From Candidatus Saccharimonadota bacterium (GTDB lineage Bacteria; Patescibacteriota; Saccharimonadia; Saccharimonadales; Saccharimonadaceae), in the NCBI GenBank assembly GCA_017514025.1, contig JAFWLB010000003.1, forward strand, positions 217,063-281,062: a DNA stretch of 64,000 nt. Direction: 5' to 3'. The position numbers were made by a program, and so were the translations under genes. The notes under the pieces were generated by a model. That model was not told the origin of the DNA and did not search any database. It saw only the letters and a list, made by a program, of their open reading frames with translations. Shown piece by piece: positions 1 to 64,000 of the stretch. Within the stretch, counting starts at the first letter, position 1, and the number at the start of each line of letters is the position of its first letter.

Positions 1-1054
1 AATTCGTCACTACATAATCTTTATCACGCTTAAACACCACTTCTGCCCGAATTGCTTGCTCTAAATGATAAACTAGACGCGTATTTTTGGTCGAATACAA
101 AGTCTCCACCCCTAAAATGTCCTGCACTTTTTCAATACCTGCGTCCGTCAAAGTTACCGAACGCCTCTTTTCATCAAATACATAGTCATCCGGAGTCAAT
201 CGCGCCGCCACTCGCGCAAACTGATAATAGCTTTCCGGATTATCCCCTGCTGGCGCACTAATAATCAGCGGCGTCCGCGCTTCGTCAATCAAAATCGAAT
301 CCACCTCATCCACGATCGCGAAATTCAGTTCTCGCTGCCGCAAATACTGCACCTCTGAAGTCATATTGTCACGCAAATAGTCAAACCCAAATTCATTGTT
401 CGTACCATAGGTAATATCTGCGTTATAAGCTTCTTTTCGCGTACAAGGCTTCAAATGTCGAAACCTCTCGTCCTCATGCTCTTCATTTTCGTAATCCTTA
501 TCATAAATAAACGACGCATTATTGACAATTACAGCTACCGTGAGGCCCAAAAAGTCATAAATCGGCCCATTCCAACCCGCATCTCGCTGTGCCAAATAAT
601 CATTCACTGTCACCACATGCACGCCTTTGCCCGTCAAACCATTCAGATACGCCGGCAACATCGCTACTAAAGTCTTGCCCTCACCGGTCTTCATCTCGGC
701 CACCGCCCCCTCATTTAGCACCATCCCGCCGATCAATTGCACATCATAAGGTCTAAGCCCCATCACCCGCTTAGTTGCCTCTCTTGCTATGGCAAAAGCT
801 TCCGGCAAAAAGCCGTCCAGCGATTTTTCGTCGCTCTTCTTTGCTACTTTTTCTCTTAAATCCGCCGATTTTTCCTTAAGTTCTTTATCACTCATCTTCT
901 CATATTTCGGCTCCAGTTTGTTTATTTCCTGCGCTCGCTTCCAAAGCCGTCGCAAAATCTTTTTCTGTGCATCACCAAACACCCCCTGCAAGAACTTAGT
1001 TAAAGCTGTCCTATCTGCCAACTTATCAGTCGGTTTTTTCTCTTTTTTCGCCAT
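1..1054 (-). CDS. secA: Preprotein translocase ATPase SecA (N-terminal part, cut by window start)
   Basis: The reverse strand from ATG at 1054 reads about 351 codons and runs off base 1, so only the N-terminal part is present. SecA is the ATPase that pushes unfolded preproteins through SecYEG. Seen here: Walker A MKTGEGKT at about residues 121-128, [16 protein letters not shown] near 215-230, and the [12 protein letters not shown] motif near 249-260. A charged insertion (about residues 186-206) sits in nucleotide-binding domain 1. The start is supported by AGGAGT just upstream. It is the last visible gene of a minus-strand run downstream of hpf. Confidence 0.96.
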
Positions 1055-1086
1055 ATAACTCCTAATCTATCCCCCATTGTATCATA

Positions 1087-1449
1087 TTATTTCCTGCGAA
1101 TAAAGAGGCTCTTCAAGCTCCTCTTCTGACGATGCGGCTGCACTTCCAATTTATACCGCCGAATTTGCCCGGTCAACTTAGCTTCTACCAAGTCCACTCC
1201 TGCAAACACGTTTGAACACTCATCTTTCGCCGCAATTACCTTGCCACCAGTCATCTCCATCGTCGCCGCAATTTCATACTTATCATTTTTGCTCTTGCTG
1301 ATCTCCGCCACCGCCACTTTCATCACTACATCCTTCTTGGCTGCCCGTGGCAAATACCGATCCAATTTGCTTAAACGCTTCGTCACATACTTCTTAAACG
1401 ATTCGTCAATCTTATATCCTTTACCACTAATCTCAATTTTTTCAATCAT
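1087..1449 (-). CDS. hpf: Ribosome hibernation promoting factor, HPF/RaiA family (short form)
   Basis: 120 aa. It starts MIEKIEISGKGYKID and has the beta-alpha-beta-beta-beta-alpha pattern of the S30AE domain, with a basic C-terminal tail (HRQKRSLKSLFIRRK). These proteins bind the 30S decoding region in starved cells and protect idle ribosomes. The long-HPF dimerisation domain is missing, so this is a short form. AGGAG lies just before the ATG. It lies between serS and secA on the same strand with short gaps, so co-transcription is likely. The family assignment is firm; whether it acts like RaiA or short HPF cannot be told from sequence alone. Confidence 0.85.
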   Translation of the reverse strand: MIEKIEISGKGYKIDESFKKYVTKRLSKLDRYLPRAAKKDVVMKVAVAEISKSKNDKYEIAATMEMTGGKVIAAKDECSNVFAGVDLVEAKLTGQIRRYKLEVQPHRQKRSLKSLFIRRK

Positions 1450-1471
1450 TTTATTTCTCCTTTTTACAAAA

Positions 1472-2716
1472 TTAAATCTCTTCTTTACCGCCCAAATACG
1501 GCTTCAAAACTTCCGGCACCTTCAGCTTACCACCAGAAACAGCGTAATTTTCTATCACCGCCACCATTGTCCTCGCTAGCGACACCGCTGTCCCGTTCAA
1601 AGTGTGCAAAACTTCCACCGTGCCATCCTCACGTCGCACTCTGATATTCAAATTTCGCGCCTGAAAATCTGTACAGTTAGAACAGCTCGTAAGCTCTCGA
1701 TAACACTGATCCACCGGCGACCAATATTCTACGTCATACTTCTTCGCCGCCGGCGCACCCAAATCTCCTGCCGCAATATTAATCACCCTATACGGTATCC
1801 CTAACTCCTGCCAAATTTCTTCCTCCGTCGCAAGTATCATTTCGTGCATCTCTTTAGATTTCTCTGGTACACAAAATACATACATTTCCAGCTTATTAAA
1901 CTGATGTACCCGGAACAGCCCCCGCGTATGCTTACCGGCCGACCCAGCTTCCTTCCGGAAACAAGCCGAATACCCCGCATACAACAGCGGCAAATCCTTT
2001 TCATCGATAATCTCATTCATGCGATAGCCAGTCAAAGCAATTTCCGCCGTCGCAATTAACGCCAAATCTTCCCCCTCAATAAAATACTCATCACTCTGAT
2101 CCGAAGTCCGCGGATTAAAACCCGTCCCCTCCAAAACTTTTGACGACACCAAATCCGGCACCGTAATATAACTAAACCCTTTTTCTAGAACTTTTTTTAT
2201 CCCAAACTGCACCAAAGCATTCTCTAAGAGAGCCAACTCATTTTTCAGATAATAGAATTTCGCTCCCGCTACTTTGGCTCCCCGCTCAAAATCTACCCAG
2301 TCACGGCTCAGGGCATAATCCAAATGATCCACGCCCTTCTTCTTCTGCTCACCCCAAGCCTTAACCTCTACCGAATCTTCCTCACCCCCTAAAGGCACAT
2401 CCTCAAAAATGATATTTGGCACCGATTTCAGCGCGTCCCGAAACTCCGCTTCCACCTCTGTTAAACTAGTCTCTAACCCCGCCAGTTCTTCCTTTACCTT
2501 TTTACCCTGTTCTATCAGCTCTTTTGCTGGCTTGCCACCCTTCATTTTAGCAGCAATTTCGTTCCTCTGCCGCCTCAATTCCTCCACTCGTACTAGTTGT
2601 TTTTTTCGCTTATCATCTAACTCTAGTACTTTTTTAACGTCGATTTTGTAACCTTTTTCCTTTGCCGACTTCTCCACCAGCTCCAGATTTTCTCGGATAA
2701 ACTTCACATCTAACAT
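1472..2716 (-). CDS. serS: Seryl-tRNA synthetase
   Basis: 414 aa from MLDVKFIRENLE, the classic SerRS N-terminus; an in-frame ATG 18 bases upstream is less likely. It charges tRNA-Ser. Residues about 1-110 form the long antiparallel coiled-coil arm (ELDDKRKKQLVRVEELRRQ...) that grips the variable arm of tRNA-Ser. The class II catalytic core follows, with motif 2 (CFRKEAGSAGKHTRGLFRVH) and the motif 3 region (LNGTAVSLARTMVAVIENY). The start codon lies 2 bases from the rsmA stop codon, indicating an operon. Length is normal for the family. Confidence 0.97.
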   Translation of the reverse strand: MLDVKFIRENLELVEKSAKEKGYKIDVKKVLELDDKRKKQLVRVEELRRQRNEIAAKMKGGKPAKELIEQGKKVKEELAGLETSLTEVEAEFRDALKSVPNIIFEDVPLGGEEDSVEVKAWGEQKKKGVDHLDYALSRDWVDFERGAKVAGAKFYYLKNELALLENALVQFGIKKVLEKGFSYITVPDLVSSKVLEGTGFNPRTSDQSDEYFIEGEDLALIATAEIALTGYRMNEIIDEKDLPLLYAGYSACFRKEAGSAGKHTRGLFRVHQFNKLEMYVFCVPEKSKEMHEMILATEEEIWQELGIPYRVINIAAGDLGAPAAKKYDVEYWSPVDQCYRELTSCSNCTDFQARNLNIRVRREDGTVEVLHTLNGTAVSLARTMVAVIENYAVSGGKLKVPEVLKPYLGGKEEI

Positions 2717-2718
2717 AC

Positions 2719-3456
2719 TTACATTATAGCACAATATAGGTCATAATAATTATTTAGATGCAAATCTCCCGGCCGCGCAAGAGGCGACACCCCTATTTTT
2801 TCAAGAACCTGAATCAGCTCTTCTCTTGATCGCAAATCACTCAAATTATGAATCAACTTCTTCCGTGGCGCCCGAAAAGCCCTTAAAATTAACTCAAAAA
2901 CTGGTTCTCCCACCTCTGGCGCATGCGGCTCCAATACCAGCACCTGCGAATCTACCTTTGGCGGTGGCGTGAATTCTTCCCTTGTTACTACCAGCCCTGC
3001 CGCCACTTCTGCCCGATTTTTCACAAACAATGACAAAACTGTCTCTTTTTCATCCAAAATCCGCTCTACCACCTCTTTTTGCATCAAAAGTACCACTTTC
3101 TCCGCTAGCTTATCAGCCATCAAGACCTTCTCCAAAATTGGACTTGTAATATAATAAGGAATATTGCCTGCTATAACATATTTTTCGTCAAAATCCAAAT
3201 TATACTCTAGAAAATCCCCTTTTTCTACTGTCAAATTCTTACCCGGAAAAGATTTTGGTAAGTTTTCTGCCAATCTTTCGTCATACTCTACCGCTATCAC
3301 TCTTTCAAACCGCTTCAAAAGTGATGACGTCAAAAACCCTAGTCCTGGCCCAATTTCCACACACAAGCCGCCTTCCCCCGCCAACCGAGCAATTTCATCC
3401 AAAATCGCACGATTTTTCAACCAATGCTGCCCCAATGATTTTTTAGTACCAACCAT
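2719..3456 (-). CDS. rsmA: 16S rRNA (adenine1518-N6/adenine1519-N6)-dimethyltransferase RsmA (KsgA)
   Basis: About 245 aa. It dimethylates the two adjacent adenines in the 3' hairpin of 16S rRNA late in 30S assembly. Visible features are KKSLGQHWLKN near the N-terminus (family KKxLGQNFL), the SAM-binding EIGPGLGFLT loop, and the catalytic NIPYYITSPIL motif (NxPY). I chose MVGTKKSLGQ; ATGs one or a few codons upstream are possible and no strong ribosome site decides. The start overlaps the end of the YabE-like gene by 14 bases. The yabE-ksgA pairing is also found in Bacillus. Confidence 0.95.
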   Translation of the reverse strand: MVGTKKSLGQHWLKNRAILDEIARLAGEGGLCVEIGPGLGFLTSSLLKRFERVIAVEYDERLAENLPKSFPGKNLTVEKGDFLEYNLDFDEKYVIAGNIPYYITSPILEKVLMADKLAEKVVLLMQKEVVERILDEKETVLSLFVKNRAEVAAGLVVTREEFTPPPKVDSQVLVLEPHAPEVGEPVFELILRAFRAPRKKLIHNLSDLRSREELIQVLEKIGVSPLARPGDLHLNNYYDLYCAIM

Positions 3457-4471
3457 GTGCATACCAGAAATTAATTGCCCCCTGCCAACCGCCATAACGA
3501 CTCACATACCCCGCCATCCATCGGATCTGCGTCACCGGATTAGTCTCCCAGTCGGCACCCGCCGAAGCCATCTTGTTCCCAGGCAAAGCCTGTGGAATTC
3601 CATAAGCTCCGGATGGATTCTGAGCGTCCACTCTACAGCCACTTTCATGGTAAATCAAATCTAACGCCGCCGCCAAATCTGCCTCACTTACCCCTGCCTG
3701 TCGCGCCCACTCTGCACAAGTAGCCTGTTCTGGTCGCACCGACGGCTTTGCCCCCACCGCCGTCACCCGTGCCACCGGCTGTCGTACGATCTCTTCACCT
3801 ACTAATTCCCTAGAAACTTCCACATTATCCACATATTGCACATTATAATAAACTTTCTTTGTCCCCACCTCACCCAATTGTCGCACCTCCGATTTACCTT
3901 TTTCCATCCCAGCATCCTTCACGGTCTCCTCTGCAAAGGGAATTTCTTCCTCTAGTGTCAAAGTTCTACCGCCGTTGCGCGTCACCACATAAATATTTGC
4001 CGCCCCGTTCTCCAAAAAATTTGCATTCGGCACTAGCGCAATCTCATCTCCATCATACATCGTCACCCCGGCTTCACTCGCAATAGTCTTAGCATCGTAA
4101 CTAGCCGTCATCAAATATTTCTCTGTCACTCCATCTTTCACTACCACTGGTCGGGCCCGATAGATATTGATGAAAAAGTTATCTGCATTAATCTCCGTTC
4201 CCATACCCGGTTCCACAATATCTCCTGGGCTCACCAGTATTCCTGCCCGCTCAATCGCCTCCCCTACCGTTGTTGCCTCTGTCCGCACAGTCAATTTTTT
4301 GCCATCATCATAAAAAGTCACAAATTTCGCACCCACAGTCTCAAAAGTTTCATCAGCCCCCTCTGCAAAGGTCTCTACCGAATTTGTCTTCATCAAACAC
4401 CCAAAAAACAGCACCAAAGTCGCAGTTATCGCTAAAATCACAGCTCGATCGAATTTTCTCGCAAGCTTCAT
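3443..4471 (-). CDS. YabE/Rpf-like secreted muralytic protein (DUF348-G5-transglycosylase)
   Basis: 342 aa. An N-terminal signal anchor (about residues 10-27, AVILAITATLVLFFGCLM) is followed by DUF348-like repeats (about 45-145), a G5 domain (about 160-235, EEIPFAEETVKD...) and a C-terminal lysozyme-like domain with a YHESG motif holding the likely catalytic Glu. Such proteins cleave or remodel peptidoglycan outside the membrane and resemble resuscitation-promoting factors. The ATG is exactly six bases after a TATAAT box, so the mRNA is probably leaderless. It heads the operon with rsmA, serS, hpf and secA. The substrate (own wall or host wall) is unknown. Confidence 0.85.
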   Translation of the reverse strand: MKLARKFDRAVILAITATLVLFFGCLMKTNSVETFAEGADETFETVGAKFVTFYDDGKKLTVRTEATTVGEAIERAGILVSPGDIVEPGMGTEINADNFFINIYRARPVVVKDGVTEKYLMTASYDAKTIASEAGVTMYDGDEIALVPNANFLENGAANIYVVTRNGGRTLTLEEEIPFAEETVKDAGMEKGKSEVRQLGEVGTKKVYYNVQYVDNVEVSRELVGEEIVRQPVARVTAVGAKPSVRPEQATCAEWARQAGVSEADLAAALDLIYHESGCRVDAQNPSGAYGIPQALPGNKMASAGADWETNPVTQIRWMAGYVSRYGGWQGAINFWYAHGWY

Positions 4472-4496
4472 ACCCCAATTATATCACACTTACGCC

Positions 4497-4670
4497 AAAA
4501 AATGAAGCAGCCTACAACTACTGCTCCATTTCATTTATTTCTAGGTGAATCGCTCTTGAACTATGGCCAAACCTTAACCAAAACAGCTCCATACTCTCCA
4601 CCCTCAATAAAGTACCCTTTTTGCTCCCCATGTCTCCAGTTCCGGTTGCTCTCAACTTCAACCCGAACCT
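4497..4670 (-). ncRNA. Candidate small structured RNA with its own promoter and terminator
   Basis: On the minus strand TTGACA (4699-4704) and TAAAAT (4677-4682) are spaced 16 bp, giving a start near 4670. The RNA contains a strong hairpin (GTTCGGGTTG pairing with CAACCGGAAC, one mismatch) and ends in an AGCAG/CTGCT-type hairpin followed by six T (4497-4502), a rho-independent terminator. The following gene has its own leaderless promoter, so this is probably a separate RNA rather than a leader. At about 174 nt it has the size of 6S RNA, but I could not match a 6S fold. Identity unknown. Confidence 0.5.
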
Positions 4671-4751
4671 GACTCTATTTTAGCATAGGCGGAAAACATG
4701 TCAACCTTGTTTTTTTATATTTTTGATGATGTAATATAACTTGACAAATGC

Positions 4752-4841
4752 GAAAAACATGACGGGTGACATCTTCGGAGGGGGACCCCCACGAAAGCCT
4801 AAGTGGGGGAGGAGAAGATGGCAGGACCCGTCATGATCCAT
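4752..4841 (-). ncRNA. Candidate hairpin RNA (about 80-nt near-continuous stem)
   Basis: Three nested perfect stems: CATGACGGGT (4758-4767) with ACCCGTCATG (4826-4835), CATCTTC (4770-4776) with GAAGATG (4814-4820), and CCCCCAC (4786-4792) with GTGGGGG (4803-4809). On the minus strand a TATAAT box (4848-4853) lies just before the hairpin and five T follow it (4753-4757), so it could be a small RNA gene of about 85 nt. On the plus strand it lies directly upstream of the -10 box of the next gene and could act as a DNA or RNA structure there. The SRP RNA tip motif is absent. Confidence 0.45.
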
Positions 4842-4856
4842 GTTATAATTATATTT

Positions 4857-5462
4857 ATGAATTGGAGGAAATGGCTCGACGAATTTGCCTTAGCCGGCAA
4901 AGGTATCCTACTAGCCGCCAGGGAAAAACGTTTCTGGTGCGGCTTTATACCCAGTTTTCTCTTTTTCGGTCTACTGATGAATCTTCTTTCTGGCGGCACT
5001 GCCAAATTCGAACTCATGGCCGCCATTGGTTTTCCCGAAAGCCTCAAAATCATCGCCGACAGTTTTCTAGCCATTTTCGGCATCAACCAACCTTTTCTCG
5101 ATTGGCTCCCCATCTTCCTCATCTCCATTTTGCAAGGTATCTTAATTGGCATCATTGTTCTCCTTTGGAATAAAAAACGCGAACAAAACGCCGAAAATCT
5201 TCAAAAAGCCGGTATCATCACCGGTCTTATCGCCCTTGGTGCTGGTTGCCCCACCTGCGGCGCCACCCTCATTACTCCTCTTATCGGCGCCATTTTTTCC
5301 ACCGGTAGCCTTGCTATCGCTGGCACTATTTCTATCGTTGTCACCATCATAGCTATAATCATATCTATCCTAGCCGTAAAACGCCTCGGCGAAGAAGTCT
5401 ATGTTATAATAATCAATGAAAAATACCTTGCCAAAAAGTCTAAACAGGAGTCAAAAAAATGA
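4857..5462 (+). CDS. Integral membrane protein with CPTCG motif, partner of DsbA-like protein
   Basis: 201 aa from MNWRKWLDEF, with about five membrane segments. A GCPTCG motif (Cys131, Cys134) sits at the start of a hydrophobic segment, a layout that suggests thiol-disulfide or electron transfer across the membrane. TATAAT at 4844-4849 puts the transcription start almost on this ATG. Its stop overlaps the next start (ATGA), so it is coupled to the secreted thioredoxin-fold protein. By context it could reoxidise or reduce that protein, like DsbB or DsbD, but it resembles neither closely. The function is inferred only. Confidence 0.6.
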   Translation: MNWRKWLDEFALAGKGILLAAREKRFWCGFIPSFLFFGLLMNLLSGGTAKFELMAAIGFPESLKIIADSFLAIFGINQPFLDWLPIFLISILQGILIGIIVLLWNKKREQNAENLQKAGIITGLIALGAGCPTCGATLITPLIGAIFSTGSLAIAGTISIVVTIIAIIISILAVKRLGEEVYVIIINEKYLAKKSKQESKK

Positions 5463-6151
5463 AAAAATTCTTTCGCATCTTTGGCATCATTGCTGTCGTC
5501 ATCGTTATCATTGCCGCCATTATTGCCAGCATGAACAACGAACCGTCCAACGCCGAAAAAGTCTGGGACAAACAAACGACTGTTGGCAACCTCGAAGCCA
5601 AAAACTACTTCATCATCTATTCCGACCTCGTCTGCCCTTATTGCGTCGCTTTTGAAAACGCTATAGTTGAACACGAAGAAGACTTCCAAAAATACCTCGC
5701 CGAAAACGATATCCTTCTCGAAGTTCGCCTTTCTGATTTTCTTTACGAATTCGGCGAAGCTAACCCCATTAGTTCTCGCCACTCCGCTGTTGCCACCTAT
5801 TGCGCCAAAAATCAGGGTAAATTCTGGGACTATTACAACAACGCCATCTCCAACGTCTGGAACGACTATTACAAAACCTCTGGCAAAGCCGGAGTTTCCA
5901 AAATGTCCGCTAGTGGCAAAGAATACTGGATCAACCTCGGCAAACAGGTTGGTCTTGGCGACAATTTTAAAACCTGCGTAGAAAACGACGAACCTTTAGA
6001 AGAAATCAAAGCCAATGCCGCCAAAACTGCTAAACTCATCCGTGGCATGCCTTATTTTAAGTTCAATGATTTTACCAGCTCCGGTTTCGACCTCTCATGG
6101 GGCTATGATTACGTCTTACAATACTTCCAAGCTGGCTTAGACTCCAAATAG
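5459..6151 (+). CDS. Membrane-anchored DsbA-like thiol-disulfide oxidoreductase
   Basis: 230 aa. An N-terminal anchor (about residues 5-24) is followed by a thioredoxin fold with active site CPYC (59-62), an inserted helical domain (HSAVATYCAKNQGKFWDYYN) and the cis-Pro region (IRGMPYFKFND). This is the DSBA-like thioredoxin layout seen in BdbD and DsbA proteins, which introduce disulfides into exported proteins. AGGAG lies 8 bases before the ATG. Its start overlaps the CPTCG membrane gene by 4 bases. The 3' end overlaps rarA by 15 bp tail to tail. Confidence 0.85.
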   Translation: MKKFFRIFGIIAVVIVIIAAIIASMNNEPSNAEKVWDKQTTVGNLEAKNYFIIYSDLVCPYCVAFENAIVEHEEDFQKYLAENDILLEVRLSDFLYEFGEANPISSRHSAVATYCAKNQGKFWDYYNNAISNVWNDYYKTSGKAGVSKMSASGKEYWINLGKQVGLGDNFKTCVENDEPLEEIKANAAKTAKLIRGMPYFKFNDFTSSGFDLSWGYDYVLQYFQAGLDSK

Positions 6152-7315
6152 TTTTTCATCTTTGATACTGTCTGGTAGATAATTTTTATCCAAGTGAAAC
6201 CCGGCCTCCCATTTTTGCCCCTCGCCATATCCCAAATCTTTCATTAGTTTAGTCGGCGCATTCCGGAGCCACACCGGCACCGGCTCTCCCCGCGATTTTC
6301 GTGCCAAATCTAGAGCTTTATACCACGCATCCGTCGTCGCTCGTGACTTCTTTGATTTTGCGAGAGCCACTGTCGCATGCGCCAAAATCAGTCCACTTTC
6401 CGGCATCCCCACCCTTTCTACCGCCTGAAAACACGCCGTCGCCAGAGACAAAGCTCCGTTTCCCGCCAGGCCAATATCCTCCGAAGCAAAAATCACCATC
6501 CGCCGCGCAATAAATTTTGGATCTTCCCCCGCCTCCACCATCCTTGCCAAATAATATAACGCTGCATCTACATCGCTCCCCCGCATTGATTTGATGAATG
6601 CCGAAATTGTATCGTAGTGTTTGTCTCCTCTTTTGTCATAACCAGGCATTTTTTTACCCGCTGCCTCTAATACCACTTTCTCGTCCACTTTTTCCGCTAG
6701 AGACAAAGCCAATTCTAAATCCCCCAGCGCCCCCCTAGCATCTCCGCCAGATAGCTCTGCCAACAAATCCAACGCCTTTTTACTCACTCGCTTCGAAGCT
6801 TTTTCTGCTTTCACCGCCCGCCCTAGCACCTCCAAAATCGCCGACTTAGATAGCGGAGCCACTATCACCACTCGCGACCGGCTGAGTAGCGGCGCAATCA
6901 CTTCAAACGACGGATTTTCCGTAGTTGCCCCAATCAATATAATCAATCCAGACTCCACATGTGGCAAAAACGCATCCTGTTGCGCCTTATTAAACCGATG
7001 AATTTCATCCACGAACAAAATCGTCCGCATTTTTAAATTCCAATTCGTTTTTGCCCGTGCCACCACCGCTTCTACGTCTTTTTTTCCAGCCGTCACCGCT
7101 GAAATTTCTACAAAATCCGCCTTAAACTCCTTCGCCAAAATCCGCGCCAACGTCGTCTTGCCCGTTCCCGGCGGCCCCCAAAAAATCAAATTCACCGGCT
7201 CCCCCTTTTTCACGATTTCCGTCAAAATCCGCCCTTCGCCGACAATCTCTTCTTGCCCTAACACTTCCGACAGTTTTTGCGGCCGCATTCTTTCCGCCAA
7301 TGGCACTCTATTCAT
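6137..7315 (-). CDS. rarA: Replication-associated recombination protein RarA (MgsA), AAA+ ATPase
   Basis: 392 aa. It contains Walker A GPPGTGKTTLA, Walker B ILFVDEIHRFN, sensor 1 IGATTENPSFEV and the RarA C-terminal domain (GSDVDAALYYLARMVEAGEDPKFIARRM). RarA loads at stalled replication forks and is related to clamp-loader and RuvB ATPases. The start codon lies six bases after TATAAT, indicating a leaderless message. Length is slightly below the usual 430 residues, but all motifs are present. It is a single-gene unit on the minus strand. Confidence 0.95.
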   Translation of the reverse strand: MNRVPLAERMRPQKLSEVLGQEEIVGEGRILTEIVKKGEPVNLIFWGPPGTGKTTLARILAKEFKADFVEISAVTAGKKDVEAVVARAKTNWNLKMRTILFVDEIHRFNKAQQDAFLPHVESGLIILIGATTENPSFEVIAPLLSRSRVVIVAPLSKSAILEVLGRAVKAEKASKRVSKKALDLLAELSGGDARGALGDLELALSLAEKVDEKVVLEAAGKKMPGYDKRGDKHYDTISAFIKSMRGSDVDAALYYLARMVEAGEDPKFIARRMVIFASEDIGLAGNGALSLATACFQAVERVGMPESGLILAHATVALAKSKKSRATTDAWYKALDLARKSRGEPVPVWLRNAPTKLMKDLGYGEGQKWEAGFHLDKNYLPDSIKDEKLFGV

Positions 7316-7394
7316 AGATATATTATATAAAAAATCTTCACAAAATAAAATTTTTTATGCTACAATTAAACTATATAATATAAGGAGTTATTTT

Positions 7395-7859
7395 ATGTAT
7401 AGCACCCCAAGTTACTACAGCTACGGCTCAGACGGCCTCACTCAGGCCGACTACGACGCCATTTACAGCGCCGCAAACGCCCTGCCAGAAGGTTTCTATA
7501 TCTGGGCAGGCATCGCCACAATTATTGCTATTATTGGTGGTATTTTAACTTACCTACTTTTCATCAAAAGCAAAAACGAGCCAAAAGGCAAGTTCACCAA
7601 GTGGCTCAAAGATTTTCTCAGCTTCAAAATCATGTGGCTCGAGCCTATATTGAAAACTGTTTATTACATTGCGACCATCGCCACGATCCTCGTCTCCTTT
7701 GGCTTCCTCGGCTACGGCGGCAACGGCGTGATCATGTTCTTCTGCACCCTTATCTTTGGGCCGATCCTCATCCGTATCATGTATGAGGCTACCATGATGT
7801 TCATCATGATCTGGCGCAACACTCGCGACATCGCTGAGAACACTAGCAAAAAGAAATAA
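7395..7859 (+). CDS. DUF4282-like small membrane protein
   Basis: 154 aa from ATG at 7395, with AAGGAG 10 bases upstream and a TATAAT box before it. A Tyr/Ser-rich N-terminus (MYSTPSYYSYGSDG) is followed by a membrane helix (about 35-57), a segment starting LSFKIMWLEPILK, and two more helices ending in RIMYEATMMFIMIWRNTRDI. This pattern of two helices followed by R-x3-E resembles the DUF4282 family, which has no established function. The 3' end overlaps murI by 17 bp. Naming beyond the domain family would be a guess. Confidence 0.6.
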   Translation: MYSTPSYYSYGSDGLTQADYDAIYSAANALPEGFYIWAGIATIIAIIGGILTYLLFIKSKNEPKGKFTKWLKDFLSFKIMWLEPILKTVYYIATIATILVSFGFLGYGGNGVIMFFCTLIFGPILIRIMYEATMMFIMIWRNTRDIAENTSKKK

Positions 7860-8484
7860 TCTTTGCTACTTGTTTAGCCACTCCTTCCCCTCCGTCAACC
7901 AAAATGGCAGAGGGGAAGATTTTTCGTAGTTCATCTTTAATCAAAGAATAGTGCGTACAGCCCAGCACCACCACTTCATAATCTCGCTCCACTTCGCTTA
8001 ACAATTCTGTCAATTTTTCCTCTATACCATCATCCGCCTCTATCACATCCGCCAAACCCGGACATGCCAATAAATCTATCTCTTGCCCATTCTTCTGATT
8101 TTCCAACATCAAATGCTCAGTCCGCTCCGAATGAATTGTCCCCGGCGTCGCCATCACCAATATCTTTCGCGCCTCCGTTTCCGCCGCCAATTTAATCGCC
8201 GGCTCCGTCCCCACAAATTTCAAATCTGGATATTCTGCTCTCAATTTCTCGATACATCTCGTCGTCGCCGTGTTGCAAGCAATCACAATGATTTTCGCCC
8301 CCCACCCCCGTAAATTCTCTACATGCCCCCTCACAATTCGCATCAACTCCGCGTCAGATTTTTCTCCATAAGGACAGTTTTCGGAATCACCAATATAGCA
8401 ATACTCCTCATCCGGCAGCATTTTTTTGACCACCGCCAAAACCGTCGTCCCGCCCTTACCAGAATCAAAAACACCAATTTTCAT
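7843..8484 (-). CDS. murI: Glutamate racemase
   Basis: 213 aa. It makes D-glutamate for peptidoglycan. The substrate-binding FDSGKGG is near the start, and the two catalytic cysteines are in IACNTAT (Cys70) and LGCTHYS (Cys176). It is shorter than typical MurI (about 260) because the C-terminus stops soon after the second cysteine domain. The start lies six bases after TATAAT, so it is leaderless. Together with murA in this window it shows the cell builds its own peptidoglycan precursors. Confidence 0.93.
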   Translation of the reverse strand: MKIGVFDSGKGGTTVLAVVKKMLPDEEYCYIGDSENCPYGEKSDAELMRIVRGHVENLRGWGAKIIVIACNTATTRCIEKLRAEYPDLKFVGTEPAIKLAAETEARKILVMATPGTIHSERTEHLMLENQKNGQEIDLLACPGLADVIEADDGIEEKLTELLSEVERDYEVVVLGCTHYSLIKDELRKIFPSAILVDGGEGVAKQVAKIISFC

Positions 8485-8524
8485 TTTACAATTATAGCAT
8501 ATCTGTGGTATAATACTTAAATAC

Positions 8525-8600
8525 GGCTCTGTAGCTCAGTTGGTAGAGCAGAGGCCTGAAGAGCCTTGTGTCACTGGTTCAAGTCCAGTCGGAGCCACCA
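8525..8600 (+). tRNA. tRNA-Phe (GAA)
   Basis: Full cloverleaf with anticodon loop CTGAAGA, anticodon GAA, T loop TTCAAGT and encoded CCA. A TATAAT-type box lies just upstream, overlapping the divergent murI promoter region. First of three tRNAs in a row. Confidence 0.96.
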
Positions 8601-8685
8601 ATTCTTTGATACTTCGCTCACGCTCAGCATCAAAAAAGCGGAGTTCCGGGCTACGCCAACGGAGCCACTAAAACATTAACAATTT
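8601..8685 (+). other. Spacer with tRNA 3'-end-like remnant
   Basis: No gene. After tRNA-Phe the spacer has an imperfect inverted repeat (TTTGATAC...CAGCATCAAAA) and then a stretch, about 8638-8669, ending in CGGAGCCAC. That resembles the T-arm and acceptor end of the tRNA-Phe just upstream. It may be a degraded tRNA copy; the resemblance is short. Confidence 0.35.
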
Positions 8686-8762
8686 GGGGCGGTAGCTCAG
8701 CTGGTTAGAGCACGGGCCTTTTAAGCCCGGTGTCGAGGGTTCGAGCCCCTCCCGCCTCACCA
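8686..8762 (+). tRNA. tRNA-Lys (TTT)
   Basis: Cloverleaf with anticodon stem CGGGC/GCCCG, loop CTTTTAA, anticodon TTT, T loop TTCGAGC and encoded CCA. Confidence 0.96.
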
Positions 8763-8772
8763 TAATCACCAA

Positions 8773-8849
8773 GGGCGGTTAGCTCAGTTGGCTAGAGCGC
8801 GTCTTTGACGTAGACGAGGTCACAGGTTCGACTCCTGTATCGCCCACCA
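8773..8849 (+). tRNA. tRNA-Val (GAC)
   Basis: Cloverleaf with anticodon stem CGTCT/AGACG, loop TTGACGT, anticodon GAC, T loop TTCGACT and encoded CCA. A terminator follows directly. Confidence 0.96.
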
Positions 8850-8850
8850 T

Positions 8851-8871
8851 AGACCCACCGGGTCTTTTTTG
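8851..8871 (+). terminator. Rho-independent terminator of the tRNA Phe-Lys-Val unit
   Basis: Stem GACCC/GGGTC with a short loop followed by six T. It ends two bases before the -10 box of hisS. Confidence 0.8.
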
Positions 8872-8884
8872 TTATAATTAAAAT

Positions 8885-10285
8885 ATGAAAAAAATTAACA
8901 CTTCTCCCATTTCTGGCGCGCAAGAGCTCTTGCCAGAATCACAACTTATCTTTGATAATCTCAAAACTAAAATCGCTAAAGTTTACAAACAACATGGTTA
9001 TTACAACATCGAAACTCCTTGCATCGAACGTAGCGAAATCCTTTTCGCTAAAGCCGGCGGTGACACCGAAAAACAAATCTACGAAGTCAAAAAAACCGGC
9101 GACAAAGCCACCCCGAATTCCACCCAAGCTCTCCGTTTTGACCACACTGTCCCGCTAGCTCGTTACGTCATTGAACACGAAAACGATCTCAATTTTCCCT
9201 TTAAAGTCGCTCAAATCGGCCTCAATTTCCGCGGCGAACGCGCCCAAAAAGGCCGTTTCCGTGAATTCTACCAATGCGATATCGACATCATCGGCCGCGA
9301 AAAGCTCCCTCTTGCCTACGACGCCGACGTCATCTCCACCCTCCTTCACGCCTTTGCAATTTTTGATCTAGATACGCCCGTCCTAGCCAGAATCAGCAAC
9401 CGCAAAATCCTCACCGGCCTGCTTGAATCTCTAGATCTCCAAGCCAAAACTTCGGAAATCAGCAATATCATCGATCATGCCGAAAAAGTCACCCCCGAAC
9501 AAACCAAAGTCAGCCTCGAAGAACTAAAGCTCGACAAGTATCAAGTCAAAACCATTCTTAATCTTATTGCTTTAAGCGGCGCTCGTTCTGAAGTTATCAC
9601 AAAACTGGAGAATCTAGAAATTAAAAACGCCACCTTCGAACAGGGCGTTGCCGAACTCGATCAAGTCCTTGGCCTGCTTGAAACCATAGGACTCCAAGAC
9701 CAAATTTCCGCCGATCTCGCCATCATTCGTGGCCTCGACTACTACACTGGCACCGTCTTTGAATTCATCTTGCCCGAGCATAAAAACATCGGCTCTGTTG
9801 CTGGTGGCGGTCGTTACGACAATCTCACTAACTATTTCTCCGACAAACTTTTTCCCGGCGTTGGTGGCTCTATCGGTCTCACCCGTCTATTTTACGTCCT
9901 CAGCGAGCACAACCTAATCAATTCTTCCAGTCAAAATCTCACCGAATACGCCCTTATCCCCGTTTCCGAAGCTGAAAACGAATATGCTTTTAAACTTGCC
10001 GATGAACTTCGCACCAAACACCACAGCACTACCATAGTTCTTACCGACAAAAAACTTGGCGACAAACTCTCTTACGCCGCCAAAATCGCCGCAAATGGCA
10101 TTGTCATTGGCGACGAAGAAATCAAAACTGGCCAGCTTAAGGTCAAAGACTTTGCCACTGGTAAAACTCGTGATTTTAGCTTCGTCGCCGAAAGTATTAC
10201 CGAATCCGACAACGCCCAAAGCACTCCTACTACCGACCCTACCGATTTCTGGACTGATCCATCCGAGCCCTCCACTTTCCTCTAA
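8885..10285 (+). CDS. hisS: Histidyl-tRNA synthetase
   Basis: 466 aa. It charges tRNA-His. Class II motif 2 region NFRGERAQKGRFREFYQCD and the HisRS signature RGLDYYTGTVFEF (HisA motif) are clear, as is the glycine-rich GSVAGGGRYDNL. The anticodon-binding domain follows from about residue 345. A Ser/Thr/Pro/Asp-rich C-terminal tail (about 35 residues) extends past the usual end. The ATG is six bases after TATAAT (8873-8878), so the transcript is leaderless. It is followed by ppa, which has its own promoter. Confidence 0.96.
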   Translation: MKKINTSPISGAQELLPESQLIFDNLKTKIAKVYKQHGYYNIETPCIERSEILFAKAGGDTEKQIYEVKKTGDKATPNSTQALRFDHTVPLARYVIEHENDLNFPFKVAQIGLNFRGERAQKGRFREFYQCDIDIIGREKLPLAYDADVISTLLHAFAIFDLDTPVLARISNRKILTGLLESLDLQAKTSEISNIIDHAEKVTPEQTKVSLEELKLDKYQVKTILNLIALSGARSEVITKLENLEIKNATFEQGVAELDQVLGLLETIGLQDQISADLAIIRGLDYYTGTVFEFILPEHKNIGSVAGGGRYDNLTNYFSDKLFPGVGGSIGLTRLFYVLSEHNLINSSSQNLTEYALIPVSEAENEYAFKLADELRTKHHSTTIVLTDKKLGDKLSYAAKIAANGIVIGDEEIKTGQLKVKDFATGKTRDFSFVAESITESDNAQSTPTTDPTDFWTDPSEPSTFL

Positions 10286-10322
10286 ATATGCTATAATATA
10301 TTATAGTAAAAAGGAGATAATT

Positions 10323-10958
10323 ATGGCAGACTTTAACAAAATTTTAACTCCGGGCGATTATAAAAAAGGCGAGCTCAACGTCGTCATCGAAATCCCCACC
10401 GGCTCAAATCACAAAATCGAATGGGATCGCGAGCATGCTTGCTTCATGCTTGACCGCGTCGAACCTATGGCCTTTGCTAAACCCTGCAACTATGGTTTTA
10501 TCCCGCAAACTCTCGATGAAGACGGCGACGAACTCGACGTCCTCATGATCACCGACCAACCTCTTACTACCGGCATTTGGATGGAGGCAAAAATCCTCGG
10601 CGTCATGAAATTTGTTGATGGCGGCGAAGTTGACGACAAAATTATTTGCGTCCCCGCCGACGATCGCAACAATGGCAACAAATACCAAAAACTCGAAGAT
10701 TTGCCTGCTCAAACTCTCAAGCAAATTGAGTTTCACTTCAATCATTACAAAGATCTCAAAAAGCCTGGCACCACCGAAGTCAAAGCCTTCGAAGGTCTCA
10801 CTGAAGCCAAAAAAGTCATTGAAAGTTCGATCAAACGCTACCTAGAACAACATCCAGAGCTCCAATTCAAGCAAGACGTCGAGAAATTTGCAAACGATAC
10901 CAAAGCCGCCTGGGACGAAACCGCTGAAAAAATCAAAAAAGCTATCGACGGTAAATAG
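10323..10958 (+). CDS. ppa: Inorganic pyrophosphatase (family I)
   Basis: 211 aa from MADFNKILTPGDYKKGE. It hydrolyses pyrophosphate, pulling tRNA charging and polymer synthesis forward. The soluble family I signature DGDELDVL holds the metal-binding aspartates, preceded by NYGFIPQTL. AAGGAGAT lies 7 bases before the ATG, and a TATAAT box sits in the short gap after hisS. About 40 residues at the C-terminus (KQDVEKFANDTKAAWDETAE) form an extra helix beyond the core of 175 residues. Confidence 0.96.
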   Translation: MADFNKILTPGDYKKGELNVVIEIPTGSNHKIEWDREHACFMLDRVEPMAFAKPCNYGFIPQTLDEDGDELDVLMITDQPLTTGIWMEAKILGVMKFVDGGEVDDKIICVPADDRNNGNKYQKLEDLPAQTLKQIEFHFNHYKDLKKPGTTEVKAFEGLTEAKKVIESSIKRYLEQHPELQFKQDVEKFANDTKAAWDETAEKIKKAIDGK

Positions 10959-10991
10959 TCGACAACGCAATCTCAGCAACTCACACTAACC

Positions 10992-11018
10992 AAAAATACC
11001 CCCGAAAGGGGGTATTTT
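10992..11018. terminator. Bidirectional rho-independent terminator
   Basis: Perfect stem AAAATACCCCC with GGGGGTATTTT around a GAAA loop, between ppa and the convergent gene at 11032. Confidence 0.9.
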
Positions 11019-11031
11019 CAGAGCCTATCTT

Positions 11032-11586
11032 TTATTTTTGCTCTTCCGTCGTGTTTTCTTCTGTTGTGCTTTCCACTACTTCACCATTCGTACTGTTAGT
11101 TCCCTGACTGTTCGAATTCATATTTTTTAGTTGTTCCATAAAATCAATTTGAGCTTTCACGTCCGCAGCTTTCAAATCTTTATACTGTTCCTCCGGAGCA
11201 GTAGCAATTACATACTTGCCCTCTATTACCGCCTCGCCTAGCTCATTACCAGCAGCTGCTTTCATCTCTTCCAAAGCCTTCTTCGCGGTATTTTCATCAG
11301 CATATTCATAATAAAGCTTCAATCCAGTAATATCGTCACCAGAATATGTATAAACCAAGTGTGTCTTTACTGGTACATACTGTTCATCCGTGCCCTCAAT
11401 CGAAGTTTGATCAGTCTCAATTGTTAAAACATACTTTTGCCCATCTGATTGGAAATAATTATCGTTCAATCTATTGCCACCACTTGTCGCTAGCACTACC
11501 GCCACAATCACGATCACTACCACGACCACCACAGCGCAAATACTGCCAATAATCACATTTTTATTGTCTTTTTTCTTGTTAGCCAT
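11032..11586 (-). CDS. Hypothetical membrane-anchored extracytoplasmic protein
   Basis: 184 aa. A short basic N-terminus and one valine-rich membrane helix (about residues 11-33) are followed by a folded domain of about 110 residues and a low-complexity Asn/Ser/Thr/Glu tail (NSNSQGTNSTNGEVVESTTE). I recognise no family. AGGAG precedes the ATG. The topology suggests an anchored surface or periplasm-side protein. It is a single-gene unit ending at the shared terminator after ppa. Confidence 0.65.
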   Translation of the reverse strand: MANKKKDNKNVIIGSICAVVVVVVIVIVAVVLATSGGNRLNDNYFQSDGQKYVLTIETDQTSIEGTDEQYVPVKTHLVYTYSGDDITGLKLYYEYADENTAKKALEEMKAAAGNELGEAVIEGKYVIATAPEEQYKDLKAADVKAQIDFMEQLKNMNSNSQGTNSTNGEVVESTTEENTTEEQK

Positions 11587-11627
11587 AATATTCTCCTTTT
11601 ATGCTTATTTATATTGTAACAACAATA

Positions 11628-12980
11628 TTACAATTCTGCAATAGCCACTCGCACCTGTTCAGCGCTGTCACGATCGCGCACCGTCACCGTGTCATCTTCC
11701 AAAGTATCAAAATCCACCACCACACACTTCGGGGTACCAATCTCATCTTGCTTACGATAGCGCTTGCCAATATTGCCGCTATCGTCCCAGGTCACGTTGC
11801 CATACTTTTTTCTAAGAGCCGCATAAACTTCCCGCGCCTTCTCTACCAGCTCCGGCTTATTTTTAAGTAGTGGCGACACGCAAAATCTATAAGGAGCTAG
11901 ATTTTCCGGCAACCTCAATACCACTCGCTTACTATCTCCCACTTCATCTTCCGCATAAGCCTCCGCCATCACTGCCAAAAACAATCTCTCCACTCCAATC
12001 GACGGCTCAATCACATGCGGCACATAGACTTCATTAGTCTTCTTGTCCCGATATTCCATGCTTTTTCCACTTTCTCGCTGAATATTAGACAAATCAAAAT
12101 CCGTCCGATACGCCAATCCCATCAGCTCCTCTTCGCCATTTGGATAATCATACATAAAATCAATCGTCCGCTTTGAATAATGCGCTCGATCTTCCTTTGG
12201 CACATCCAACTCATGAATTTTGTCGCTCGAAAGCCCAATCACATTTTCCAAAAAATCGTGTTGAGCCAGTCGCATCTTCTCAAAATTCTCTTCCCACGTT
12301 TCCGGCGCCACGAAATATTCAATTTCCATTTGCGAACACTCCCGATCTCGCAAAATAAAATCACGCGGGCTTATTTCGTTTCGAAACGCCTTACCCTGTT
12401 GTGCAATCCCAAACGGCATATCCGGATAAATCGTATCCACTACATTCTTGTAATTCGTAAAAATTCCTTGCGCCGTTTCTGGCCTAAGATACGCAATGCC
12501 CTTTTCCGCTAGCTCCGGATTATCACGCGTATCCTCCGGCAACACCGCCCCCACATGGGTCGTAAACATCATATTGAACTTTCGGATAGGGCCCCAATTC
12601 TCCTTCCCGCACACCGGACATTTGACATGTAAATCCAAAAACTCTTCCGTCGTCACACTTTCTGTAATTCCATCCGCAATTTTATCCGCCCGAAATCTAC
12701 TTTTACACTCCTTGCATTCCACCAAAGGATCCGCAAATGTCGCCGTATGACCAGAAGCCACCCACGTCCGTGGGTTCATCAGTATTGCCGCATCCACCCC
12801 ATACATATCATCTCGGTCCTCTACGAAATACTGCCACCACTCTTGCATAATTCGCCGTTTCAGTTCCACTCCTAACGGACCGTAGTCCCAAGTTCCGGCC
12901 ATCCCCCCATAGACCTCTGACCCTTGAAAGATAAACCCCCGCCTTTTGCATAAGCTTACAATATCATCTAATTTTCCCAT
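11628..12980 (-). CDS. glyS: Glycyl-tRNA synthetase (class II, single-chain type)
   Basis: 450 aa. It charges tRNA-Gly. The homodimeric eukaryote/archaeal-like type is clear from RGFIFQGSEVYGGMAGTWDYGPLG at the N-terminus, the motif 2 region AFRNEISPRDFILRDREC and the C-terminal anticodon-binding domain (RFCVSPLLKNKPELVEKARE). CxxC pairs near residues 83-86 and 119-122 could bind zinc. The ATG lies six bases after a TATAAT inside the recO tail, suggesting an internal leaderless promoter. The window also carries an unusual tRNA-Gly (54998-55074), a likely substrate. Confidence 0.96.
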   Translation of the reverse strand: MGKLDDIVSLCKRRGFIFQGSEVYGGMAGTWDYGPLGVELKRRIMQEWWQYFVEDRDDMYGVDAAILMNPRTWVASGHTATFADPLVECKECKSRFRADKIADGITESVTTEEFLDLHVKCPVCGKENWGPIRKFNMMFTTHVGAVLPEDTRDNPELAEKGIAYLRPETAQGIFTNYKNVVDTIYPDMPFGIAQQGKAFRNEISPRDFILRDRECSQMEIEYFVAPETWEENFEKMRLAQHDFLENVIGLSSDKIHELDVPKEDRAHYSKRTIDFMYDYPNGEEELMGLAYRTDFDLSNIQRESGKSMEYRDKKTNEVYVPHVIEPSIGVERLFLAVMAEAYAEDEVGDSKRVVLRLPENLAPYRFCVSPLLKNKPELVEKAREVYAALRKKYGNVTWDDSGNIGKRYRKQDEIGTPKCVVVDFDTLEDDTVTVRDRDSAEQVRVAIAEL

Positions 12981-13642
12981 CTTTTAATTATACCATACAT
13001 CCTATCAAAAATTTTTTCATCAACCTTCACTCTCCGTACAATCGCCAAATCCGCCGTAGCCATCAACCTCAACATTTTTATTTCATCCGCCCCGTATTCT
13101 CCTTCCATATTTTCCACAAATACCCCTTCCATTCCATCCCAATCATATCGTTTGTCTACCGCTAATTTAGCCCCCCCTTTATCTCGATATAAATTTATTT
13201 CTTCCCCATTCGCTCGCAAAAAATGTAACCAAAACCACCCCTCCACTAATTTCAAATTCGCCCCGCCGTCCAGCGCTTCCAAACATTGTCGCGTCATCTC
13301 AAACCATTCTGCACTTTCCGTTTGTTCAGCAGCCGCACTCACCCGTTTCAAAATCTCCGCGGCTACTTCCATCCGTTCATAACTTTGCAAAACCCCTTTG
13401 TAATGCCGTATCATTCGCGCACTCGTTACCACGCCTAATTCTGAACGCCCCCGGTGGATTTGCAACTCGGATAGACAAAACATCTCCACCCCTCCCGCCA
13501 ACTTCGAACGCGCCTTTCGTACGCCCTTCGCAATTGCCGCTACTTTTCCCGCTGGCGTAATTATATTCAAAATTCGGTCCGCCTCCCCATAATTCGTCCG
13601 CCGCAACACCACTCCCAAAGTTTTTAAGTCCTCAACCACCAT
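12968..13642 (-). CDS. recO: DNA repair protein RecO
   Basis: 224 aa from MVVEDLKTLGVVLRRTNYGE. RecO works with RecR to load RecA on SSB-coated DNA. The N-terminal OB fold (about residues 1-80) and the helical C-terminal domain are recognisable. The zinc-finger cysteines of many RecO proteins are not visible. GGAGGAG lies 3 bases before this ATG, favouring it over one 18 bases upstream. The start overlaps the response regulator end by 11 bases and the end overlaps glyS by 13. Confidence 0.85.
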   Translation of the reverse strand: MVVEDLKTLGVVLRRTNYGEADRILNIITPAGKVAAIAKGVRKARSKLAGGVEMFCLSELQIHRGRSELGVVTSARMIRHYKGVLQSYERMEVAAEILKRVSAAAEQTESAEWFEMTRQCLEALDGGANLKLVEGWFWLHFLRANGEEINLYRDKGGAKLAVDKRYDWDGMEGVFVENMEGEYGADEIKMLRLMATADLAIVRRVKVDEKIFDRMYGIIKRWEN

Positions 13643-13979
13643 ACTCCTCCACACACTCACGGATTTCTCCCGGCGTCATCGTATCTTTATGCAAAATCTT
13701 CACTACTCCATACTCTCGCAAATCCCACCCTTGCAAATCTAACGAAGTCACTATTATCACTGGCACCTTTGCCGTATCCGGATACGAGACCATCTCGTTC
13801 AGAAAGGTAAAACCATCCGGGCCGTCTAGCAACACGTCCAAAAAAATCAAACTCGGCAACTCCCCCTCAGAAATCCCGTTCATCGCCTCAATTGCATTAC
13901 TAAAAATCCGCACCTCTCCCTTGCACGCTCGCGCAATGCATTCTGCCATGATCTCGTCATCATCAATTATATAAATCAT
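13632..13979 (-). CDS. Stand-alone response regulator receiver domain
   Basis: 115 aa from MIYIIDDDEIMAECIARA. The acidic pocket (IDDDE), phospho-acceptor Asp in LIFLDVLLDGPDG and conserved Lys region (KILHKD) are present. There is no output domain, so it may act by protein contact, like Spo0F or CheY. It overlaps the histidine kinase gene by 17 bases, so the two are almost surely a pair. A longer ORF upstream of this ATG is probably not translated because it lies inside the kinase gene in another frame. Confidence 0.85.
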   Translation of the reverse strand: MIYIIDDDEIMAECIARACKGEVRIFSNAIEAMNGISEGELPSLIFLDVLLDGPDGFTFLNEMVSYPDTAKVPVIIVTSLDLQGWDLREYGVVKILHKDTMTPGEIRECVEEYGG

Positions 13980-14661
13980 CGGAAAACAAACTCGCTTGCT
14001 TTGATACTGGTAAATCCACAAAAAAACTTGTGCCGTCTCGATGTCGCACCGCCCCCACGCGCGCCCCCATCGCCCGCGAAAATTTTGACGCAATATAAAG
14101 TCCTAACCCCGAAGACCCTGGCCGCATCGCGATCGAAGTCGGTTTATTTATCCAGCCTCGCTTCATTTCTCGCCAGACATCCATCGGCAAAGCCGGCCCA
14201 AAGTCCCGCACCGCCACCTTCACCCGACCCTTAAAATCCTTCACCATCAACTCCGCTCGTGTTCCTTCGCCCGAATAGTGCATCGCATTTAATAAAAAAT
14301 TATACACCACACTATATAATAGTTCCCGATTAGCCGTCACCAATTTAGACTTATTACTATATTTAATATATAAATCTCGCCGATTATGACTAAACAAATA
14401 GCTCAGCTCCCGAGTCACTTCATCACATACTGCTCGCACCGCCACCGGCTCCATTACAAATAATCCATCTTCCAAATGCCGGATTTTCGTCAAATCATTC
14501 ACTTGTTTAATCGCCCGTTCACTTACGCTCACCATCTCACTTCGCATCCGCTCACCGCTAGTCTCCATTTCAGGCAATCCCAACGCCAACTGCCGAAGTA
14601 CCGCTAGCGGCGCCTTCAATTCGTGCGCCGCCACCAAAATTCCATCAACCTCCTTATCCAT
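13963..14661 (-). CDS. Soluble histidine kinase without a sensor domain
   Basis: 232 aa. It starts almost directly with the H box (AAHELKAPLAVLRQL) and continues with an HATPase domain: N box NFLLNAMHYS, G1 region RDFGPALP, G2 GSSGLGLYIASKF. There are no membrane helices and no N-terminal sensing domain, so input must come from another protein or from the cytoplasm. The ATG lies six bases after TATAAT (leaderless). It is paired with the receiver protein that follows, upstream of recO. Confidence 0.88.
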   Translation of the reverse strand: MDKEVDGILVAAHELKAPLAVLRQLALGLPEMETSGERMRSEMVSVSERAIKQVNDLTKIRHLEDGLFVMEPVAVRAVCDEVTRELSYLFSHNRRDLYIKYSNKSKLVTANRELLYSVVYNFLLNAMHYSGEGTRAELMVKDFKGRVKVAVRDFGPALPMDVWREMKRGWINKPTSIAMRPGSSGLGLYIASKFSRAMGARVGAVRHRDGTSFFVDLPVSKQASLFSDDLYN

Positions 14662-14678
14662 ACCCCCATTATATCATA

Positions 14679-15521
14679 CTACTCGTTGAAGGTCACCGTA
14701 CCTAGGAGCTTATCAAAATCACTTTGGAATAAAACCGAATCAGTCTGCAACACCGCAGTCTTGTCCCGAATCTTAAACGTCACAATAAACCCAGAGAGAT
14801 CCGTATTCGGGATTGTCCCCGTGTATCTGTTCGCATTAATATTCGCATTTTTACCGATAGTTATCGAGGTCATGGTCAAATTAGAGTTCCGCTTATCCAT
14901 CGCCTTCTGGTATTCTTTAGAAACTTCGTCAAAACTCTCATCCCGAATCGTCACCCTCAGAGCATTCACAGTTTCTTTACCCACTGCATCCACTTGAATC
15001 GGATTGAAATATGCATTAAAATCACCATCCGAATTTGCCGCTGCCGCCGCTACATACACACTCCAGGTCTTGGGATATTCAAAAGTCAGCTGCCCGTAAT
15101 CCACTGGCCCCGAAAAAGTCTTAAACGGATATTTTTCTCTCTCCAAAAACTCCGCTTCCATTTTTTGGGCCTGCTCGTCCTTCGCTTCCGCTACCGCTAC
15201 TTCAATCTTTCCGTCCAAATTTGACTGCGCCTCATTTTTCTCTACCAGCATCCAAATAAACAACCCAATAAATGTCACCGCTATTAGCGACACGATGATA
15301 ATCACGATCGTTTTAATCAAACCACTGTAATCCTTTTTTGGCACTAACGGCGCCTGCACCTGTTGAACCATCGGCATCCCACCCGGCACTGGCCCGTATT
15401 GTGGCGTCGCCGGCTGAATCGGCTGCATCCCCGGAGCTTCCATCCCCTGCATTGGCTGCATTCCCGGCATCGGCTGTCCACCCCCCATACCATTCATGCT
15501 ATTCATCTGTCCATTATCCAT
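14679..15521 (-). CDS. Hypothetical membrane protein with Met/Pro/Gln-rich cytoplasmic tail
   Basis: 280 aa. Residues 1-60 are low complexity (repeats of PGMQPMQGM), followed by one membrane helix (about 70-92), a short coiled region and an exported domain of about 150 residues (FKTFSGPVDYGQLTFEYPKT...). The exported part is reminiscent of PsbP-like or lipoprotein folds, but I cannot assign it. The start lies six bases after TATAAT (leaderless). It lies upstream of the kinase gene on the same strand, which has its own promoter. Confidence 0.6.
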   Translation of the reverse strand: MDNGQMNSMNGMGGGQPMPGMQPMQGMEAPGMQPIQPATPQYGPVPGGMPMVQQVQAPLVPKKDYSGLIKTIVIIIVSLIAVTFIGLFIWMLVEKNEAQSNLDGKIEVAVAEAKDEQAQKMEAEFLEREKYPFKTFSGPVDYGQLTFEYPKTWSVYVAAAAANSDGDFNAYFNPIQVDAVGKETVNALRVTIRDESFDEVSKEYQKAMDKRNSNLTMTSITIGKNANINANRYTGTIPNTDLSGFIVTFKIRDKTAVLQTDSVLFQSDFDKLLGTVTFNE

Positions 15522-15551
15522 AAGCTTATTATATCACACTATCATCAAAAA

Positions 15552-15749
15552 TTATTTACTAAAATCTTCCGTCAAGACCTCAATTTCGTTCTTCAGCTCA
15601 CCCAAATCCCTCTCAATCTCTTTCGCTAGTTCCGTAGCCTCTTCATATCTTGCCACCGCCTCTCCCAATTCAAACTCATCCGAATAAAACCATTCTACTC
15701 TTTTGTCTAACTCGGCAATTTTTTCATTTAGGTTCTTTTTTTCTGCCAT
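15552..15749 (-). CDS. xseB: Exodeoxyribonuclease VII small subunit
   Basis: 65 aa. The XseB pattern is clear: LNEKIAELDKRVEWF...FELGEAVARYEEATELAKEIERDL, a helical hairpin. Several copies bind one XseA to form the single-strand exonuclease. The start shares a base with the xseA stop (TAATG), so the two are translationally coupled. Confidence 0.92.
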   Translation of the reverse strand: MAEKKNLNEKIAELDKRVEWFYSDEFELGEAVARYEEATELAKEIERDLGELKNEIEVLTEDFSK

Positions 15750-16828
15750 TATTTTTTCCTTTCTTTAACTTTTTTCACTTCCGCATCAACTTCCGCATCA
15801 AATGTTGTAATTTTTACAACATTGCCCGGAGACATTTTCCCGGTAATTATTGCATACCCTCTTGCTAAAACTTTCTCTGGGTTCAAAGCCTCCAAAAGTC
15901 GTTTTTTCTCCCACACCATTCGCTCGCATTGTTCGCAAGCCGTCTGAATTTTCTGCAAACATTGTCGAATTTTGTCTTTATGCAGCGAACTAATTTTTTC
16001 CAGCAAATCTCGTCCCAACTTCCGTACCGTCCGTCGCACTTCTTGCCGCACCGCTGCCTTGTCCCAAGTCAACATCTCCGCCGCATTAGACGGCGTCGAA
16101 GCCCTCACGTCACAAGCCAAATCGCATAGCGATTCGTCTACTTCGTGCCCAATCCCACAAATCACCGGTATTCTCGAAGCCGCTACCGCCCGCACCAACG
16201 CTTCATCATTAAAACACGCCAAATCATCCGCACTTCCTCCTCCCCTCAAAATCGCAATCGCCTCCACTTCGCCTCGCTCATTAAAATAATTCAGCGCCCT
16301 AATTATTTGCTCCGGTGCATCTAATCCCTGCACTTGTGTATGTGCCGTCAAAACTTTCATCCCGCCCCACCTTGCATTCAAAATTTTCACAAAATCCGCA
16401 TAGCCAGCCGCCTGTGTCGACGAAATCACACCTATTTTTGCTAATCCTTTCGGAATTGGCCGTTTTTTCGCCTCGTCAAACAAACCCTCGCCCGCCAGCT
16501 TCTTCTTCAATTTCTCATACGCCTTTTTCAGGCTCCCTTCCCCCACCGGCGCCACTTTTTTCACTGTAAACGAAAACTTTCCCCACACCGTCACTTTTGC
16601 CGTTCCTTGCACCATCACTTTCATCCCGTCTTCTAGCGGCACATGCAAATCCCACACCGGCATAAAACACCCCATACTAGACTTTTCGTCTTTCAAATCA
16701 AAAAACACCCATTTCCCTTGATTAACCTTAAAACTCGCCACTTCTCCCACGATATCCACACCAGAGTAATTATACTCCAGCGTCTGATTAACGACATTCA
16801 AAAACTCCGTCGGAGTCAAACTAGCCAT
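15749..16828 (-). CDS. xseA: Exodeoxyribonuclease VII large subunit
   Basis: 359 aa from MASLTPTEFLNVVNQTLE. The N-terminal OB fold (about 1-100) and the catalytic domain with GVISSTQAAGYADFVKI, LRGGGSADDLACFNDE and GIGHEVDESLCDLACDVRAS are typical of XseA. It is shorter than the E. coli protein (456) because the coiled-coil section is reduced. Its start overlaps the previous gene by 8 bases, and its stop overlaps xseB. Confidence 0.95.
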   Translation of the reverse strand: MASLTPTEFLNVVNQTLEYNYSGVDIVGEVASFKVNQGKWVFFDLKDEKSSMGCFMPVWDLHVPLEDGMKVMVQGTAKVTVWGKFSFTVKKVAPVGEGSLKKAYEKLKKKLAGEGLFDEAKKRPIPKGLAKIGVISSTQAAGYADFVKILNARWGGMKVLTAHTQVQGLDAPEQIIRALNYFNERGEVEAIAILRGGGSADDLACFNDEALVRAVAASRIPVICGIGHEVDESLCDLACDVRASTPSNAAEMLTWDKAAVRQEVRRTVRKLGRDLLEKISSLHKDKIRQCLQKIQTACEQCERMVWEKKRLLEALNPEKVLARGYAIITGKMSPGNVVKITTFDAEVDAEVKKVKERKK

Positions 16829-17864
16829 TTTGCTTCCTAATCGCTTTATAATACGGCACCGATCCCGACACAATCGTAAACACCAACGTGATCACCCGCG
16901 TCATCACTGTCACAATCGTCGCCGTTGGAAAATCCACTCCCAGCGCAATCATTACCCCGGCCATCCCCAACTCATACAGCCCATACGGCACAATCCCGTC
17001 AAACACCGACCCGATCGCCTCCCCCACCATGATAAACGGCAGCAGCTCCGGCCGCCCAAGAGATAGCGCCACAATCCAATACGTCCCTATCTCGCACAAA
17101 CTATAAATCACTCCCCACATCAGCGGTTTCTTCAAAAATCGTTTATTTTCTTTCGCAATTTTTACACTATCATGGATATCGGCAAAATAATCCTGAATTT
17201 TTTGGCTCTTCACCATCTTTCGCTTATGCCCAAACGTAACAAATTTTACCACTGCGCTCGTCACTTTTTCCACTAAATGCGAGAAAAATGTGATCCTTTT
17301 ACCACTGCTAGCAATATACACCACCAACCACAAAAACATCAGTACCCCGGCGTTCATGAGAAGCGCCACCGGAATAATCCATTGCGCTTCCGCCGGAATC
17401 AATCCTAACGTCAGCAGTACCAAAATCGCCACCAATGCTTGCAAATAATTTATTACCGTCGTCACCGCATACCGAAAAACATAGAGAAACGAAGCCTGTC
17501 CCGCGCTCACATTGTATGGCTTTAATCGATAAGTCAAAAACGCTAGTCCACCTACTCCCCCCGCCGGAATTGCGTGATTCACAAAGTTCAGCTCCGTAGA
17601 AATTCTCAAAATTTCGCCCTTACTAAACTTTTGCACATTTTGTCGATGCTTGAGATACGAAAAAAATATCTGTCCACAAGCATAATACATAAACAACTGC
17701 TCCGGAATCAAAAGTAACAACACGAATCCATCAGCTTCCTGCAAATGATTCAACGTCTCCAAAATGTCCGACCAGTTTTGATAAATCACCCAGCCCACCA
17801 AAACCGCCGTCAAAATTATCAGTAGCGTCCGAAAAGAAAACTTCAGTTTCTTCTTTTTAGTCAT
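16821..17864 (-). CDS. UPF0104/LPG-synthase-like flippase-type membrane protein
   Basis: 347 aa with about eight membrane segments. Conserved features of the PF03706 (lysylphosphatidylglycerol synthase TM region) family are visible: FVNHAIPAGGVGGLAFLTYRL near residue 95 and VGEAIGSVFDGIVPYGLYELG near 285. In MprF this region flips modified lipid; stand-alone members (YbhN-like) have no agreed function. There is no aminoacyl-transferase domain. TATAAT lies six bases before the ATG. It is transcribed with xseA. Confidence 0.75.
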   Translation of the reverse strand: MTKKKKLKFSFRTLLIILTAVLVGWVIYQNWSDILETLNHLQEADGFVLLLLIPEQLFMYYACGQIFFSYLKHRQNVQKFSKGEILRISTELNFVNHAIPAGGVGGLAFLTYRLKPYNVSAGQASFLYVFRYAVTTVINYLQALVAILVLLTLGLIPAEAQWIIPVALLMNAGVLMFLWLVVYIASSGKRITFFSHLVEKVTSAVVKFVTFGHKRKMVKSQKIQDYFADIHDSVKIAKENKRFLKKPLMWGVIYSLCEIGTYWIVALSLGRPELLPFIMVGEAIGSVFDGIVPYGLYELGMAGVMIALGVDFPTATIVTVMTRVITLVFTIVSGSVPYYKAIRKQNG

Positions 17865-17882
17865 AAGAAAATTATATCACAA

Positions 17883-17908
17883 AAATAACCCCCTTGAAGG
17901 GGTTATTT
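17883..17908. terminator. Rho-independent terminator after rpmA
   Basis: Stem AAATAACCCC with GGGGTTATTT, followed by T-rich sequence on both strands, between rpmA and the UPF0104 gene. Confidence 0.88.
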
Positions 17909-17909
17909 A

Positions 17910-18182
17910 TTATCGCACCTCTACGCGCACCCGTGGCAAAGACTTACCAGAAAAGTGGGTCTTCTTGGTCTTCACAAAAGTAACTACGCCATCTTTAGCT
18001 GCATGAATTGTGAAATTTCGTGACATATAAGTCCCCGGCCCAGCAATTTTCGTTGCCCCAGTTTGGCGCACCAAAACTTCACCGTTTTTGACTTTTTGGC
18101 CACCAAAACGTTTGACGCCGAGGCGCTGGCCAGCATTGTTATGAATATTCTTGGCGGTACCGCCAGCTTTGACATGTGACAT
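17910..18182 (-). CDS. rpmA: Ribosomal protein bL27
   Basis: 90 aa. Typical L27 sequence: SHVKAGGTAKNIHNNAGQRLGVKRFGGQ, basic and glycine-rich, binding near the peptidyl-transferase centre. No N-terminal cleavable extension is present (it begins MSHVKAGG). It follows the Trm11-like gene by one base on the same strand, so it is part of the tyrS operon. The usual partner rplU (L21) is not adjacent. Confidence 0.96.
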   Translation of the reverse strand: MSHVKAGGTAKNIHNNAGQRLGVKRFGGQKVKNGEVLVRQTGATKIAGPGTYMSRNFTIHAAKDGVVTFVKTKKTHFSGKSLPRVRVEVR

Positions 18183-19223
18183 TTATTTTTTCCTTAAAAT
18201 TAATATATCTCGCGCGACAACCTGATCATCCCGATGATAAACCAGCCCCTCACGCGTCTTATTATCTACATTATACCCCAGTTCCGCTATCTTGTCAATA
18301 ATTTCCAGCCTCTCATACTCGCCGTTCTCCCTCAGCCACGCCGGCACCGCTATCACCACCGGCGTCCCGCCCTTAATCTGCTTACCCAAATTCTTCAAAA
18401 ATCCTAAAATTATCACTCCACACTCCTGTTTCTGCTCCTTTAGCTCCATTTCCGTCGGAATTTTGCTAAACGGCTTCCCCAGATACCCCTCACACGCCAC
18501 AGCACCAATCGGCTGATTCCACTGAAAAGACGTGGCATCACCAACTTCTAATTTATAATTCTCAAACTTGAAATATTTCAAGTTTTTTTCTGTATATTCC
18601 ACCATTTTTTCACTAATATCAGTCCCATATGCCCTGTACCCCATCAACAGCGCCTCTTGCAAAACCACCCCAGTCCCACAAAATGGATCCAATATAGTAA
18701 CACCAGGCTTCAAAGGCCCACACAAATTGATCAAAATCTGTGCCAACTTCGGCGGCAACATCCCCACCTTCGCATCCCGCGCCGGCCGCGCTTGGTCGCG
18801 CCGCCCATAGGCCTCGATATCCTGCACGCCAATCACTCTATACCAACCATCATCAGTCTTTATCAGCTCCACCTTCCGCGGATTCTTCCCCGAAAGCCCA
18901 TTATGTAGTGATGTCGCCGTAGATAAAACCGCTTCCCGATTTTCCACCACCCGCACACTCCGTCCATGTCGCACCAAAATCTTTTTTAGTTTCAGCGCCT
19001 CTTCACTAGCCGTCCTCCGCGAAGCTTTTTTAGAATAATCACTCACACCCACCGTAATTTTTCCCTCCGGTAACCCCTGCAAATACTCCAGCGGTTTGTC
19101 CTCTAATTTCACCGCCAGTTTCAACACTCCACCCAACCTAGCAATTTCCAAAGGAAAATCCTGCGCCATGAGTTCTGCAATCGAAATCTCCGGCTGCCGC
19201 CCCAACACCGCTAAATATTTCAT
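18183..19223 (-). CDS. Trm11/TrmG10-like RNA (guanine-N2) methyltransferase
   Basis: 346 aa. An N-terminal THUMP-like region (about 1-150) precedes a Rossmann methyltransferase with SAM motif ILDPFCGTGVVLQEALLMG near residue 195. The catalytic motif IV, normally (D/N)PPY, reads ACEGYLGKPF, close to the TEPYLG form seen in archaeal-like TrmG10 relatives. Such enzymes methylate tRNA guanosines (position 10 or 26). It overlaps tyrS by 4 bases. The exact target base is not deducible. Confidence 0.72.
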   Translation of the reverse strand: MKYLAVLGRQPEISIAELMAQDFPLEIARLGGVLKLAVKLEDKPLEYLQGLPEGKITVGVSDYSKKASRRTASEEALKLKKILVRHGRSVRVVENREAVLSTATSLHNGLSGKNPRKVELIKTDDGWYRVIGVQDIEAYGRRDQARPARDAKVGMLPPKLAQILINLCGPLKPGVTILDPFCGTGVVLQEALLMGYRAYGTDISEKMVEYTEKNLKYFKFENYKLEVGDATSFQWNQPIGAVACEGYLGKPFSKIPTEMELKEQKQECGVIILGFLKNLGKQIKGGTPVVIAVPAWLRENGEYERLEIIDKIAELGYNVDNKTREGLVYHRDDQVVARDILILRKK

Positions 19224-20455
19224 TTCACCACCAAAAACTTATTTTTACCCTTTTTTACAATCGCCGTTTGTTTAATTTCTACGTCCTCTCGTACTTTTTC
19301 ACCGTTTATCGTAATCGCTCCCGCTGCAATAAACTCCCGTGCCTTCTTTTTCGACTCCGCTAGGCCATTATCCGTCAAAGCTTCCACCAAATTCACCCCC
19401 TTCTTTGCTACTGGCAAAAACTTTGCAAATTCCAAAATCTCATCTTCACTAAATTCCGCAAAATTCGTCTCTCGATTGAATAGCACCGCTGTCAAATTTT
19501 CCACTGCCTCAGCCGCTTCAACCCCATGCACCACACTCGTCACGCCAAACGCCAACGCTCGCTGCGCAATCCGTTTTTCCGGCTGTTCTCGGTGTTGTCG
19601 CAAAATCTCCTCAATTTCATCTTTTTCTAACAAAGTATAAATCTTGATCAAATACTCTACCGCCTCATCCGGCTGATTCAGCCAAAACTGATAAAAATCA
19701 AACACCGAAGTGTAATTTCCTCCACCATTATCAGACGCGGCTAACCAAATCGCATTTCCCTCGCTCTTGCCAAATTTTCGCCCCGTCACCGGATCGATCA
19801 CCAGTGGCGTAGACCATACATCCGCCTCGCCCCCCTCCAAACGTTTAATCAAATGAATCCCGCTCGTACAATTCCCATACTGGTCTGCTCCACATAGCTG
19901 CAACGAAACTCCATGTTCTCGGTACAAATGCAAAAAATCATATCCTTGAATCAAAGTATAAGAAAATTCTGCATAAGAAATCCCTGAGCCACCCTCACCA
20001 ATTCGATTCTGCACAAACTGCCGATCGAGCAATTGTGTCATCGAAAATGCTTTGCCTACTTCACGCAAAAAGTCCAAATACTTCATTTCTCGGAACCAAT
20101 CGTAATTATCCACCATCACCAAGTTTTCGGACTTTACTACACGCTCAATCTGTTCTTTAATACACTTTTTATTATGTTCCACCTCATCCAAAGATTTCAA
20201 ATCTCGCTCACCATTTTCCTTCGGGTCGCCAATCTGCCCCGTCGCACCCCCTACTAGTAGCACCGGTTGATATCCATGCCGCACAAAACACGCACACATC
20301 ATTAGCGCCGCCAAATTTCCGATCGTCAGAGAATCAGCCGACGGATCTGCCCCCCAATAAAACTTCTTGCTTTCTCGTGTATCTAATTCGGAAACATCTT
20401 CAATCGTCGTCTCCGCTTTAAACCCCCGATAAATTAACTCCTCTGATAATTTCAT
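19220..20455 (-). CDS. tyrS: Tyrosyl-tRNA synthetase
   Basis: 411 aa. Class I signatures: HIGH-like DSLTIGNLAALM, KMSKS-like GRKFGKSEGNAIWL, and a C-terminal S4 RNA-binding domain (KKAREFIAAGAITINGEKV). The start lies six bases after TATAAT (leaderless). It leads an operon with the Trm11-like gene (4-base overlap) and rpmA, grouping tRNA charging, tRNA modification and a ribosomal protein. Confidence 0.96.
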   Translation of the reverse strand: MKLSEELIYRGFKAETTIEDVSELDTRESKKFYWGADPSADSLTIGNLAALMMCACFVRHGYQPVLLVGGATGQIGDPKENGERDLKSLDEVEHNKKCIKEQIERVVKSENLVMVDNYDWFREMKYLDFLREVGKAFSMTQLLDRQFVQNRIGEGGSGISYAEFSYTLIQGYDFLHLYREHGVSLQLCGADQYGNCTSGIHLIKRLEGGEADVWSTPLVIDPVTGRKFGKSEGNAIWLAASDNGGGNYTSVFDFYQFWLNQPDEAVEYLIKIYTLLEKDEIEEILRQHREQPEKRIAQRALAFGVTSVVHGVEAAEAVENLTAVLFNRETNFAEFSEDEILEFAKFLPVAKKGVNLVEALTDNGLAESKKKAREFIAAGAITINGEKVREDVEIKQTAIVKKGKNKFLVVK

Positions 20456-20467
20456 ACCCTAATTATA

Positions 20468-20899
20468 TCACAACTTCTCACCTCTTCTGGCTCGGTTTGC
20501 CCATTCATCCGCTAATTCATTATATTCCGTCCCCACATGCCCCCTCACCCATATTAATTCCACTGTTTCTGGGTCATACAATTCATCCAATTTCTGCACA
20601 ATATCCAAATTTGCAATCTTACCGCTTTTTTTCTTCCAACCCTGGCTTTTCCACCCTTCCATCCATTTCGTTATTACATTGATCCAAAACTCTGAATCCG
20701 TGTGAATCTCACATGGCTCTCCCGCCGCTCGTCGCATTGCCGCCCATATCGCCAACCCCTCCATCCGGATATTTGATGACTGGGCCTCTCGCCCCAAAAT
20801 CACCGGTTTAGCCTCTTCGCCCCGCACTTCTATCACTGCAAACCCCCCCGGCCCCGGATTTGGATTTGCACTCCCATCCGTCCAAAAAACGTATTTCAT
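20468..20899 (-). CDS. rnhA: Ribonuclease HI
   Basis: 143 aa. It degrades RNA in RNA:DNA hybrids. Catalytic carboxylates are visible: TDGSANPNPGPGG (Asp8), the MEGLAIWAAM glutamate, HTDSEFWINV and GHVGTEYNELADEWA. The start lies six bases after TATAAT (leaderless). It is a single gene between clpP and tyrS. Confidence 0.95.
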   Translation of the reverse strand: MKYVFWTDGSANPNPGPGGFAVIEVRGEEAKPVILGREAQSSNIRMEGLAIWAAMRRAAGEPCEIHTDSEFWINVITKWMEGWKSQGWKKKSGKIANLDIVQKLDELYDPETVELIWVRGHVGTEYNELADEWANRARRGEKL

Positions 20900-20914
20900 A
20901 ATTCTATTATAATT

Positions 20915-21496
20915 TTACTTAATTATCTCGTCAACAATCCCGTATTCTAAAGCCTCTTCCGCGCTCATCCAATTATCCCGATCCATATCCTTCTCCACTT
21001 GCGCCAAAGATTTTCCAGTATTTTTCGCAAAAATCTCCGCCAAGCGTTTTTTCAGGAAAATCCCTTCTTTCAGCATAATCTCCTGATCGGTAATCTTCCC
21101 CTCCGTCCCTGACGACGGCTGATGAATCATAATCCGCGCATTCGGCAACACATACCGCTTACCCTTCGCCCCACAAGATAACAACATCGCCCCCATCGAC
21201 GCCTGCAAACCAATCCCAATCGTCTCCACATCCGGCTCAATATAATTCATCGTATCAATAATAGCTAGTCCGTCATACACCGAGCCTCCTGGAGAATTAA
21301 TATATAGCTTGATCGGCTTCTTCGGGTCTTCATGCGCCAAATACAACAGTTGTGCCACCACCAAATTCGCCGTATGTGCATTCACATCCTCGCCCAAAAA
21401 TACAATTCGGTCGTTTAAAAGCCGCGAATAAATATCATACGCCCGCTCCCCTTTATTAGTTTCTTCTACCACCGTCGGTACTAAATAATTTTTCAT
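20915..21496 (-). CDS. clpP: ATP-dependent Clp protease proteolytic subunit
   Basis: 193 aa. The catalytic triad is visible: Ser100 in LQASMGAML, His125 in IMIHQPS, and an Asp further on in the handle region. The tetradecameric barrel degrades substrates unfolded by Clp ATPases. It lies 4 bases downstream of clpC, so the unfoldase and protease are probably co-transcribed from the CIRCE-controlled promoter. Confidence 0.96.
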
Positions 21497-21500
21497 TACT

Positions 21501-23969
21501 CTACTCCTTCACTAATTTTAATTTTTTACCAACTAATTTCAAAACCGGAATATCACCTTTTTGCAAAGTCCCCGCAATAATTTCTTCTGACAACATCGAT
21601 TCCACTTCTTCCTCAATCTTCCGCCTTAAAGGCCTGGCTCCATTTTTCGGATCATACCCTTCTTCGATCAAATAATCTTTCGCCTGCGGAGAAATTTTTA
21701 TCCCGATTCCCTTCGTCGCCAAACGTCGCCGAAGATCATCAATCAAATTGTCAAAAATCCGCTCCACATCTTTCCTCGTCAAAGCGTGGAAAACCAATAT
21801 ATTGTCCAGCCGATTTATTAATTCCGGCCGCATCACCTTCTTCAAAGCCTTCATCGCGTAAGACTTGTTTTCTTCGTATTCTTCCGCCAAAGCTTTTTTA
21901 TCTTTCTTGGTTTTCGCCGAAAACCCTAGTTCACTCTCTCGATACATATCCGCCGACCCCAAATTCGAAGTCAAAATCACAATCGTATTATTAAATTTAA
22001 TCTTATTACCTTGTCCATCCGTTAGCACCCCATCTTCCAAAATTTGTAGTAGCAAATTAAATACATCCGGGTGCGCTTTTTCAATTTCGTCAAACAAAAT
22101 CACCGAATAAGGTTTGCGTCGCACCGCTTCGGTCAACTTCCCACCGTCATCGTAACCAATATATCCCGCCGGCGCCCCCACGAGCCGCGATACATTATGT
22201 TTTTCGCCAAATTCGCTCATATCAATTTTCACTAAAGCATTTTCACCACCAAACACTTCCCGCGCAATCACTCGAGCCAATTCCGTCTTACCCACACCCG
22301 TCGGACCCATAAACAAGAACGAACCAATCGGCCGCCGTGCGTCCGCAATTCCACTCCGCCCTCGCCGAATTGCTTTCGCCACCGCGTCCACAGCTTCATC
22401 CTGCCCCACAATCGATTCCTTCAAATGCTTCTCAAGATCCATCAACATCTTCATTTCTGACCCATGCACCTTCGACACCGGGATCCCAGTCTTCAGCGAC
22501 ACAGCCGTCGCCAAATTCTCTTCCGTCAATTTTGGCGTTGTTATATCTTTCACACCAGCCTTTTCCATCTTCTTAATTTCTTGCTCCAACTTCGCTAGTT
22601 CAGTCTTATATTCAGCCGCCTTTTCGTAATCTTCCTTCTCCGCCGCTTTCTCAATCTTTCCCTCCAACACCGTTTTTTCAATTTTCATCTTTTTATATTT
22701 CCCGCCACCTTTTTTATCCGCCGCCACTTTCGCAATCGCACTAGCTTCATCAATAATATCAATCACCTTGTCCGGCATAAACCGATCATTGATATATCTT
22801 TGCGACATAGTAATTGCAGTCTCCAAAAGTTCATCCGGAATTACTACTCCGTGGTGCTTTTCATAATGGCTTTTTATCCCTTTCAAAATCCGGAGCGTCA
22901 CCGCACCAGAAGGCTCTTCCACCATCACCGTCTGGAATCGCCGACTCAAAGCTTTGTCTTTTTCAATAGATTTCCGATATTCATCCAAAGTCGTCGCACC
23001 AATTAGATTAATTTTATTCCGTGCTAAAGCCGGCTTCAAAATATTCGCCGCATCCATCGAGCCTTCACTAGACCCCGCTCCAGAAAGCAAATGAATCTCG
23101 TCGATAAACAATAACACCTTCTCATTTTCCGTGGCCTCATCGATAATCCCTTTGATTCGCTCCTCAAATTCCCCTCGGAATTTCGTCCCAGCCACTACCG
23201 ATGACAAATCCACTTGATAAATCTGCTTACCAATCAATCCGCCTGGTACCTGCGTCTTCGCAATCCGCGTCGCCAACCCCTCCACAATCGCCGTTTTACC
23301 TACCCCCGCTTCGCCAATCAACACTGGATTTGACTTTGTCCGCCTAGAGAGCACCGTCACTACTCGTTCAATTTCATTTTCACGCCCAATCACCGTATCC
23401 AAATTCCCCGCCTTAGCCTCTTCAGTCAAATTTTTCCCGTATTTATTCAAAAACTTCAAAGGCGTCTTCTTTAAATATTTCGCCTTTTCGGCCTTCAATT
23501 TTTCATCTTTAGTTTGTTCTTCCACCAACGCATCAATTTCATCCAAAATTTTATCCGTATCCACTTTCAAACCTTGCAAAATCAACGACGCCCGCGAATT
23601 CGGCTGCGACAACAGCGAATATAATACATGTTCTGTCCCAATATAACTTAGCCCCTGTTCTTCCACAAAATGATCCGCCATCCGGAGCGTCAAAATTACC
23701 GCCTCTGATAGCGACATCATCGCCATATCACTTCCTGGCACCTCCACCGCCACTTTGTTCAAAGCTTTCTCTACTTCTTCTACCGTCGCCCCCTCTTCTC
23801 GCACCATCTTTGCCCCTGTCGAATTATCCATCGCCATAATCCCGAGCAGTAGATGTTCCGTCCCCATATAACCGTTATTATACCTCTTACTATAAAAGTC
23901 CGCTTTCTGCAACGCAAACCGCGCATTTTCCGAAAGATGACTCATAATTTCACTAAATTCTGCTTGCAT
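21501..23969 (-). CDS. clpC: ATP-dependent Clp unfoldase ClpC
   Basis: 822 aa from [20 protein letters not shown]. Double Clp_N repeats occupy about residues 5-145, with AAA-1 Walker [14 protein letters not shown], a UVR-type coiled segment ([19 protein letters not shown]), AAA-2 Walker [12 protein letters not shown], and a D2-small domain. The UVR motif marks ClpC rather than ClpB. TACAAT lies exactly six bases before this ATG, so an upstream in-frame ATG falls inside the promoter and is rejected. A perfect CIRCE element covers the -35 box, so HrcA heat-shock repression is expected. Confidence 0.95.
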
Positions 23970-23975
23970 ACCCCT

Positions 23976-24004
23976 ATTGTAGCAAATTAGCACTCATAAT
24001 GCAA
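23976..24004 (-). promoter_or_regulatory. clpC promoter (-35 TTGCAT, -10 TACAAT)
   Basis: On the minus strand TTGCAT (23999-24004) and TACAAT (23976-23981) are spaced 17 bp, and the ATG follows six bases after the -10. The CIRCE inverted repeat overlaps the -35 region, a position suited to repression. Confidence 0.8.
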
Positions 24005-24013
24005 GAGTGCTAA
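23987..24013. promoter_or_regulatory. CIRCE operator (HrcA binding site)
   Basis: TTAGCACTC, nine bases, GAGTGCTAA: an exact match to the CIRCE consensus recognised by the heat-shock repressor HrcA. It lies between clpC and galU and overlaps the clpC promoter. hrcA itself is not in this window. Confidence 0.95.
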
Positions 24014-24052
24014 TCAACCGTTTTCCTTCATCTATGTTATAATCAAAGTATT

Positions 24053-24883
24053 ATGATCACTAAAGCTATTATTCCAGTTGCCGGATGGGGTACCAGGCGA
24101 CTACCAATTACTAAAATTATCGAAAAATCCATGTTGCCAGTCGGCAACCGCCCACTTGTGGATTATTCAGTTCAAGAGCTGATCAAAGCCGGCGTTAAAG
24201 ATATTTACATGGTTATCTCTAATGTCGAACCCTGCCAAGTCCGAGAATTTTACAAAGACAATCTCGCCCTCAACCAATATCTCAAAGATCGCGGCAAATC
24301 AGACCGGCTCAAACTCGCCAAAACTCTCCCGGATGACGTTACTATCCACTACACCGTTCAAGACCCTGCCGGCAAATACGGCACTGCCGTCCCTATCGCC
24401 ATGGTCGTCGAAGAATATAGCTTAAACGAGCCCGTCCTCGTTTTCATGGGCGACGATTTTATTTGGAATCCTGGCGGGCAATCTGCTTCCGAAGCCCTCT
24501 TAAAATCCATTGAGTCTCCAGAAGATTCCGCCATTCTCGGCGTCGAAATCGACCCCTCCAAAGTCGAAAAATACGGCGTTCTTTCCGCCAAAGATGGCAA
24601 ACTCGTTGGCGTCGTCGAAAAACCCACTCCAAAAGAAGCCCCTTCAAACCTCATCAATGTTTCCAAATATATTATGGCACCCGAGCTACTACAAAAAATC
24701 GTCAAATACGTTAAAGATAACGATTTCGGGCCATTAGACCAAGAATACATGGTTACCGACCCTATTGACGACTACATCAAAAACGGCGGCACTATGCGCG
24801 TTGCCGCCACTAAAGGCGAATATTTAGACGGCGGTTCCGTCGAGGGTTGGCTTCACGCCAACAACGTCGTTTGTGGTAATTAG
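24053..24883 (+). CDS. galU: UTP-glucose-1-phosphate uridylyltransferase
   Basis: 276 aa. It makes UDP-glucose for cell-surface glycans. The nucleotidyltransferase start AIIPVAGWGTRRLPITKIIEKSM, the metal/UTP loop VFMGDDF and the sugar-binding VVEKPTPKEAPSNLINV are present. A TATAAT box (24038-24043) lies 9 bases from the ATG, so the leader is minimal. The last 60 bp overlap the end of gpmI on the other strand. The glycosyltransferases at 55-58 kb may use its product. Confidence 0.94.
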   Translation: MITKAIIPVAGWGTRRLPITKIIEKSMLPVGNRPLVDYSVQELIKAGVKDIYMVISNVEPCQVREFYKDNLALNQYLKDRGKSDRLKLAKTLPDDVTIHYTVQDPAGKYGTAVPIAMVVEEYSLNEPVLVFMGDDFIWNPGGQSASEALLKSIESPEDSAILGVEIDPSKVEKYGVLSAKDGKLVGVVEKPTPKEAPSNLINVSKYIMAPELLQKIVKYVKDNDFGPLDQEYMVTDPIDDYIKNGGTMRVAATKGEYLDGGSVEGWLHANNVVCGN

Positions 24884-26506
24884 CGGCTCGCTCCAACTTT
24901 CCGGATAATCATGAAAACCGAGCAACGTCGCAATCGTCGCCGCCAAATTTTTCAGTCCCGGCTTATCCACCCCCGCCAAAACATACTTACCCCTATTTTT
25001 GGTATTATCATATATAATACACGGCACCTGATTAGTAGTATGCGAAGTCTTCGGCGCCCCAGACGCGTCCAAAAGTTCCTCCGCATTTCCATGATCCGCC
25101 ACCACTATCAAAACTCCGCCTAGCTCATCCACCTTCGCCGCAATCCGCGACAAAGATAAGTCTATCGCCTCCATCGCTACAATCGTCGCTTCCATATCCG
25201 CCGTATGCCCCACCATATCACCCCCCGGAAAATTCAGCCGCACGAAATCATATTTCGGCATGTTCTCTATCACCGCATCCGTAATCTCCGCACACCGCAT
25301 CCATGGCCTCGTTTCAAACGGCTCCACAAACGAATCCACCTGGATAAACTCCTCGCCCGAAGCCTTGTCATAACTATTCCCATTAAAATAATAAGTCACG
25401 TGCCCAAACTTCACCGTTTCCGAACACGCTAGTTGTGACACATCATGACCACTCAAAAACTGGCTCAAAGTTTCTCTCGCTTTCACCGGCTCCACTAATC
25501 GATGTTCCGGCACATGCGTATCCGAATTATACTCCGTCATCCCCACAAAATAAACATCCGTCGGTTGATAATCCCCCCGATTGAAATACGGAAAATCAAA
25601 GTAGGTAAACGCCTGCGCAATTTCAATCGCCCGATCCGCCCGAAAATCAAAATAAATCAAAGCATCACCCTTTTGTATTCGTCCTATCGGCTGTTCATTT
25701 TCATCCACCACCACAAATGCTGGCAAATTTTGGTCTTGTATCCCCGGAAAAATCCGCCTGAGAGTCAAAACTCCCTCTTCCGCCGTTGGGAAATAATAAT
25801 CCGCCGCTCCATTCACCATCATATCCCAACCTCTAGCTACCACGCTCCAATCACTTTCGTATCTATCAGACACACACACCATCCTCCCGCCGCCTGAGGC
25901 TATTCTGATATCCGCATCCGCAAACTTTGCCGCAAATTCCTCAAACCTCCGAATAAACTTCGGTTCTGCCGTAGGCGGCACATCCCGCCCATCAAACACT
26001 GCATGCACTCGCATTCGTCGCACGCCAGATTTATAGGCCTCGGCCACCATCTGCTCCAAATGTGAAATGTGACTATGCACGCCCCCGTCTGAAAAAATCC
26101 CTGCAAAATGTAGAGTCGCCGTGCCACCAGCTCCACCAGACCACGAACCGGTATTTTTATCAACAATCAGACTCGAACCTCCCCCATTCAAAACTCTCGA
26201 CAAAGCCCCTTGCCAAGCCTCAGACCGAAAGACCTCTCCATCCTCAAAAGCCTCTTCAATATGCGCAATACCTTGCCGTATCGCTTGCCCAGACCCCATC
26301 GTGTTATGCCCAACTTCCGAATTTCCCATCTGCCCCGGCAAAAGCCCCACCGCTTCGCCCGAAGCATCCAACGCCACATGCAAATGCTCCCGCGAAGCAT
26401 GCCCGAGCCACGGCGTCCGAGCTTTTGCCACCGCATTACCTGGACTATCCGGCGCTAATCCCACACCATCCAGAATCGCCAGTACTACCGGCCCATCATA
26501 TTTCAT
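24824..26506 (-). CDS. gpmI: 2,3-bisphosphoglycerate-independent phosphoglycerate mutase
   Basis: 560 aa. It interconverts 3- and 2-phosphoglycerate in glycolysis. Alkaline-phosphatase-superfamily metal and Ser motifs are seen: LAILDGVGLAPDSPGNA, the catalytic Ser in MGNSEVGHNTMGSG, HAVFDGRDVPP, FRADRAIE, and the metal-binding ADHGNAEEL. It is about 45 residues longer than the usual 515. The start overlaps the end of aguA by 4 bases, so it is co-transcribed with the agmatine genes. Confidence 0.95.
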   Translation of the reverse strand: MKYDGPVVLAILDGVGLAPDSPGNAVAKARTPWLGHASREHLHVALDASGEAVGLLPGQMGNSEVGHNTMGSGQAIRQGIAHIEEAFEDGEVFRSEAWQGALSRVLNGGGSSLIVDKNTGSWSGGAGGTATLHFAGIFSDGGVHSHISHLEQMVAEAYKSGVRRMRVHAVFDGRDVPPTAEPKFIRRFEEFAAKFADADIRIASGGGRMVCVSDRYESDWSVVARGWDMMVNGAADYYFPTAEEGVLTLRRIFPGIQDQNLPAFVVVDENEQPIGRIQKGDALIYFDFRADRAIEIAQAFTYFDFPYFNRGDYQPTDVYFVGMTEYNSDTHVPEHRLVEPVKARETLSQFLSGHDVSQLACSETVKFGHVTYYFNGNSYDKASGEEFIQVDSFVEPFETRPWMRCAEITDAVIENMPKYDFVRLNFPGGDMVGHTADMEATIVAMEAIDLSLSRIAAKVDELGGVLIVVADHGNAEELLDASGAPKTSHTTNQVPCIIYDNTKNRGKYVLAGVDKPGLKNLAATIATLLGFHDYPESWSEPLITTNDVVGVKPTLDGTAV

Positions 26507-27597
26507 ACCGCTGGAACCTGTTGCGTAATGCAGTGAATATCTCCACCCCCCAGCAAAATCTCTCGTGCATAAACCGTTTCAATCACTCGCTCCGGGAAAC
26601 ATTCTTGCAAAATCCTCACCGCTTCCTCGTCGTGCGGATCATCAAACACTGGCAAAATTATCGCTCCGTTACAGTTATAATAATTTATATATGACGCCGG
26701 CAAACGATCACCTTCATTTCGCGGGAAAGTCCCTTCTACTACATCCACTCCCTCAGATTCTTCCTTCGTAATCGTCACTACATTCGGTACATGAATTTTT
26801 ATAACTTCCAGTTTTCTACCTCGCGCGTCCGTCACGCTTTCCAAGTATTCCAAATCTCGCACAGACCGCTCATGCTGCGGGTCAGAAATGTTATCTTCCC
26901 ACGCCAACACCACTTTGCCCGGCGCCACAAACTGGCAGACATTATCTACATGCCCGTTCGTATCCTCATCTTTATAAATCCCATACGGTATCCACAAAAC
27001 TTTTTCCGCCCCACAATATTCTAGCAAATACCGTTCAATTTCCTCTTTGGAAAGACCCGGATTTCGTCCTTCGTCTAGTAAAGTTTCTTCCGTTACTAGC
27101 AGCGTCCCTTCGCCGTCCGAATGCACCGAACCTCCTTCTAGCACAAACCCTTCCGTCCGATAGCGATCCACTTTTTCAATCGCCGCCATCTTCGCAGCTA
27201 TTGCATCGTCCAAATCCCACGGGAAATAAATCCCGTTCACCAGCCCCCCATAACCATTAAACTCCCAGTCCACTGCCCGCATCTCACCTTTGTCATTTAC
27301 CACCATCGTCGCGCCAGTATCCCGAATCCATGAATCATTATTACTGATCTCTACCACCGACACATTTGGCATATTCATGCCCAACACGTGCGCATATTGC
27401 GACGAATTCACACCTAGCACCACCGGTTCATGCTTAGCGATCTTCTCTACTACCTCTCGAAATGCCTTCTGCGCCGGCTTGGCGCCCCCCCGCCAATTAT
27501 CCGGTCGTTCCGGCCACAAAAGATACGTGCATTTATGTTCGGAAAGTTCCGACGGCATATAAAACCCGTCACTTTTTGGCGTAGATTTTAGCCTCAT
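26503..27597 (-). CDS. aguA: Agmatine deiminase
   Basis: 364 aa. It hydrolyses agmatine to N-carbamoylputrescine and ammonia. The pentein-fold guanidine-modifying family is clear: NNDSWIRDTGATMVVN, EGGSVHSDGEG, NGHVDNVCQFV, and the catalytic Cys356 in GGGDIHCITQQ. The sequence fits agmatine rather than arginine deiminase. It overlaps the antiporter gene by 4 bases and lies with putrescine carbamoyltransferase and carbamate kinase, which together form the complete ATP-yielding route. Confidence 0.95.
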   Translation of the reverse strand: MRLKSTPKSDGFYMPSELSEHKCTYLLWPERPDNWRGGAKPAQKAFREVVEKIAKHEPVVLGVNSSQYAHVLGMNMPNVSVVEISNNDSWIRDTGATMVVNDKGEMRAVDWEFNGYGGLVNGIYFPWDLDDAIAAKMAAIEKVDRYRTEGFVLEGGSVHSDGEGTLLVTEETLLDEGRNPGLSKEEIERYLLEYCGAEKVLWIPYGIYKDEDTNGHVDNVCQFVAPGKVVLAWEDNISDPQHERSVRDLEYLESVTDARGRKLEVIKIHVPNVVTITKEESEGVDVVEGTFPRNEGDRLPASYINYYNCNGAIILPVFDDPHDEEAVRILQECFPERVIETVYAREILLGGGDIHCITQQVPAV

Positions 27598-29084
27598 TTT
27601 CTTACTGCCTTCCTAGTTTTTTTGGCTAATTTTTTCTGACGATCTTTTCGCGCCATATTCAATACCATCAGTTCACCAATCACGATACATACAACAGTAG
27701 AAATTATTAGTACATTATTTTCTTCCCACGTCAAAGCAAAATCGTCTGGATAAATCACTAACGTGAAGAATAATGAGATAAAGAGTAAGATTAGCGGCAC
27801 TATACCCATCAACCAACGAAGTACCGGGCCAGCTTTTATCCAATAACCATTTTTAACTTGTGGTCCCTTTTTGTGCAATTTGATAAATGCCGCAAACATC
27901 GGAATGTAGGACAAAAGCAAACACACCAAGGACAGCGAGAAGAATGCCCAGAACATATTTGAGAATCCTTCTAGGAATTCTTCAGAAACTCCCATTTCCG
28001 GCAACCCATACGCCACAAAGATACCAGCAAGCACCAATACCAACGATACGATACCAGTCCAAATCCCTACCATGTAAGGCACACCATCTTTATTTCTCTT
28101 AGTCCAAGACTTCGGGAACATCCCGTCTTCTGCCGAATAGGCAATCACCGAATACACCCCAAAGTTCCACGACGACACATTCGAAATCAACGTTACGATA
28201 AATAGCCCACCGACCACTACCAAAATCGCCTGGATTACATTAGCGCCAATTCCGGCATTAGCCAGCAAAATCGCCCAGGCATCCAGAAGCCCAGTATCGG
28301 TTGAGATTTCCGAAAATTCCGTCCCTACACCTAGCGCAAACGAAGGCAAAATGTAGAAAATCGCGATCAAAATCCCACCAAAGATAATCGCTTGCGGAAT
28401 TTGCTTTTTCGGTTTATCCATATCATCGTAAAACGTACCAACTACTTCGAACCCTAGCATATTAAAGATGATCAGCGACACAAAGCCAAGCCCTGTCCAG
28501 TCAAATCCTCCATCCGCGCCAAGTAGCGGAATGAAATCTTGCCACGATTCCACCGGGTTAGCTGTACCTTGGGTAAATAGGATGTAAAAACCTAACGCGC
28601 CAATCCCACCGAGAATCAAGATTTTAATGATGGCCCCAATATTTGCCACCCAGTCTGACTGCGAGATTCTTAGCATCCCTAGGATCGTAATCAGCGCTAC
28701 GTAGACGGCCTGGATAATCAACACCATCCAAGCTTCCATCTCCACTCCCATCATCGTCATCAAAAGACTGGTGATAAGGTTAGCAAGTGACGCAATCCAG
28801 AGCGGATAGTTCACCCAGTAAAACCACGCTACTCGCGAGGCCCACTTCTTGCCAAAAGCTTTCTTAATCCAGGTGTACATCCCGCCCTCACTCGGATACT
28901 GCGTGCCAAGCTCTGCGCTAATCAAAGCATACGGCACAAAGAAACCAATCAGCATAATTGCCCACCATAAATACTGCGAATGGCCAATCGACGCTGTCGG
29001 TGCTACCGCATCCGCGACCAAAATTATACAGACTGTCGCAAAAACTGCCGAAATCAGCCTGAATTTATATTTTTTCTTTGGCAT
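27594..29084 (-). CDS. APC-family amino acid/amine antiporter (probable agmatine/putrescine exchanger)
   Basis: 496 aa with 12 predicted membrane helices. The APC family is indicated by the N-terminal helix with TASIGHSQYLWWAI, the second-helix region ISAELGTQYPSEGGMYTWIKKA and the helix-6 region IIFNMLGFEVVGTFYDDM. Its place between ptcA and aguA, 1 base from one and overlapping the other, makes agmatine/putrescine exchange the likely job, as for AguD of the agmatine systems in lactic acid bacteria. Substrate specificity is inferred from context only. Confidence 0.8.
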   Translation of the reverse strand: MPKKKYKFRLISAVFATVCIILVADAVAPTASIGHSQYLWWAIMLIGFFVPYALISAELGTQYPSEGGMYTWIKKAFGKKWASRVAWFYWVNYPLWIASLANLITSLLMTMMGVEMEAWMVLIIQAVYVALITILGMLRISQSDWVANIGAIIKILILGGIGALGFYILFTQGTANPVESWQDFIPLLGADGGFDWTGLGFVSLIIFNMLGFEVVGTFYDDMDKPKKQIPQAIIFGGILIAIFYILPSFALGVGTEFSEISTDTGLLDAWAILLANAGIGANVIQAILVVVGGLFIVTLISNVSSWNFGVYSVIAYSAEDGMFPKSWTKRNKDGVPYMVGIWTGIVSLVLVLAGIFVAYGLPEMGVSEEFLEGFSNMFWAFFSLSLVCLLLSYIPMFAAFIKLHKKGPQVKNGYWIKAGPVLRWLMGIVPLILLFISLFFTLVIYPDDFALTWEENNVLIISTVVCIVIGELMVLNMARKDRQKKLAKKTRKAVRK

Positions 29085-29085
29085 T

Positions 29086-30102
29086 TTATTTAGCCTCCTT
29101 CTGTTGTTTTATATAATCGAGTGTAGCTTGAGCTACTCCGCCAAAATACAATACCAACCCCCTCTGCGCGGTCAAGCGATTTTCTGCCTCATCCCACGCC
29201 GCCGAATTTGCTCCGTCCAGCACCGCATCCGTCACTTCTTCATTTCGGTTTGCCGGCAAACAATGCATAAACTTGCAATTCGGATTTTCCGTTGCCGCCA
29301 TCATCTCTTCATTCACTTGATACTTCGGATAAAAATCTTTCATATAAACTTCTTTCGGCGTCTCTTTGTCATACAAACCATACCACACATCCGTATAAAT
29401 AAAATCCGCACCCCTCAAACATTCCGGATCTTCTGACCAATCACAAGACCCACCATATTTCTCTGCATTAGCCCGACCCTTTTCCAGCCACTCATCACCA
29501 ATCTTATGGTTCGCCGGTCCATAATGCACAAAATTGAATCCTAACTTAGTAGTAATTTCACACAAAGTATTACAAACTTGCGTTGCATCTCCCACAAACA
29601 CAAATTTTATATCTTTAGCTTCTTTTCCTTCCGGCCAATGGTCAAACACCGTAATCATATCACCTACCCCCTGCGTCGGATGTACTCGGTCGCTCATTCC
29701 ATTGATTACCGGAATATCCGCATACCTCGCCAAAGCTTCCACTGACTCATGTCGATCTACTCGCGCCATCGCCATATCACACATCCGCCCAAACACTCGC
29801 GCCGTATCCTCAATCGTCTCGTGTGCACCTAGCTGAATCGCCCCCGGCGCCAAATTCAAAGCGTGCCCACCCAGTTGCGCCATCGCTACCTCAAACGACA
29901 CCCGCGTCCTCGTCGACTTCTGCTCAAACAACATCGCCAAAGTTTTATGAAATAGCGCATTCAAATACCCCCCACCTTTAATATATTCTCGCACTGTCCG
30001 CGACAGCCGAATTATATCCATAATCTCTGCTTGATCAAAATCTGACGTATCTAGAAAATCTTTATGTGTTGGTTTTTGATTTTTCAATGTATACCCATCC
30101 AT
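29086..30102 (-). CDS. ptcA: Putrescine carbamoyltransferase
   Basis: 338 aa. It splits N-carbamoylputrescine with phosphate into putrescine and carbamoyl phosphate. The carbamoyl-phosphate site STRTR (63-67), HPTQ (141-144) and HCLPA (280-284) are present. In place of the ornithine-binding SMG loop it has DVWYGLY (238-244), the form seen in putrescine carbamoyltransferases rather than ornithine carbamoyltransferases. It leads the cluster ptcA-antiporter-aguA-gpmI, with a -10 box 7 bases before the ATG. Confidence 0.92.
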   Translation of the reverse strand: MDGYTLKNQKPTHKDFLDTSDFDQAEIMDIIRLSRTVREYIKGGGYLNALFHKTLAMLFEQKSTRTRVSFEVAMAQLGGHALNLAPGAIQLGAHETIEDTARVFGRMCDMAMARVDRHESVEALARYADIPVINGMSDRVHPTQGVGDMITVFDHWPEGKEAKDIKFVFVGDATQVCNTLCEITTKLGFNFVHYGPANHKIGDEWLEKGRANAEKYGGSCDWSEDPECLRGADFIYTDVWYGLYDKETPKEVYMKDFYPKYQVNEEMMAATENPNCKFMHCLPANRNEEVTDAVLDGANSAAWDEAENRLTAQRGLVLYFGGVAQATLDYIKQQKEAK

Positions 30103-30153
30103 GCTATATATTATATATCAAATTTTTCTAAGCACAAGTGGTATAATAAAAAT

Positions 30154-31098
30154 ATGAAGAAACGTATAGTCCTAGCACTAGGCGGTAACGCTCTCCAAAA
30201 AAACGGTGAAGCTACAGCCGAAGCTCAAAAAAAGATCGCCACCAGTGTTGGCGAAGTCATCGCTGAATTATCAAACAAATATGAAATCATCATCGCCCAC
30301 GGTAACGGTCCTCAAGTCGGCAATATCCTGATTCACGAAGAACAAGCCTCTACCGACCAAGCTCCCGCCATGCCTTTGGAAACCGCCGTAGCTATGAGCC
30401 AAGGCCAAATCGGTTACTGGCTCACCCAGGCCATCAACAACGCTTTTGCCGCCCATGGCAAAACCAAAAAAATCGCCACCGTAATTTCCCAAGTCGTAGT
30501 TAGCCCCAGTGATCCAGCTTTCAAAAATCCCACCAAACCCATCGGCCAATTCTATTCCGAAAAAGAAGCCAAAAAGCTCGCCCGTGCTAATCACTGGACA
30601 GTCAAAGAAGACTCTGGCCGTGGTTGGCGTCGCGTCGTCGCCAGCCCCAAACCCATCGATATTGTCGAAAAAAAGACCATTATTGAATTAGTCAAAGATG
30701 GCGTCATCGTCATCGCTGCCGGTGGTGGCGGCATTCCCGTCGTCCGGACCAAAGTCTTACGCCACCTCAAAGGCATCGATGCCGTTATCGATAAAGATTA
30801 CGCCGCCGAAAAACTCGCCGAACTCGTAAAAGCCGACATTTTCATCTCCGTCACCGCCGTCCCTAATGTTTTTGTCGATTACGGCACTCCCGACCAAACC
30901 GCTATTTATAAAATCCCCGCCGCCAACATCAAAAAACTAATTCAACTAGATTATTTTAAACCCGGCTCCATGCTTCCTAAAGTCGAAGCCGCCATCAAAT
31001 TCGCTTCTCACAAATCCCACAAAACCGGCATCATCACCGACATCGACCACTTAAAAGACGCCCTCGCCGGCAAAGCTGGCACTATAATAACTTCCTAA
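30154..31098 (+). CDS. arcC: Carbamate kinase
   Basis: 314 aa from MKKRIVLALGGNALQ. It transfers phosphate from carbamoyl phosphate to ADP, the ATP-yielding last step of agmatine use. Family features are ALGGNALQ, AHGNGPQVGNIL, the RRVVASPKP region, AAGGGGIPV and DKDYAAEKLA. TATAAT (30142-30147) lies six bases before the ATG (leaderless). It is divergent from ptcA, so the pathway is split across one shared intergenic region. It overlaps pgi by 17 bp at the 3' end. Confidence 0.96.
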   Translation: MKKRIVLALGGNALQKNGEATAEAQKKIATSVGEVIAELSNKYEIIIAHGNGPQVGNILIHEEQASTDQAPAMPLETAVAMSQGQIGYWLTQAINNAFAAHGKTKKIATVISQVVVSPSDPAFKNPTKPIGQFYSEKEAKKLARANHWTVKEDSGRGWRRVVASPKPIDIVEKKTIIELVKDGVIVIAAGGGGIPVVRTKVLRHLKGIDAVIDKDYAAEKLAELVKADIFISVTAVPNVFVDYGTPDQTAIYKIPAANIKKLIQLDYFKPGSMLPKVEAAIKFASHKSHKTGIITDIDHLKDALAGKAGTIITS

Positions 31099-32206
31099 GT
31101 TCTTCTTTGTAAGCTTCCACTCCCGGCTGGTCAAACGGATTCACGCCAAATAATTTTGCTGAAATCGCACAAGAAAGCTCAAAGAAATAAACCAACTCCC
31201 CAAATCCCATCTCATCATAAGACGGCACTCCAATATTCAAAACCGGAATCCCACCTTCCGTATGCGCCACTCGCACCGCCTGCACAACTTTAGCATTCGT
31301 CTCATCTGTCGGGTAGTCAATAATCGTCTCCCACAAATTCCGCCGCCCCTCCTGCATAAACTGCCCCAAAGAATGTAAGTCCGTCGAATAAATCACACTG
31401 GCCGGCCACACCCCCTGTTTCTCTTTCCCTTCGCTTTCGCCAAAAAGCTGCTTCAGCCACTCATTAAAATATGCTGTCGCCGGCTCAAAACTCGCAAACA
31501 CTTCTGTGTCGTAACCCTTCTCACCTAACCCAAATCGCATCCAAGCGTACTTAGCCGCTGGCTCTAGCACTGAATCCACCGCCTCGCTCGCCCCCTCTAG
31601 AAGCTTATCCACATTCACACCAGCTACCGCCATCGGCAAAAGTCCTACCGCCGTCAATACCGAATACCGCCCACCTATATTATCCGGCACCACAAACCGA
31701 GTATAGCCCGCTGCTACCGCCTCGTCATGCAAAGCTCCTTGCTTGCGATCTGTCGTCGCATAAATCCGCGTCGCCGCCTCTTCCTCACCGTATTTTTCAA
31801 TCAACTTTTTCTTAAACTCACCAAATGCAATCGCTGGTTCCAAAGTCGTTCCCGATTTTGAAATCACATTCACCGAAAAATCATGGTCCCCCACTTTTCC
31901 TAATGCCCTGTCTAGCTCTCGCCGACTCAAAGAATTTCCCGCATAAATAATCTTCGTTTCTGATTTTGGTCTAAGGGCCTCAATTATTGCCCGGTGCCCC
32001 AAATACGATCCTCCGATCCCAATACATACCAAATATTCACTTTCTTCCTGAATTTTCTTCGCCGCTTCCTTGATCCGCACAAACTCCCCCATGTCAAATT
32101 TCCGCGGCAAACTCAGCCACCCGCCCATTTTATCGTGCGCGATTTCCTGCAAAATCTCCGCCGTCCTCGCTTCATCCATTTTTGGGTCACAATTTACTTC
32201 AATCAT
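31082..32206 (-). CDS. pgi: Glucose-6-phosphate isomerase
   Basis: 374 aa from MIEVNCDPKMDE. It interconverts glucose-6- and fructose-6-phosphate. SIS-domain features are IGIGGSYLGHRA, VISKSGTTLEPAIAF and the catalytic region DLHSLGQFMQEGRR. It is much shorter than the E. coli enzyme (549), closer to the short bacterial type. GGAGG lies 6 bases before this ATG, and a TATAAT box lies further upstream, so it has a short leader. Confidence 0.94.
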   Translation of the reverse strand: MIEVNCDPKMDEARTAEILQEIAHDKMGGWLSLPRKFDMGEFVRIKEAAKKIQEESEYLVCIGIGGSYLGHRAIIEALRPKSETKIIYAGNSLSRRELDRALGKVGDHDFSVNVISKSGTTLEPAIAFGEFKKKLIEKYGEEEAATRIYATTDRKQGALHDEAVAAGYTRFVVPDNIGGRYSVLTAVGLLPMAVAGVNVDKLLEGASEAVDSVLEPAAKYAWMRFGLGEKGYDTEVFASFEPATAYFNEWLKQLFGESEGKEKQGVWPASVIYSTDLHSLGQFMQEGRRNLWETIIDYPTDETNAKVVQAVRVAHTEGGIPVLNIGVPSYDEMGFGELVYFFELSCAISAKLFGVNPFDQPGVEAYKEELRKLL

Positions 32207-32257
32207 ATTGCCTCCAATTACCCCCATTATACCACAGATATGGTATAATTACACTAA

Positions 32258-32344
32258 GCCCGGTTGGCGGAATTGGTAGACGCGCTAGCTTCAGGTGCTA
32301 GTGGTAGCAATACTGTAAGAGTTCAAGTCTCTTACCGGGCACCA
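32258..32344 (+). tRNA. tRNA-Leu (CAG)
   Basis: 87-nt class II tRNA with loop TTCAGGT, anticodon CAG, a long variable arm, T loop TTCAAGT and encoded CCA. TATAAT lies about 11 bases upstream. Confidence 0.96.
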
Positions 32345-32347
32345 TTT

Positions 32348-33280
32348 TTATTTTGCAAAACTCACTAAAAACTTAGTCCTCTGGCGGTTGCCCTCACACG
32401 CAATCTGCCAGTTATTTTGCTCGCAAATCGCCTTCGCGATCGCCAGCCCCAGCCCCGACCCCTCTCTAGTTTTATCAGTCTGATAAAAACGGTCAAAAAT
32501 CTTCGTCTGGTCTTTTTCCGCCACCGTCACGCCATCATTAATGATTTCGATCCTATCCTGCCCTAGCACCACCGATACTTTTTTCTCACCGTATTTAGTC
32601 GCATTGTCTAGCAAAATATCCACTACTTGCAAAATATCTTGTTTCGGTAAAAGATGCTCCGTCTCTCCCTTGCATCTCAAATCAATCTTCCCGCCAAATT
32701 TAGGCCTAAACATCTCCACTCTTTTCTCCAGCTCCACACCTAGATCCACTTTTTCCGCCTCACTCCCACTAGCCCCACCCGCATCCATTTTTGCGAGTTG
32801 CAGTAGATCCAGCACCAACTTATTCGCCCGCGTAATTTCAGTTTCCACATTATCTTTCCATTTTCGATTATCTTGCGACACTTCCATCGCTTCCATATTC
32901 GCCTGAATTACCGCCAGCGGCGTCTTCAGTTCATGCGAAGCATTAGCGATAAACAGCTTTTGTTTATCATAAGCATCCTTCACCGGCGCCACCATTTTTT
33001 CCGACAAATAATAAGAGGTAATAAACACAATTATCTCAATCGCCACCCCCACACTCACCAAAGTCACCGCCAGTCGCACGTCGCCTTCTTCACGATCATC
33101 CTTGATGTGATCCATCAAATCAAAACTCATCCCGCCCATATCCACCATCACCACTTCCGTCTTTGGCTCCGGTCTCAGCGCCGACGAAAAAAACATCACA
33201 CTTCCACCCGCCAAAATCAGCACCACAGTCGTAGCCACCATCGTAATCATAATTATTTTATTGCGTAAATTATTAAACAT
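32348..33280 (-). CDS. Sensor histidine kinase
   Basis: 310 aa. Two membrane helices (about residues 10-32 and 70-92) frame a short external loop of about 35 residues containing acidic and methionine-rich stretches (PKTEVVMVDMGGMSF). The H box ASHELKTPLAVI (His about 117), N box DILLDNATKYG, and G2 GSGLGLAIAK follow. There is no obvious HAMP domain. It lies 3 bases after the response regulator gene, so it is a regulator-kinase operon. The signal is unknown. Confidence 0.92.
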   Translation of the reverse strand: MFNNLRNKIIMITMVATTVVLILAGGSVMFFSSALRPEPKTEVVMVDMGGMSFDLMDHIKDDREEGDVRLAVTLVSVGVAIEIIVFITSYYLSEKMVAPVKDAYDKQKLFIANASHELKTPLAVIQANMEAMEVSQDNRKWKDNVETEITRANKLVLDLLQLAKMDAGGASGSEAEKVDLGVELEKRVEMFRPKFGGKIDLRCKGETEHLLPKQDILQVVDILLDNATKYGEKKVSVVLGQDRIEIINDGVTVAEKDQTKIFDRFYQTDKTREGSGLGLAIAKAICEQNNWQIACEGNRQRTKFLVSFAK

Positions 33281-33283
33281 ATT

Positions 33284-33940
33284 CTAATCCGTCAATTTAT
33301 ATCCCAAACTCCGCACCGTAGTTATTTTTGCTCGGCTCTGAATTTTCTTTAACATTTTTCGGATCCTAGAAATATACGACTCCACATAATTATCCTCGCC
33401 TAGTCCCTCTTCTCCCCAAATCTTCGCCAGCAAATGCTCTTTACTCACCAATTTTTCCGGCGCGCTCATCAGCTCAACCATAATCTCGCCCTCTTTCGCC
33501 GTCAACTGCTCACCGTTCAAAGTCATCGTAGACTTGTCCAAAACCAAATTACTATACCTGAGTTCATCGTCCTTAATTTCGCTCGGCCGCCTGAGAATCG
33601 CTTTGATTCTCGCCACTAGCTCTGCCGTCTTAAACGGTTTTGCCAAATAATCATCCGCGCCTTTATCCAAATGCTGAATTTTCGACTCTACTTCCGAAAG
33701 CGCCGAAAGCATAATCACCGGCGTCTGCACTTTCTTCTCTCGCATCCGCTTCAGAATATCCGTTCCCGACAGTTTCGGCAACATAATGTCCAAAATCACG
33801 CAATCATAGATTTCTTTCAGCGCCATTTCCAAACCTTCTTCTCCATCGCGCGCCACGTCCGTCGTAATCCCCTGCTTTTCCAAATTATGTTTCACCGCGT
33901 CCGCCAAGAACTCTTCATCTTCTACATATAATACTCTCAT
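33284..33940 (-). CDS. OmpR/PhoB-family response regulator
   Basis: 218 aa. An N-terminal receiver (YVEDEEFLADAV; phospho-acceptor in DCVILDIMLPKLSG; Lys in LAKPFK) and a C-terminal winged helix (LTAKEGEIMVELMSAPEKLVS...YVESYISRIRKML) are present. It should bind DNA as a dimer when phosphorylated by the adjacent kinase. GGAGA lies 6 bases before the ATG. It resembles CiaR/CsrR-type regulators; targets are unknown. Confidence 0.94.
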   Translation of the reverse strand: MRVLYVEDEEFLADAVKHNLEKQGITTDVARDGEEGLEMALKEIYDCVILDIMLPKLSGTDILKRMREKKVQTPVIMLSALSEVESKIQHLDKGADDYLAKPFKTAELVARIKAILRRPSEIKDDELRYSNLVLDKSTMTLNGEQLTAKEGEIMVELMSAPEKLVSKEHLLAKIWGEEGLGEDNYVESYISRIRKMLKKIQSRAKITTVRSLGYKLTD

Positions 33941-33995
33941 TCAATTCTCCTGTTATGTTATAGTCCCATCATAACTGTTCAAACTAAAACCAAAC

Positions 33996-36350
33996 TTAAA
34001 AATTCTTCAAGGTTTTTATTACCGCCTCACGATCTTTTTTGATTAGCCTCAAACGTGCTTCGATTTCTTTTTCACCAATTTCAATCGCCCGCTTTAATGC
34101 CGAATCTTTTCGCTTCGCACCAAAGAAATCCTGCCAAGCCCTAAACTCCGCCTCCGTCCGAATCATATTCGCCGTATAACGCGGATAAGAATCTAGCGAT
34201 TTATCGCCCATCATTTTAGCTAGCCAATCCCAATCTTTTACTAACCACCGCCAAGTCAATTCTCGCGCCTTCGAATTTCTAAACAGCCGCACAAACAAGA
34301 AAATCTGATCTTGTAACTTAACTACCTTGTTTTCGCCCAGCAAACTCACCATTTTTTGCACATTTTTTTCGTCCCGCGACAAAGTCATCGCAATCATCAA
34401 ATCTGCTTTAATCTCCGGATCCGCCTGCTTTTGATACGCCGCCAAATACTCCATCAAAACTTCCGGCTCCATATGTATCTTCGCATCTAGTATCGCATTC
34501 CGAATTTCCGGATCCAACTTAATATAATCCGCATCATACATTTCCGCCAACTTTTGCAAATTCTCAGCCGTCTCCGCATAAAAATCTAACCCTAGCAAAA
34601 TCGCCCGAAGCCGCAAAACATTCTCATCATCACTTTCCCGCGTCGTTAGTCCAATCTCCGCAAGTTTCGGAGCCACCAGCTCTCCCACAAATTTCCTGAA
34701 ACTAGCCTCTTCCGTCGACTCCGGCTCTATAAACGTTTTCAACTGCCCCACAATCACCGCCACGATTTCCCACACTGCCGCCGACGATTCATTTTTAAAC
34801 TTCAAAACCAACGGCAACAAATCCGCGCTCTTCACTAAATCCGTTCGCGCTAAAAGCGACCGGTCGATCAACAGCCGCAATTTTTCTTCTAACCCCAGCG
34901 AATCAAAATCACTGAGCCGTCGCGCAAACTCCGCCTCGCTCAAATTTAGCACATAATGCCCACTCATATCCTCAGAAACTTCCGGCAGCGGCCAGCTAGA
35001 TTCCGGCATCTCATTCGAATCCAGCAAAAATCGTTTCTGGGTGTATTTTTCAAATCCTTCCTCGCCCGTCACCACCGGATACCCCGGCCGGTCAATAAAC
35101 GCATGCATCAATTCCCCCACACCAAACTCCGCATGCTTATCCAAACATTCCCACAAATCATCACCCACTGTGTTTTTATATTTGAACTTCTCAAAATACT
35201 CTTGGCAACCAGCACAGAATTTCTCCCAGCCCATCAACCGAATCAACATCAACATTAGCCTCGCCCCCTTCGAATACACAATCGCTCCATCAAACAGCGT
35301 CGCGATTTCCGCCGGATCATGCACTTCTTGATGCACTGATTGCACATCGCTATAAGCATCTCGCACCAAGGCCGAGAAGCAATCCCCCGTGAAAAATCCC
35401 TCAAAAATCTTAAATTCCGGATAAGCATTGTCCACTGCATAATACTCCATCACACTCGCAAACGATTCGTTTAGCCACAGATCATCCCACCACTTCATCG
35501 TCACGAGGTCGCCAAACCACTGGTGCGATAATTCGTGCGCCACCACTAGTGCTACCGACTTTTTTGCTTCTACCGTTGCTGTTTTTCCAGCCAACATCAT
35601 CGACTCCCGGTAAGTCACCAACCCCCAGTTTTCCATCGCCCCCGCCGCGAAGTCCGGCAATGCTACTTGCACTAACTTTGGCAGCGGATACGACACTCCA
35701 AAATTATCATCATAAAACTCCAAACTTTTTGCCGCCACATCATTCGCGAAATCTACACTGTCCACGTCCTGCGCCAAAGAACAATACGTCGTAATTTCCG
35801 TTCCGTGCGCATTTTTCACCGTCTTGCCGTGAAACTTACCCACCACCCACGCTAGCAAATACGTGCTCATCCGCGGTGTCGGTTCATCCATCGGTACATT
35901 TGTCAAAATCAAATCGTCTTTATCCGGCGTTTCAATTGAAACCTCAAATACCGCTTTCGCCGCCGGCTCATCAATACAAGGAAAAGCCTCCCTTGCATAA
36001 TGGCTCTCAAACTGCGTCGCCACAATCGCCTCAGTCTTACCCTCATATTCATAAGTAGACAAATACGCCCCCTGCATATTTTCGTTTAGCCGTCCTTCGT
36101 ATTCAACTTCTATCGTGTTCTCGCCAATCCCCGTTTCAATCTCTAGCAAATCATTCTCGTATTTATATTTCGTCTTTTCGCCGTTCACCGCAACGCTCAA
36201 AATGTCCAACTTCACGCTATGCAATTTTATTATTTCGTCTTTACTCTCCCCCTCAATAATCACTTTACCCCGATTTATTTTTTTGTGTTTATCTATATAT
36301 ATATCTAATATGTATTTCTCCGGCACAAAATAATTTAATAATCTCTCCAC
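33996..36350 (-). CDS. M1-family zinc aminopeptidase (PepN-like)
   Basis: 784 aa. It removes N-terminal residues from peptides. The exopeptidase motif GAMENWG (237-243) and zinc site HELSHQW (272-278) with a downstream WLNESFA glutamate are present, followed by an ERAP1-like helical C-terminal domain. No signal peptide is seen, so it is cytoplasmic. The start codon is GTG with AGGAGG just upstream. Peptide breakdown would supply amino acids to a cell that probably cannot make them. Confidence 0.93.
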   Translation of the reverse strand: MERLLNYFVPEKYILDIYIDKHKKINRGKVIIEGESKDEIIKLHSVKLDILSVAVNGEKTKYKYENDLLEIETGIGENTIEVEYEGRLNENMQGAYLSTYEYEGKTEAIVATQFESHYAREAFPCIDEPAAKAVFEVSIETPDKDDLILTNVPMDEPTPRMSTYLLAWVVGKFHGKTVKNAHGTEITTYCSLAQDVDSVDFANDVAAKSLEFYDDNFGVSYPLPKLVQVALPDFAAGAMENWGLVTYRESMMLAGKTATVEAKKSVALVVAHELSHQWFGDLVTMKWWDDLWLNESFASVMEYYAVDNAYPEFKIFEGFFTGDCFSALVRDAYSDVQSVHQEVHDPAEIATLFDGAIVYSKGARLMLMLIRLMGWEKFCAGCQEYFEKFKYKNTVGDDLWECLDKHAEFGVGELMHAFIDRPGYPVVTGEEGFEKYTQKRFLLDSNEMPESSWPLPEVSEDMSGHYVLNLSEAEFARRLSDFDSLGLEEKLRLLIDRSLLARTDLVKSADLLPLVLKFKNESSAAVWEIVAVIVGQLKTFIEPESTEEASFRKFVGELVAPKLAEIGLTTRESDDENVLRLRAILLGLDFYAETAENLQKLAEMYDADYIKLDPEIRNAILDAKIHMEPEVLMEYLAAYQKQADPEIKADLMIAMTLSRDEKNVQKMVSLLGENKVVKLQDQIFLFVRLFRNSKARELTWRWLVKDWDWLAKMMGDKSLDSYPRYTANMIRTEAEFRAWQDFFGAKRKDSALKRAIEIGEKEIEARLRLIKKDREAVIKTLKNF

Positions 36351-36367
36351 ACTTCCTCCTTTTTATG

Positions 36368-38296
36368 TTAATGTAATTTCGCAGCTGTCGGCAATTTTGC
36401 CTCAGCGAGAATCGGCTCCAACTCTTTTTCTTCCAAAGTTTCCTGCTTCAAAAGCTCCTCCGCTAGCTTATCCAAAACTGGCTTGTTTGCTCGGAGCACC
36501 GCTTCCGCTCGCACCGCCGCTTCGTCTGACAATTTCTTAATCTCCGCATCAATCAACTCTGCCGTCTTTTCCGAATACGGCTTGCCGGTCGTAATTGTAT
36601 AATAACCAGTCGCCTCAGACGGGAAAACTAGATTTCTCAAACCTTCGCTCATCCCTTCTTCCACCACCATCGATTTCGCCAGCTCCGCTACATTTGACAA
36701 ATCCGAAGAAGCCCCCGTCGTCACCGCATCTTTGCCAAAAATCAATTTTTCCGCTACGCGTCCGCCCATCGCTCGCGCCAAAATATCTTTTAATTCATAA
36801 ATATTTTTATAGCTCCGATCCTCCGGCGGCAAGAACCACGTCACCCCACCCGTCTGACCACGCGGAATAATCGTCACTTTGTGCACCGGGTCACTATCCG
36901 GCAAAACGTGCCCCACTACCGCATGCCCCGCCTCGTGGTAAGCCGTAATCTTTTTTTCTTTGTCGTTCATCATCTTGTTCTTGCGTTCCGGCCCAATCGC
37001 CACCCGTTCAAAAGCTTCAGTCAGATCCGCATTTGAAATCGCCTTATGACCCTCACGCGCCGCCGTAATCGCCGCTTCATTGGCAATATTCGCAAGATCC
37101 GCACCAGACGACCCCGCCGTCTTTTTGGCTAATGCCTCGAGATCCACATTCGCTTCTACCGGTTTGCCTTTGAAATGTACTTTCAAAATTTCCAGACGGT
37201 CTTTCCGTTCCGGCAAAGTCACATTCACGTGCCGGTCAAACCGCCCCGGACGCAGCAGCGCCTTGTCCAGCATATCCACGCGGTTAGTCGCCGCCATCAC
37301 GATCACCCCCGAATCATTATCAAATCCATCCATCTCCACCAAAATCTGGTTCAAAGTCTGCTCGTCCTCACGCCCCGCTCCACCCCGTGCATCACGTTTA
37401 TGCGCTACCGCATCAATCTCATCAATAAAGATAATCGACGGTGCATTTTTCTTAGCCTTTGAGAACAAATCTCGCACCCTCGACGCCCCTACCCCCACAA
37501 ACATTTCCGCGAATTCCGACCCCGAAATCGAGAAAAACGGCACATTGGCTTCTCCCGCCACGGCTCGCGCCATCAAAGTCTTACCCGTCCCCGGCTCACC
37601 CGCGAGTAGCACCCCTCGCGGAATCTTTGCCCCCAACTTTTCATATTTCTTCGGCGCTTTCAGGAAATCTACAATCTCCGTCAAATCTTGTTTCGCCGCC
37701 TCGTTACCAGCCACATCTTTAAACGACACTTTCTTCTTGTCCGGCCCATATAACCGCGCTCGCGATTTGCCAAACCCCATAGATTGGCTATTAGCCGAAT
37801 TCGCCTGCCGCATCATCCAGCTAAAGAAAATAATAATAAACAAAATCGGCAGTAACGTCAACGACACGTCTAGCACAATTCCCCACGTATTCACATTTTC
37901 TTTGTATTCGATCGTCGGATACTTGCCTTCACAATCCGTCAAGTCCGAACCCTCTAGCCCTTCGCAATGATTCACTAATCCCTGATCATATAAAGTCCCC
38001 GAGCCATCTTTACGCGAGGTCTCAGTCGCCTTGTCCTGCCCTTTCAAAGTAATATCTAATGTATCCCCAGTCACGGTAATTTTTGCGATATTACCATCCG
38101 GATCATTTGCTCGCTGAATCACTTCCGAAATCGGCACCTCAGTCTTTTGCACCTCATTTCGATTAAAATTCACGATTAGCAGTGCGCCAAAACAAATCAC
38201 CAAAAAAGTAAACAACAAACTCCGCACCGTATTTGATTTATTATTGTTTTGTCCTTGACCAGTTCTCACTGGCTTTTTTTGCATACTTTCTGCCAA
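36368..38296 (-). CDS. ftsH: ATP-dependent zinc metalloprotease FtsH
   Basis: 642 aa. Two membrane helices (about 27-43 and 140-160) flank an external domain; the AAA domain has Walker A GEPGTGKT (233-240), Walker [11 protein letters not shown] and SRH region; the zinc site is HEAGH near residue 455. It degrades membrane and regulatory proteins. The likely start is a TTG with GGAGG 4 bases upstream; an ATG four codons later is the alternative. The external domain holds a small Cys/Asp-rich insertion ([18 protein letters not shown]) not typical of the family. Confidence 0.96.
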
Positions 38297-38311
38297 TTTT
38301 CCTCCTTAGTT

Positions 38312-38388
38312 TGGTCGGGGCTAGGAGATTTGAACTCCTGACCTCACGCACCCCATGCGTGCGCGCTACCGGGCTGCGCCAAGCCCCG
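38312..38388 (-). tRNA. tRNA-Pro (GGG)
   Basis: Minus-strand cloverleaf with anticodon stem CACGC/GCGTG, loop ATGGGGT, anticodon GGG, T loop TTCAAAT and encoded CCA. Confidence 0.95.
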
Positions 38389-38396
38389 AAAAATAA

Positions 38397-38482
38397 TGGT
38401 CAGGGTGATCGGACTTGAACCGTTTACGAGCGAAGCGAAGTTCCGGTTCCCAGCTCGATGCGCCCAATTTGAGCCACTAACG
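38397..38482 (-). pseudogene. tRNA-Pro 3'-end fragment with unrelated 5' sequence
   Basis: Positions 38397-38422 are identical over 26 nt to the 3' end (CCA, acceptor strand and T arm) of tRNA-Pro(CGG) at 38483-38508. The remaining 60 nt do not form the rest of a tRNA and contain GAGCGAAGCGAAG-type sequence. The fragment lies between two intact tRNA-Pro genes. It looks like a leftover from recombination or element integration at a tRNA 3' end. Confidence 0.7.
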
Positions 38483-38558
38483 TGGTCAGGGTGATCGGAC
38501 TTGAACCGACGACCTCAGCGTCCCGAACGCTGCGCGCTACCAACTGCGCCACACCCTG
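38483..38558 (-). tRNA. tRNA-Pro (CGG)
   Basis: Minus-strand cloverleaf with anticodon stem CAGCG/CGCTG, loop TTCGGGA, anticodon CGG, T loop TTCAAGT and encoded CCA. Confidence 0.95.
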
Positions 38559-38564
38559 AAAATG

Positions 38565-38640
38565 TGGTCTGGGTGACTGGACTTGAACCAGCGACCTCGA
38601 CTTCCCAAAAGTCGCGCGCTACCAACTGCGCCACACCCAG
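38565..38640 (-). tRNA. tRNA-Pro (TGG)
   Basis: Minus-strand cloverleaf with anticodon stem CGACT/AGTCG, loop TTTGGGA, anticodon TGG, T loop TTCAAGT and encoded CCA. A TATAAT box upstream (about 38648-38653) probably drives all three tRNA-Pro genes. Confidence 0.95.
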
Positions 38641-38674
38641 ATACCTCTATTATACCACAAAACCCTCGTTTACG

Positions 38675-38765
38675 AAAAAAGTAGCCTTGGGCCCTCCGCT
38701 ATCCAGCAGTGGGTCAGGCTACCCATGGATATTGTTGATACACTGAAGTAACTTTAATATCCTCT
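38675..38765 (-). ncRNA. Candidate small RNA divergent from the DGR template RNA
   Basis: Minus-strand promoter TTGACT (38795-38800), 17 bp, TAGAAT (38772-38777). The predicted RNA of about 91 nt has stem GGATATT/AATATCC (38727-38733 with 38756-38762), then a long terminator hairpin with outer stem GTAGCC/GGCTAC (38681-38686 with 38717-38722) and six T (38675-38680). No protein fits. It lies between the tRNA-Pro genes and the DGR and fires away from the template RNA promoter. Role unknown. Confidence 0.6.
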
Positions 38766-38850
38766 ACCAAAATTCTACCTTAAATCACCGGAAAAGTCAA
38801 GCACACCCCAAAACTTCAACCCCCCACCACAAAACATCTAAACACGAACA

Positions 38851-38859
38851 TGTTATAAT
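38851..38859 (+). promoter_or_regulatory. Extended -10 promoter of the DGR template RNA
   Basis: TGTTATAAT, an extended -10 (TG at 38851-38852, TATAAT 38854-38859). No good -35 is seen, as is usual for extended -10 promoters. A start near 38866 would give the template RNA a leader of about 180 nt. No other plus-strand gene starts before the template. Confidence 0.65.
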
Positions 38860-39045
38860 CATAGTGAGCTACTGGCGGCATACTCGATTTGACTCCAAGC
38901 TAGGCATCGAGTCTAACCGACCGGTAGAAAAGGGGCATTGGGACGGGTACACTCTTGTAATTTAGGCATAAGTCTATTTTGAGGAGTCCAAACGCCTGAG
39001 TGGTCGATATCAGGTATCTAGCTACCCTGAAAGCACAGTCTATGA

Positions 39046-39313
39046 TTGTTCTTCGCCCGCGGAGGCAACGTCAATGGTACTACCTTCAACGGTGGCGCTA
39101 GCGGCGGCTACTGGTGGTCTAGCTCGGTCAACTCCACGACTAACGCGTACAACGCCAACTTCAATGGTAGCAATATTAACTCCGCCAACAACAACAATCG
39201 CAACAACGGTAGGTCCGTCCGCTGTATAGTCCGCTAGCCCTTAAGGCCAGCGGCCGGCAGCTTCGGTCTCGCTCTAGCGTCGCTGTTTCTGCTTTTCCCC
39301 AGCGAATGCCCCT
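39046..39313 (+). repeat. DGR template repeat (TR)
   Basis: 268 bp aligned without gaps to 41468-41735 (reverse strand). In the 192-bp coding part there are 18 differences, 17 at template adenines: mostly AAC and AAT codons here read TAC, AGC, TTC, CTC, ACT or AGT in the target. One is not (G at 39212 is T in the target). Past the stop codon 76 bp are almost identical, with one G/C difference at 39304. The asparagine-rich open frame here (GGNVNGTTFNGG...) is the template's image of the target, not a gene. It lies on the strand opposite to the RT. Confidence 0.96.
39232..39279 (+). other. Cruciform-capable element after the TR stop codon
   Basis: CGCTAG (39232-39237) and CTAGCG (39274-39279) form a 6-bp stem enclosing GGCC-AGC-GGCC. 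The same sequence follows the variable region at 41502-41549. A hairpin just 3' of the variable region is a known aid to DGR retrohoming in the Bordetella phage system; here it is present in both copies. Confidence 0.55.
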
Positions 39314-39318
39314 CTCAT

Positions 39319-40566
39319 CTAAAATTCTTTGCCGCTCATCTCCAATATCAATTCCCGAATAGGACGATGTAGCGGCTTTTTTACTTCCAAATATATTTCA
39401 AAATCCCAGCCCAACTCCAGAAACACCTTCCGCACAAAATTGTCCGCATCCATATGTCTGATGTGTCCAAAATACGAAATCACCGTTTCCATCCTTCCTT
39501 TTCCATTGTCAAAATCATACACTGCCTTCCGAAATTTCGCCTGCAATCTATCCGAAGGATACAAACAATGTGGATAAATCCGAGCGCCTAAAAACGACAT
39601 CCCTTTATACACGCTTTGACAATAACGTTTTTTGGGGTGCAAGACCAATCCCATTTCTTTCAAAAATTTCTCAATCAACTTAATATCCCGTTTTAATTTT
39701 GGATAATCCTCCTCTGCCACCATGATATAGAAATCGTCCACATACCTCCCATAATATTTATACCCCAAAACCTCCGTAACAAACTTATCCAACGCGTCTA
39801 AGTAAGCATTCGAGGATAACTGCGAAGTTAAATTTCCAATCACAATCCCTTGTCCTTCGGGTTGGCAATAAAGACTTTTTCTTGGCGGCAACAAATCCGG
39901 ATCCCAATTCGACAAATTACCTTTCTTTCGCGCCTTCACCACCGGATCATCCATGATCACTTTCTCCCACAAAAACTTACAAGTCGCAAACAATTTTTCT
40001 GCCGCTGCTCTTCCTCTATATGGTGCAAACTGTTTTTCCAACCCCTTCATTAGTGCCTCATATAATTCTTCTCTCGGTAACCCCATGAAATATCCAGAAA
40101 TATCCAATTTGACTACTATTGCTTTTTTTATTCCGTCTTCCGTCACTTCTAACATATGCCACTGAGCTTTCCTTATTGCATACAATGTTCCTTTTCCTGG
40201 CCGACAAGAAGTCGACGTATCAATAAACTGTTCATCCCACCAACCAGCCGTCATATTATATAAAAAATGGTGCGTAGATCTATCCCGAAATGGTGCCGCA
40301 AAAATTTCTCGTACCATCGGCTCAAACACCACAAATGCTATAGACGATCCTGGTTCATAAGTTCTTTCTTCAATAGTTTTCGCTAAATTCTCAATATTTT
40401 CCGCCCAGTTCAAATCAAACTCATGTTCATCGTGCGTGCCTCTTTTTCCTTTCCGTGCTTCACCAAACGCCCTAGTCATTTCATCTACCAGCCAATTATG
40501 AAACCCTTTCGCGTCAATCTCGTCAAAAATCCACGGCAAATTAGGTGGTTGCTTTGGTTTCTTCAT
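39319..40566 (-). CDS. DGR reverse transcriptase
   Basis: 415 aa. RT motifs in order: REIFAAPFRDRSTHHFLYN (about 86-104), motif A KLDISGYF with Asp155, the DGR-specific IGNLTSQ (243-249) in place of the retroviral/group II QG motif, catalytic YVDD (275-278), then HPKKRYCQSVYKGMSFLG. The SQ motif is the hallmark of error-prone DGR enzymes that misincorporate opposite template adenines. It overlaps the accessory gene by 26 bases and is co-transcribed with it. Its stop is only 5 bp from the end of the convergent template repeat. The C-terminal region (about 330-415) is the thumb. Confidence 0.97.
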   Translation of the reverse strand: MKKPKQPPNLPWIFDEIDAKGFHNWLVDEMTRAFGEARKGKRGTHDEHEFDLNWAENIENLAKTIEERTYEPGSSIAFVVFEPMVREIFAAPFRDRSTHHFLYNMTAGWWDEQFIDTSTSCRPGKGTLYAIRKAQWHMLEVTEDGIKKAIVVKLDISGYFMGLPREELYEALMKGLEKQFAPYRGRAAAEKLFATCKFLWEKVIMDDPVVKARKKGNLSNWDPDLLPPRKSLYCQPEGQGIVIGNLTSQLSSNAYLDALDKFVTEVLGYKYYGRYVDDFYIMVAEEDYPKLKRDIKLIEKFLKEMGLVLHPKKRYCQSVYKGMSFLGARIYPHCLYPSDRLQAKFRKAVYDFDNGKGRMETVISYFGHIRHMDADNFVRKVFLELGWDFEIYLEVKKPLHRPIRELILEMSGKEF

Positions 40567-41410
40567 TTCCTTGTTCCTCCTTTTCCTTCATAACTTTTAC
40601 TAAATTCTTATCTGCTAACTTTTTTAGTTGCGTTACCATATCAAAAGCTCTTACACAAACTTCCAATGACCACAACCCCGCAATCTCAATTATCTGTATC
40701 TCATATTTTAAACGATAAAGCTTCTTTCGGATGTTCTTCCAATCCTCAATCCTCTCATCTATATTTTTCTTTGACAATTCCGTCGAATGTAAATAATCCG
40801 CCATCGTCTCATCCATCAGCGTAATCATCCTTGCGCCATTCGTCTGACTAGACAATTTATCTAATTTGCTCGAGCAAATTCTGTGAAATCTTTTGATCAT
40901 TTCTGACAAATCCCGGTAAAATAATGGATCGGAATGCTCTACTAACACCGTCCGATTCAACATCAATCTTCGTCTTGCTTCCTTTTCCCTCAACTGTTTC
41001 ATCCGGTCTCGCGTAAACGGTTTTTTCAACATAAAAACTAATCTGCCATGGATCACATGCTCACCACCATACATATTCACTTTCTTCAATCGCTCACGCA
41101 CCGTATCCGTTCCTCTCGTCCTAATCCGACCTATTTTATACTGTTCGTAAAAACTATCATAGTCATCTTCAAATCTTACATTTTTCACCTTCAAAACTTG
41201 GCAAACATAATAGTAGTAAATCAACGCCGAACTGTCTGCAATTTCAAACCAATCTCCCTTTCCGGCACATTTCTGCATAATAATTTCTTCCGTGTTTTCC
41301 TCCTCCACTCCAATCAAATCCCGTTTCAAGGCACGATACGTCTTGCGATCAAACTCCTGTTCCTCAAGCTCTCTTGCTTTTTCGAGTGTTCTATTGTCTA
41401 CTTCTGTCAT
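40541..41410 (-). CDS. DGR accessory protein, possibly Avd-like, with large N-terminal extension
   Basis: 289 aa, directly upstream of and overlapping the RT gene. The C-terminal 120 residues are predicted helical (DLSEMIKRFHRI..., WKNIRKKLYRLKYE..., AFDMVTQLKKLADKNLVKV), fitting the four-helix bundle of Avd proteins that bind the RT and template RNA. Avd is normally about 110-130 aa. Here about 165 extra residues precede it, with motifs NMYGGEHVIHGRLVFMLKKP and basic RDRMKQLREKEARRR, which could contact RNA. I do not recognise this N-terminal domain. No clear Shine-Dalgarno site is present. Confidence 0.6.
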   Translation of the reverse strand: MTEVDNRTLEKARELEEQEFDRKTYRALKRDLIGVEEENTEEIIMQKCAGKGDWFEIADSSALIYYYYVCQVLKVKNVRFEDDYDSFYEQYKIGRIRTRGTDTVRERLKKVNMYGGEHVIHGRLVFMLKKPFTRDRMKQLREKEARRRLMLNRTVLVEHSDPLFYRDLSEMIKRFHRICSSKLDKLSSQTNGARMITLMDETMADYLHSTELSKKNIDERIEDWKNIRKKLYRLKYEIQIIEIAGLWSLEVCVRAFDMVTQLKKLADKNLVKVMKEKEEQGNEETKATT

Positions 41411-41467
41411 TTTTTTAGCTTATTTCATTTCAATCATTATTTTTTCTCGGCTCCAGTTCATCGTTTC

Positions 41468-41735
41468 AGGGGCATTGGCTGGGGAAAAGCAGAAACAGCG
41501 ACGCTAGAGCGAGACCGAAGCTGCCGGCCGCTGGCCTTAAGGGCTAGCGGACTATACAGCGGACGGACATACCGAGGCTGCGATTGTAGTTGAGGGCGGA
41601 GTAAATACTGCTACCAGTGAAGTAGGCGTAGTACGCGTTAGTCGTGGAGTAGACCGAGCTAGACCACCAGGAGCCGCCGCTAGCGCCACCGCTGAAGGTA
41701 GTACCACTGACGAAGCCTCCGCGGGCGAAGAACAA
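41468..41735 (-). repeat. DGR variable repeat (VR) at the 3' end of the target gene
   Basis: Reverse-strand copy of the template repeat. It covers the last 63 codons of the target, the stop at 41544 and 76 bp beyond. Fourteen codons differ by adenine substitution from the template, all in the lectin-like face (residues such as TTC, TAC, CTC where the template has AAC). The flanking GC-rich part with SVRCIVR is conserved, fitting the initiation of mutagenic homing at the 3' end. Confidence 0.96.
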
Positions 41736-43568
41736 CGGTGCCTGACGAATATTTAGGAAGCCATCCGTGGCAAAACTCGTAGCGGTAAGGCTACTAGTAA
41801 TACCAGCAGCTCGCCACAATTCGCCAAATTCACGAGTGGTAGCCGTATCAGTTGCAGCTCGTCCCTTTGGTAATCTCCAGCCCTTTGGGCAGATGGAATT
41901 ATCCGCTGTTTTGTAACGATCACTGGTAGAGGAATAAATACTGCTTGAAGCACTACTAGCAATCGCTGCCGTCCAGTTATAATAATTGCCTACACGATAG
42001 TGCGCACATTCCTCTTTAGTATGACCGCCAGTAGTAGTACATTCGCTCAGGGAACCATAAATAGTGTCCAAAGTGGACGTATCAGACGAACCAGACGTAT
42101 AGACATAATGATCATCGCCTTCAGCCATATAAGGTTTATTATTATCATTTGTCCAACCAGACAGCGAATTAGATGGACTACCACTAGTAAAGTTGGTAAT
42201 AGTGGCCGGAGTGCCAGTGAGCGTATTGTTGGTAGCGCTACCAGACGGCGTAATGTTAGTAGGGTTCGGCGACCAAGTGATTACACCATTACTCGTAGAA
42301 TAATCTGTCACATAAATACCCGAGCCAGAAGTAGTAATATCAGTGTTTTCCGATGTCAGCGCTGCTACGCCCGTCCCACCAATGTTTAAATCCAAATTCT
42401 GTGTCATCCAGATATTACCATCCGCCAACTTCGCCACACAATAAGGTTTTTCATCTCGTTTGTCTTTCAAAACATATTGTATATTTTGCGCCATATTGCT
42501 AAGAACCGTGGCTTTATTAGAGCTAGTAATATCTTGCATATAAGTGATACCGACGTTTGGAATAGCTGTGGTACAGGCCGCCACATCAGGCCCTGCCTGC
42601 TTCCAAATCGCATACAGAGAAATATTATTGCTACTAGAAGTCTGGTTTAGGTTATAAGTATCGCCCGCCGCATAAGTCGTGCCAGTACAAGCATCGCTAC
42701 TCGTAGTCACGCTACACCAACCTTCAAAAGTATACCCATCTCGACTCGGCTCCGTGCTAGACAGAGTAATTCCCTCCGTCGCCGACGTGCCGTCCGTTAT
42801 ATCGCTCGGCATCCCCGTCGCCTCGCCACTATTGTCTACATAATACAGTTTATACGGCGTTGCATTCGCCACTACCTCAAACACAAAGGTGTTAGAATAA
42901 GCTTCCATCGCCGTAGTTATGTCCGCCCTCGCTCCGATTGACACCGTATAAGTCCTACCCTGATTATCACTCGTCGTGTCCATCGGATCTCCATTTGCGG
43001 TCGGCGAAGCGAAATAATAATTATCTGTCGTGTTATCTACCGAATTGTGTTTGCTCGGTTTATATCCCCAATAACCATTACAATCCGCTGTATCAAAATC
43101 ACTCGCGTTGATCCCGCTCGGACAATCATTGCTCGTCCCCAAAGTCTGAAATCCTACCGTCCCACCACTTGTATTCAAGCTAGTTGGATTCGAAGCACCC
43201 GTGGCCCTTGCACTCAAAGCATAACCTGCTGCATGCGTGGTAGTCACCGTGATATTCACGTTCCCACTATCCGCAAACTTCCCACCTGCCGTAGGCGGCA
43301 AATTGATCGTAGGGTTGCCCGAAATCCCCACGCTCAATGTAGACGGTATAGCATAAGTATCTGAAGCGCCTAAAAAGACCGGCAATGCCAAAACCGCCAA
43401 AGCCGAAACCAAAGTCAGAATAAGACCAGTGAAAGTGCTAGTAGCTTGCTTGTTGGTTGTTGTTTTGTGGTCCATTAAAGTAGTCTGAACGCTGTCTCCT
43501 ACGCTCCGACTAGACCTCCTACTAGCACTTTCACTAAACTTATGCTGAACTGCTTTGATTTGAGACAT
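41544..43568 (-). CDS. DGR target: secreted surface protein with variable C-type-lectin-like domain
   Basis: 674 aa from MSQIKAVQHKFSES, chosen because GGAGGT lies 3 bases upstream; an ATG 24 codons earlier is possible. Layout: charged N-terminus, membrane/signal segment (about 45-70, FTGLILTLVSALAVLALPVF), a Thr/Ser/Asn-rich beta domain, an InlB-type repeat (YTFEGWCS...ISLYAIW, about 270-325), then a FISUMP/formylglycine-enzyme-like lectin fold (YCVAKLADGNIWMTQNLD..., ICPKGWRLP, WWSSSVYS, SVRCIVR). The last 63 codons are the DGR variable repeat. It probably displays a diversified binding face on the cell surface; the ligand is unknown. A long folded 5' leader precedes it. Confidence 0.92.
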   Translation of the reverse strand: MSQIKAVQHKFSESASRRSSRSVGDSVQTTLMDHKTTTNKQATSTFTGLILTLVSALAVLALPVFLGASDTYAIPSTLSVGISGNPTINLPPTAGGKFADSGNVNITVTTTHAAGYALSARATGASNPTSLNTSGGTVGFQTLGTSNDCPSGINASDFDTADCNGYWGYKPSKHNSVDNTTDNYYFASPTANGDPMDTTSDNQGRTYTVSIGARADITTAMEAYSNTFVFEVVANATPYKLYYVDNSGEATGMPSDITDGTSATEGITLSSTEPSRDGYTFEGWCSVTTSSDACTGTTYAAGDTYNLNQTSSSNNISLYAIWKQAGPDVAACTTAIPNVGITYMQDITSSNKATVLSNMAQNIQYVLKDKRDEKPYCVAKLADGNIWMTQNLDLNIGGTGVAALTSENTDITTSGSGIYVTDYSTSNGVITWSPNPTNITPSGSATNNTLTGTPATITNFTSGSPSNSLSGWTNDNNKPYMAEGDDHYVYTSGSSDTSTLDTIYGSLSECTTTGGHTKEECAHYRVGNYYNWTAAIASSASSSIYSSTSDRYKTADNSICPKGWRLPKGRAATDTATTREFGELWRAAGITSSLTATSFATDGFLNIRQAPLFFARGGFVSGTTFSGGASGGSWWSSSVYSTTNAYYAYFTGSSIYSALNYNRSLGMSVRCIVR

Positions 43569-43759
43569 ATGACCTCCATTAATGTTTATGTCCCTAGCTA
43601 GCACAAAAACGGCACCGCAAGGGTGCATCATCTCAACCATTTCACCAAAGCAGGCTAATCAGTCTCGACTCCTCACGGTGCCATTATTACTGATCAGCAA
43701 GCTTCGATGAAACGAAAAACTGCTTTGATAAATAATTGAAATGATGCATTACCATTATA
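43569..43759 (-). promoter_or_regulatory. Promoter and structured 5' leader of the DGR target gene
   Basis: TATAAT (minus strand, 43754-43759) gives a start near 43747 and a leader of about 180 nt. The leader's first 28 nt (43720-43747) are an imperfect inverted repeat of 43625-43653. GGCACCG (43676-43682) pairs with CGGTGCC (43611-43617), which lies outside that helix, so both together make a pseudoknot; the second stem is followed by GTTTTT, like an attenuator. A local GCACC/GGTGC hairpin competes. It matches no riboswitch class I know. Confidence 0.6.
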
Positions 43760-43787
43760 CCATACTTTTGGCCGCGTCAACCACTTT

Positions 43788-45809
43788 TTATTCAAAAACC
43801 GGCAAATCATCTGGAAAAGGATCAAAATCCTCACGCTCAAAATCATCAAAATCCGTAAACCCATCCCCGTCTCTGTCACGAAACCCCGCCGACCCCACTC
43901 CATCAGACGAACCATACGGATCATACCCCAGTTCCGTCAAAAATCGCGACGGCATATTGTAACTCCGGTCCCCAAACGAAAACCGGCTCGCCGCATAGGT
44001 CAAAAACAACCGCCGCATCGCCCGCGTCATCCCCACATACGCCAAACGCCGCTCTTCCTCCAAATCCGCCGGATCTTCCGAACACCTAGAGCTCGGAAAC
44101 AGCCCCTCTTCCATCCCCACGATAAACACCACCGGAAACTCCAGACCTTTCGCCGCGTGCAAAGTCATCAAAGTCACCGCGTCTTTACCGGCGCTCTCGT
44201 CCGCCGACGACATCAGCGTCGCGTCCGCCAAAAACTCCTCGTTCGTCTCATACTCTGCCGCATTGCTCGCCAGCACCTCCAAGTTGCGCATCCGCTCTTC
44301 CGCCGCCGGCGTCCCATCATCCGTCAAAGTCTTAAAATCAAAATACTCCACAATCCGTTTTACCGTCTCGCCCGGATTTTCCTCATCTGGAGTTTTTTGC
44401 AGAAAATTCACCAGCCTCGCCAAAGCATTTTTTGCCTTCGCCGTCGTCAAAACTTCCGTGAGATCCGCATTAAACAGCGGTTCCGCACCCTCTAGCGCAT
44501 CCATCGCCGCGAGCAACTTATTCAAAGACACCTCGCCAATCCCCGACAGCACATTCCCCACCACTCTAGATAGCGAAACTTTATCCCGCTGATTTTGTAA
44601 AACTTTCAAAATCGCCAGCACATCCTTCACTTCTTTCCGATCATAAAATCTCACCCCACCCACAATTTTATACGGAATGTGCATCCCGATAAACGCTTTC
44701 TCAAAATTATATGACTGCGCATTCGTCCGATACAACACCGCAAAATCACTAAAGTCCGGGTGCTCCTTTTGCAAATTCAAAATCTTTAACGCCACATAAT
44801 TCGCTTCCTCCGCCTCGTCCCTCAGGCTCTCAATCTCCACCGGCTCGCCCTGCCCAGCCTCTGTAAACAAAATCTTCTCAGTCCGCGTCTTATTTTGGTT
44901 GATGATCTTCTGCGAAGCAGTCAAAATATTGCCAGTTGAACGATAATTTTGTTCCAGTTTTATCACTTTTGCCCCCGGAAAGTCCCGCTCAAAATTCAAA
45001 ATATTCGTAAAATCCGCCCCTCGCCAACTGTAAATAGACTGCCAATCATCCCCCACCACGCAAATATTCCGTTTCTCCCCCACCAGCAACTTCACTATAT
45101 TATATTGCACCTGGTTCGTGTCCTGATACTCGTCAATCAAAATATGCTGAAATCTCTGTTGCCATTTTTTTCGCACTTCCGAATGTTTCTGGAATAGTTC
45201 CAACTCTTTCAAAAGTAAGTCATCAAAATCCAGCGCCCCCGCCTTGGCCTTTTCCTTTTCATATTCCGCAAAAATCTTTGCGATTTTTTGCTGATTTGGG
45301 TAGTAAGCACTCGCCGCATAATCATCCGGCCCCTTGCCCTGATTTTTCTCACCCGAAATAATTGCCTGGATTGATTTTGGTTTCAAATTTTTATTATCAG
45401 ACATCCTGAGATTTTTGATAATCCGCCGAATCAAAGAAATCTGATCATCCGTATCATAAATCACAAAATTCCGATCCAACCCCGCCGCATCCGCCTCCTG
45501 CCTAAGTATCCTCACCGCAATCCCATGAAACGTCCCCATGAAAGGCATAAAGGACCGAGGCGGCTCTTCATTTACTTCAGAATATAAAATCTTAAATAAA
45601 CGATTCCGCATTTCTCTCGCGGCCTTATTAGTAAACGTCACAGCCAAAATATGTGCTGGCTGCACTCCGTGAGCAATCAAATTCGCAATCCTATGCGTCA
45701 AAGTCTTGGTTTTGCCACTTCCCGCCCCCGCAAGTATCAGCAGCGGCCCCTCCAAACATTCCACCGCCTCAGCTTGCGCCGGATTTAATCCCTCCAAAAT
45801 TTTATCCAT
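43788..45809 (-). CDS. uvrD: UvrD/PcrA-type DNA helicase
   Basis: 673 aa. Superfamily 1A helicase with Q motif LNPAQAEAV, Walker A AGAGSGKTKTLTHRI, motif Ia VTFTNKAAREM, motif II ILIDEYQDTNQVQY, motif III VVGDDWQSIYSWRGA, motif V MTLHAAKGLEFPVVFI and VI EERRLAYVGMTRAM. It unwinds DNA in repair and at stalled forks. The C-terminal 40 residues are very acidic and contain DRDGDGFTDFDDFE, which resembles a calcium-binding EF-like loop rather than the usual RNAP-binding tail. The start lies six bases after TATAAT (leaderless). Confidence 0.95.
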   Translation of the reverse strand: MDKILEGLNPAQAEAVECLEGPLLILAGAGSGKTKTLTHRIANLIAHGVQPAHILAVTFTNKAAREMRNRLFKILYSEVNEEPPRSFMPFMGTFHGIAVRILRQEADAAGLDRNFVIYDTDDQISLIRRIIKNLRMSDNKNLKPKSIQAIISGEKNQGKGPDDYAASAYYPNQQKIAKIFAEYEKEKAKAGALDFDDLLLKELELFQKHSEVRKKWQQRFQHILIDEYQDTNQVQYNIVKLLVGEKRNICVVGDDWQSIYSWRGADFTNILNFERDFPGAKVIKLEQNYRSTGNILTASQKIINQNKTRTEKILFTEAGQGEPVEIESLRDEAEEANYVALKILNLQKEHPDFSDFAVLYRTNAQSYNFEKAFIGMHIPYKIVGGVRFYDRKEVKDVLAILKVLQNQRDKVSLSRVVGNVLSGIGEVSLNKLLAAMDALEGAEPLFNADLTEVLTTAKAKNALARLVNFLQKTPDEENPGETVKRIVEYFDFKTLTDDGTPAAEERMRNLEVLASNAAEYETNEEFLADATLMSSADESAGKDAVTLMTLHAAKGLEFPVVFIVGMEEGLFPSSRCSEDPADLEEERRLAYVGMTRAMRRLFLTYAASRFSFGDRSYNMPSRFLTELGYDPYGSSDGVGSAGFRDRDGDGFTDFDDFEREDFDPFPDDLPVFE

Positions 45810-45824
45810 AGAAATATTATAACA

Positions 45825-47372
45825 CTAGATACCTGTGAGCGGCACAATATCTGCCCCCAAATGCCTCAACCTCGCCGCAAAATCCTGATATCCCCGGTTG
45901 ATCGGATAGACATTACGCAAAATCGATTTCCCCGGCGCCGCCAACATCCCGATCAGCACTACCACTGCCGGCCGAAGCGCCTGCGGCGCCACGAGTTCCG
46001 CCGGTCGCCAATTTGTCGGCCCTTCAATATACACCCGGTGCGCGTCTAGCAGCTCCACCTTCACATTCAAATTCGCCAGTTCCGTCGAATATACCGCCCG
46101 ATTTTCAAACACCCAGTCATGAATCAACGTTCGCCCCTTACTAACAGCTGCAATTACCGAGAAAAACGGCAAATTATCAATATTTAGTCCCGGGAATGGC
46201 ATCGGGTGGATTTTGTCCACCGGCGCCACCAAATCAGATTTTTTAATCGTCAAATCCACTAGCCGCGTCCGCCCGTTCGCCGACGCATATTCCGGCGAAA
46301 GCTCAAACTTCGCATTCATGCTCTTCAAAACTTCGAGCTCAATCTCCAAAAACTCAATCGGCGCCCGGAGCAACGTGATTTCCGAATGCGTCACCAGCGC
46401 CGCCGCGATGAAACTCATCGCCTCAATCGGGTCTTCCGAAATATTATAGTCCACATCCAAATTAAACCGCGGCCTCCCCCGCACCCTCAAAGTGGTCGTC
46501 CCAATCCCCGCAATCTTCACTCCCATTTTTTCCAAAAAGAAACAAACGTCCTGTACCATATAGTTCGGCGAAGCTCCCACGATCGTTGTCTCCCCCGGCG
46601 TCATCGCCGCCGCCATCAACACATTCTCCGTCACCGTATCACCCCGCTCCGTCAGCACAATATAACGCTCCCCCTCTTTTAGCACCTTTTGATTCACTTC
46701 CACTTCATAAAAACCCGGATTTTTCTCCGCATCCACTTTCAAACCAAAACTTTCTAGCGCCTTGAGATGCGGCTCCACCGTCCGCGTCCCTAGCGAACAT
46801 CCCCCCGCATAGGGAATCTGGAATTTCTTGTATCGATGCAACAAAGGCCCCAAGAACATAATAATCGACCGCGTCCGCCGCGCTGCTTCTACGTCCATCT
46901 CGTCTAATCTCAATTCGCGTGGTGATATAATTTCTAAGTCACGATGGCGATTTGTCCAACGGCATTTCACCCCGATCGACTCCAAAACTTCAATAATCCG
47001 AAAAACTTCCTCAATCCGCGCAATTTTATGTAACACGGTCTTACCGGTATTCAAAAGCGATGCACAAAGCAGCGCCACCGCCGCATTTTTTGACGTGTTG
47101 ACAGTAATCTCACCAGACAATTCCTTCCCGCCCCTAATCCGAAAACTCTCTGTAGCTGAGTCATTTATCGAGAGAATTTGCTTCCCCAGCGCCTCAGATA
47201 GTTTTTTCACCATAGTTAGTGAAATATTTTGTCCACCTTTTTCAATCCGGTGGATTGCCGACTGGCTAGATCCGACCGCATTTGCCAGCTCTTCTTGCGT
47301 CCACCCCTTTTCTAGCCGCATATGCTCGACCGTCTCGCCAATCACTTGTTGATAAGTTTTTGCCTTTGCCAT
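45825..47372 (-). CDS. murA: UDP-GlcNAc 1-carboxyvinyltransferase MurA fused to an N-terminal HTH domain
   Basis: 515 aa. Residues about 7-62 are an XRE/Cro-type helix-turn-helix (RLEKGWTQEELANAVGSSQSAIHRIEKGG). From about 77 the EPT fold of MurA follows: NTSKNAAVALL, catalytic Cys192 in AGGCSLGTRTVEPH, and LTERGDTVTENVLMAA. MurA adds enolpyruvate to UDP-GlcNAc, the first committed step of peptidoglycan synthesis. Normal MurA is about 420 aa with no DNA-binding domain, so the fusion suggests an enzyme that also regulates transcription. It is one continuous frame. The start lies six bases after TATAAT (leaderless). Confidence 0.93.
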   Translation of the reverse strand: MAKAKTYQQVIGETVEHMRLEKGWTQEELANAVGSSQSAIHRIEKGGQNISLTMVKKLSEALGKQILSINDSATESFRIRGGKELSGEITVNTSKNAAVALLCASLLNTGKTVLHKIARIEEVFRIIEVLESIGVKCRWTNRHRDLEIISPRELRLDEMDVEAARRTRSIIMFLGPLLHRYKKFQIPYAGGCSLGTRTVEPHLKALESFGLKVDAEKNPGFYEVEVNQKVLKEGERYIVLTERGDTVTENVLMAAAMTPGETTIVGASPNYMVQDVCFFLEKMGVKIAGIGTTTLRVRGRPRFNLDVDYNISEDPIEAMSFIAAALVTHSEITLLRAPIEFLEIELEVLKSMNAKFELSPEYASANGRTRLVDLTIKKSDLVAPVDKIHPMPFPGLNIDNLPFFSVIAAVSKGRTLIHDWVFENRAVYSTELANLNVKVELLDAHRVYIEGPTNWRPAELVAPQALRPAVVVLIGMLAAPGKSILRNVYPINRGYQDFAARLRHLGADIVPLTGI

Positions 47373-47422
47373 AACTAAATTATATCACAAGATGCATAAA
47401 AAATCTATGCTATAATTGTCGT

Positions 47423-48481
47423 ATGAAAACAATCAAAGACTTAGACATTAAAGATAAAAATATTCTGGTTCGCGTAGACTACAACGTCCCGATCAAAAAC
47501 GGCAAAATCACCGATGACCTCCGTATCCGCGCCAGTTTGCCTACTTTAAAATATCTTCGTCAAAACGGCGCCGACAAAATCATCCTCATTTCTCATCTTG
47601 GCCGCCCCGAAGGTAGAAATCCAGAACTTTCCTTAAAACCTATTGCCGATCACCTAAACAAACTCATCGGCAACGTCACTTTCATAGACGAAGTTTCCGG
47701 CCCCAAAGTCAAATCCGCCACTGCCAACTTAAAACCAGGCCAAATCCTCCTCCTCGAAAATCTCCGTTTCTTCCCCGGCGAAAAAGCCAATTCGCCCGAG
47801 TTTATTCAAGACATCGTCGCTTCCACTGGTGCTGACGCCTACGTCCAAGACGGTTTTGCCGTCGTCCATCGCGCCCACGCTTCTACCGACGCCATCAAAG
47901 ATTTTCTGCCCGTCTATGCTGGTTTTCTCATCGCTAGCGAAGTCCAAAATCTCGAAAATGCTACCAAAAACATCGCCAACTTCCAAAATTCCCTCCTCAT
48001 CATCGGCGGCGCCAAAGTCGAAGACAAACAACCTTTAATCGACCAACTCGCCCCCAATTTCACCCACGTTTTTGTTGGTGGCAAAATCGCCGCCGATGGC
48101 TATGTGCCAGATGATCTCAAAATCGCCGTCGCCACCGATTTTGACGAAGACAGCGAAGGCCGCAAACTCGACATCGGCCCCCTTTCTACCGGACTTCTCG
48201 CCAACCGTATCGTCGACGCCGACCTTATCATCTGGAACGGCCTTTTAGGTTACGCCGAAGACCCCGCCTACGCCACTGCCTCCACCATCGCCGCCGAACT
48301 CATCGGCGAAAAACCGTCCGCCACCACCATCATTTGCGGCGGCGACACCACCGGCTTTGTCGAAAACCTCATGCGCGACCACCAAAACCTGCAATATTCT
48401 CTCGTCTCCACCGGCGGCGGCGCCGCTCTCGAATTCCTCCTCGGGAAAAAATTACCAGGAATTGAAGCTATACTCGCCTAA
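47423..48481 (+). CDS. pgk: Phosphoglycerate kinase
   Basis: 352 aa. It makes ATP from 1,3-bisphosphoglycerate. Family motifs: VRVDYNVPIKNGKITDDLRI, SHLGRPEGR, LENLRFFPGEK, HRAHAS, GGAKVEDK, and the C-terminal GGGDTTGFV and STGGGAALEFLLGK. It is about 40 residues shorter than usual. NDAFGTAHRAHAS of most PGKs reads QDGFAVVHRAHAS. TATAAT lies six bases before the ATG (leaderless). The end overlaps pyk by 14 bp on the other strand. Confidence 0.95.
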   Translation: MKTIKDLDIKDKNILVRVDYNVPIKNGKITDDLRIRASLPTLKYLRQNGADKIILISHLGRPEGRNPELSLKPIADHLNKLIGNVTFIDEVSGPKVKSATANLKPGQILLLENLRFFPGEKANSPEFIQDIVASTGADAYVQDGFAVVHRAHASTDAIKDFLPVYAGFLIASEVQNLENATKNIANFQNSLLIIGGAKVEDKQPLIDQLAPNFTHVFVGGKIAADGYVPDDLKIAVATDFDEDSEGRKLDIGPLSTGLLANRIVDADLIIWNGLLGYAEDPAYATASTIAAELIGEKPSATTIICGGDTTGFVENLMRDHQNLQYSLVSTGGGAALEFLLGKKLPGIEAILA

Positions 48482-49898
48482 CTTTAATAGTATCAGTCCC
48501 TACTTTATTCTTATCCCCAGACACAATCACCGCCAAAAGATCCTTCGCCCCTTCTTTCGTATGCAAATACCCTGACTCTTTTAATTCTTTTGCCAAATCA
48601 TAACCAAAATCCTCACCATACGGCCGCACAAACGCCGAGTTTGCATATATCAACGCCAGTTGATTCGCCACATTCCGATTTGGCGTCACCGATACAATCG
48701 GCAAATTTGGCCTCTGCGCCGCCATCGCTCGTGCCGTCGCGCCTGTCGCCGTCTGGCATACAATAATATCCGCCTCGATTTCTTCCGCCAATCTCGCCGC
48801 CGCGCTCGAAATCGCATCATACACCGCCGAATCCCCCTCAGGTGATCGCGACAAAGGCGCCAACCTTGAATGGTTTTGCGTATACAAAATCACCTTTTTC
48901 ATCGCTTTCACTGTTTCTAGCGGGTATTTACCATTTGCCGTCTCATCCGACAGCATCACCACATCCGCCCCCTGCACCACCGCCGTCGCTACGTCCGAAA
49001 CTTCCGCCCGCGTCGGCTCCGGCTCTTCCACCATCGACGACAACATCTGTGTCGCCACAATGCACAACTTCGCATGCGCCCGACACAGCGCAATCAATTT
49101 CCGCTGCACGATTGGCACTACTTCCGCCCCCGCTTCTACTGCCATATCGCCCCGCGCCACCATAATCCCGTCCGCCGCTTTCACAATTTCCTCCAAATTC
49201 CGCTCGTTTTCAATCGCCTTTTTCGTCTCAATCTTTGCAATCACCTTCGCCGTTGAACCGTGCGACAATAGCAGCTGCTTCAATTTTTCAATATCCTTCG
49301 CACTCTGCACAAACGAAAGCGACACATAGTCATAATCACACCCCGCCCCATATTCAATATCCGCTAAATCTTTTGGCGTCAAAATATCTCCACCAAAATC
49401 CGTGTCCGGCAAATTCAATCCCTTCTTGGACATGATAAAACCAGCATTCAAAACTTTCACCTTCACCGCCGTCTCCGACACAATTTCCACTACTTCTGAT
49501 TTAATTTTCCCGTCAAACATCGATAGCGGCTCCCCCACCTTCACCTTTTCCGCCAAATTATATTGCACCGGTACCGTCAGCCCCCCATTATGTTCAAATT
49601 CTTTCGCCTCCAAAACCACCTCATCCCCCACCGAAAGATCCAGATGATTGTCTTTCAACATTCCCAAACGAATTTTTGGCCCCTGCAAATCCTGCAAAAT
49701 CGTCACGCTCCGGCCTTTTTTCTCTGCCGCCGCCCGAATCCACTTTATCTGCTGGTCACGCTCTTCGTTTGACCCATGCGAGCAATTCAACCTACAACCA
49801 TTCACCCCTGCCATGATTACTTCTTCCACTTTCTCTGCCGTATTCGTCGCCGGCCCAATCGTTGCTAAAATTTTTGTTCTTTTAAATAGTTTGCTCAT
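48468..49898 (-). CDS. pyk: Pyruvate kinase
   Basis: 476 aa from MSKLFKRTKILATIGPATN. It converts phosphoenolpyruvate and ADP to pyruvate and ATP. Seen: RLNCSHGSNEER, LQDLQGPKIRLG, the catalytic IAKIETKKAIEN lysine region, and MVARGDMAVEAGAE. The C-terminal domain is complete. A longer in-frame ORF upstream is rejected because the -10 box (TAATAT) lies 7 bases before this ATG. With pgk and gpmI it covers much of lower glycolysis. Confidence 0.96.
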   Translation of the reverse strand: MSKLFKRTKILATIGPATNTAEKVEEVIMAGVNGCRLNCSHGSNEERDQQIKWIRAAAEKKGRSVTILQDLQGPKIRLGMLKDNHLDLSVGDEVVLEAKEFEHNGGLTVPVQYNLAEKVKVGEPLSMFDGKIKSEVVEIVSETAVKVKVLNAGFIMSKKGLNLPDTDFGGDILTPKDLADIEYGAGCDYDYVSLSFVQSAKDIEKLKQLLLSHGSTAKVIAKIETKKAIENERNLEEIVKAADGIMVARGDMAVEAGAEVVPIVQRKLIALCRAHAKLCIVATQMLSSMVEEPEPTRAEVSDVATAVVQGADVVMLSDETANGKYPLETVKAMKKVILYTQNHSRLAPLSRSPEGDSAVYDAISSAAARLAEEIEADIIVCQTATGATARAMAAQRPNLPIVSVTPNRNVANQLALIYANSAFVRPYGEDFGYDLAKELKESGYLHTKEGAKDLLAVIVSGDKNKVGTDTIKVRRV

Positions 49899-49944
49899 AT
49901 ATAATATATTACCATAAGTTGCATTTTTATGATAATATAAGCTT

Positions 49945-50421
49945 ATGGTTAGATCAAAAAACCGCTCTAATTTTGGCCTGCAAAAACCTCGCACGCCGGT
50001 CTCGGCTTATCGCTATGCTGTTACTTCCAAAAACACCATTACGATCGTCATTGTCATCGCCGCAATTCTCGTTTTTATTGCGGTCATCTGCTCAGTTTTG
50101 TTAAACCCCGAACGTCAAGTCAAACTCAAATTTGAGGCCCTCGCCACCAATTATTACGAAAACATTTTTTACACCAACTTGATAAACTCCAAAAACTTTT
50201 CAGGAAGTCCCCAAAAATCTCTCGAAAAATACACCGAAACCGGTCTCTCCCCCATGACTTTACGCCAACTCATCCTTCATGATGCCGACGCCACCAAAGA
50301 CACCGCCGATTATCTCCTCAAATATTGCGATGAAAACGAAACTCGCGTTACTTTCTATCCCGAACCATCCTATTCCAAAACCGCCTACCACGCCGAATAC
50401 ACCTATTCTTGCAATTTCTAA
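49945..50421 (+). CDS. Hypothetical single-pass membrane protein
   Basis: 158 aa. A basic N-terminus (about 30 residues), one membrane helix (about 31-53, NTITIVIVIAAILVFIAVIC) and an exported domain of about 100 residues with two cysteines near the C-terminus (LKYCDENE and TYSCNF), which could form a disulfide. No family recognised. A TAATAT box lies six bases before the ATG (leaderless). It is followed by tRNA-Glu. Confidence 0.6.
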   Translation: MVRSKNRSNFGLQKPRTPVSAYRYAVTSKNTITIVIVIAAILVFIAVICSVLLNPERQVKLKFEALATNYYENIFYTNLINSKNFSGSPQKSLEKYTETGLSPMTLRQLILHDADATKDTADYLLKYCDENETRVTFYPEPSYSKTAYHAEYTYSCNF

Positions 50422-50447
50422 AAAATTTGTTATAATTACAGTACCGT

Positions 50448-53450
<3,003 letters not shown>

Positions 53451-53470
<20 letters not shown>

Positions 53471-54329
53471 GTTCTAATCTTTCAATCCTTTTTTCGATCG
53501 GCGGATGTGAAGAAAACAAATTGCTAAAGAAACCCTTTCGCATTGGATCATTGATATACATTGACGCCGCCGCAATGTTTTGGCTCTTCATCGGCTGTGT
53601 GTGCGATTGTAACTTTTTCAAAGCTGCAATCATCCCTTCCGGATAACGCGTGATATGCGCCGCCGAAGCATCTGCCAAATATTCTCGTTGCCGACTCACC
53701 GCCATTTGTGCCACTGCCGCCACCAACGGCGCCAAAATCGCCACCACGATGATTAGCACATATCCCACCGGGCTTCCTTCATTGTCCCGTCGCCGATCAC
53801 CATAAAACATCATCCGAAATCCCAAATCAGAGATCAACCCCACCACGCACACCAAACCAAACACAATCATCGACACCCGAATATCATAATTTTTCACATG
53901 CGACATTTCGTGCGCCATCACCGCCGTCAACTCTTTGTCATTCATGATGTCAATTAGTCCAGTTGTAGCCGCCACCGACGCATGTTTCGGGTCACGCCCT
54001 GTCGCAAACGCGTTTGGCGCTTTATCATCAATAATATAAACTTTCGGCATCGGCAAACCCGTCGTAATCGACAAATTCTCCACAATATTATATAGTCGCG
54101 GATTATCCTTTTTTTCAATTTCTCTCGCACCCGTCATCGCCATCGCTAGCGACCCCGCCGCAAAATATTGAATTATCGCATAAATTAACGCTATCACCGT
54201 CGTCCACACCGCAATCCACGGATCTTGGTAAAAATACGCAAATACCGCCGCGATTATTCCAATCAGAATCACAAAACCAACTATAATATATATAGTTCTC
54301 CGTTTGTTTTCTGCAATTTGCTTATACAT
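53451..54329 (-). CDS. htpX: Membrane zinc metalloprotease HtpX
   Basis: 292 aa. It cleaves damaged membrane proteins. Two N-terminal membrane helices (about 13-30 and 35-60), the zinc site VMAHEMSHVKNYD, two further helices and the third ligand region (REYLADASAA) are present. It lies 3 bases after lemA, a frequent neighbour of htpX. Confidence 0.94.
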
Positions 54330-54332
54330 AAA

Positions 54333-54911
54333 CTAAAACTTTACGTCCGGCGCTTTTTCGATCTTTGCCTTTTCGGCTTCATTCACTTCAAAGTATTCAC
54401 GTGGCTTGAAATGCCCCACCATATTGTTAACAATGTTCACCGGGAAAGTTTTGATTCGCGTGTTCAAATCTTTTGCCCCCGCATTGTAAAATCGCCGCGC
54501 AGCTTGGATTTTATCTTCCGTATCCTGTAATTGCGTCTGCAAAGTCTGGAAATTCTCGTTCGCTTTTAACTCTGGATAAGCCTCGGCAATCGCAAAAATC
54601 TTTGACAATGCCCCCTGCATCGCGTTTTCAGCTTCAGCCGCCTGCTTCACCGTCTTCGCCCCCATCGCCGCGGTCCGCGCCTCCGTCACCATCTTGAAAG
54701 TTTCTTTTTCGTGTTTAGCGTAACCCTTCACAGTTTCTACCACGTTCGGGATCAAATCCGCCCGATATTTCATTTGTACTGTGATGTCCGACCACGCTTC
54801 GTTCACGCGCTCGTCCAATTTCACCAACCCGTTATAGATCCCCGCAATGACAATGCCAAGCACTATCACCACACCAATTATTACTAATGCCACAATAAGT
54901 CCAGTAGACAT
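54333..54911 (-). CDS. lemA: LemA family protein
   Basis: 192 aa. An N-terminal membrane helix (about 4-26) is followed by the helical LemA domain: YNGLVKLDERVNEAWSDITVQMKYRADLIPNVVETVKGYA and ETFKMVTEARTAA, ending LNTRIKTFPVNIV. Function is unclear in general. AGGAG precedes the ATG. It leads the htpX operon, a known partnership suggesting envelope quality control. Confidence 0.93.
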   Translation of the reverse strand: MSTGLIVALVIIGVVIVLGIVIAGIYNGLVKLDERVNEAWSDITVQMKYRADLIPNVVETVKGYAKHEKETFKMVTEARTAAMGAKTVKQAAEAENAMQGALSKIFAIAEAYPELKANENFQTLQTQLQDTEDKIQAARRFYNAGAKDLNTRIKTFPVNIVNNMVGHFKPREYFEVNEAEKAKIEKAPDVKF

Positions 54912-54997
54912 AAAAAACTCCTTTTATTTATATAACCATTATATCACATATTAAAAATTTACAAAAATCCCAAATCTATGATATAATTAGAACACTA

Positions 54998-55074
54998 GCG
55001 AGCGTAGCTCAGTTGTTTAGAGCGCTTCCTTGCCAAGGAAGAGGTCGAGAGTTAGAGTCTCTTCGCTCGCACCA
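54998..55074 (+). tRNA. tRNA-Gly (GCC) with swapped 19-56 tertiary pair
   Basis: 77-nt cloverleaf with acceptor GCGAGCG/CGCTCGC, anticodon loop TTGCCAA, anticodon GCC and encoded CCA. The D loop reads AGTTGTTTA where AGTTGGTTA is normal (G19 to U), and the T loop reads TTAGAGT where TTCRANT is normal (C56 to A). The two changes restore a pair (U19-A56 for G19-C56). It may be the ordinary tRNA-Gly or a specialised one. Confidence 0.92.
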
Positions 55075-55120
55075 TACCTTAAGGCTCCAATCGGAGCTAA
55101 TTTTGTTATATAATAAGCTT

Positions 55121-55690
55121 ATGGATAATTTGTTCGCAAATCCAGAGTTTGACATTTTCTACCTTATCTCGCAGGGCTTCGCCTTAGCAGCACTAATCTT
55201 AAACTTATACGCTTTCCAAAAACGCCGCAAAATTCAAATCCTCAATTACAACGTAGTCGGTACCCTCTGCAGCGTATTTCACTATCTATTCTTGGGCGCA
55301 TGGGCAGGAGTCGCCACCAAAGCCGTCGGCACAGCTCGCAACGTCTTTGGTGCCTACGAAATCCACAAACACAAAACTTCCAAAATCGCCCCGCTAGTCT
55401 TTGTCGCGTTCTACGTCATATCAGGCTTCATCACCTACAATTCACCCGCCTCCTTATTACCCATCGTCGCCTCTTGCATCCACACCATCGCCGTCTTCAT
55501 CGGTAATGCACAACGTTTGCGTTACGTCGCGACTTTAGCCTCAATGCTATGGCTAATCTACGACGTCATCGTCATCTCAATCGTTGGCGTAGTCGCCGAA
55601 GTCATTTTTATCGTCAACACCATGCTAGCAATCTATCGCTACCGCGATCGCAAAAAGCACGAAAAGCGCAAGAAGCGCCAACAAATATGA
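55121..55690 (+). CDS. YgjV-like inner membrane protein
   Basis: 189 aa from MDNLFANPEFDIFYLISQG, with about six membrane segments. The pattern FYLISQGFALAALILNLYAFQKR...LNYNVVGTLCSVFHYLFLGAWAG and GTARNVFGAY resembles the Imp-YgjV family (PF10688), whose function is unknown. The tail is strongly basic (RYRDRKKHEKRKKRQ). TATAAT lies six bases before the ATG (leaderless), between tRNA-Gly and tRNA-Cys. Confidence 0.75.
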   Translation: MDNLFANPEFDIFYLISQGFALAALILNLYAFQKRRKIQILNYNVVGTLCSVFHYLFLGAWAGVATKAVGTARNVFGAYEIHKHKTSKIAPLVFVAFYVISGFITYNSPASLLPIVASCIHTIAVFIGNAQRLRYVATLASMLWLIYDVIVISIVGVVAEVIFIVNTMLAIYRYRDRKKHEKRKKRQQI

Positions 55691-55706
55691 TATAATGATG
55701 GTATAA

Positions 55707-55780
55707 GGCGCTTTGGCGGAGTGGTTACGCAGCGGTCTGCAAAACCGCGTACACCGGTTCAATTCCGGTAGGCGCCTCCA
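55707..55780 (+). tRNA. tRNA-Cys (GCA)
   Basis: 74-nt cloverleaf with anticodon stem GCGGT/ACCGC, loop CTGCAAA, anticodon GCA, T loop TTCAATT and encoded CCA. TATAAT lies about 15 bases upstream. Confidence 0.95.
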
Positions 55781-55798
55781 ATTCAGTAGGAACCGAAC

Positions 55799-55827
55799 AA
55801 AAACCCAGAATTTATTCTGGTGTTTTT
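55799..55827. terminator. Bidirectional terminator between tRNA-Cys and the GT8 gene
   Basis: Stem CCAGAA/TTCTGG flanked by A5 and T5. It overlaps the last codons of the convergent glycosyltransferase gene. Confidence 0.75.
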
Positions 55828-56783
55828 AATAGTGGCTCTTTTACCTGCGCCAACCCCGCCGCTTTTTCTATCAAAGCCTTAATCTGCTCCGCACTTACTG
55901 CCGCATCTTCCTCAGTATAAGACTCTTTTTCTCGCATCAAATCCCCCGTAAAACCCGTCCCTTTTGCCGCTTCCCAAAACAATTCCCCGCAAGCCACATC
56001 ATCGTGATACCATGGCTTCTTGGACAAATTAAAATGCAGCAGCTTCGCTCCCTTCGGATCCTCGCCTTCCGGCTGGCAATTCCACTCTTTACCCAAGTGC
56101 TTAATTTTCCCCTTCAAAATCGTATTCAAATAATCTTGATCTGGCGCCACCAAATCCGCGTCTTCCTTTATCAAATCCGTCATTCGCGTAATATAGTGTA
56201 TCTTTCGCAATTTCTTCAAATCCATCAGCAGCACCCCCGAATTCACATAATCTTTATGCGGAATCCCCAATCCCTTCTCCACATAATCAATAAATTCCGG
56301 CACCATCGCCACCTTCAAATCCGGCCTCGCCGCTATCACGTTATCCCCCAAATCCATATCAAAAAGTTCTCCAATGTCACCCGTCAAGATCGTATCACTG
56401 TCAATATAAATCCCCTTGTCATATTGCAAAAACATCCGCGCAATAAACGCCCGATAATAATACACCGGTCGCGCAAAAAAGTCTCCCGACCCACTCCTTT
56501 TCGCACAATACCGCACAATAATCTGCATATACAAATTATATTTCATCTTGTTAAACTGTATCGCGCAATTTTTCGTCACCAAATTTCTCAGTCGCAACCG
56601 GTTTCTCAAACTCAACCTGTCATACATCACAATCACCCGATAATTCCGTTCCGGATTCGCATGTTGCATCAAAGAGTTGATACACGCTGCCGCATACTTT
56701 GCGTAATCATCCGTAATCGTCAAAAACACCGGAATAACTTTAGTCTTTTTTAGCGGATTTATGCCTGTATTGAAAATACTCAT
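55812..56783 (-). CDS. Family 8 glycosyltransferase
   Basis: 323 aa. GT8 signature: IPVFLTITDDYAKYAAACINSL at the N-terminus, metal-binding DSD in KGIYIDSDTIL, and the VNSGVLLMDLKKLR region followed by DQDYLN. Such retaining enzymes move glucose or galactose from UDP-sugars onto lipids or glycans. It overlaps the acyltransferase gene by 44 bases, so GT8, acyltransferase and GT8 form one operon, probably for a surface glycolipid. Acceptor unknown. Confidence 0.88.
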   Translation of the reverse strand: MSIFNTGINPLKKTKVIPVFLTITDDYAKYAAACINSLMQHANPERNYRVIVMYDRLSLRNRLRLRNLVTKNCAIQFNKMKYNLYMQIIVRYCAKRSGSGDFFARPVYYYRAFIARMFLQYDKGIYIDSDTILTGDIGELFDMDLGDNVIAARPDLKVAMVPEFIDYVEKGLGIPHKDYVNSGVLLMDLKKLRKIHYITRMTDLIKEDADLVAPDQDYLNTILKGKIKHLGKEWNCQPEGEDPKGAKLLHFNLSKKPWYHDDVACGELFWEAAKGTGFTGDLMREKESYTEEDAAVSAEQIKALIEKAAGLAQVKEPLLKTPE

Positions 56784-57576
56784 AACTGTTCTTCTTACTA
56801 TATTTTACCATAGAATCGTAAGCTTTTTTTGCCAAAATCGCCCGGTTCTCTTCTTCCGACTTTGCAGGATCTGGCCAAAACGGCCCATCCACATACACAT
56901 CCATCCGCGGCAAATCCCCCTTCTTATTCCGCACACGTTTGTGATAAGTCGTCGTCATCGTATAAACCGGCAAACCATTTCGCGTCGCATATTTAAAACT
57001 CCGATCCCCCGCCGGAAACTTCCGAATCTTCGTCACATATGGCCACACGTGCGCTTCCGGATACACCACTAACACCTTTTTCTGCTGCAACCGGCGATCC
57101 ACCGCCTCATTAAACGCCTTTTTCTCCCCCGGTGTCCTCCCCAGTGGCAACCCCCCAATCATCGGCAAAAACTTCCCAATCCCCGGGATTTTCAAATTCA
57201 CTGGGCTAATAATCGTAAAAATCCGCCGATCCGCCGCCAACGCCGGCCCAAATACATCATGAAACGGGTTGGTGTGGTTTGCGTACATTACATAGCCAGA
57301 ACCTCTGGCCTTTTTCAGCTTTTCTCGCCCGTAAAATTTCGCCTGCCAATACCGCCGCTCATACCACTGCCCAAAAATCCAAAAAATCCGAAACAACAAG
57401 CTAGAGTACGCCCGCACCCACCAGTGTCGCGGAATAAACTCATACCCCTCCGGCAACCCCACTTCCACTTTTTTCTCCTGTTCATCCGTCTTGATCGGGT
57501 CATCCTCCTCCGACTCATAATAAAACACCCGCTCACTCTTCGGAATATCTTTTTGAAACAGTTCTGCCTTTGCCAT
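56740..57576 (-). CDS. PlsC-like acyltransferase (LPLAT superfamily)
   Basis: 278 aa. The catalytic block reads YANHTNPFHDVFGPAL; the usual NHx4D spacing is one residue longer (H, five residues, D). A second block, VYPEAHVWPY...FPAGDRSFKYATRNG, corresponds to the FPEGTRS region. A hydrophobic stretch lies near residues 60-75. It probably acylates a lipid or sugar acceptor. It lies between two GT8 genes with overlaps on both sides. Substrate and the effect of the altered motif are unknown. Confidence 0.72.
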   Translation of the reverse strand: MAKAELFQKDIPKSERVFYYESEEDDPIKTDEQEKKVEVGLPEGYEFIPRHWWVRAYSSLLFRIFWIFGQWYERRYWQAKFYGREKLKKARGSGYVMYANHTNPFHDVFGPALAADRRIFTIISPVNLKIPGIGKFLPMIGGLPLGRTPGEKKAFNEAVDRRLQQKKVLVVYPEAHVWPYVTKIRKFPAGDRSFKYATRNGLPVYTMTTTYHKRVRNKKGDLPRMDVYVDGPFWPDPAKSEEENRAILAKKAYDSMVKYSKKNSYEYFQYRHKSAKKD

Positions 57577-58463
57577 TATAATTGTCCTTTTAATTTCTCA
57601 TATTCTTCAAATATATCATCATACTCATGAATTTTCAAAATTTCGTGCACCTTTTTCACTTCAAACGGCTTCACCTTTTGCACTCTAAAATACGGCCAAA
57701 ATTTAAAATTATTACTAAAATGATGCAAAACCGTATCCTCGCGCGGCCGTTCCTCTTGTTCGTTATATTTTCGCGCCATCAATCGCCGTCTAGAGATAGC
57801 CCGGTTCAACGCCGCCTGATCCGGCAACAGCATTTTTTTCTTGGCACACAGCTCCCGCGCCTTCTCAAACATCCCTGTTTTCCGGCATTCTTCCATATTA
57901 AACAGCATCACCCCTGAATTCATGTAATCCTGTTTAAAAAACGACCGCGGCTTATCATTCAAATCCGCCCACTCCCACCTATCACTTTTCTTTTTTAACC
58001 ACCCATGATACTTATACCACCTCCGCCCGTAAATGTCTAACACCCCGACCGCTTCTACCCCCGTCAAATCCGTTTCATAAAATCCCTCAATATCTCTCCT
58101 CGCCACCACGTCATAGTCTAAATACAAAATCCGCTCCAATTTAGCTAGCTCCGGCACCTTATCCATATAAAGCCTTAGCATCGCACAAGGCGTAAAATAC
58201 GTCCCCATATTCTTTTTTGGCAAATCCGCCTTAAACACCCCTGTCGCATCTATCAGTTTCACGAAACTCTTTTTGTTGTGTTTTTTCACCAACTTATCCA
58301 AAAACTCCAACGTTTTCGCCTTAAACGGCTTCACGTCTCCGTAATTCACCGTCATAATATAGATATTATATACCGCAGTTTTCTTACCCCTAATTAGTAG
58401 CGACAAAATCGATACCAACACCCCCCTGGCAATCCCCTGGTCACCGCAATACAGTATATTCAT
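57576..58463 (-). CDS. Family 8 glycosyltransferase
   Basis: 295 aa. MNILYCGDQGIARGVLVSIL is the GT8 N-terminus; the metal site is DYD in RILYLDYDVVARRD, followed by FFKQDYMNSGVMLFNMEECR and LLPDQAALN. It resembles LgtC/GspA-type enzymes. The start lies six bases after TATAAT, so it leads the three-gene operon. It differs enough from the 55812 gene to suggest a second sugar or linkage. Confidence 0.88.
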   Translation of the reverse strand: MNILYCGDQGIARGVLVSILSLLIRGKKTAVYNIYIMTVNYGDVKPFKAKTLEFLDKLVKKHNKKSFVKLIDATGVFKADLPKKNMGTYFTPCAMLRLYMDKVPELAKLERILYLDYDVVARRDIEGFYETDLTGVEAVGVLDIYGRRWYKYHGWLKKKSDRWEWADLNDKPRSFFKQDYMNSGVMLFNMEECRKTGMFEKARELCAKKKMLLPDQAALNRAISRRRLMARKYNEQEERPREDTVLHHFSNNFKFWPYFRVQKVKPFEVKKVHEILKIHEYDDIFEEYEKLKGQL

Positions 58464-58585
58464 ATTACTATTATAACACTATTGCTTTTTTGCCACAAGT
58501 GTGTTATAATAAAGGTATAGCGAGTTTTTATACTCTTAAAAACTCGTCGCACCTATTGGCCGCTGCTAGTAGAAAGGAAAACACT

Positions 58586-58984
58586 ATGCAGCAAAAATTA
58601 GAGCAGTTCAAACGCAGTAAAAGCCTCAAGATATTCGACGGGATGCCCGCTCGCTGGCCCAAGATGAAGGAACCTGGCAAGATCAATGTCAAGAAGATTC
58701 TCAAAGACCTGGCAGGCGAAGACAATATCTACGCCATCGAAAACGGCGTGGTTGGCTTCGTCTCTGGCGGCGAACTTTTCGTTGCGCCCAAGTCGTCCGA
58801 GCTTCTTGCCGCTCTCGAAGACGCAAACTTCGAAAAGCGGAGCTTCCACATCCCCTTCGCAAATCGCGACCTGCCGCAAGGCAAAGCTCTCAAAAAATGG
58901 GAGCGTCTCGTCCGCGAGGCTTATGCAGCTGAAGCTGCCCTCGAGGCGACCTTGTCGCCCCAAATCGTTGTTGCCACCGCTTAA
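58586..58984 (+). CDS. Hypothetical cytoplasmic protein with structured 5' and 3' UTRs
   Basis: 132 aa from MQQKLEQFKRSKSLKIFDG. It is soluble, basic at the start and alpha/beta in the middle (DNIYAIENGVVGFVSGGELFVAPK). No family recognised. AAGGA lies upstream of the ATG. The transcript from TATAAT (about 58503-58508) has a leader of about 70 nt with a strong hairpin (GCGAGTTTTTA pairing with TAAAAACTCG). This departs from the leaderless style of neighbours and hints at post-transcriptional control. Confidence 0.6.
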   Translation: MQQKLEQFKRSKSLKIFDGMPARWPKMKEPGKINVKKILKDLAGEDNIYAIENGVVGFVSGGELFVAPKSSELLAALEDANFEKRSFHIPFANRDLPQGKALKKWERLVREAYAAEAALEATLSPQIVVATA

Positions 58985-59008
58985 GCTGTCTTAGGCGGGG
59001 TGACTATA

Positions 59009-59099
59009 CCCTCGGCTCACGGGGTTGTTCCCCACTGGTAAAAGAGTACGTTCTCCTTCCCCGTAACAACTACCAACCCCCACGAGCCGGGGGATTTTT
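59009..59099 (+). terminator. Long structured 3' region with terminator
   Basis: CCCTCGGCTC (59009-59018) pairs over 10 bp with GAGCCGGGGG (59084-59093), followed by ATTTTT. Inside, ACGGGG and CCCCGT pair. A smaller CCCCC/GGGGG terminator hairpin competes with the outer stem. It ends the 58586 transcript and may be a stable 3' RNA. Confidence 0.6.
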
Positions 59100-59112
59100 C
59101 TTCCCAAAAAAA

Positions 59113-59199
59113 TGGTGCCCCGGATGAGACTTGAACTCATATCCCTTTCGGGAAGCGATTTTAAGTCGCTCGCGTATACCAATTCCGCCACCGAGGCAC
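59113..59199 (-). tRNA. tRNA-Leu (TAA)
   Basis: 87-nt class II tRNA on the minus strand with loop CTTAAAA, anticodon TAA, long variable arm CCCGAAAGGG, T loop TTCAAGT and encoded CCA. Confidence 0.95.
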
Positions 59200-59216
59200 T
59201 TTCTTATTATATCACA

Positions 59217-59981
59217 TTATCCCAAATATCGCAGGGCTGCACCCGCCGCCACCGCCCCATCCGCTACTGCTGTCACCAACTGCCGCACATCCTTCGTGCG
59301 GCAATCCCCCGCCACAAACACGCCTGGGCAAGAAGTCCGACAATTTTCCCCCGCCACAACATACCCATCAACATCCAGATCCACCAAATCCTTAAACACC
59401 GTAGTCGCCGGCACCCGCCCGATCGCCACAAACACCGCTACTGCATCTTTCGGGATCGGCTCGTCGTGGTGAATGTGGTAAACTTTCGCAGCAATCCCCT
59501 CAAGATATTTAATCTCATGTTTCGCCGTGTTCCCACTTCCTACTACTACCACCGGCTTGCCCTTATACAGCGCTCCGTCGCAAGTCGCACAATGCGAAAT
59601 CGGCCGCTCCCCCGCATCCTTCGCCTGCTTCTCCGAAAGTTTCCTCGGTTCCGTCCCCGTCGCGATGATTATCGCACCGCACGCATATTCGCCTTCATCC
59701 GTTTTCACTTCAAAACCACCCCCATCCGATTTCGCAACCGCCAACACCTCTTCATACTTTAATTCCGCCCCCAAATTATTCATCTGGTGAGATATTTCCC
59801 CTGTCAATTTCGCCCCCGAAATTTTCGCAAATCCCGGATAATTCCACACCTCGAGAGCCGACACAATCTGCCCTCCACACACACCGGTCTCTAGCACCAA
59901 CACCGACTTCCCCGCTCGCCGCGCATAGATCGCCGCCGTCATCCCCGCAATTCCCGCCCCGATAATCACAATATCGTACAT
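59217..59981 (-). CDS. trxB: Thioredoxin reductase-like flavoprotein with shortened NADPH domain
   Basis: 254 aa, against about 310 for normal TrxB. FAD-binding IIGAGIAGMTAAIYARRAG, redox-active CATC (Cys131, Cys134), pyridine-nucleotide loop VVVGSGNTAKHEI and C-terminal FAD motif VFVAGDCRTKDVRQL are present. About 55 residues are missing from the NADPH domain after residue 170, including the HRRxxFR segment that binds the NADPH 2'-phosphate. Either NADH or another donor may be used. The start lies six bases after TATAAT (leaderless). It may supply the thiol chemistry of the DsbA-like pair at 5 kb. Confidence 0.85.
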   Translation of the reverse strand: MYDIVIIGAGIAGMTAAIYARRAGKSVLVLETGVCGGQIVSALEVWNYPGFAKISGAKLTGEISHQMNNLGAELKYEEVLAVAKSDGGGFEVKTDEGEYACGAIIIATGTEPRKLSEKQAKDAGERPISHCATCDGALYKGKPVVVVGSGNTAKHEIKYLEGIAAKVYHIHHDEPIPKDAVAVFVAIGRVPATTVFKDLVDLDVDGYVVAGENCRTSCPGVFVAGDCRTKDVRQLVTAVADGAVAAGAALRYLG

Positions 59982-59988
59982 ACCAATA

Positions 59989-62133
59989 TTATACCTTATT
60001 TATCACCGGAATCACAATCGGCGTATGCCCCGTCGCATCAAACAAAATATGCGTAATGTCCTCTTTGATTTCCTCTTTCAAAACCTTCATCTCTGGGTCA
60101 GTCGATACCGATTTATCCGTTTTTTGCCGAAGATAATGCCGAATCTTCCCAATCAGCTCTTCCGAATTATCCAAATAGATAAACGCCCTCGACACAATAT
60201 CCGGCGTCTTCATCAGCCGCCCCGTCTTTTTGTTCATAGTTAGGACTATCACAAAAATCCCTTCGCGCGAAATATGAATCCGGTCCTTCACCACTGCCTC
60301 ATGCACCGGCTTGTCCGCATCGTCAAACAGTTTATTCCCCGCCGCAATTCGCCCCGCCTTACGGATTTTTTTGTCTTTCGTCAGTTCCACGATATCTCCG
60401 TCATCCGACACCAAAATCCTCTCCCGCGGGATGCCAATCACATTTTCCGCCATCTCGGCATTATGCTCTAGCATATAAAACTCCCCGTGATACGGCATGT
60501 AGTTCGTCGGGTGCATCCGTGTCACCAGGTCCACATGATCCTCATAATACGCATGCCCCGAGAGGTGCAACGGCCCGATATTCGTGAGGTGCGTCTTGCC
60601 ATTTTGAATCACCTGCGCCCCCTCCCTGAGAAGCCCATCCACCGTGTTCACCACGTGCGGCTCATTCCCTGGAATTGGATTAGACGAAAACACGATCGTA
60701 TCCGTAGATTTGATTTTGATATACTTATGAGCCCCTGTCACCATCCGATTCAGCACCGCATTTAGCTCCCCCTGTGAGCCAGTACAAACAATACAAACTT
60801 TCTCATCCGGCAACTTAATGATGTCTTCCATCTTCATGATGGTATCTTTCGGCACTTTAATCTCTTTCGCACGCAGCGCTACCTCTACGTTATTGATCAT
60901 CGAAAAGCCCGAAAATGCCACTTTCCGCCCCCGTTTCGCCGCCTCTTTTAGCACCAACTGAATCCTTGAAATCTGTGACGAAAAACAAGAAATAATCACC
61001 CGCCCGTTTACATAATGATCCATCACTCGTCCCAAATTCTCCCCCACGTCATACTCCGAATGCGGATGACGCCCCGGCGAATCAATGTTTGTCGACTCGT
61101 TCACCATCAAATCAATCCCCTCCTTCGCCACAATCTCGTCAAACCGCTCATAATCCGTCTGCGCCCCCATCGGATTATTCTCGTGTCGCCAGTCACCCGA
61201 CAAATAAATCACTCCATTTGGTGTCCGCACTACTATCGCCGTACTCCCCGGGATCGAGTGCAAAACATGGATAAACTCCACCGACAAATGCTCCGACACC
61301 TGAATTTTTTCGTGCTTAAACGGATCCACCACGTTATAGTTCAAATCCGGCGCCGAATCCAACTCGCTCATCTGTTTCTTTATCATCCCAATCGTAAAAT
61401 CTGTCGCATAAATTGGCGTCAAGGGGTTAAACTTCGGCAAAAGATGCCGACACGCCCCAATATGATCCAGATGCGCATGCGTAAAGAGAATCGCTTTCAC
61501 CTTATCTCGGTTGTCCTCTAGGTATTTTATATCCGGAATCAGATAATTCACCCCTGGATAATCCTCCCCCGCAAACAGCACCCCCATATCCACCACAATC
61601 ATCTCCCCTTTATACTCGATAATCGTCATATTCTTACCAATCCCAAATTCCCCCACACCCCCGATCGGGATAATCCGCACCGCCTCTGGATCCGGCCGCA
61701 ACTGCTTCAGCTTCGCATTCGTCACCTGCTCCCCGTTAAACCCGTTATACCGCGACTTATTCACCGGCAAACCGATAATATGCTGCGTCGCCTGCGCGTT
61801 CACATCTTGCGAGAGCATTCTCTGGTGGTGCACCATCTCCCCCTTACGGGTCGACACCGATAGATTCACTTTTCGCTTTTCCGCCCCAGTTTTGCTAGCT
61901 TTTCCTGTTTTGCCATTAGCTTTTTTGCCCTGTGAGGCATTTTTTAGCCCCTTAGAGCCGTTTTTAGCCTTTTTGGCCCTACCACCCACAAGTCCCGCAT
62001 CTTTGCCTCCAGGAGCGAAATTTGAATTAAAATTCCGATTTTGCGCTTCCTCAAACTGTTTTTTGATATCTGGTAATCTTTCTGCCCGCGATTTTAAGAG
62101 CCGGGCACGACGCTCTTCCTCGTTTATATTCAT
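59989..62133 (-). CDS. rnj: Ribonuclease J
   Basis: 714 aa from MNINEEERRARLLKSRAERL. It degrades and processes mRNA by endo- and 5' exonucleolysis. An N-terminal low-complexity Lys/Gly/Ala-rich extension of about 130 residues (KNASQGKKANGKTGKASKTG) precedes the metallo-beta-lactamase core (IIPIGGVGEFGIGKNM, FTHAHLDHIG), the beta-CASP domain (CTGSQGELNAVLNRM) and the C-terminal domain. Most RNase J proteins are about 555 aa; the basic tail could bind RNA. TATAAT lies about 20 bases before the start. Confidence 0.95.
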   Translation of the reverse strand: MNINEEERRARLLKSRAERLPDIKKQFEEAQNRNFNSNFAPGGKDAGLVGGRAKKAKNGSKGLKNASQGKKANGKTGKASKTGAEKRKVNLSVSTRKGEMVHHQRMLSQDVNAQATQHIIGLPVNKSRYNGFNGEQVTNAKLKQLRPDPEAVRIIPIGGVGEFGIGKNMTIIEYKGEMIVVDMGVLFAGEDYPGVNYLIPDIKYLEDNRDKVKAILFTHAHLDHIGACRHLLPKFNPLTPIYATDFTIGMIKKQMSELDSAPDLNYNVVDPFKHEKIQVSEHLSVEFIHVLHSIPGSTAIVVRTPNGVIYLSGDWRHENNPMGAQTDYERFDEIVAKEGIDLMVNESTNIDSPGRHPHSEYDVGENLGRVMDHYVNGRVIISCFSSQISRIQLVLKEAAKRGRKVAFSGFSMINNVEVALRAKEIKVPKDTIMKMEDIIKLPDEKVCIVCTGSQGELNAVLNRMVTGAHKYIKIKSTDTIVFSSNPIPGNEPHVVNTVDGLLREGAQVIQNGKTHLTNIGPLHLSGHAYYEDHVDLVTRMHPTNYMPYHGEFYMLEHNAEMAENVIGIPRERILVSDDGDIVELTKDKKIRKAGRIAAGNKLFDDADKPVHEAVVKDRIHISREGIFVIVLTMNKKTGRLMKTPDIVSRAFIYLDNSEELIGKIRHYLRQKTDKSVSTDPEMKVLKEEIKEDITHILFDATGHTPIVIPVINKV

Positions 62134-62190
62134 TTTTACCCTTTTATTATTATACAAGTATATTTCGCTACCCCTATTATACCAAATCCC

Positions 62191-62219
62191 TTGCCAAATT
62201 TCAACCCATTTGCTATAAT
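62191..62219 (+). promoter_or_regulatory. nusA promoter
   Basis: TTGCCA (62191-62196), 17 bp, TATAAT (62214-62219). The leader of about 55 nt contains an AACCG...CGGTT hairpin before the ribosome site AAAGGAAAT. Confidence 0.75.
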
Positions 62220-62279
62220 AAATACATACAGATTTAACCGACCGTAAGGCCGGTTGTTTTAATATCAGAGAAAGGAAAT

Positions 62280-63395
62280 ATGGAAAACCTAGATCTAAAA
62301 CAAATGTCCACCATGGTAGATATTATCGCCGAAGAAAAGGGCCTCCCGCGCGACACCGTTTTGAACGTCATCGAACAGGCCATCGCCGCCGCTTGGCGTA
62401 AGGATAACGGCGACCGCGACATGAATGTCCGTGCCGTTTTAAATACCAAAACCGGCGAAGCCGACGTTTTCGTCGCTCGTGAAGTCATCGAAGCAGGCGT
62501 TGGTTACAACCCCTCTACCGAAATCCCCCTAGACGAAGCCGTCAAAACTCAAAAAGATGCCAAACTCGGCGACATCGTAGAAGAAAAACACAAAGTTACC
62601 ACTTTTGGCCGCGTTGCCGCTCAAACTGCCAAACAAGTCGTCGTCCAACGTTTGCGTGAAGCCGAAAACGACGCCGTTCTTGCCGCTTTCGAGGACAAAA
62701 TCGGCACCGTCGTCACCGGCACCGTCGCCCGCGTCGAGCCCAAACTCGTCCGTATCGACCTCGCCCGCGCCTCTGGCATCATGCCCCGCAGCGAGCAAAT
62801 CGACGGCGAATATTACACTGTTGGTTCCCGTATCAAAGTTTTTATCAAAAAAATCGAACGTGGCGACCGCGGTGCTCAGCTCATTCTTTCGCGTGGCAAC
62901 GCTGAATTTGTCGAATATCTCTTCCGCCAAGAAGTCCCTGAGCTCGAAAACAACACTGTCGAAATCCGTGGCATCGCCCGCGAAGCTGGTCGTCGCACCA
63001 AGATCGCCGTCATGTCCACCGTTCCTGGCGTTGATCCGGTCGGCACTTTCGTCGGCAGCCGCGGCGTTCGCGTCCAGGCCGTCATGAACGAAATTGGTGA
63101 CAAAGAAAAAATCGACGTCATCACCTGGAGCGACAATCCTTCCGAATATATCCGTGAAGCATTGAGCCCCGCCGAAATCATGGAAGTCAAAATTGATGGC
63201 AAAAAAGCCAAAGTCATCGTTTCCGAAGAAATGCAGTCTATCGCCATCGGTAAACAAGGCCAAAACGTCCGCCTCGCTTCCAAACTCACCGGCTATGATA
63301 TCGACATTGAACTTGCCACCGCTAAACCTAAGAAAAAGAAACAAAACGTCGAAGACGCCCTCCTTTCCGCACTGGAAGAATCTGAAGAAGAATAA
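62280..63395 (+). CDS. nusA: Transcription termination/antitermination protein NusA
   Basis: 371 aa. Order: N-terminal RNAP-binding domain (about 1-130), S1 domain (GTVVTGTVARVEPKLVRIDL), KH1 (GVDPVGTFVGSRGVRVQAVMNEIG) and KH2 (VSEEMQSIAIGKQGQNVRLASKLTGYDIDI), ending in an acidic tail. No C-terminal AR repeats, as is usual outside proteobacteria. AAAGGA lies 6 bases before the ATG. It has a proper promoter and leader. It converges on the 5S/23S rRNA genes. Confidence 0.96.
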   Translation: MENLDLKQMSTMVDIIAEEKGLPRDTVLNVIEQAIAAAWRKDNGDRDMNVRAVLNTKTGEADVFVAREVIEAGVGYNPSTEIPLDEAVKTQKDAKLGDIVEEKHKVTTFGRVAAQTAKQVVVQRLREAENDAVLAAFEDKIGTVVTGTVARVEPKLVRIDLARASGIMPRSEQIDGEYYTVGSRIKVFIKKIERGDRGAQLILSRGNAEFVEYLFRQEVPELENNTVEIRGIAREAGRRTKIAVMSTVPGVDPVGTFVGSRGVRVQAVMNEIGDKEKIDVITWSDNPSEYIREALSPAEIMEVKIDGKKAKVIVSEEMQSIAIGKQGQNVRLASKLTGYDIDIELATAKPKKKKQNVEDALLSALEESEEE

Positions 63396-63397
63396 AA

Positions 63398-63428
63398 AAT
63401 CATGCTCCGTAGTGAGCATGATTCTTTA
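63398..63428 (+). terminator. nusA terminator
   Basis: Stem AATCATGCTC/GAGCATGATT followed by CTTTATTCTT. Confidence 0.82.
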
Positions 63429-63433
63429 TTCTT

Positions 63434-63479
63434 CAAATTATCAAAAAACCACCCCTTCGGGTGGAATTTTGATAATTTG
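63434..63479. terminator. rRNA operon terminator (bidirectional)
   Basis: CAAATTATCAAAA pairs with TTTTGATAATTTG, with inner CCACCC/GGGTGG and a CTTC-type loop. It directly follows the minus-strand 5S gene. Confidence 0.82.
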
Positions 63480-63584
63480 GCACCTTCCTAGTTTCCCGCT
63501 GTTGCAGTATAATCGGCGCTACTGGGCTTGACTTCTGTGTTCGGAATGGGAACAGGTATTTCCCCAGCGCTATGGGCACCAAAT
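63477..63584 (-). rRNA. rrf: 5S ribosomal RNA
   Basis: Minus strand begins TTTGGTGCCCATAGCGC and contains the conserved CCGAACACAGAAGTCAAG and the matching 3' GGTGCC. About 107 nt; the ends are approximate. Confidence 0.93.
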
Positions 63585-63721
63585 CGCGCGCTCACCCGGC
63601 CAAAGCCTCAAGCGAGCTATTGATGTCCATAAGATACCAAAGATTTTAAAACGTCGCGACGCTCACACGACCGTAAACGGCCGCAATCCAACGTCGGTTG
63701 CTAGCTAAGTTCAAAACATAA
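63585..63721 (-). other. 23S-5S spacer
   Basis: No tRNA or ORF seen. It contains short inverted repeats (CGACCGTAAACGGCCG and GCGCGC-type) that probably form rRNA processing stems. Confidence 0.6.
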
Positions 63722-64000
63722 AAAGGCGATGGACCTATTAGTACTACTCAGCTCCACACGTTACCGTGCTTCCACTTATAGCCTATCAACCAGATCTTCT
63801 TTCTGGAGTCTCCTAGGGAATCCTTATCTTGGAGTGGGCTTCGCGCTTAATATGCTTTCAGCGCTTATCTCTTCCGAACATAGCTACCCGGCGATGCAGT
63901 AGGTGACCACAACCGGCACACTAGAGGTTCGTCCATCTCGGTCCTCTCGTACTAGAGACAGCTCTCCTCAAGATTCCTAACGATCATGCCGGATATAAAC
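63722..64000 (-). rRNA. rrl: 23S ribosomal RNA (3' end, cut by window end)
   Basis: The minus strand contains the sarcin-ricin loop AGTACGAGAGGACC followed by GAGATGGACGAACCTC, and ends near TAGTACTAATAGGTCC. Only about the last 280 nt are in the window. Confidence 0.95.

What the first reader, a model, noticed from the sequence alone, without database searches (positions are those of the whole stretch)
38851..43760. Complete diversity-generating retroelement in a reduced (CPR-like) genome
Seen directly: a 268-bp template repeat (39046-39313) and a variable repeat (41468-41735), with 17 of 18 coding differences at template adenines affecting 14 codons. An RT with IGNLTSQ and YVDD, an accessory gene overlapping it, and a secreted target with a lectin-like C-terminus complete the set. 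DGRs are an established class; this instance has several unusual parts listed separately. The element could generate surface variants for host or prey attachment.
Basis: partly seen in the sequence, partly recalled or inferred. Interest (0 to 1): 0.95.

Follow-up and report, generated by a model that had tools for sequence, protein, structure and literature searches.

The report
RNA-guided gene-diversifying retroelement in Saccharibacteria
A tiny Saccharibacterium carries three complete copies of a natural gene-diversifying machine, and beside the template of each one lies a short sequence complementary to the end of the gene to be diversified, which likely acts as a built-in RNA guide telling the machine which gene copy to rewrite and which to leave alone.

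Summary
Window 38864-43640 encodes a complete diversity-generating retroelement (DGR) of a Saccharibacteria genome (679 kb): RT, a two-domain Avd-type accessory protein, a FISUMP target, and a 268-bp TR/VR pair with 17 of 18 coding differences at template adenines. The genome has two more complete DGRs; in all three the TR lies on the strand opposite to the RT. That inverted order, rare in older surveys, is the rule in this clade (68 of 69 relatives, 24 of 26 held-out loci). New: the leader upstream of TR holds a segment (8-15 nt in half of the loci) complementary to the 3' end of its own VR, far beyond cross-locus matching (68 loci, z 18.5, 0 of 20,000 permutations; 26 held-out loci, z 10.4). 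At 62 TR/VR-differing positions the segment pairs with the VR base 49 times and the TR base 9 times; in 14 of 56 loci it runs at least 3 bp into VR-only flank. In the window it pairs 11 bp with VR, 9 with TR. I propose that the leader is primer and guide: it starts cDNA on TR and matches the product to VR, not TR. Complementarity is shown; the mechanism is inferred. New variant of a known kind.

The parts
38854..38859 (+). TATAAT, extended -10-like sequence before the TR leader (candidate promoter for a separate TR transcript)
   Evidence: Seen. A simple scan for -10-like sites upstream of guides was not discriminating in the clade (39 of 47 sense, 33 of 47 antisense), so this is a candidate only.
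38864..39045 (+). 5' leader of the TR RNA (predicted non-coding; strand opposite to RT)
   Evidence: Aligned with 9 relatives; no Rfam match to this stretch; its folding energy alone does not exceed shuffles (z -0.46).
38869..38878 (+). 5' strand of stem P1 before the guide (partner 38917-38927)
   Evidence: In the MFE fold of the window; in 39 loci with a guide (window included) the 20 nt before it complement a segment 30-110 nt upstream more than across loci (z 5.6, 0 of 20,000).
38931..38941 (+). Guide segment AGGGGCATTGG, complementary to the VR 3' end
   Evidence: 11 contiguous pairs with VR (41468-41478), 9 with TR (39305-39313). Own VR only: 11 against at most 4 for the other two DGRs of the genome.
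38942..38953 (+). Motif directly after the guide (consensus RRNRRNNYMMYY; one departure in the window)
   Evidence: 38 of 47 loci with a VR run of 8 or more fit it with at most one departure right after the guide, against 2.0% of other leader positions (the consensus comes from the same loci).
39046..39313 (+). Template repeat (TR) with IMH*-like 3' end
39319..40566 (-). DGR reverse transcriptase, 415 aa (IGNLTSQ, YVDD)
   Evidence: Pfam RVT_1 E 1.9e-10; PHROG 1423 reverse transcriptase E 1.3e-67.
40541..41410 (-). Accessory protein, 289 aa: N-terminal alpha/beta domain plus C-terminal Avd-like four-helix bundle
41468..41735 (-). Variable repeat (VR) at the 3' end of the target gene
41468..41478 (-). 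IMH-like site CCAATGCCCCT paired by the guide (C where TR has G)
41544..43640 (-). Target gene, 698 aa from the first ATG (an ATG at 43568 has a ribosome-site-like GGAGGT before it, by eye), List-Bact repeat and FISUMP C-terminus
   Evidence: TIGR02145 E 6e-14, TIGR02543 E 5e-5.

Best explanation
This is a complete diversity-generating retroelement of a Saccharibacterium whose template repeat lies on the strand opposite to its reverse transcriptase and has, in its upstream leader, a short segment complementary to the 3' end of the variable repeat, which likely serves as both primer and guide so that the mutated cDNA would be written into the target gene and not back into the template. Shown: all DGR parts; adenine-biased TR/VR differences; inverted order across the clade; a leader segment that fits VR better than TR where the two differ, fits its own VR and not others, continues in part of the loci into VR-only flank, and is followed by a shared motif. 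Inferred: (1) a separate TR transcript is made from the strand opposite to RT; (2) the guide pairs imperfectly with the TR 3' end in that RNA and cDNA starts at or next to the purine that follows the guide, as reported for an adenine in the Bordetella spacer; (3) the resulting guide-RNA/cDNA strand anneals to VR, where guide and cDNA form one continuous duplex; (4) the TR mismatches at the guide's end keep TR from being a recipient; (5) the outcome is a varied lectin-type surface protein.
For: Parts and adenine bias. Orientation: TR opposite to RT in 68 of 69 loci with a TR/VR pair, of 83 examined, and in 24 of 26 held-out loci with a pair, of 33 examined. Complementarity of leader to own VR end: mean longest run 8.21 against 5.87 cross-locus, z 18.5, 0 of 20,000 permutations, 68 of the 69 loci; held-out 8.00 against 5.76, z 10.4, 0 of 20,000, 26 loci. 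VR run longer than TR run in 37 and 14 loci, shorter in 16 and 6, equal in 15 and 6. At 62 TR/VR-differing columns in 58 loci the guide pairs the VR base 49 times, the TR base 9, neither 4; runs of 3 bp or more into VR-only flank in 14 of 56 loci (2.2% with other loci's flanks, 0 of 20,000). Motif after the guide in 38 of 47 loci with at most one departure, background 2.0%. The leader beats every other 320-nt window of its locus in 31 of 94 loci and is in the top 5% in 43. The region downstream of TR shows no signal in 32 distant loci (z 0.5). Three guides of one genome each match only their own VR. In BPP-1 the spacer stretch AGGTGGTCA, nucleotides 48-56, is fully complementary to the VR IMH and only 5 nt match TR; PMC12875486 (passages) says an internal spacer adenine primes cDNA at IMH*.
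Against: No experiment: no transcript, cDNA start or retrohoming was seen. 47 of 94 loci lack a VR run of 8 nt or more (truncated TR/VR detection or a leader over 320 nt may explain some, not tested). TR itself is complementary above chance (z 10.3). In the VR-anchored register 7 of 56 loci run 3 bp or more into TR-only flank instead of VR flank (list), and in L118, L127, L136 and L161 the guide's 5' part fits the TR flank, so the segment is partly tuned to TR. The phage set is not significant (n 15, upstream VR z 1.6), and the BPP-1 spacer has two other 9-nt complements in the VR downstream hairpin region, so generality beyond CPR is not shown. The window leader does not fold better than shuffles; the promoter scan is not discriminating.
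Confidence: 0.6

Rival explanations
1. The leader segment pairs only with the TR 3' end inside the template RNA, as the primer helix for cDNA synthesis; complementarity to VR is a by-product of TR/VR similarity and of past copying.
For: TR complementarity is above chance (z 10.3 in 68 loci, 5.4 in 26 held-out); TR is the better partner in the distant CPR set (TR z 5.1, VR z 3.1); 7 of 56 loci run into TR-only flank in the VR-anchored register; an RNA homoduplex in the RT active site is recalled from the abstract of Handa 2025 (paper not held).
Against: Where TR and VR differ the segment fits VR 49 to 9, and in 14 of 56 loci it continues into VR-only flank, which TR does not contain; in the TR-anchored test, runs into TR-only flank are at chance (2 of 34; 3282 of 20,000 permutations as high).
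Confidence: 0.22
2. The complementarity is real but works at the DNA level or in transcription, for example as an inverted repeat linking target 3' end and TR leader, or antisense pairing of leader RNA with the target mRNA end to control expression.
For: In 14 of 69 loci VR and TR lie on one strand downstream of the RT, 0.2-1.0 kb apart; the leader could pair with the target mRNA 3' end in the same way.
Against: In the window and in most relatives (VR on the RT strand in 55 of 69) RT and accessory lie between VR and leader; the segment ends next to a shared motif and inside the stretch where TR and VR differ.
Confidence: 0.1
3. An ordinary DGR of the known inverted type with nothing new: chance or shared ancestry produced the leader matches.
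For: Half of the loci show no run of 8 or more; inverted DGRs are in print (PMC3521204, section 15).
Against: Cross-locus permutation, held-out set, within-locus windows and downstream control all speak against chance; shared ancestry raises cross-locus matches and so works against the result.
Confidence: 0.05
4. A decayed DGR: the TR/VR differences are old and the machine is no longer active.
For: No population data; one non-adenine coding difference.
Against: RT, accessory and target frames are open and the catalytic residues intact; three DGRs in one small genome keep 51 of 52 coding differences at adenines.
Confidence: 0.05

Closest known systems
Bordetella phage BPP-1 DGR (Rfam RF03022 Phage_DGR spacer RNA; Avd; IMH/IMH*)
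   Same: RT, Avd-type bundle, adenine-mutated target, IMH/IMH* difference at the repeat end, and an RNA segment outside TR complementary to the VR IMH.
   Different: In BPP-1 TR, VR and RT share a strand and the priming spacer is 3' of TR; here TR is on the other strand and the complementary segment is 5' of TR. Avd there is a lone bundle of about 128 aa; here the bundle is fused to an N-terminal domain.
Inverted DGRs of Shewanella, Vibrio and Photobacterium (PMC3521204, section 15)
   Same: RT on one strand, TR on the other.
   Different: There target and VR are also on the TR strand and only three cases were reported; here VR is on the RT strand in 55 of 69 loci and the TR is convergent with the RT 3' end across the clade.
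Rfam RT-15 RNA (RF03018), leader 5' of TR in Pseudomonas, Shewanella and Burkholderia phage DGRs
   Same: RNA family directly 5' of TR; 7-nt VR-matching stretches in L189 and L192.
   Different: The window leader does not match the model; the TRs of these phages are on the RT strand; the phage set alone gives no significant guide signal.
DGR clade 2 of Roux et al. 2021 (PMC8144416, passages), RTs restricted to Patescibacteria/CPR
   Same: CPR-encoded, cellular; RT family likely the same.
   Different: No orientation or guide feature is described in the passages seen ('orientation' and 'strand' do not occur in its text); placement in clade 2 was not tested.
Retron msr-msd RNAs
   Same: Priming strand upstream of the template in one RNA, if the proposed mechanism is right.
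   Different: Clear TR/VR pair and target gene here; a likeness in layout only (recalled; msr and effector genes were not searched for).

Membership tests
Diversity-generating retroelement | Reverse transcriptase with intact catalytic YxDD and DGR-type motif | tested here: met
   YVDD invariant and IGN..SQ invariant in 15 RTs; PHROG RT family E 1.3e-67.
Diversity-generating retroelement | TR/VR pair with differences concentrated at TR adenines | tested here: met
   17 of 18 coding differences; 1491 of 1598 over 69 loci.
Diversity-generating retroelement | VR at the 3' end of a target gene with C-type-lectin-like fold | tested here: met
   FISUMP domain TIGR02145 E 6e-14; the link of FISUMP to the lectin fold is recalled, no structure was predicted.
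Diversity-generating retroelement | Avd-type accessory protein | tested here: met
Diversity-generating retroelement | IMH / IMH* difference at the 3' end of VR and TR | tested here: met
   One G/C difference at position 259 in the window; small differences in many relatives, none in some (L005, L137, L149, L153).
Diversity-generating retroelement | Stem-loop just downstream of VR (helps, not strictly required in BPP-1) | tested here: not met
   Best stem 3 bp in the window; 18 of 94 loci have 6 bp or more, shuffled 2.1%. Not strictly required according to PMC12875486 (passages).
Diversity-generating retroelement | Mutagenic retrohoming in vivo | not testable with these tools
   No reads or experiments.
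Canonical (BPP-1-type) DGR cassette | TR on the same strand as RT with priming spacer 3' of TR | tested here: not met
   TR opposite to RT; the 3' spacer part was tested only as complementarity in 32 distant loci (none).
Rfam RT-15 RNA | Covariance-model match above the gathering score | tested here: not met
   No match in the window.
MutS domain I (N-terminal part of the accessory protein) | Sequence or fold match to MutS domain I | tested here: inconclusive

The most novel reading that the evidence does not exclude
DGRs are RNA-guided: the template RNA carries its own guide/primer segment whose pairing with the target's IMH, and mispairing with the template's IMH*, explains both where cDNA is written and why the template is spared. 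In Saccharibacteria the segment sits in a 5' leader on the strand opposite to the RT, pairing in part of the loci across the repeat boundary into target-only DNA; in the Bordetella prototype it would be the spacer stretch ending at the priming adenine.
Probability: 0.45. Interest if true: 0.92.

Novelty: new variant of a known kind. Interest (0 to 1): 0.8.

Why it matters
How mutated DGR cDNA is integrated into its target is described as still unknown (PMC12875486, passages). A guide written in the template RNA makes that question directly testable by compensatory base swaps, would explain the long-known IMH/IMH* differences, and would let a targeted mutagenesis tool be re-aimed by changing about ten bases. 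It also bears on why very small genomes keep three or four separate diversifiers (four with TR/VR pairs in G281 and in G312): guides that fit only their own target, as the three tested here do, would let them run side by side.

Tried and rejected
Promoter: a -10 scan before the guides was not discriminating (39 of 47 sense, 33 of 47 antisense), so I claim no promoter. RNA fold: the window leader's energy is like shuffles. Rfam: no family for the leader. A second, 17-nt match to the TR end elsewhere in the genome lies in an alpha/beta-hydrolase-like gene (by eye) and is taken as chance. FISUMP genes at contig ends were looked at as further VRs: one search lists no TR match there, and contig C4 is a 99.98% duplicate of a piece of C2. 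A first genome-contig scan with the single RT found nothing; the second, with an alignment, gave 80 named loci. Accessory protein: no match for the window's protein in Pfam, NCBIfam or PADLOC and only weak ones (E 0.086 and above) in PHROGs; sequence search of solved structures gave only weak hits, no Avd (best E 0.006). Avd and MutS proteins were not sought by other sequence means. My first, cruder test against TR ends also gave a signal (0 of 10,000) and was superseded. Guide positions in my idea note are off by six bases; the report's coordinates are re-read. A MutS-domain-I reading of the accessory N-terminus stays a lead.

Literature: the listings of searches and the passages that I read show no description of a guide-IMH match; but Handa 2025, Naorem 2017, Wu 2018, Paul 2017 and Handa 2021 are not held, so prior mention there cannot be excluded. 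The A56 priming site and the Handa abstract are recalled; a 'MutS-like' DGR accessory gene in print is recalled from Wu 2018 and was not found by one search.
Full report
WHAT IS THERE. The window (part of a 679-kb, 97% complete genome in 7 contigs) holds, on the minus strand, a target gene (43640-41544), an accessory gene (41410-40541) overlapping the RT gene (40566-39319), and on the plus strand a template repeat (39046-39313) that ends 5 bp from the RT stop codon. TR and VR (41468-41735) differ at 19 of 268 positions, 17 of them TR adenines. Of 47 adenines in the 192 coding bases (stop codon included) 17 are changed; the template could encode of the order of 1e26 protein variants (one search gives 3e26, which counts changes of the stop codon).

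THREE DGRs IN ONE SMALL GENOME. A search with the RVT_1 family finds three RTs in the genome. The two others are also complete: contig C5, 21 of 21 differences at adenines in a 223-bp pair; contig C6 near 132 kb, 13 of 13 in 189 bp. With the window this is 51 of 52 coding differences at adenines. All three targets have FISUMP C-termini and all three TRs lie on the strand opposite to the RT. In the same genus 38 of 60 genomes sampled have an RT match, several with three or four matches, some of them split hits; in the family 82 of 295; in the phylum 119 of 379. Several DGRs per genome are already reported for CPR bacteria (PMC10907252, passage) and nanoarchaea (PMC4372165, passages), so the number alone is not new.

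WHO IT IS. An RT-profile scan of named species genomes kept the best 80 of 380 relatives: 78 are titled Candidatus Saccharibacteria, many from ruminant gut, and 2 are Ca. Nanosyncoccus alces contigs.

CONSERVED INVERSION. From the listed matches I took 80 long RT matches (a dozen or so weaker long ones and the partial or split ones were left out) and fetched about 6 kb on each side where the contig allowed; with the genome's own three this makes 83 loci. A script looked for ungapped repeats whose differences sit at one copy's adenines. 69 of 83 have such a pair; 14 do not. TR is on the strand opposite to the RT in 68 of 69 and downstream of the RT, convergent with it, in 67 of 69; exceptions are L100 and L158. 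VR is on the RT strand in 55 of 69 and on the other strand in 14. Over these loci 1491 of 1598 differences are at TR adenines. The inversion is a clade feature: in 17 more distant CPR loci with a pair (20 fetched) TR is opposite to RT in 5 and on the same strand in 12, and it is on the same strand in all 16 phage loci with a pair, BPP-1 included (17 examined). Inverted DGRs were known from three cases in 2012 (PMC3521204, section 15 read), and a 2019 survey puts an RT-inverted pattern more than 20 times rarer than the canonical one (PMC6642488, passages).

THE GUIDE. While reading the leaders upstream of TR and the TR/VR ends, I saw that a leader segment is the reverse complement of the repeat's 3' end, and that where TR and VR differ there it usually fits VR. 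To test this, I took the longest Watson-Crick run between each leader (up to 320 nt upstream of TR) and the VR end (-14 to +6 around the end of TR/VR identity), and compared it with the same leader against every other locus's VR end. 68 of the 69 loci could be used (L114 has too little sequence upstream). Mean 8.21 own against 5.87 cross; z 18.5; 0 of 20,000 permutations as high. For TR ends: 7.01 against 5.81, z 10.3. VR beats TR in 37 loci, loses in 16, ties in 15. A combined VR+TR register score puts 42 of 68 loci above the 95% and 24 above the 99% level of cross-locus pairs.

HELD-OUT TEST. Of the 80 named loci, 33 share at most 20% of 16-mers with the first set's RTs and with each other; 26 have a TR/VR pair (7 do not). 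The same statistic, unchanged, gives 8.00 against 5.76, z 10.4, 0 of 20,000; TR 6.92 against 5.83, z 5.4; VR better in 14, worse in 6, equal in 6. TR is opposite to RT in 24 of 26; L244 and L268 differ.

WHY VR AND NOT ONLY TR. With the pairing register chosen by the longest run with either VR or TR (ties go to VR), 58 of 94 loci have a run of 8 or more. In them 62 columns of the last 12 shared positions differ between TR and VR (adenine-type differences in the outer three positions left out): the guide pairs the VR base in 49, the TR base in 9, neither in 4. In 56 loci a run of 6 or more with VR in the shared part reaches the repeat's end; in 14 of these it goes on for 3 or more bases into flank found only at VR, against 2.2% when flanks are exchanged between loci (0 of 20,000). 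In the same register 7 of the 56 go on for 3 or more bases into TR-only flank instead (L004, L104, L118, L138, L161, L223, L247; counted from the list, no permutation). With the register set by TR, 2 of 34 go into TR-only flank, at chance (3282 of 20,000). In the window, the guide AGGGGCATTGG (38931-38941) pairs 11 bases of VR (41468-41478) and 9 of TR; the break is the single G/C difference at position 259. So the segment looks two-sided: mostly tuned to VR, in some loci also to the TR flank.

OTHER SUPPORT AND CONTROLS. 47 of 94 loci have a VR run of 8 or more. The 12 bases after it fit RRNRRNNYMMYY without departure in 23 and with at most one in 38 of the 47, against 0.2% and 2.0% at other leader positions; the consensus was made from the same loci. 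The 20 nt before the guide pair with a segment 30-110 nt upstream (z 5.6, 39 of the 47 loci usable). Within each locus, the leader beats all other 320-nt windows on both strands in 31 of 94 loci and is in the top 5% in 43 (about 100 windows per locus). The three guides of this genome are specific: 11, 8 and 13 for the own VR, at most 4 for the others. In 32 more distant loci (17 CPR, 15 phage including BPP-1; near-identical L190 left out) the region downstream of TR shows nothing (VR z 0.5, TR z -0.9), the region upstream does (VR z 3.7, TR z 5.1), carried by the CPR loci (VR z 3.1, TR z 5.1); the phage subset alone is not significant (VR z 1.6, TR z 1.0).

THE PROTOTYPE. In BPP-1 the spacer 3' of TR contains AGGTGGTCA at nucleotides 48-56, fully complementary to TGACCACCT in the VR IMH, where TR reads TGCCCATCACCT and matches only 5. 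That the priming adenine is A56 is recalled (Naorem 2017, Handa 2018); PMC12875486 says an internal spacer adenine primes cDNA within IMH* (passages). Two other 9-nt complements of the spacer fall in the hairpin region after VR, and a 9-nt one lies upstream of TR, so this is suggestive only. The BPP-1 spacer is Rfam RF03022, and five of the ten phage loci scanned carry RT-15 (RF03018) directly 5' of TR, so a 5' leader RNA is known as a family; the window's leader matches none.

HOW IT LIKELY WORKS. Template RNA would be transcribed opposite to the RT. The guide, held after stem P1, would pair with the 3' end of TR and offer its end as primer; RT with the accessory protein would copy TR with adenine errors. 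The product, guide RNA joined to cDNA, would be complementary without a break to VR across the IMH, but not to TR, whose altered bases at the guide's end break the duplex. This would give direction (TR to VR) and target choice. Steps after the sequence evidence are inference.

VERDICT. DGR: established kind. Conserved convergent inversion with an own leader, an Avd-like bundle fused to a second domain, and above all a VR-matching guide in the TR leader: a new variant. The strongest reasons for caution are that pairing with TR as primer and pairing with VR as guide are hard to separate by sequence alone, that half of the loci give no run of 8, and that key structural papers could not be read.

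Noticed in passing
window 38312-38640: Cluster of three tRNA-Pro genes (ggg, cgg, tgg) beside the DGR; between the first two lies a stretch (about 38396-38482) that repeats the 3' part of a tRNA-Pro gene (by eye) but is not called as a tRNA.
   Followed up: no
window 45825-47372: ORF that reads as an XRE-type helix-turn-helix fused to a MurA-like enolpyruvyl transferase (by eye).
   Followed up: no
L112, L113, L114, L118, L127, L134, L136, L138 (accessory ORFs): In these relatives the accessory protein begins with what looks like an XRE-type helix-turn-helix (by eye), so the Avd-like protein seems to change partners; these members were not in the alignment or the models.
   Followed up: no
L036 4685-5317, L037 29-661, L038 166-807, L039 160-822: FISUMP genes or gene pieces without a detected TR, three of them at contig ends; contig C4 is a 99.98% duplicate of part of C2, and C6 and C7 share their first 141 bases, so assembly breaks fall in these genes.
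   Followed up: partly
VR downstream flanks of 94 loci: A stem of 6 bp or more lies within 35 nt after VR in 18 of 94 loci (3 of 94 after TR, 2.1% in shuffles), like the BPP-1 stem-loop; the window has none.
   Followed up: partly
L158, L244, L268, L100: Rare relatives with TR on the RT strand (L158, L244, L268); L100 has an opposite-strand TR upstream of the RT.
   Followed up: no
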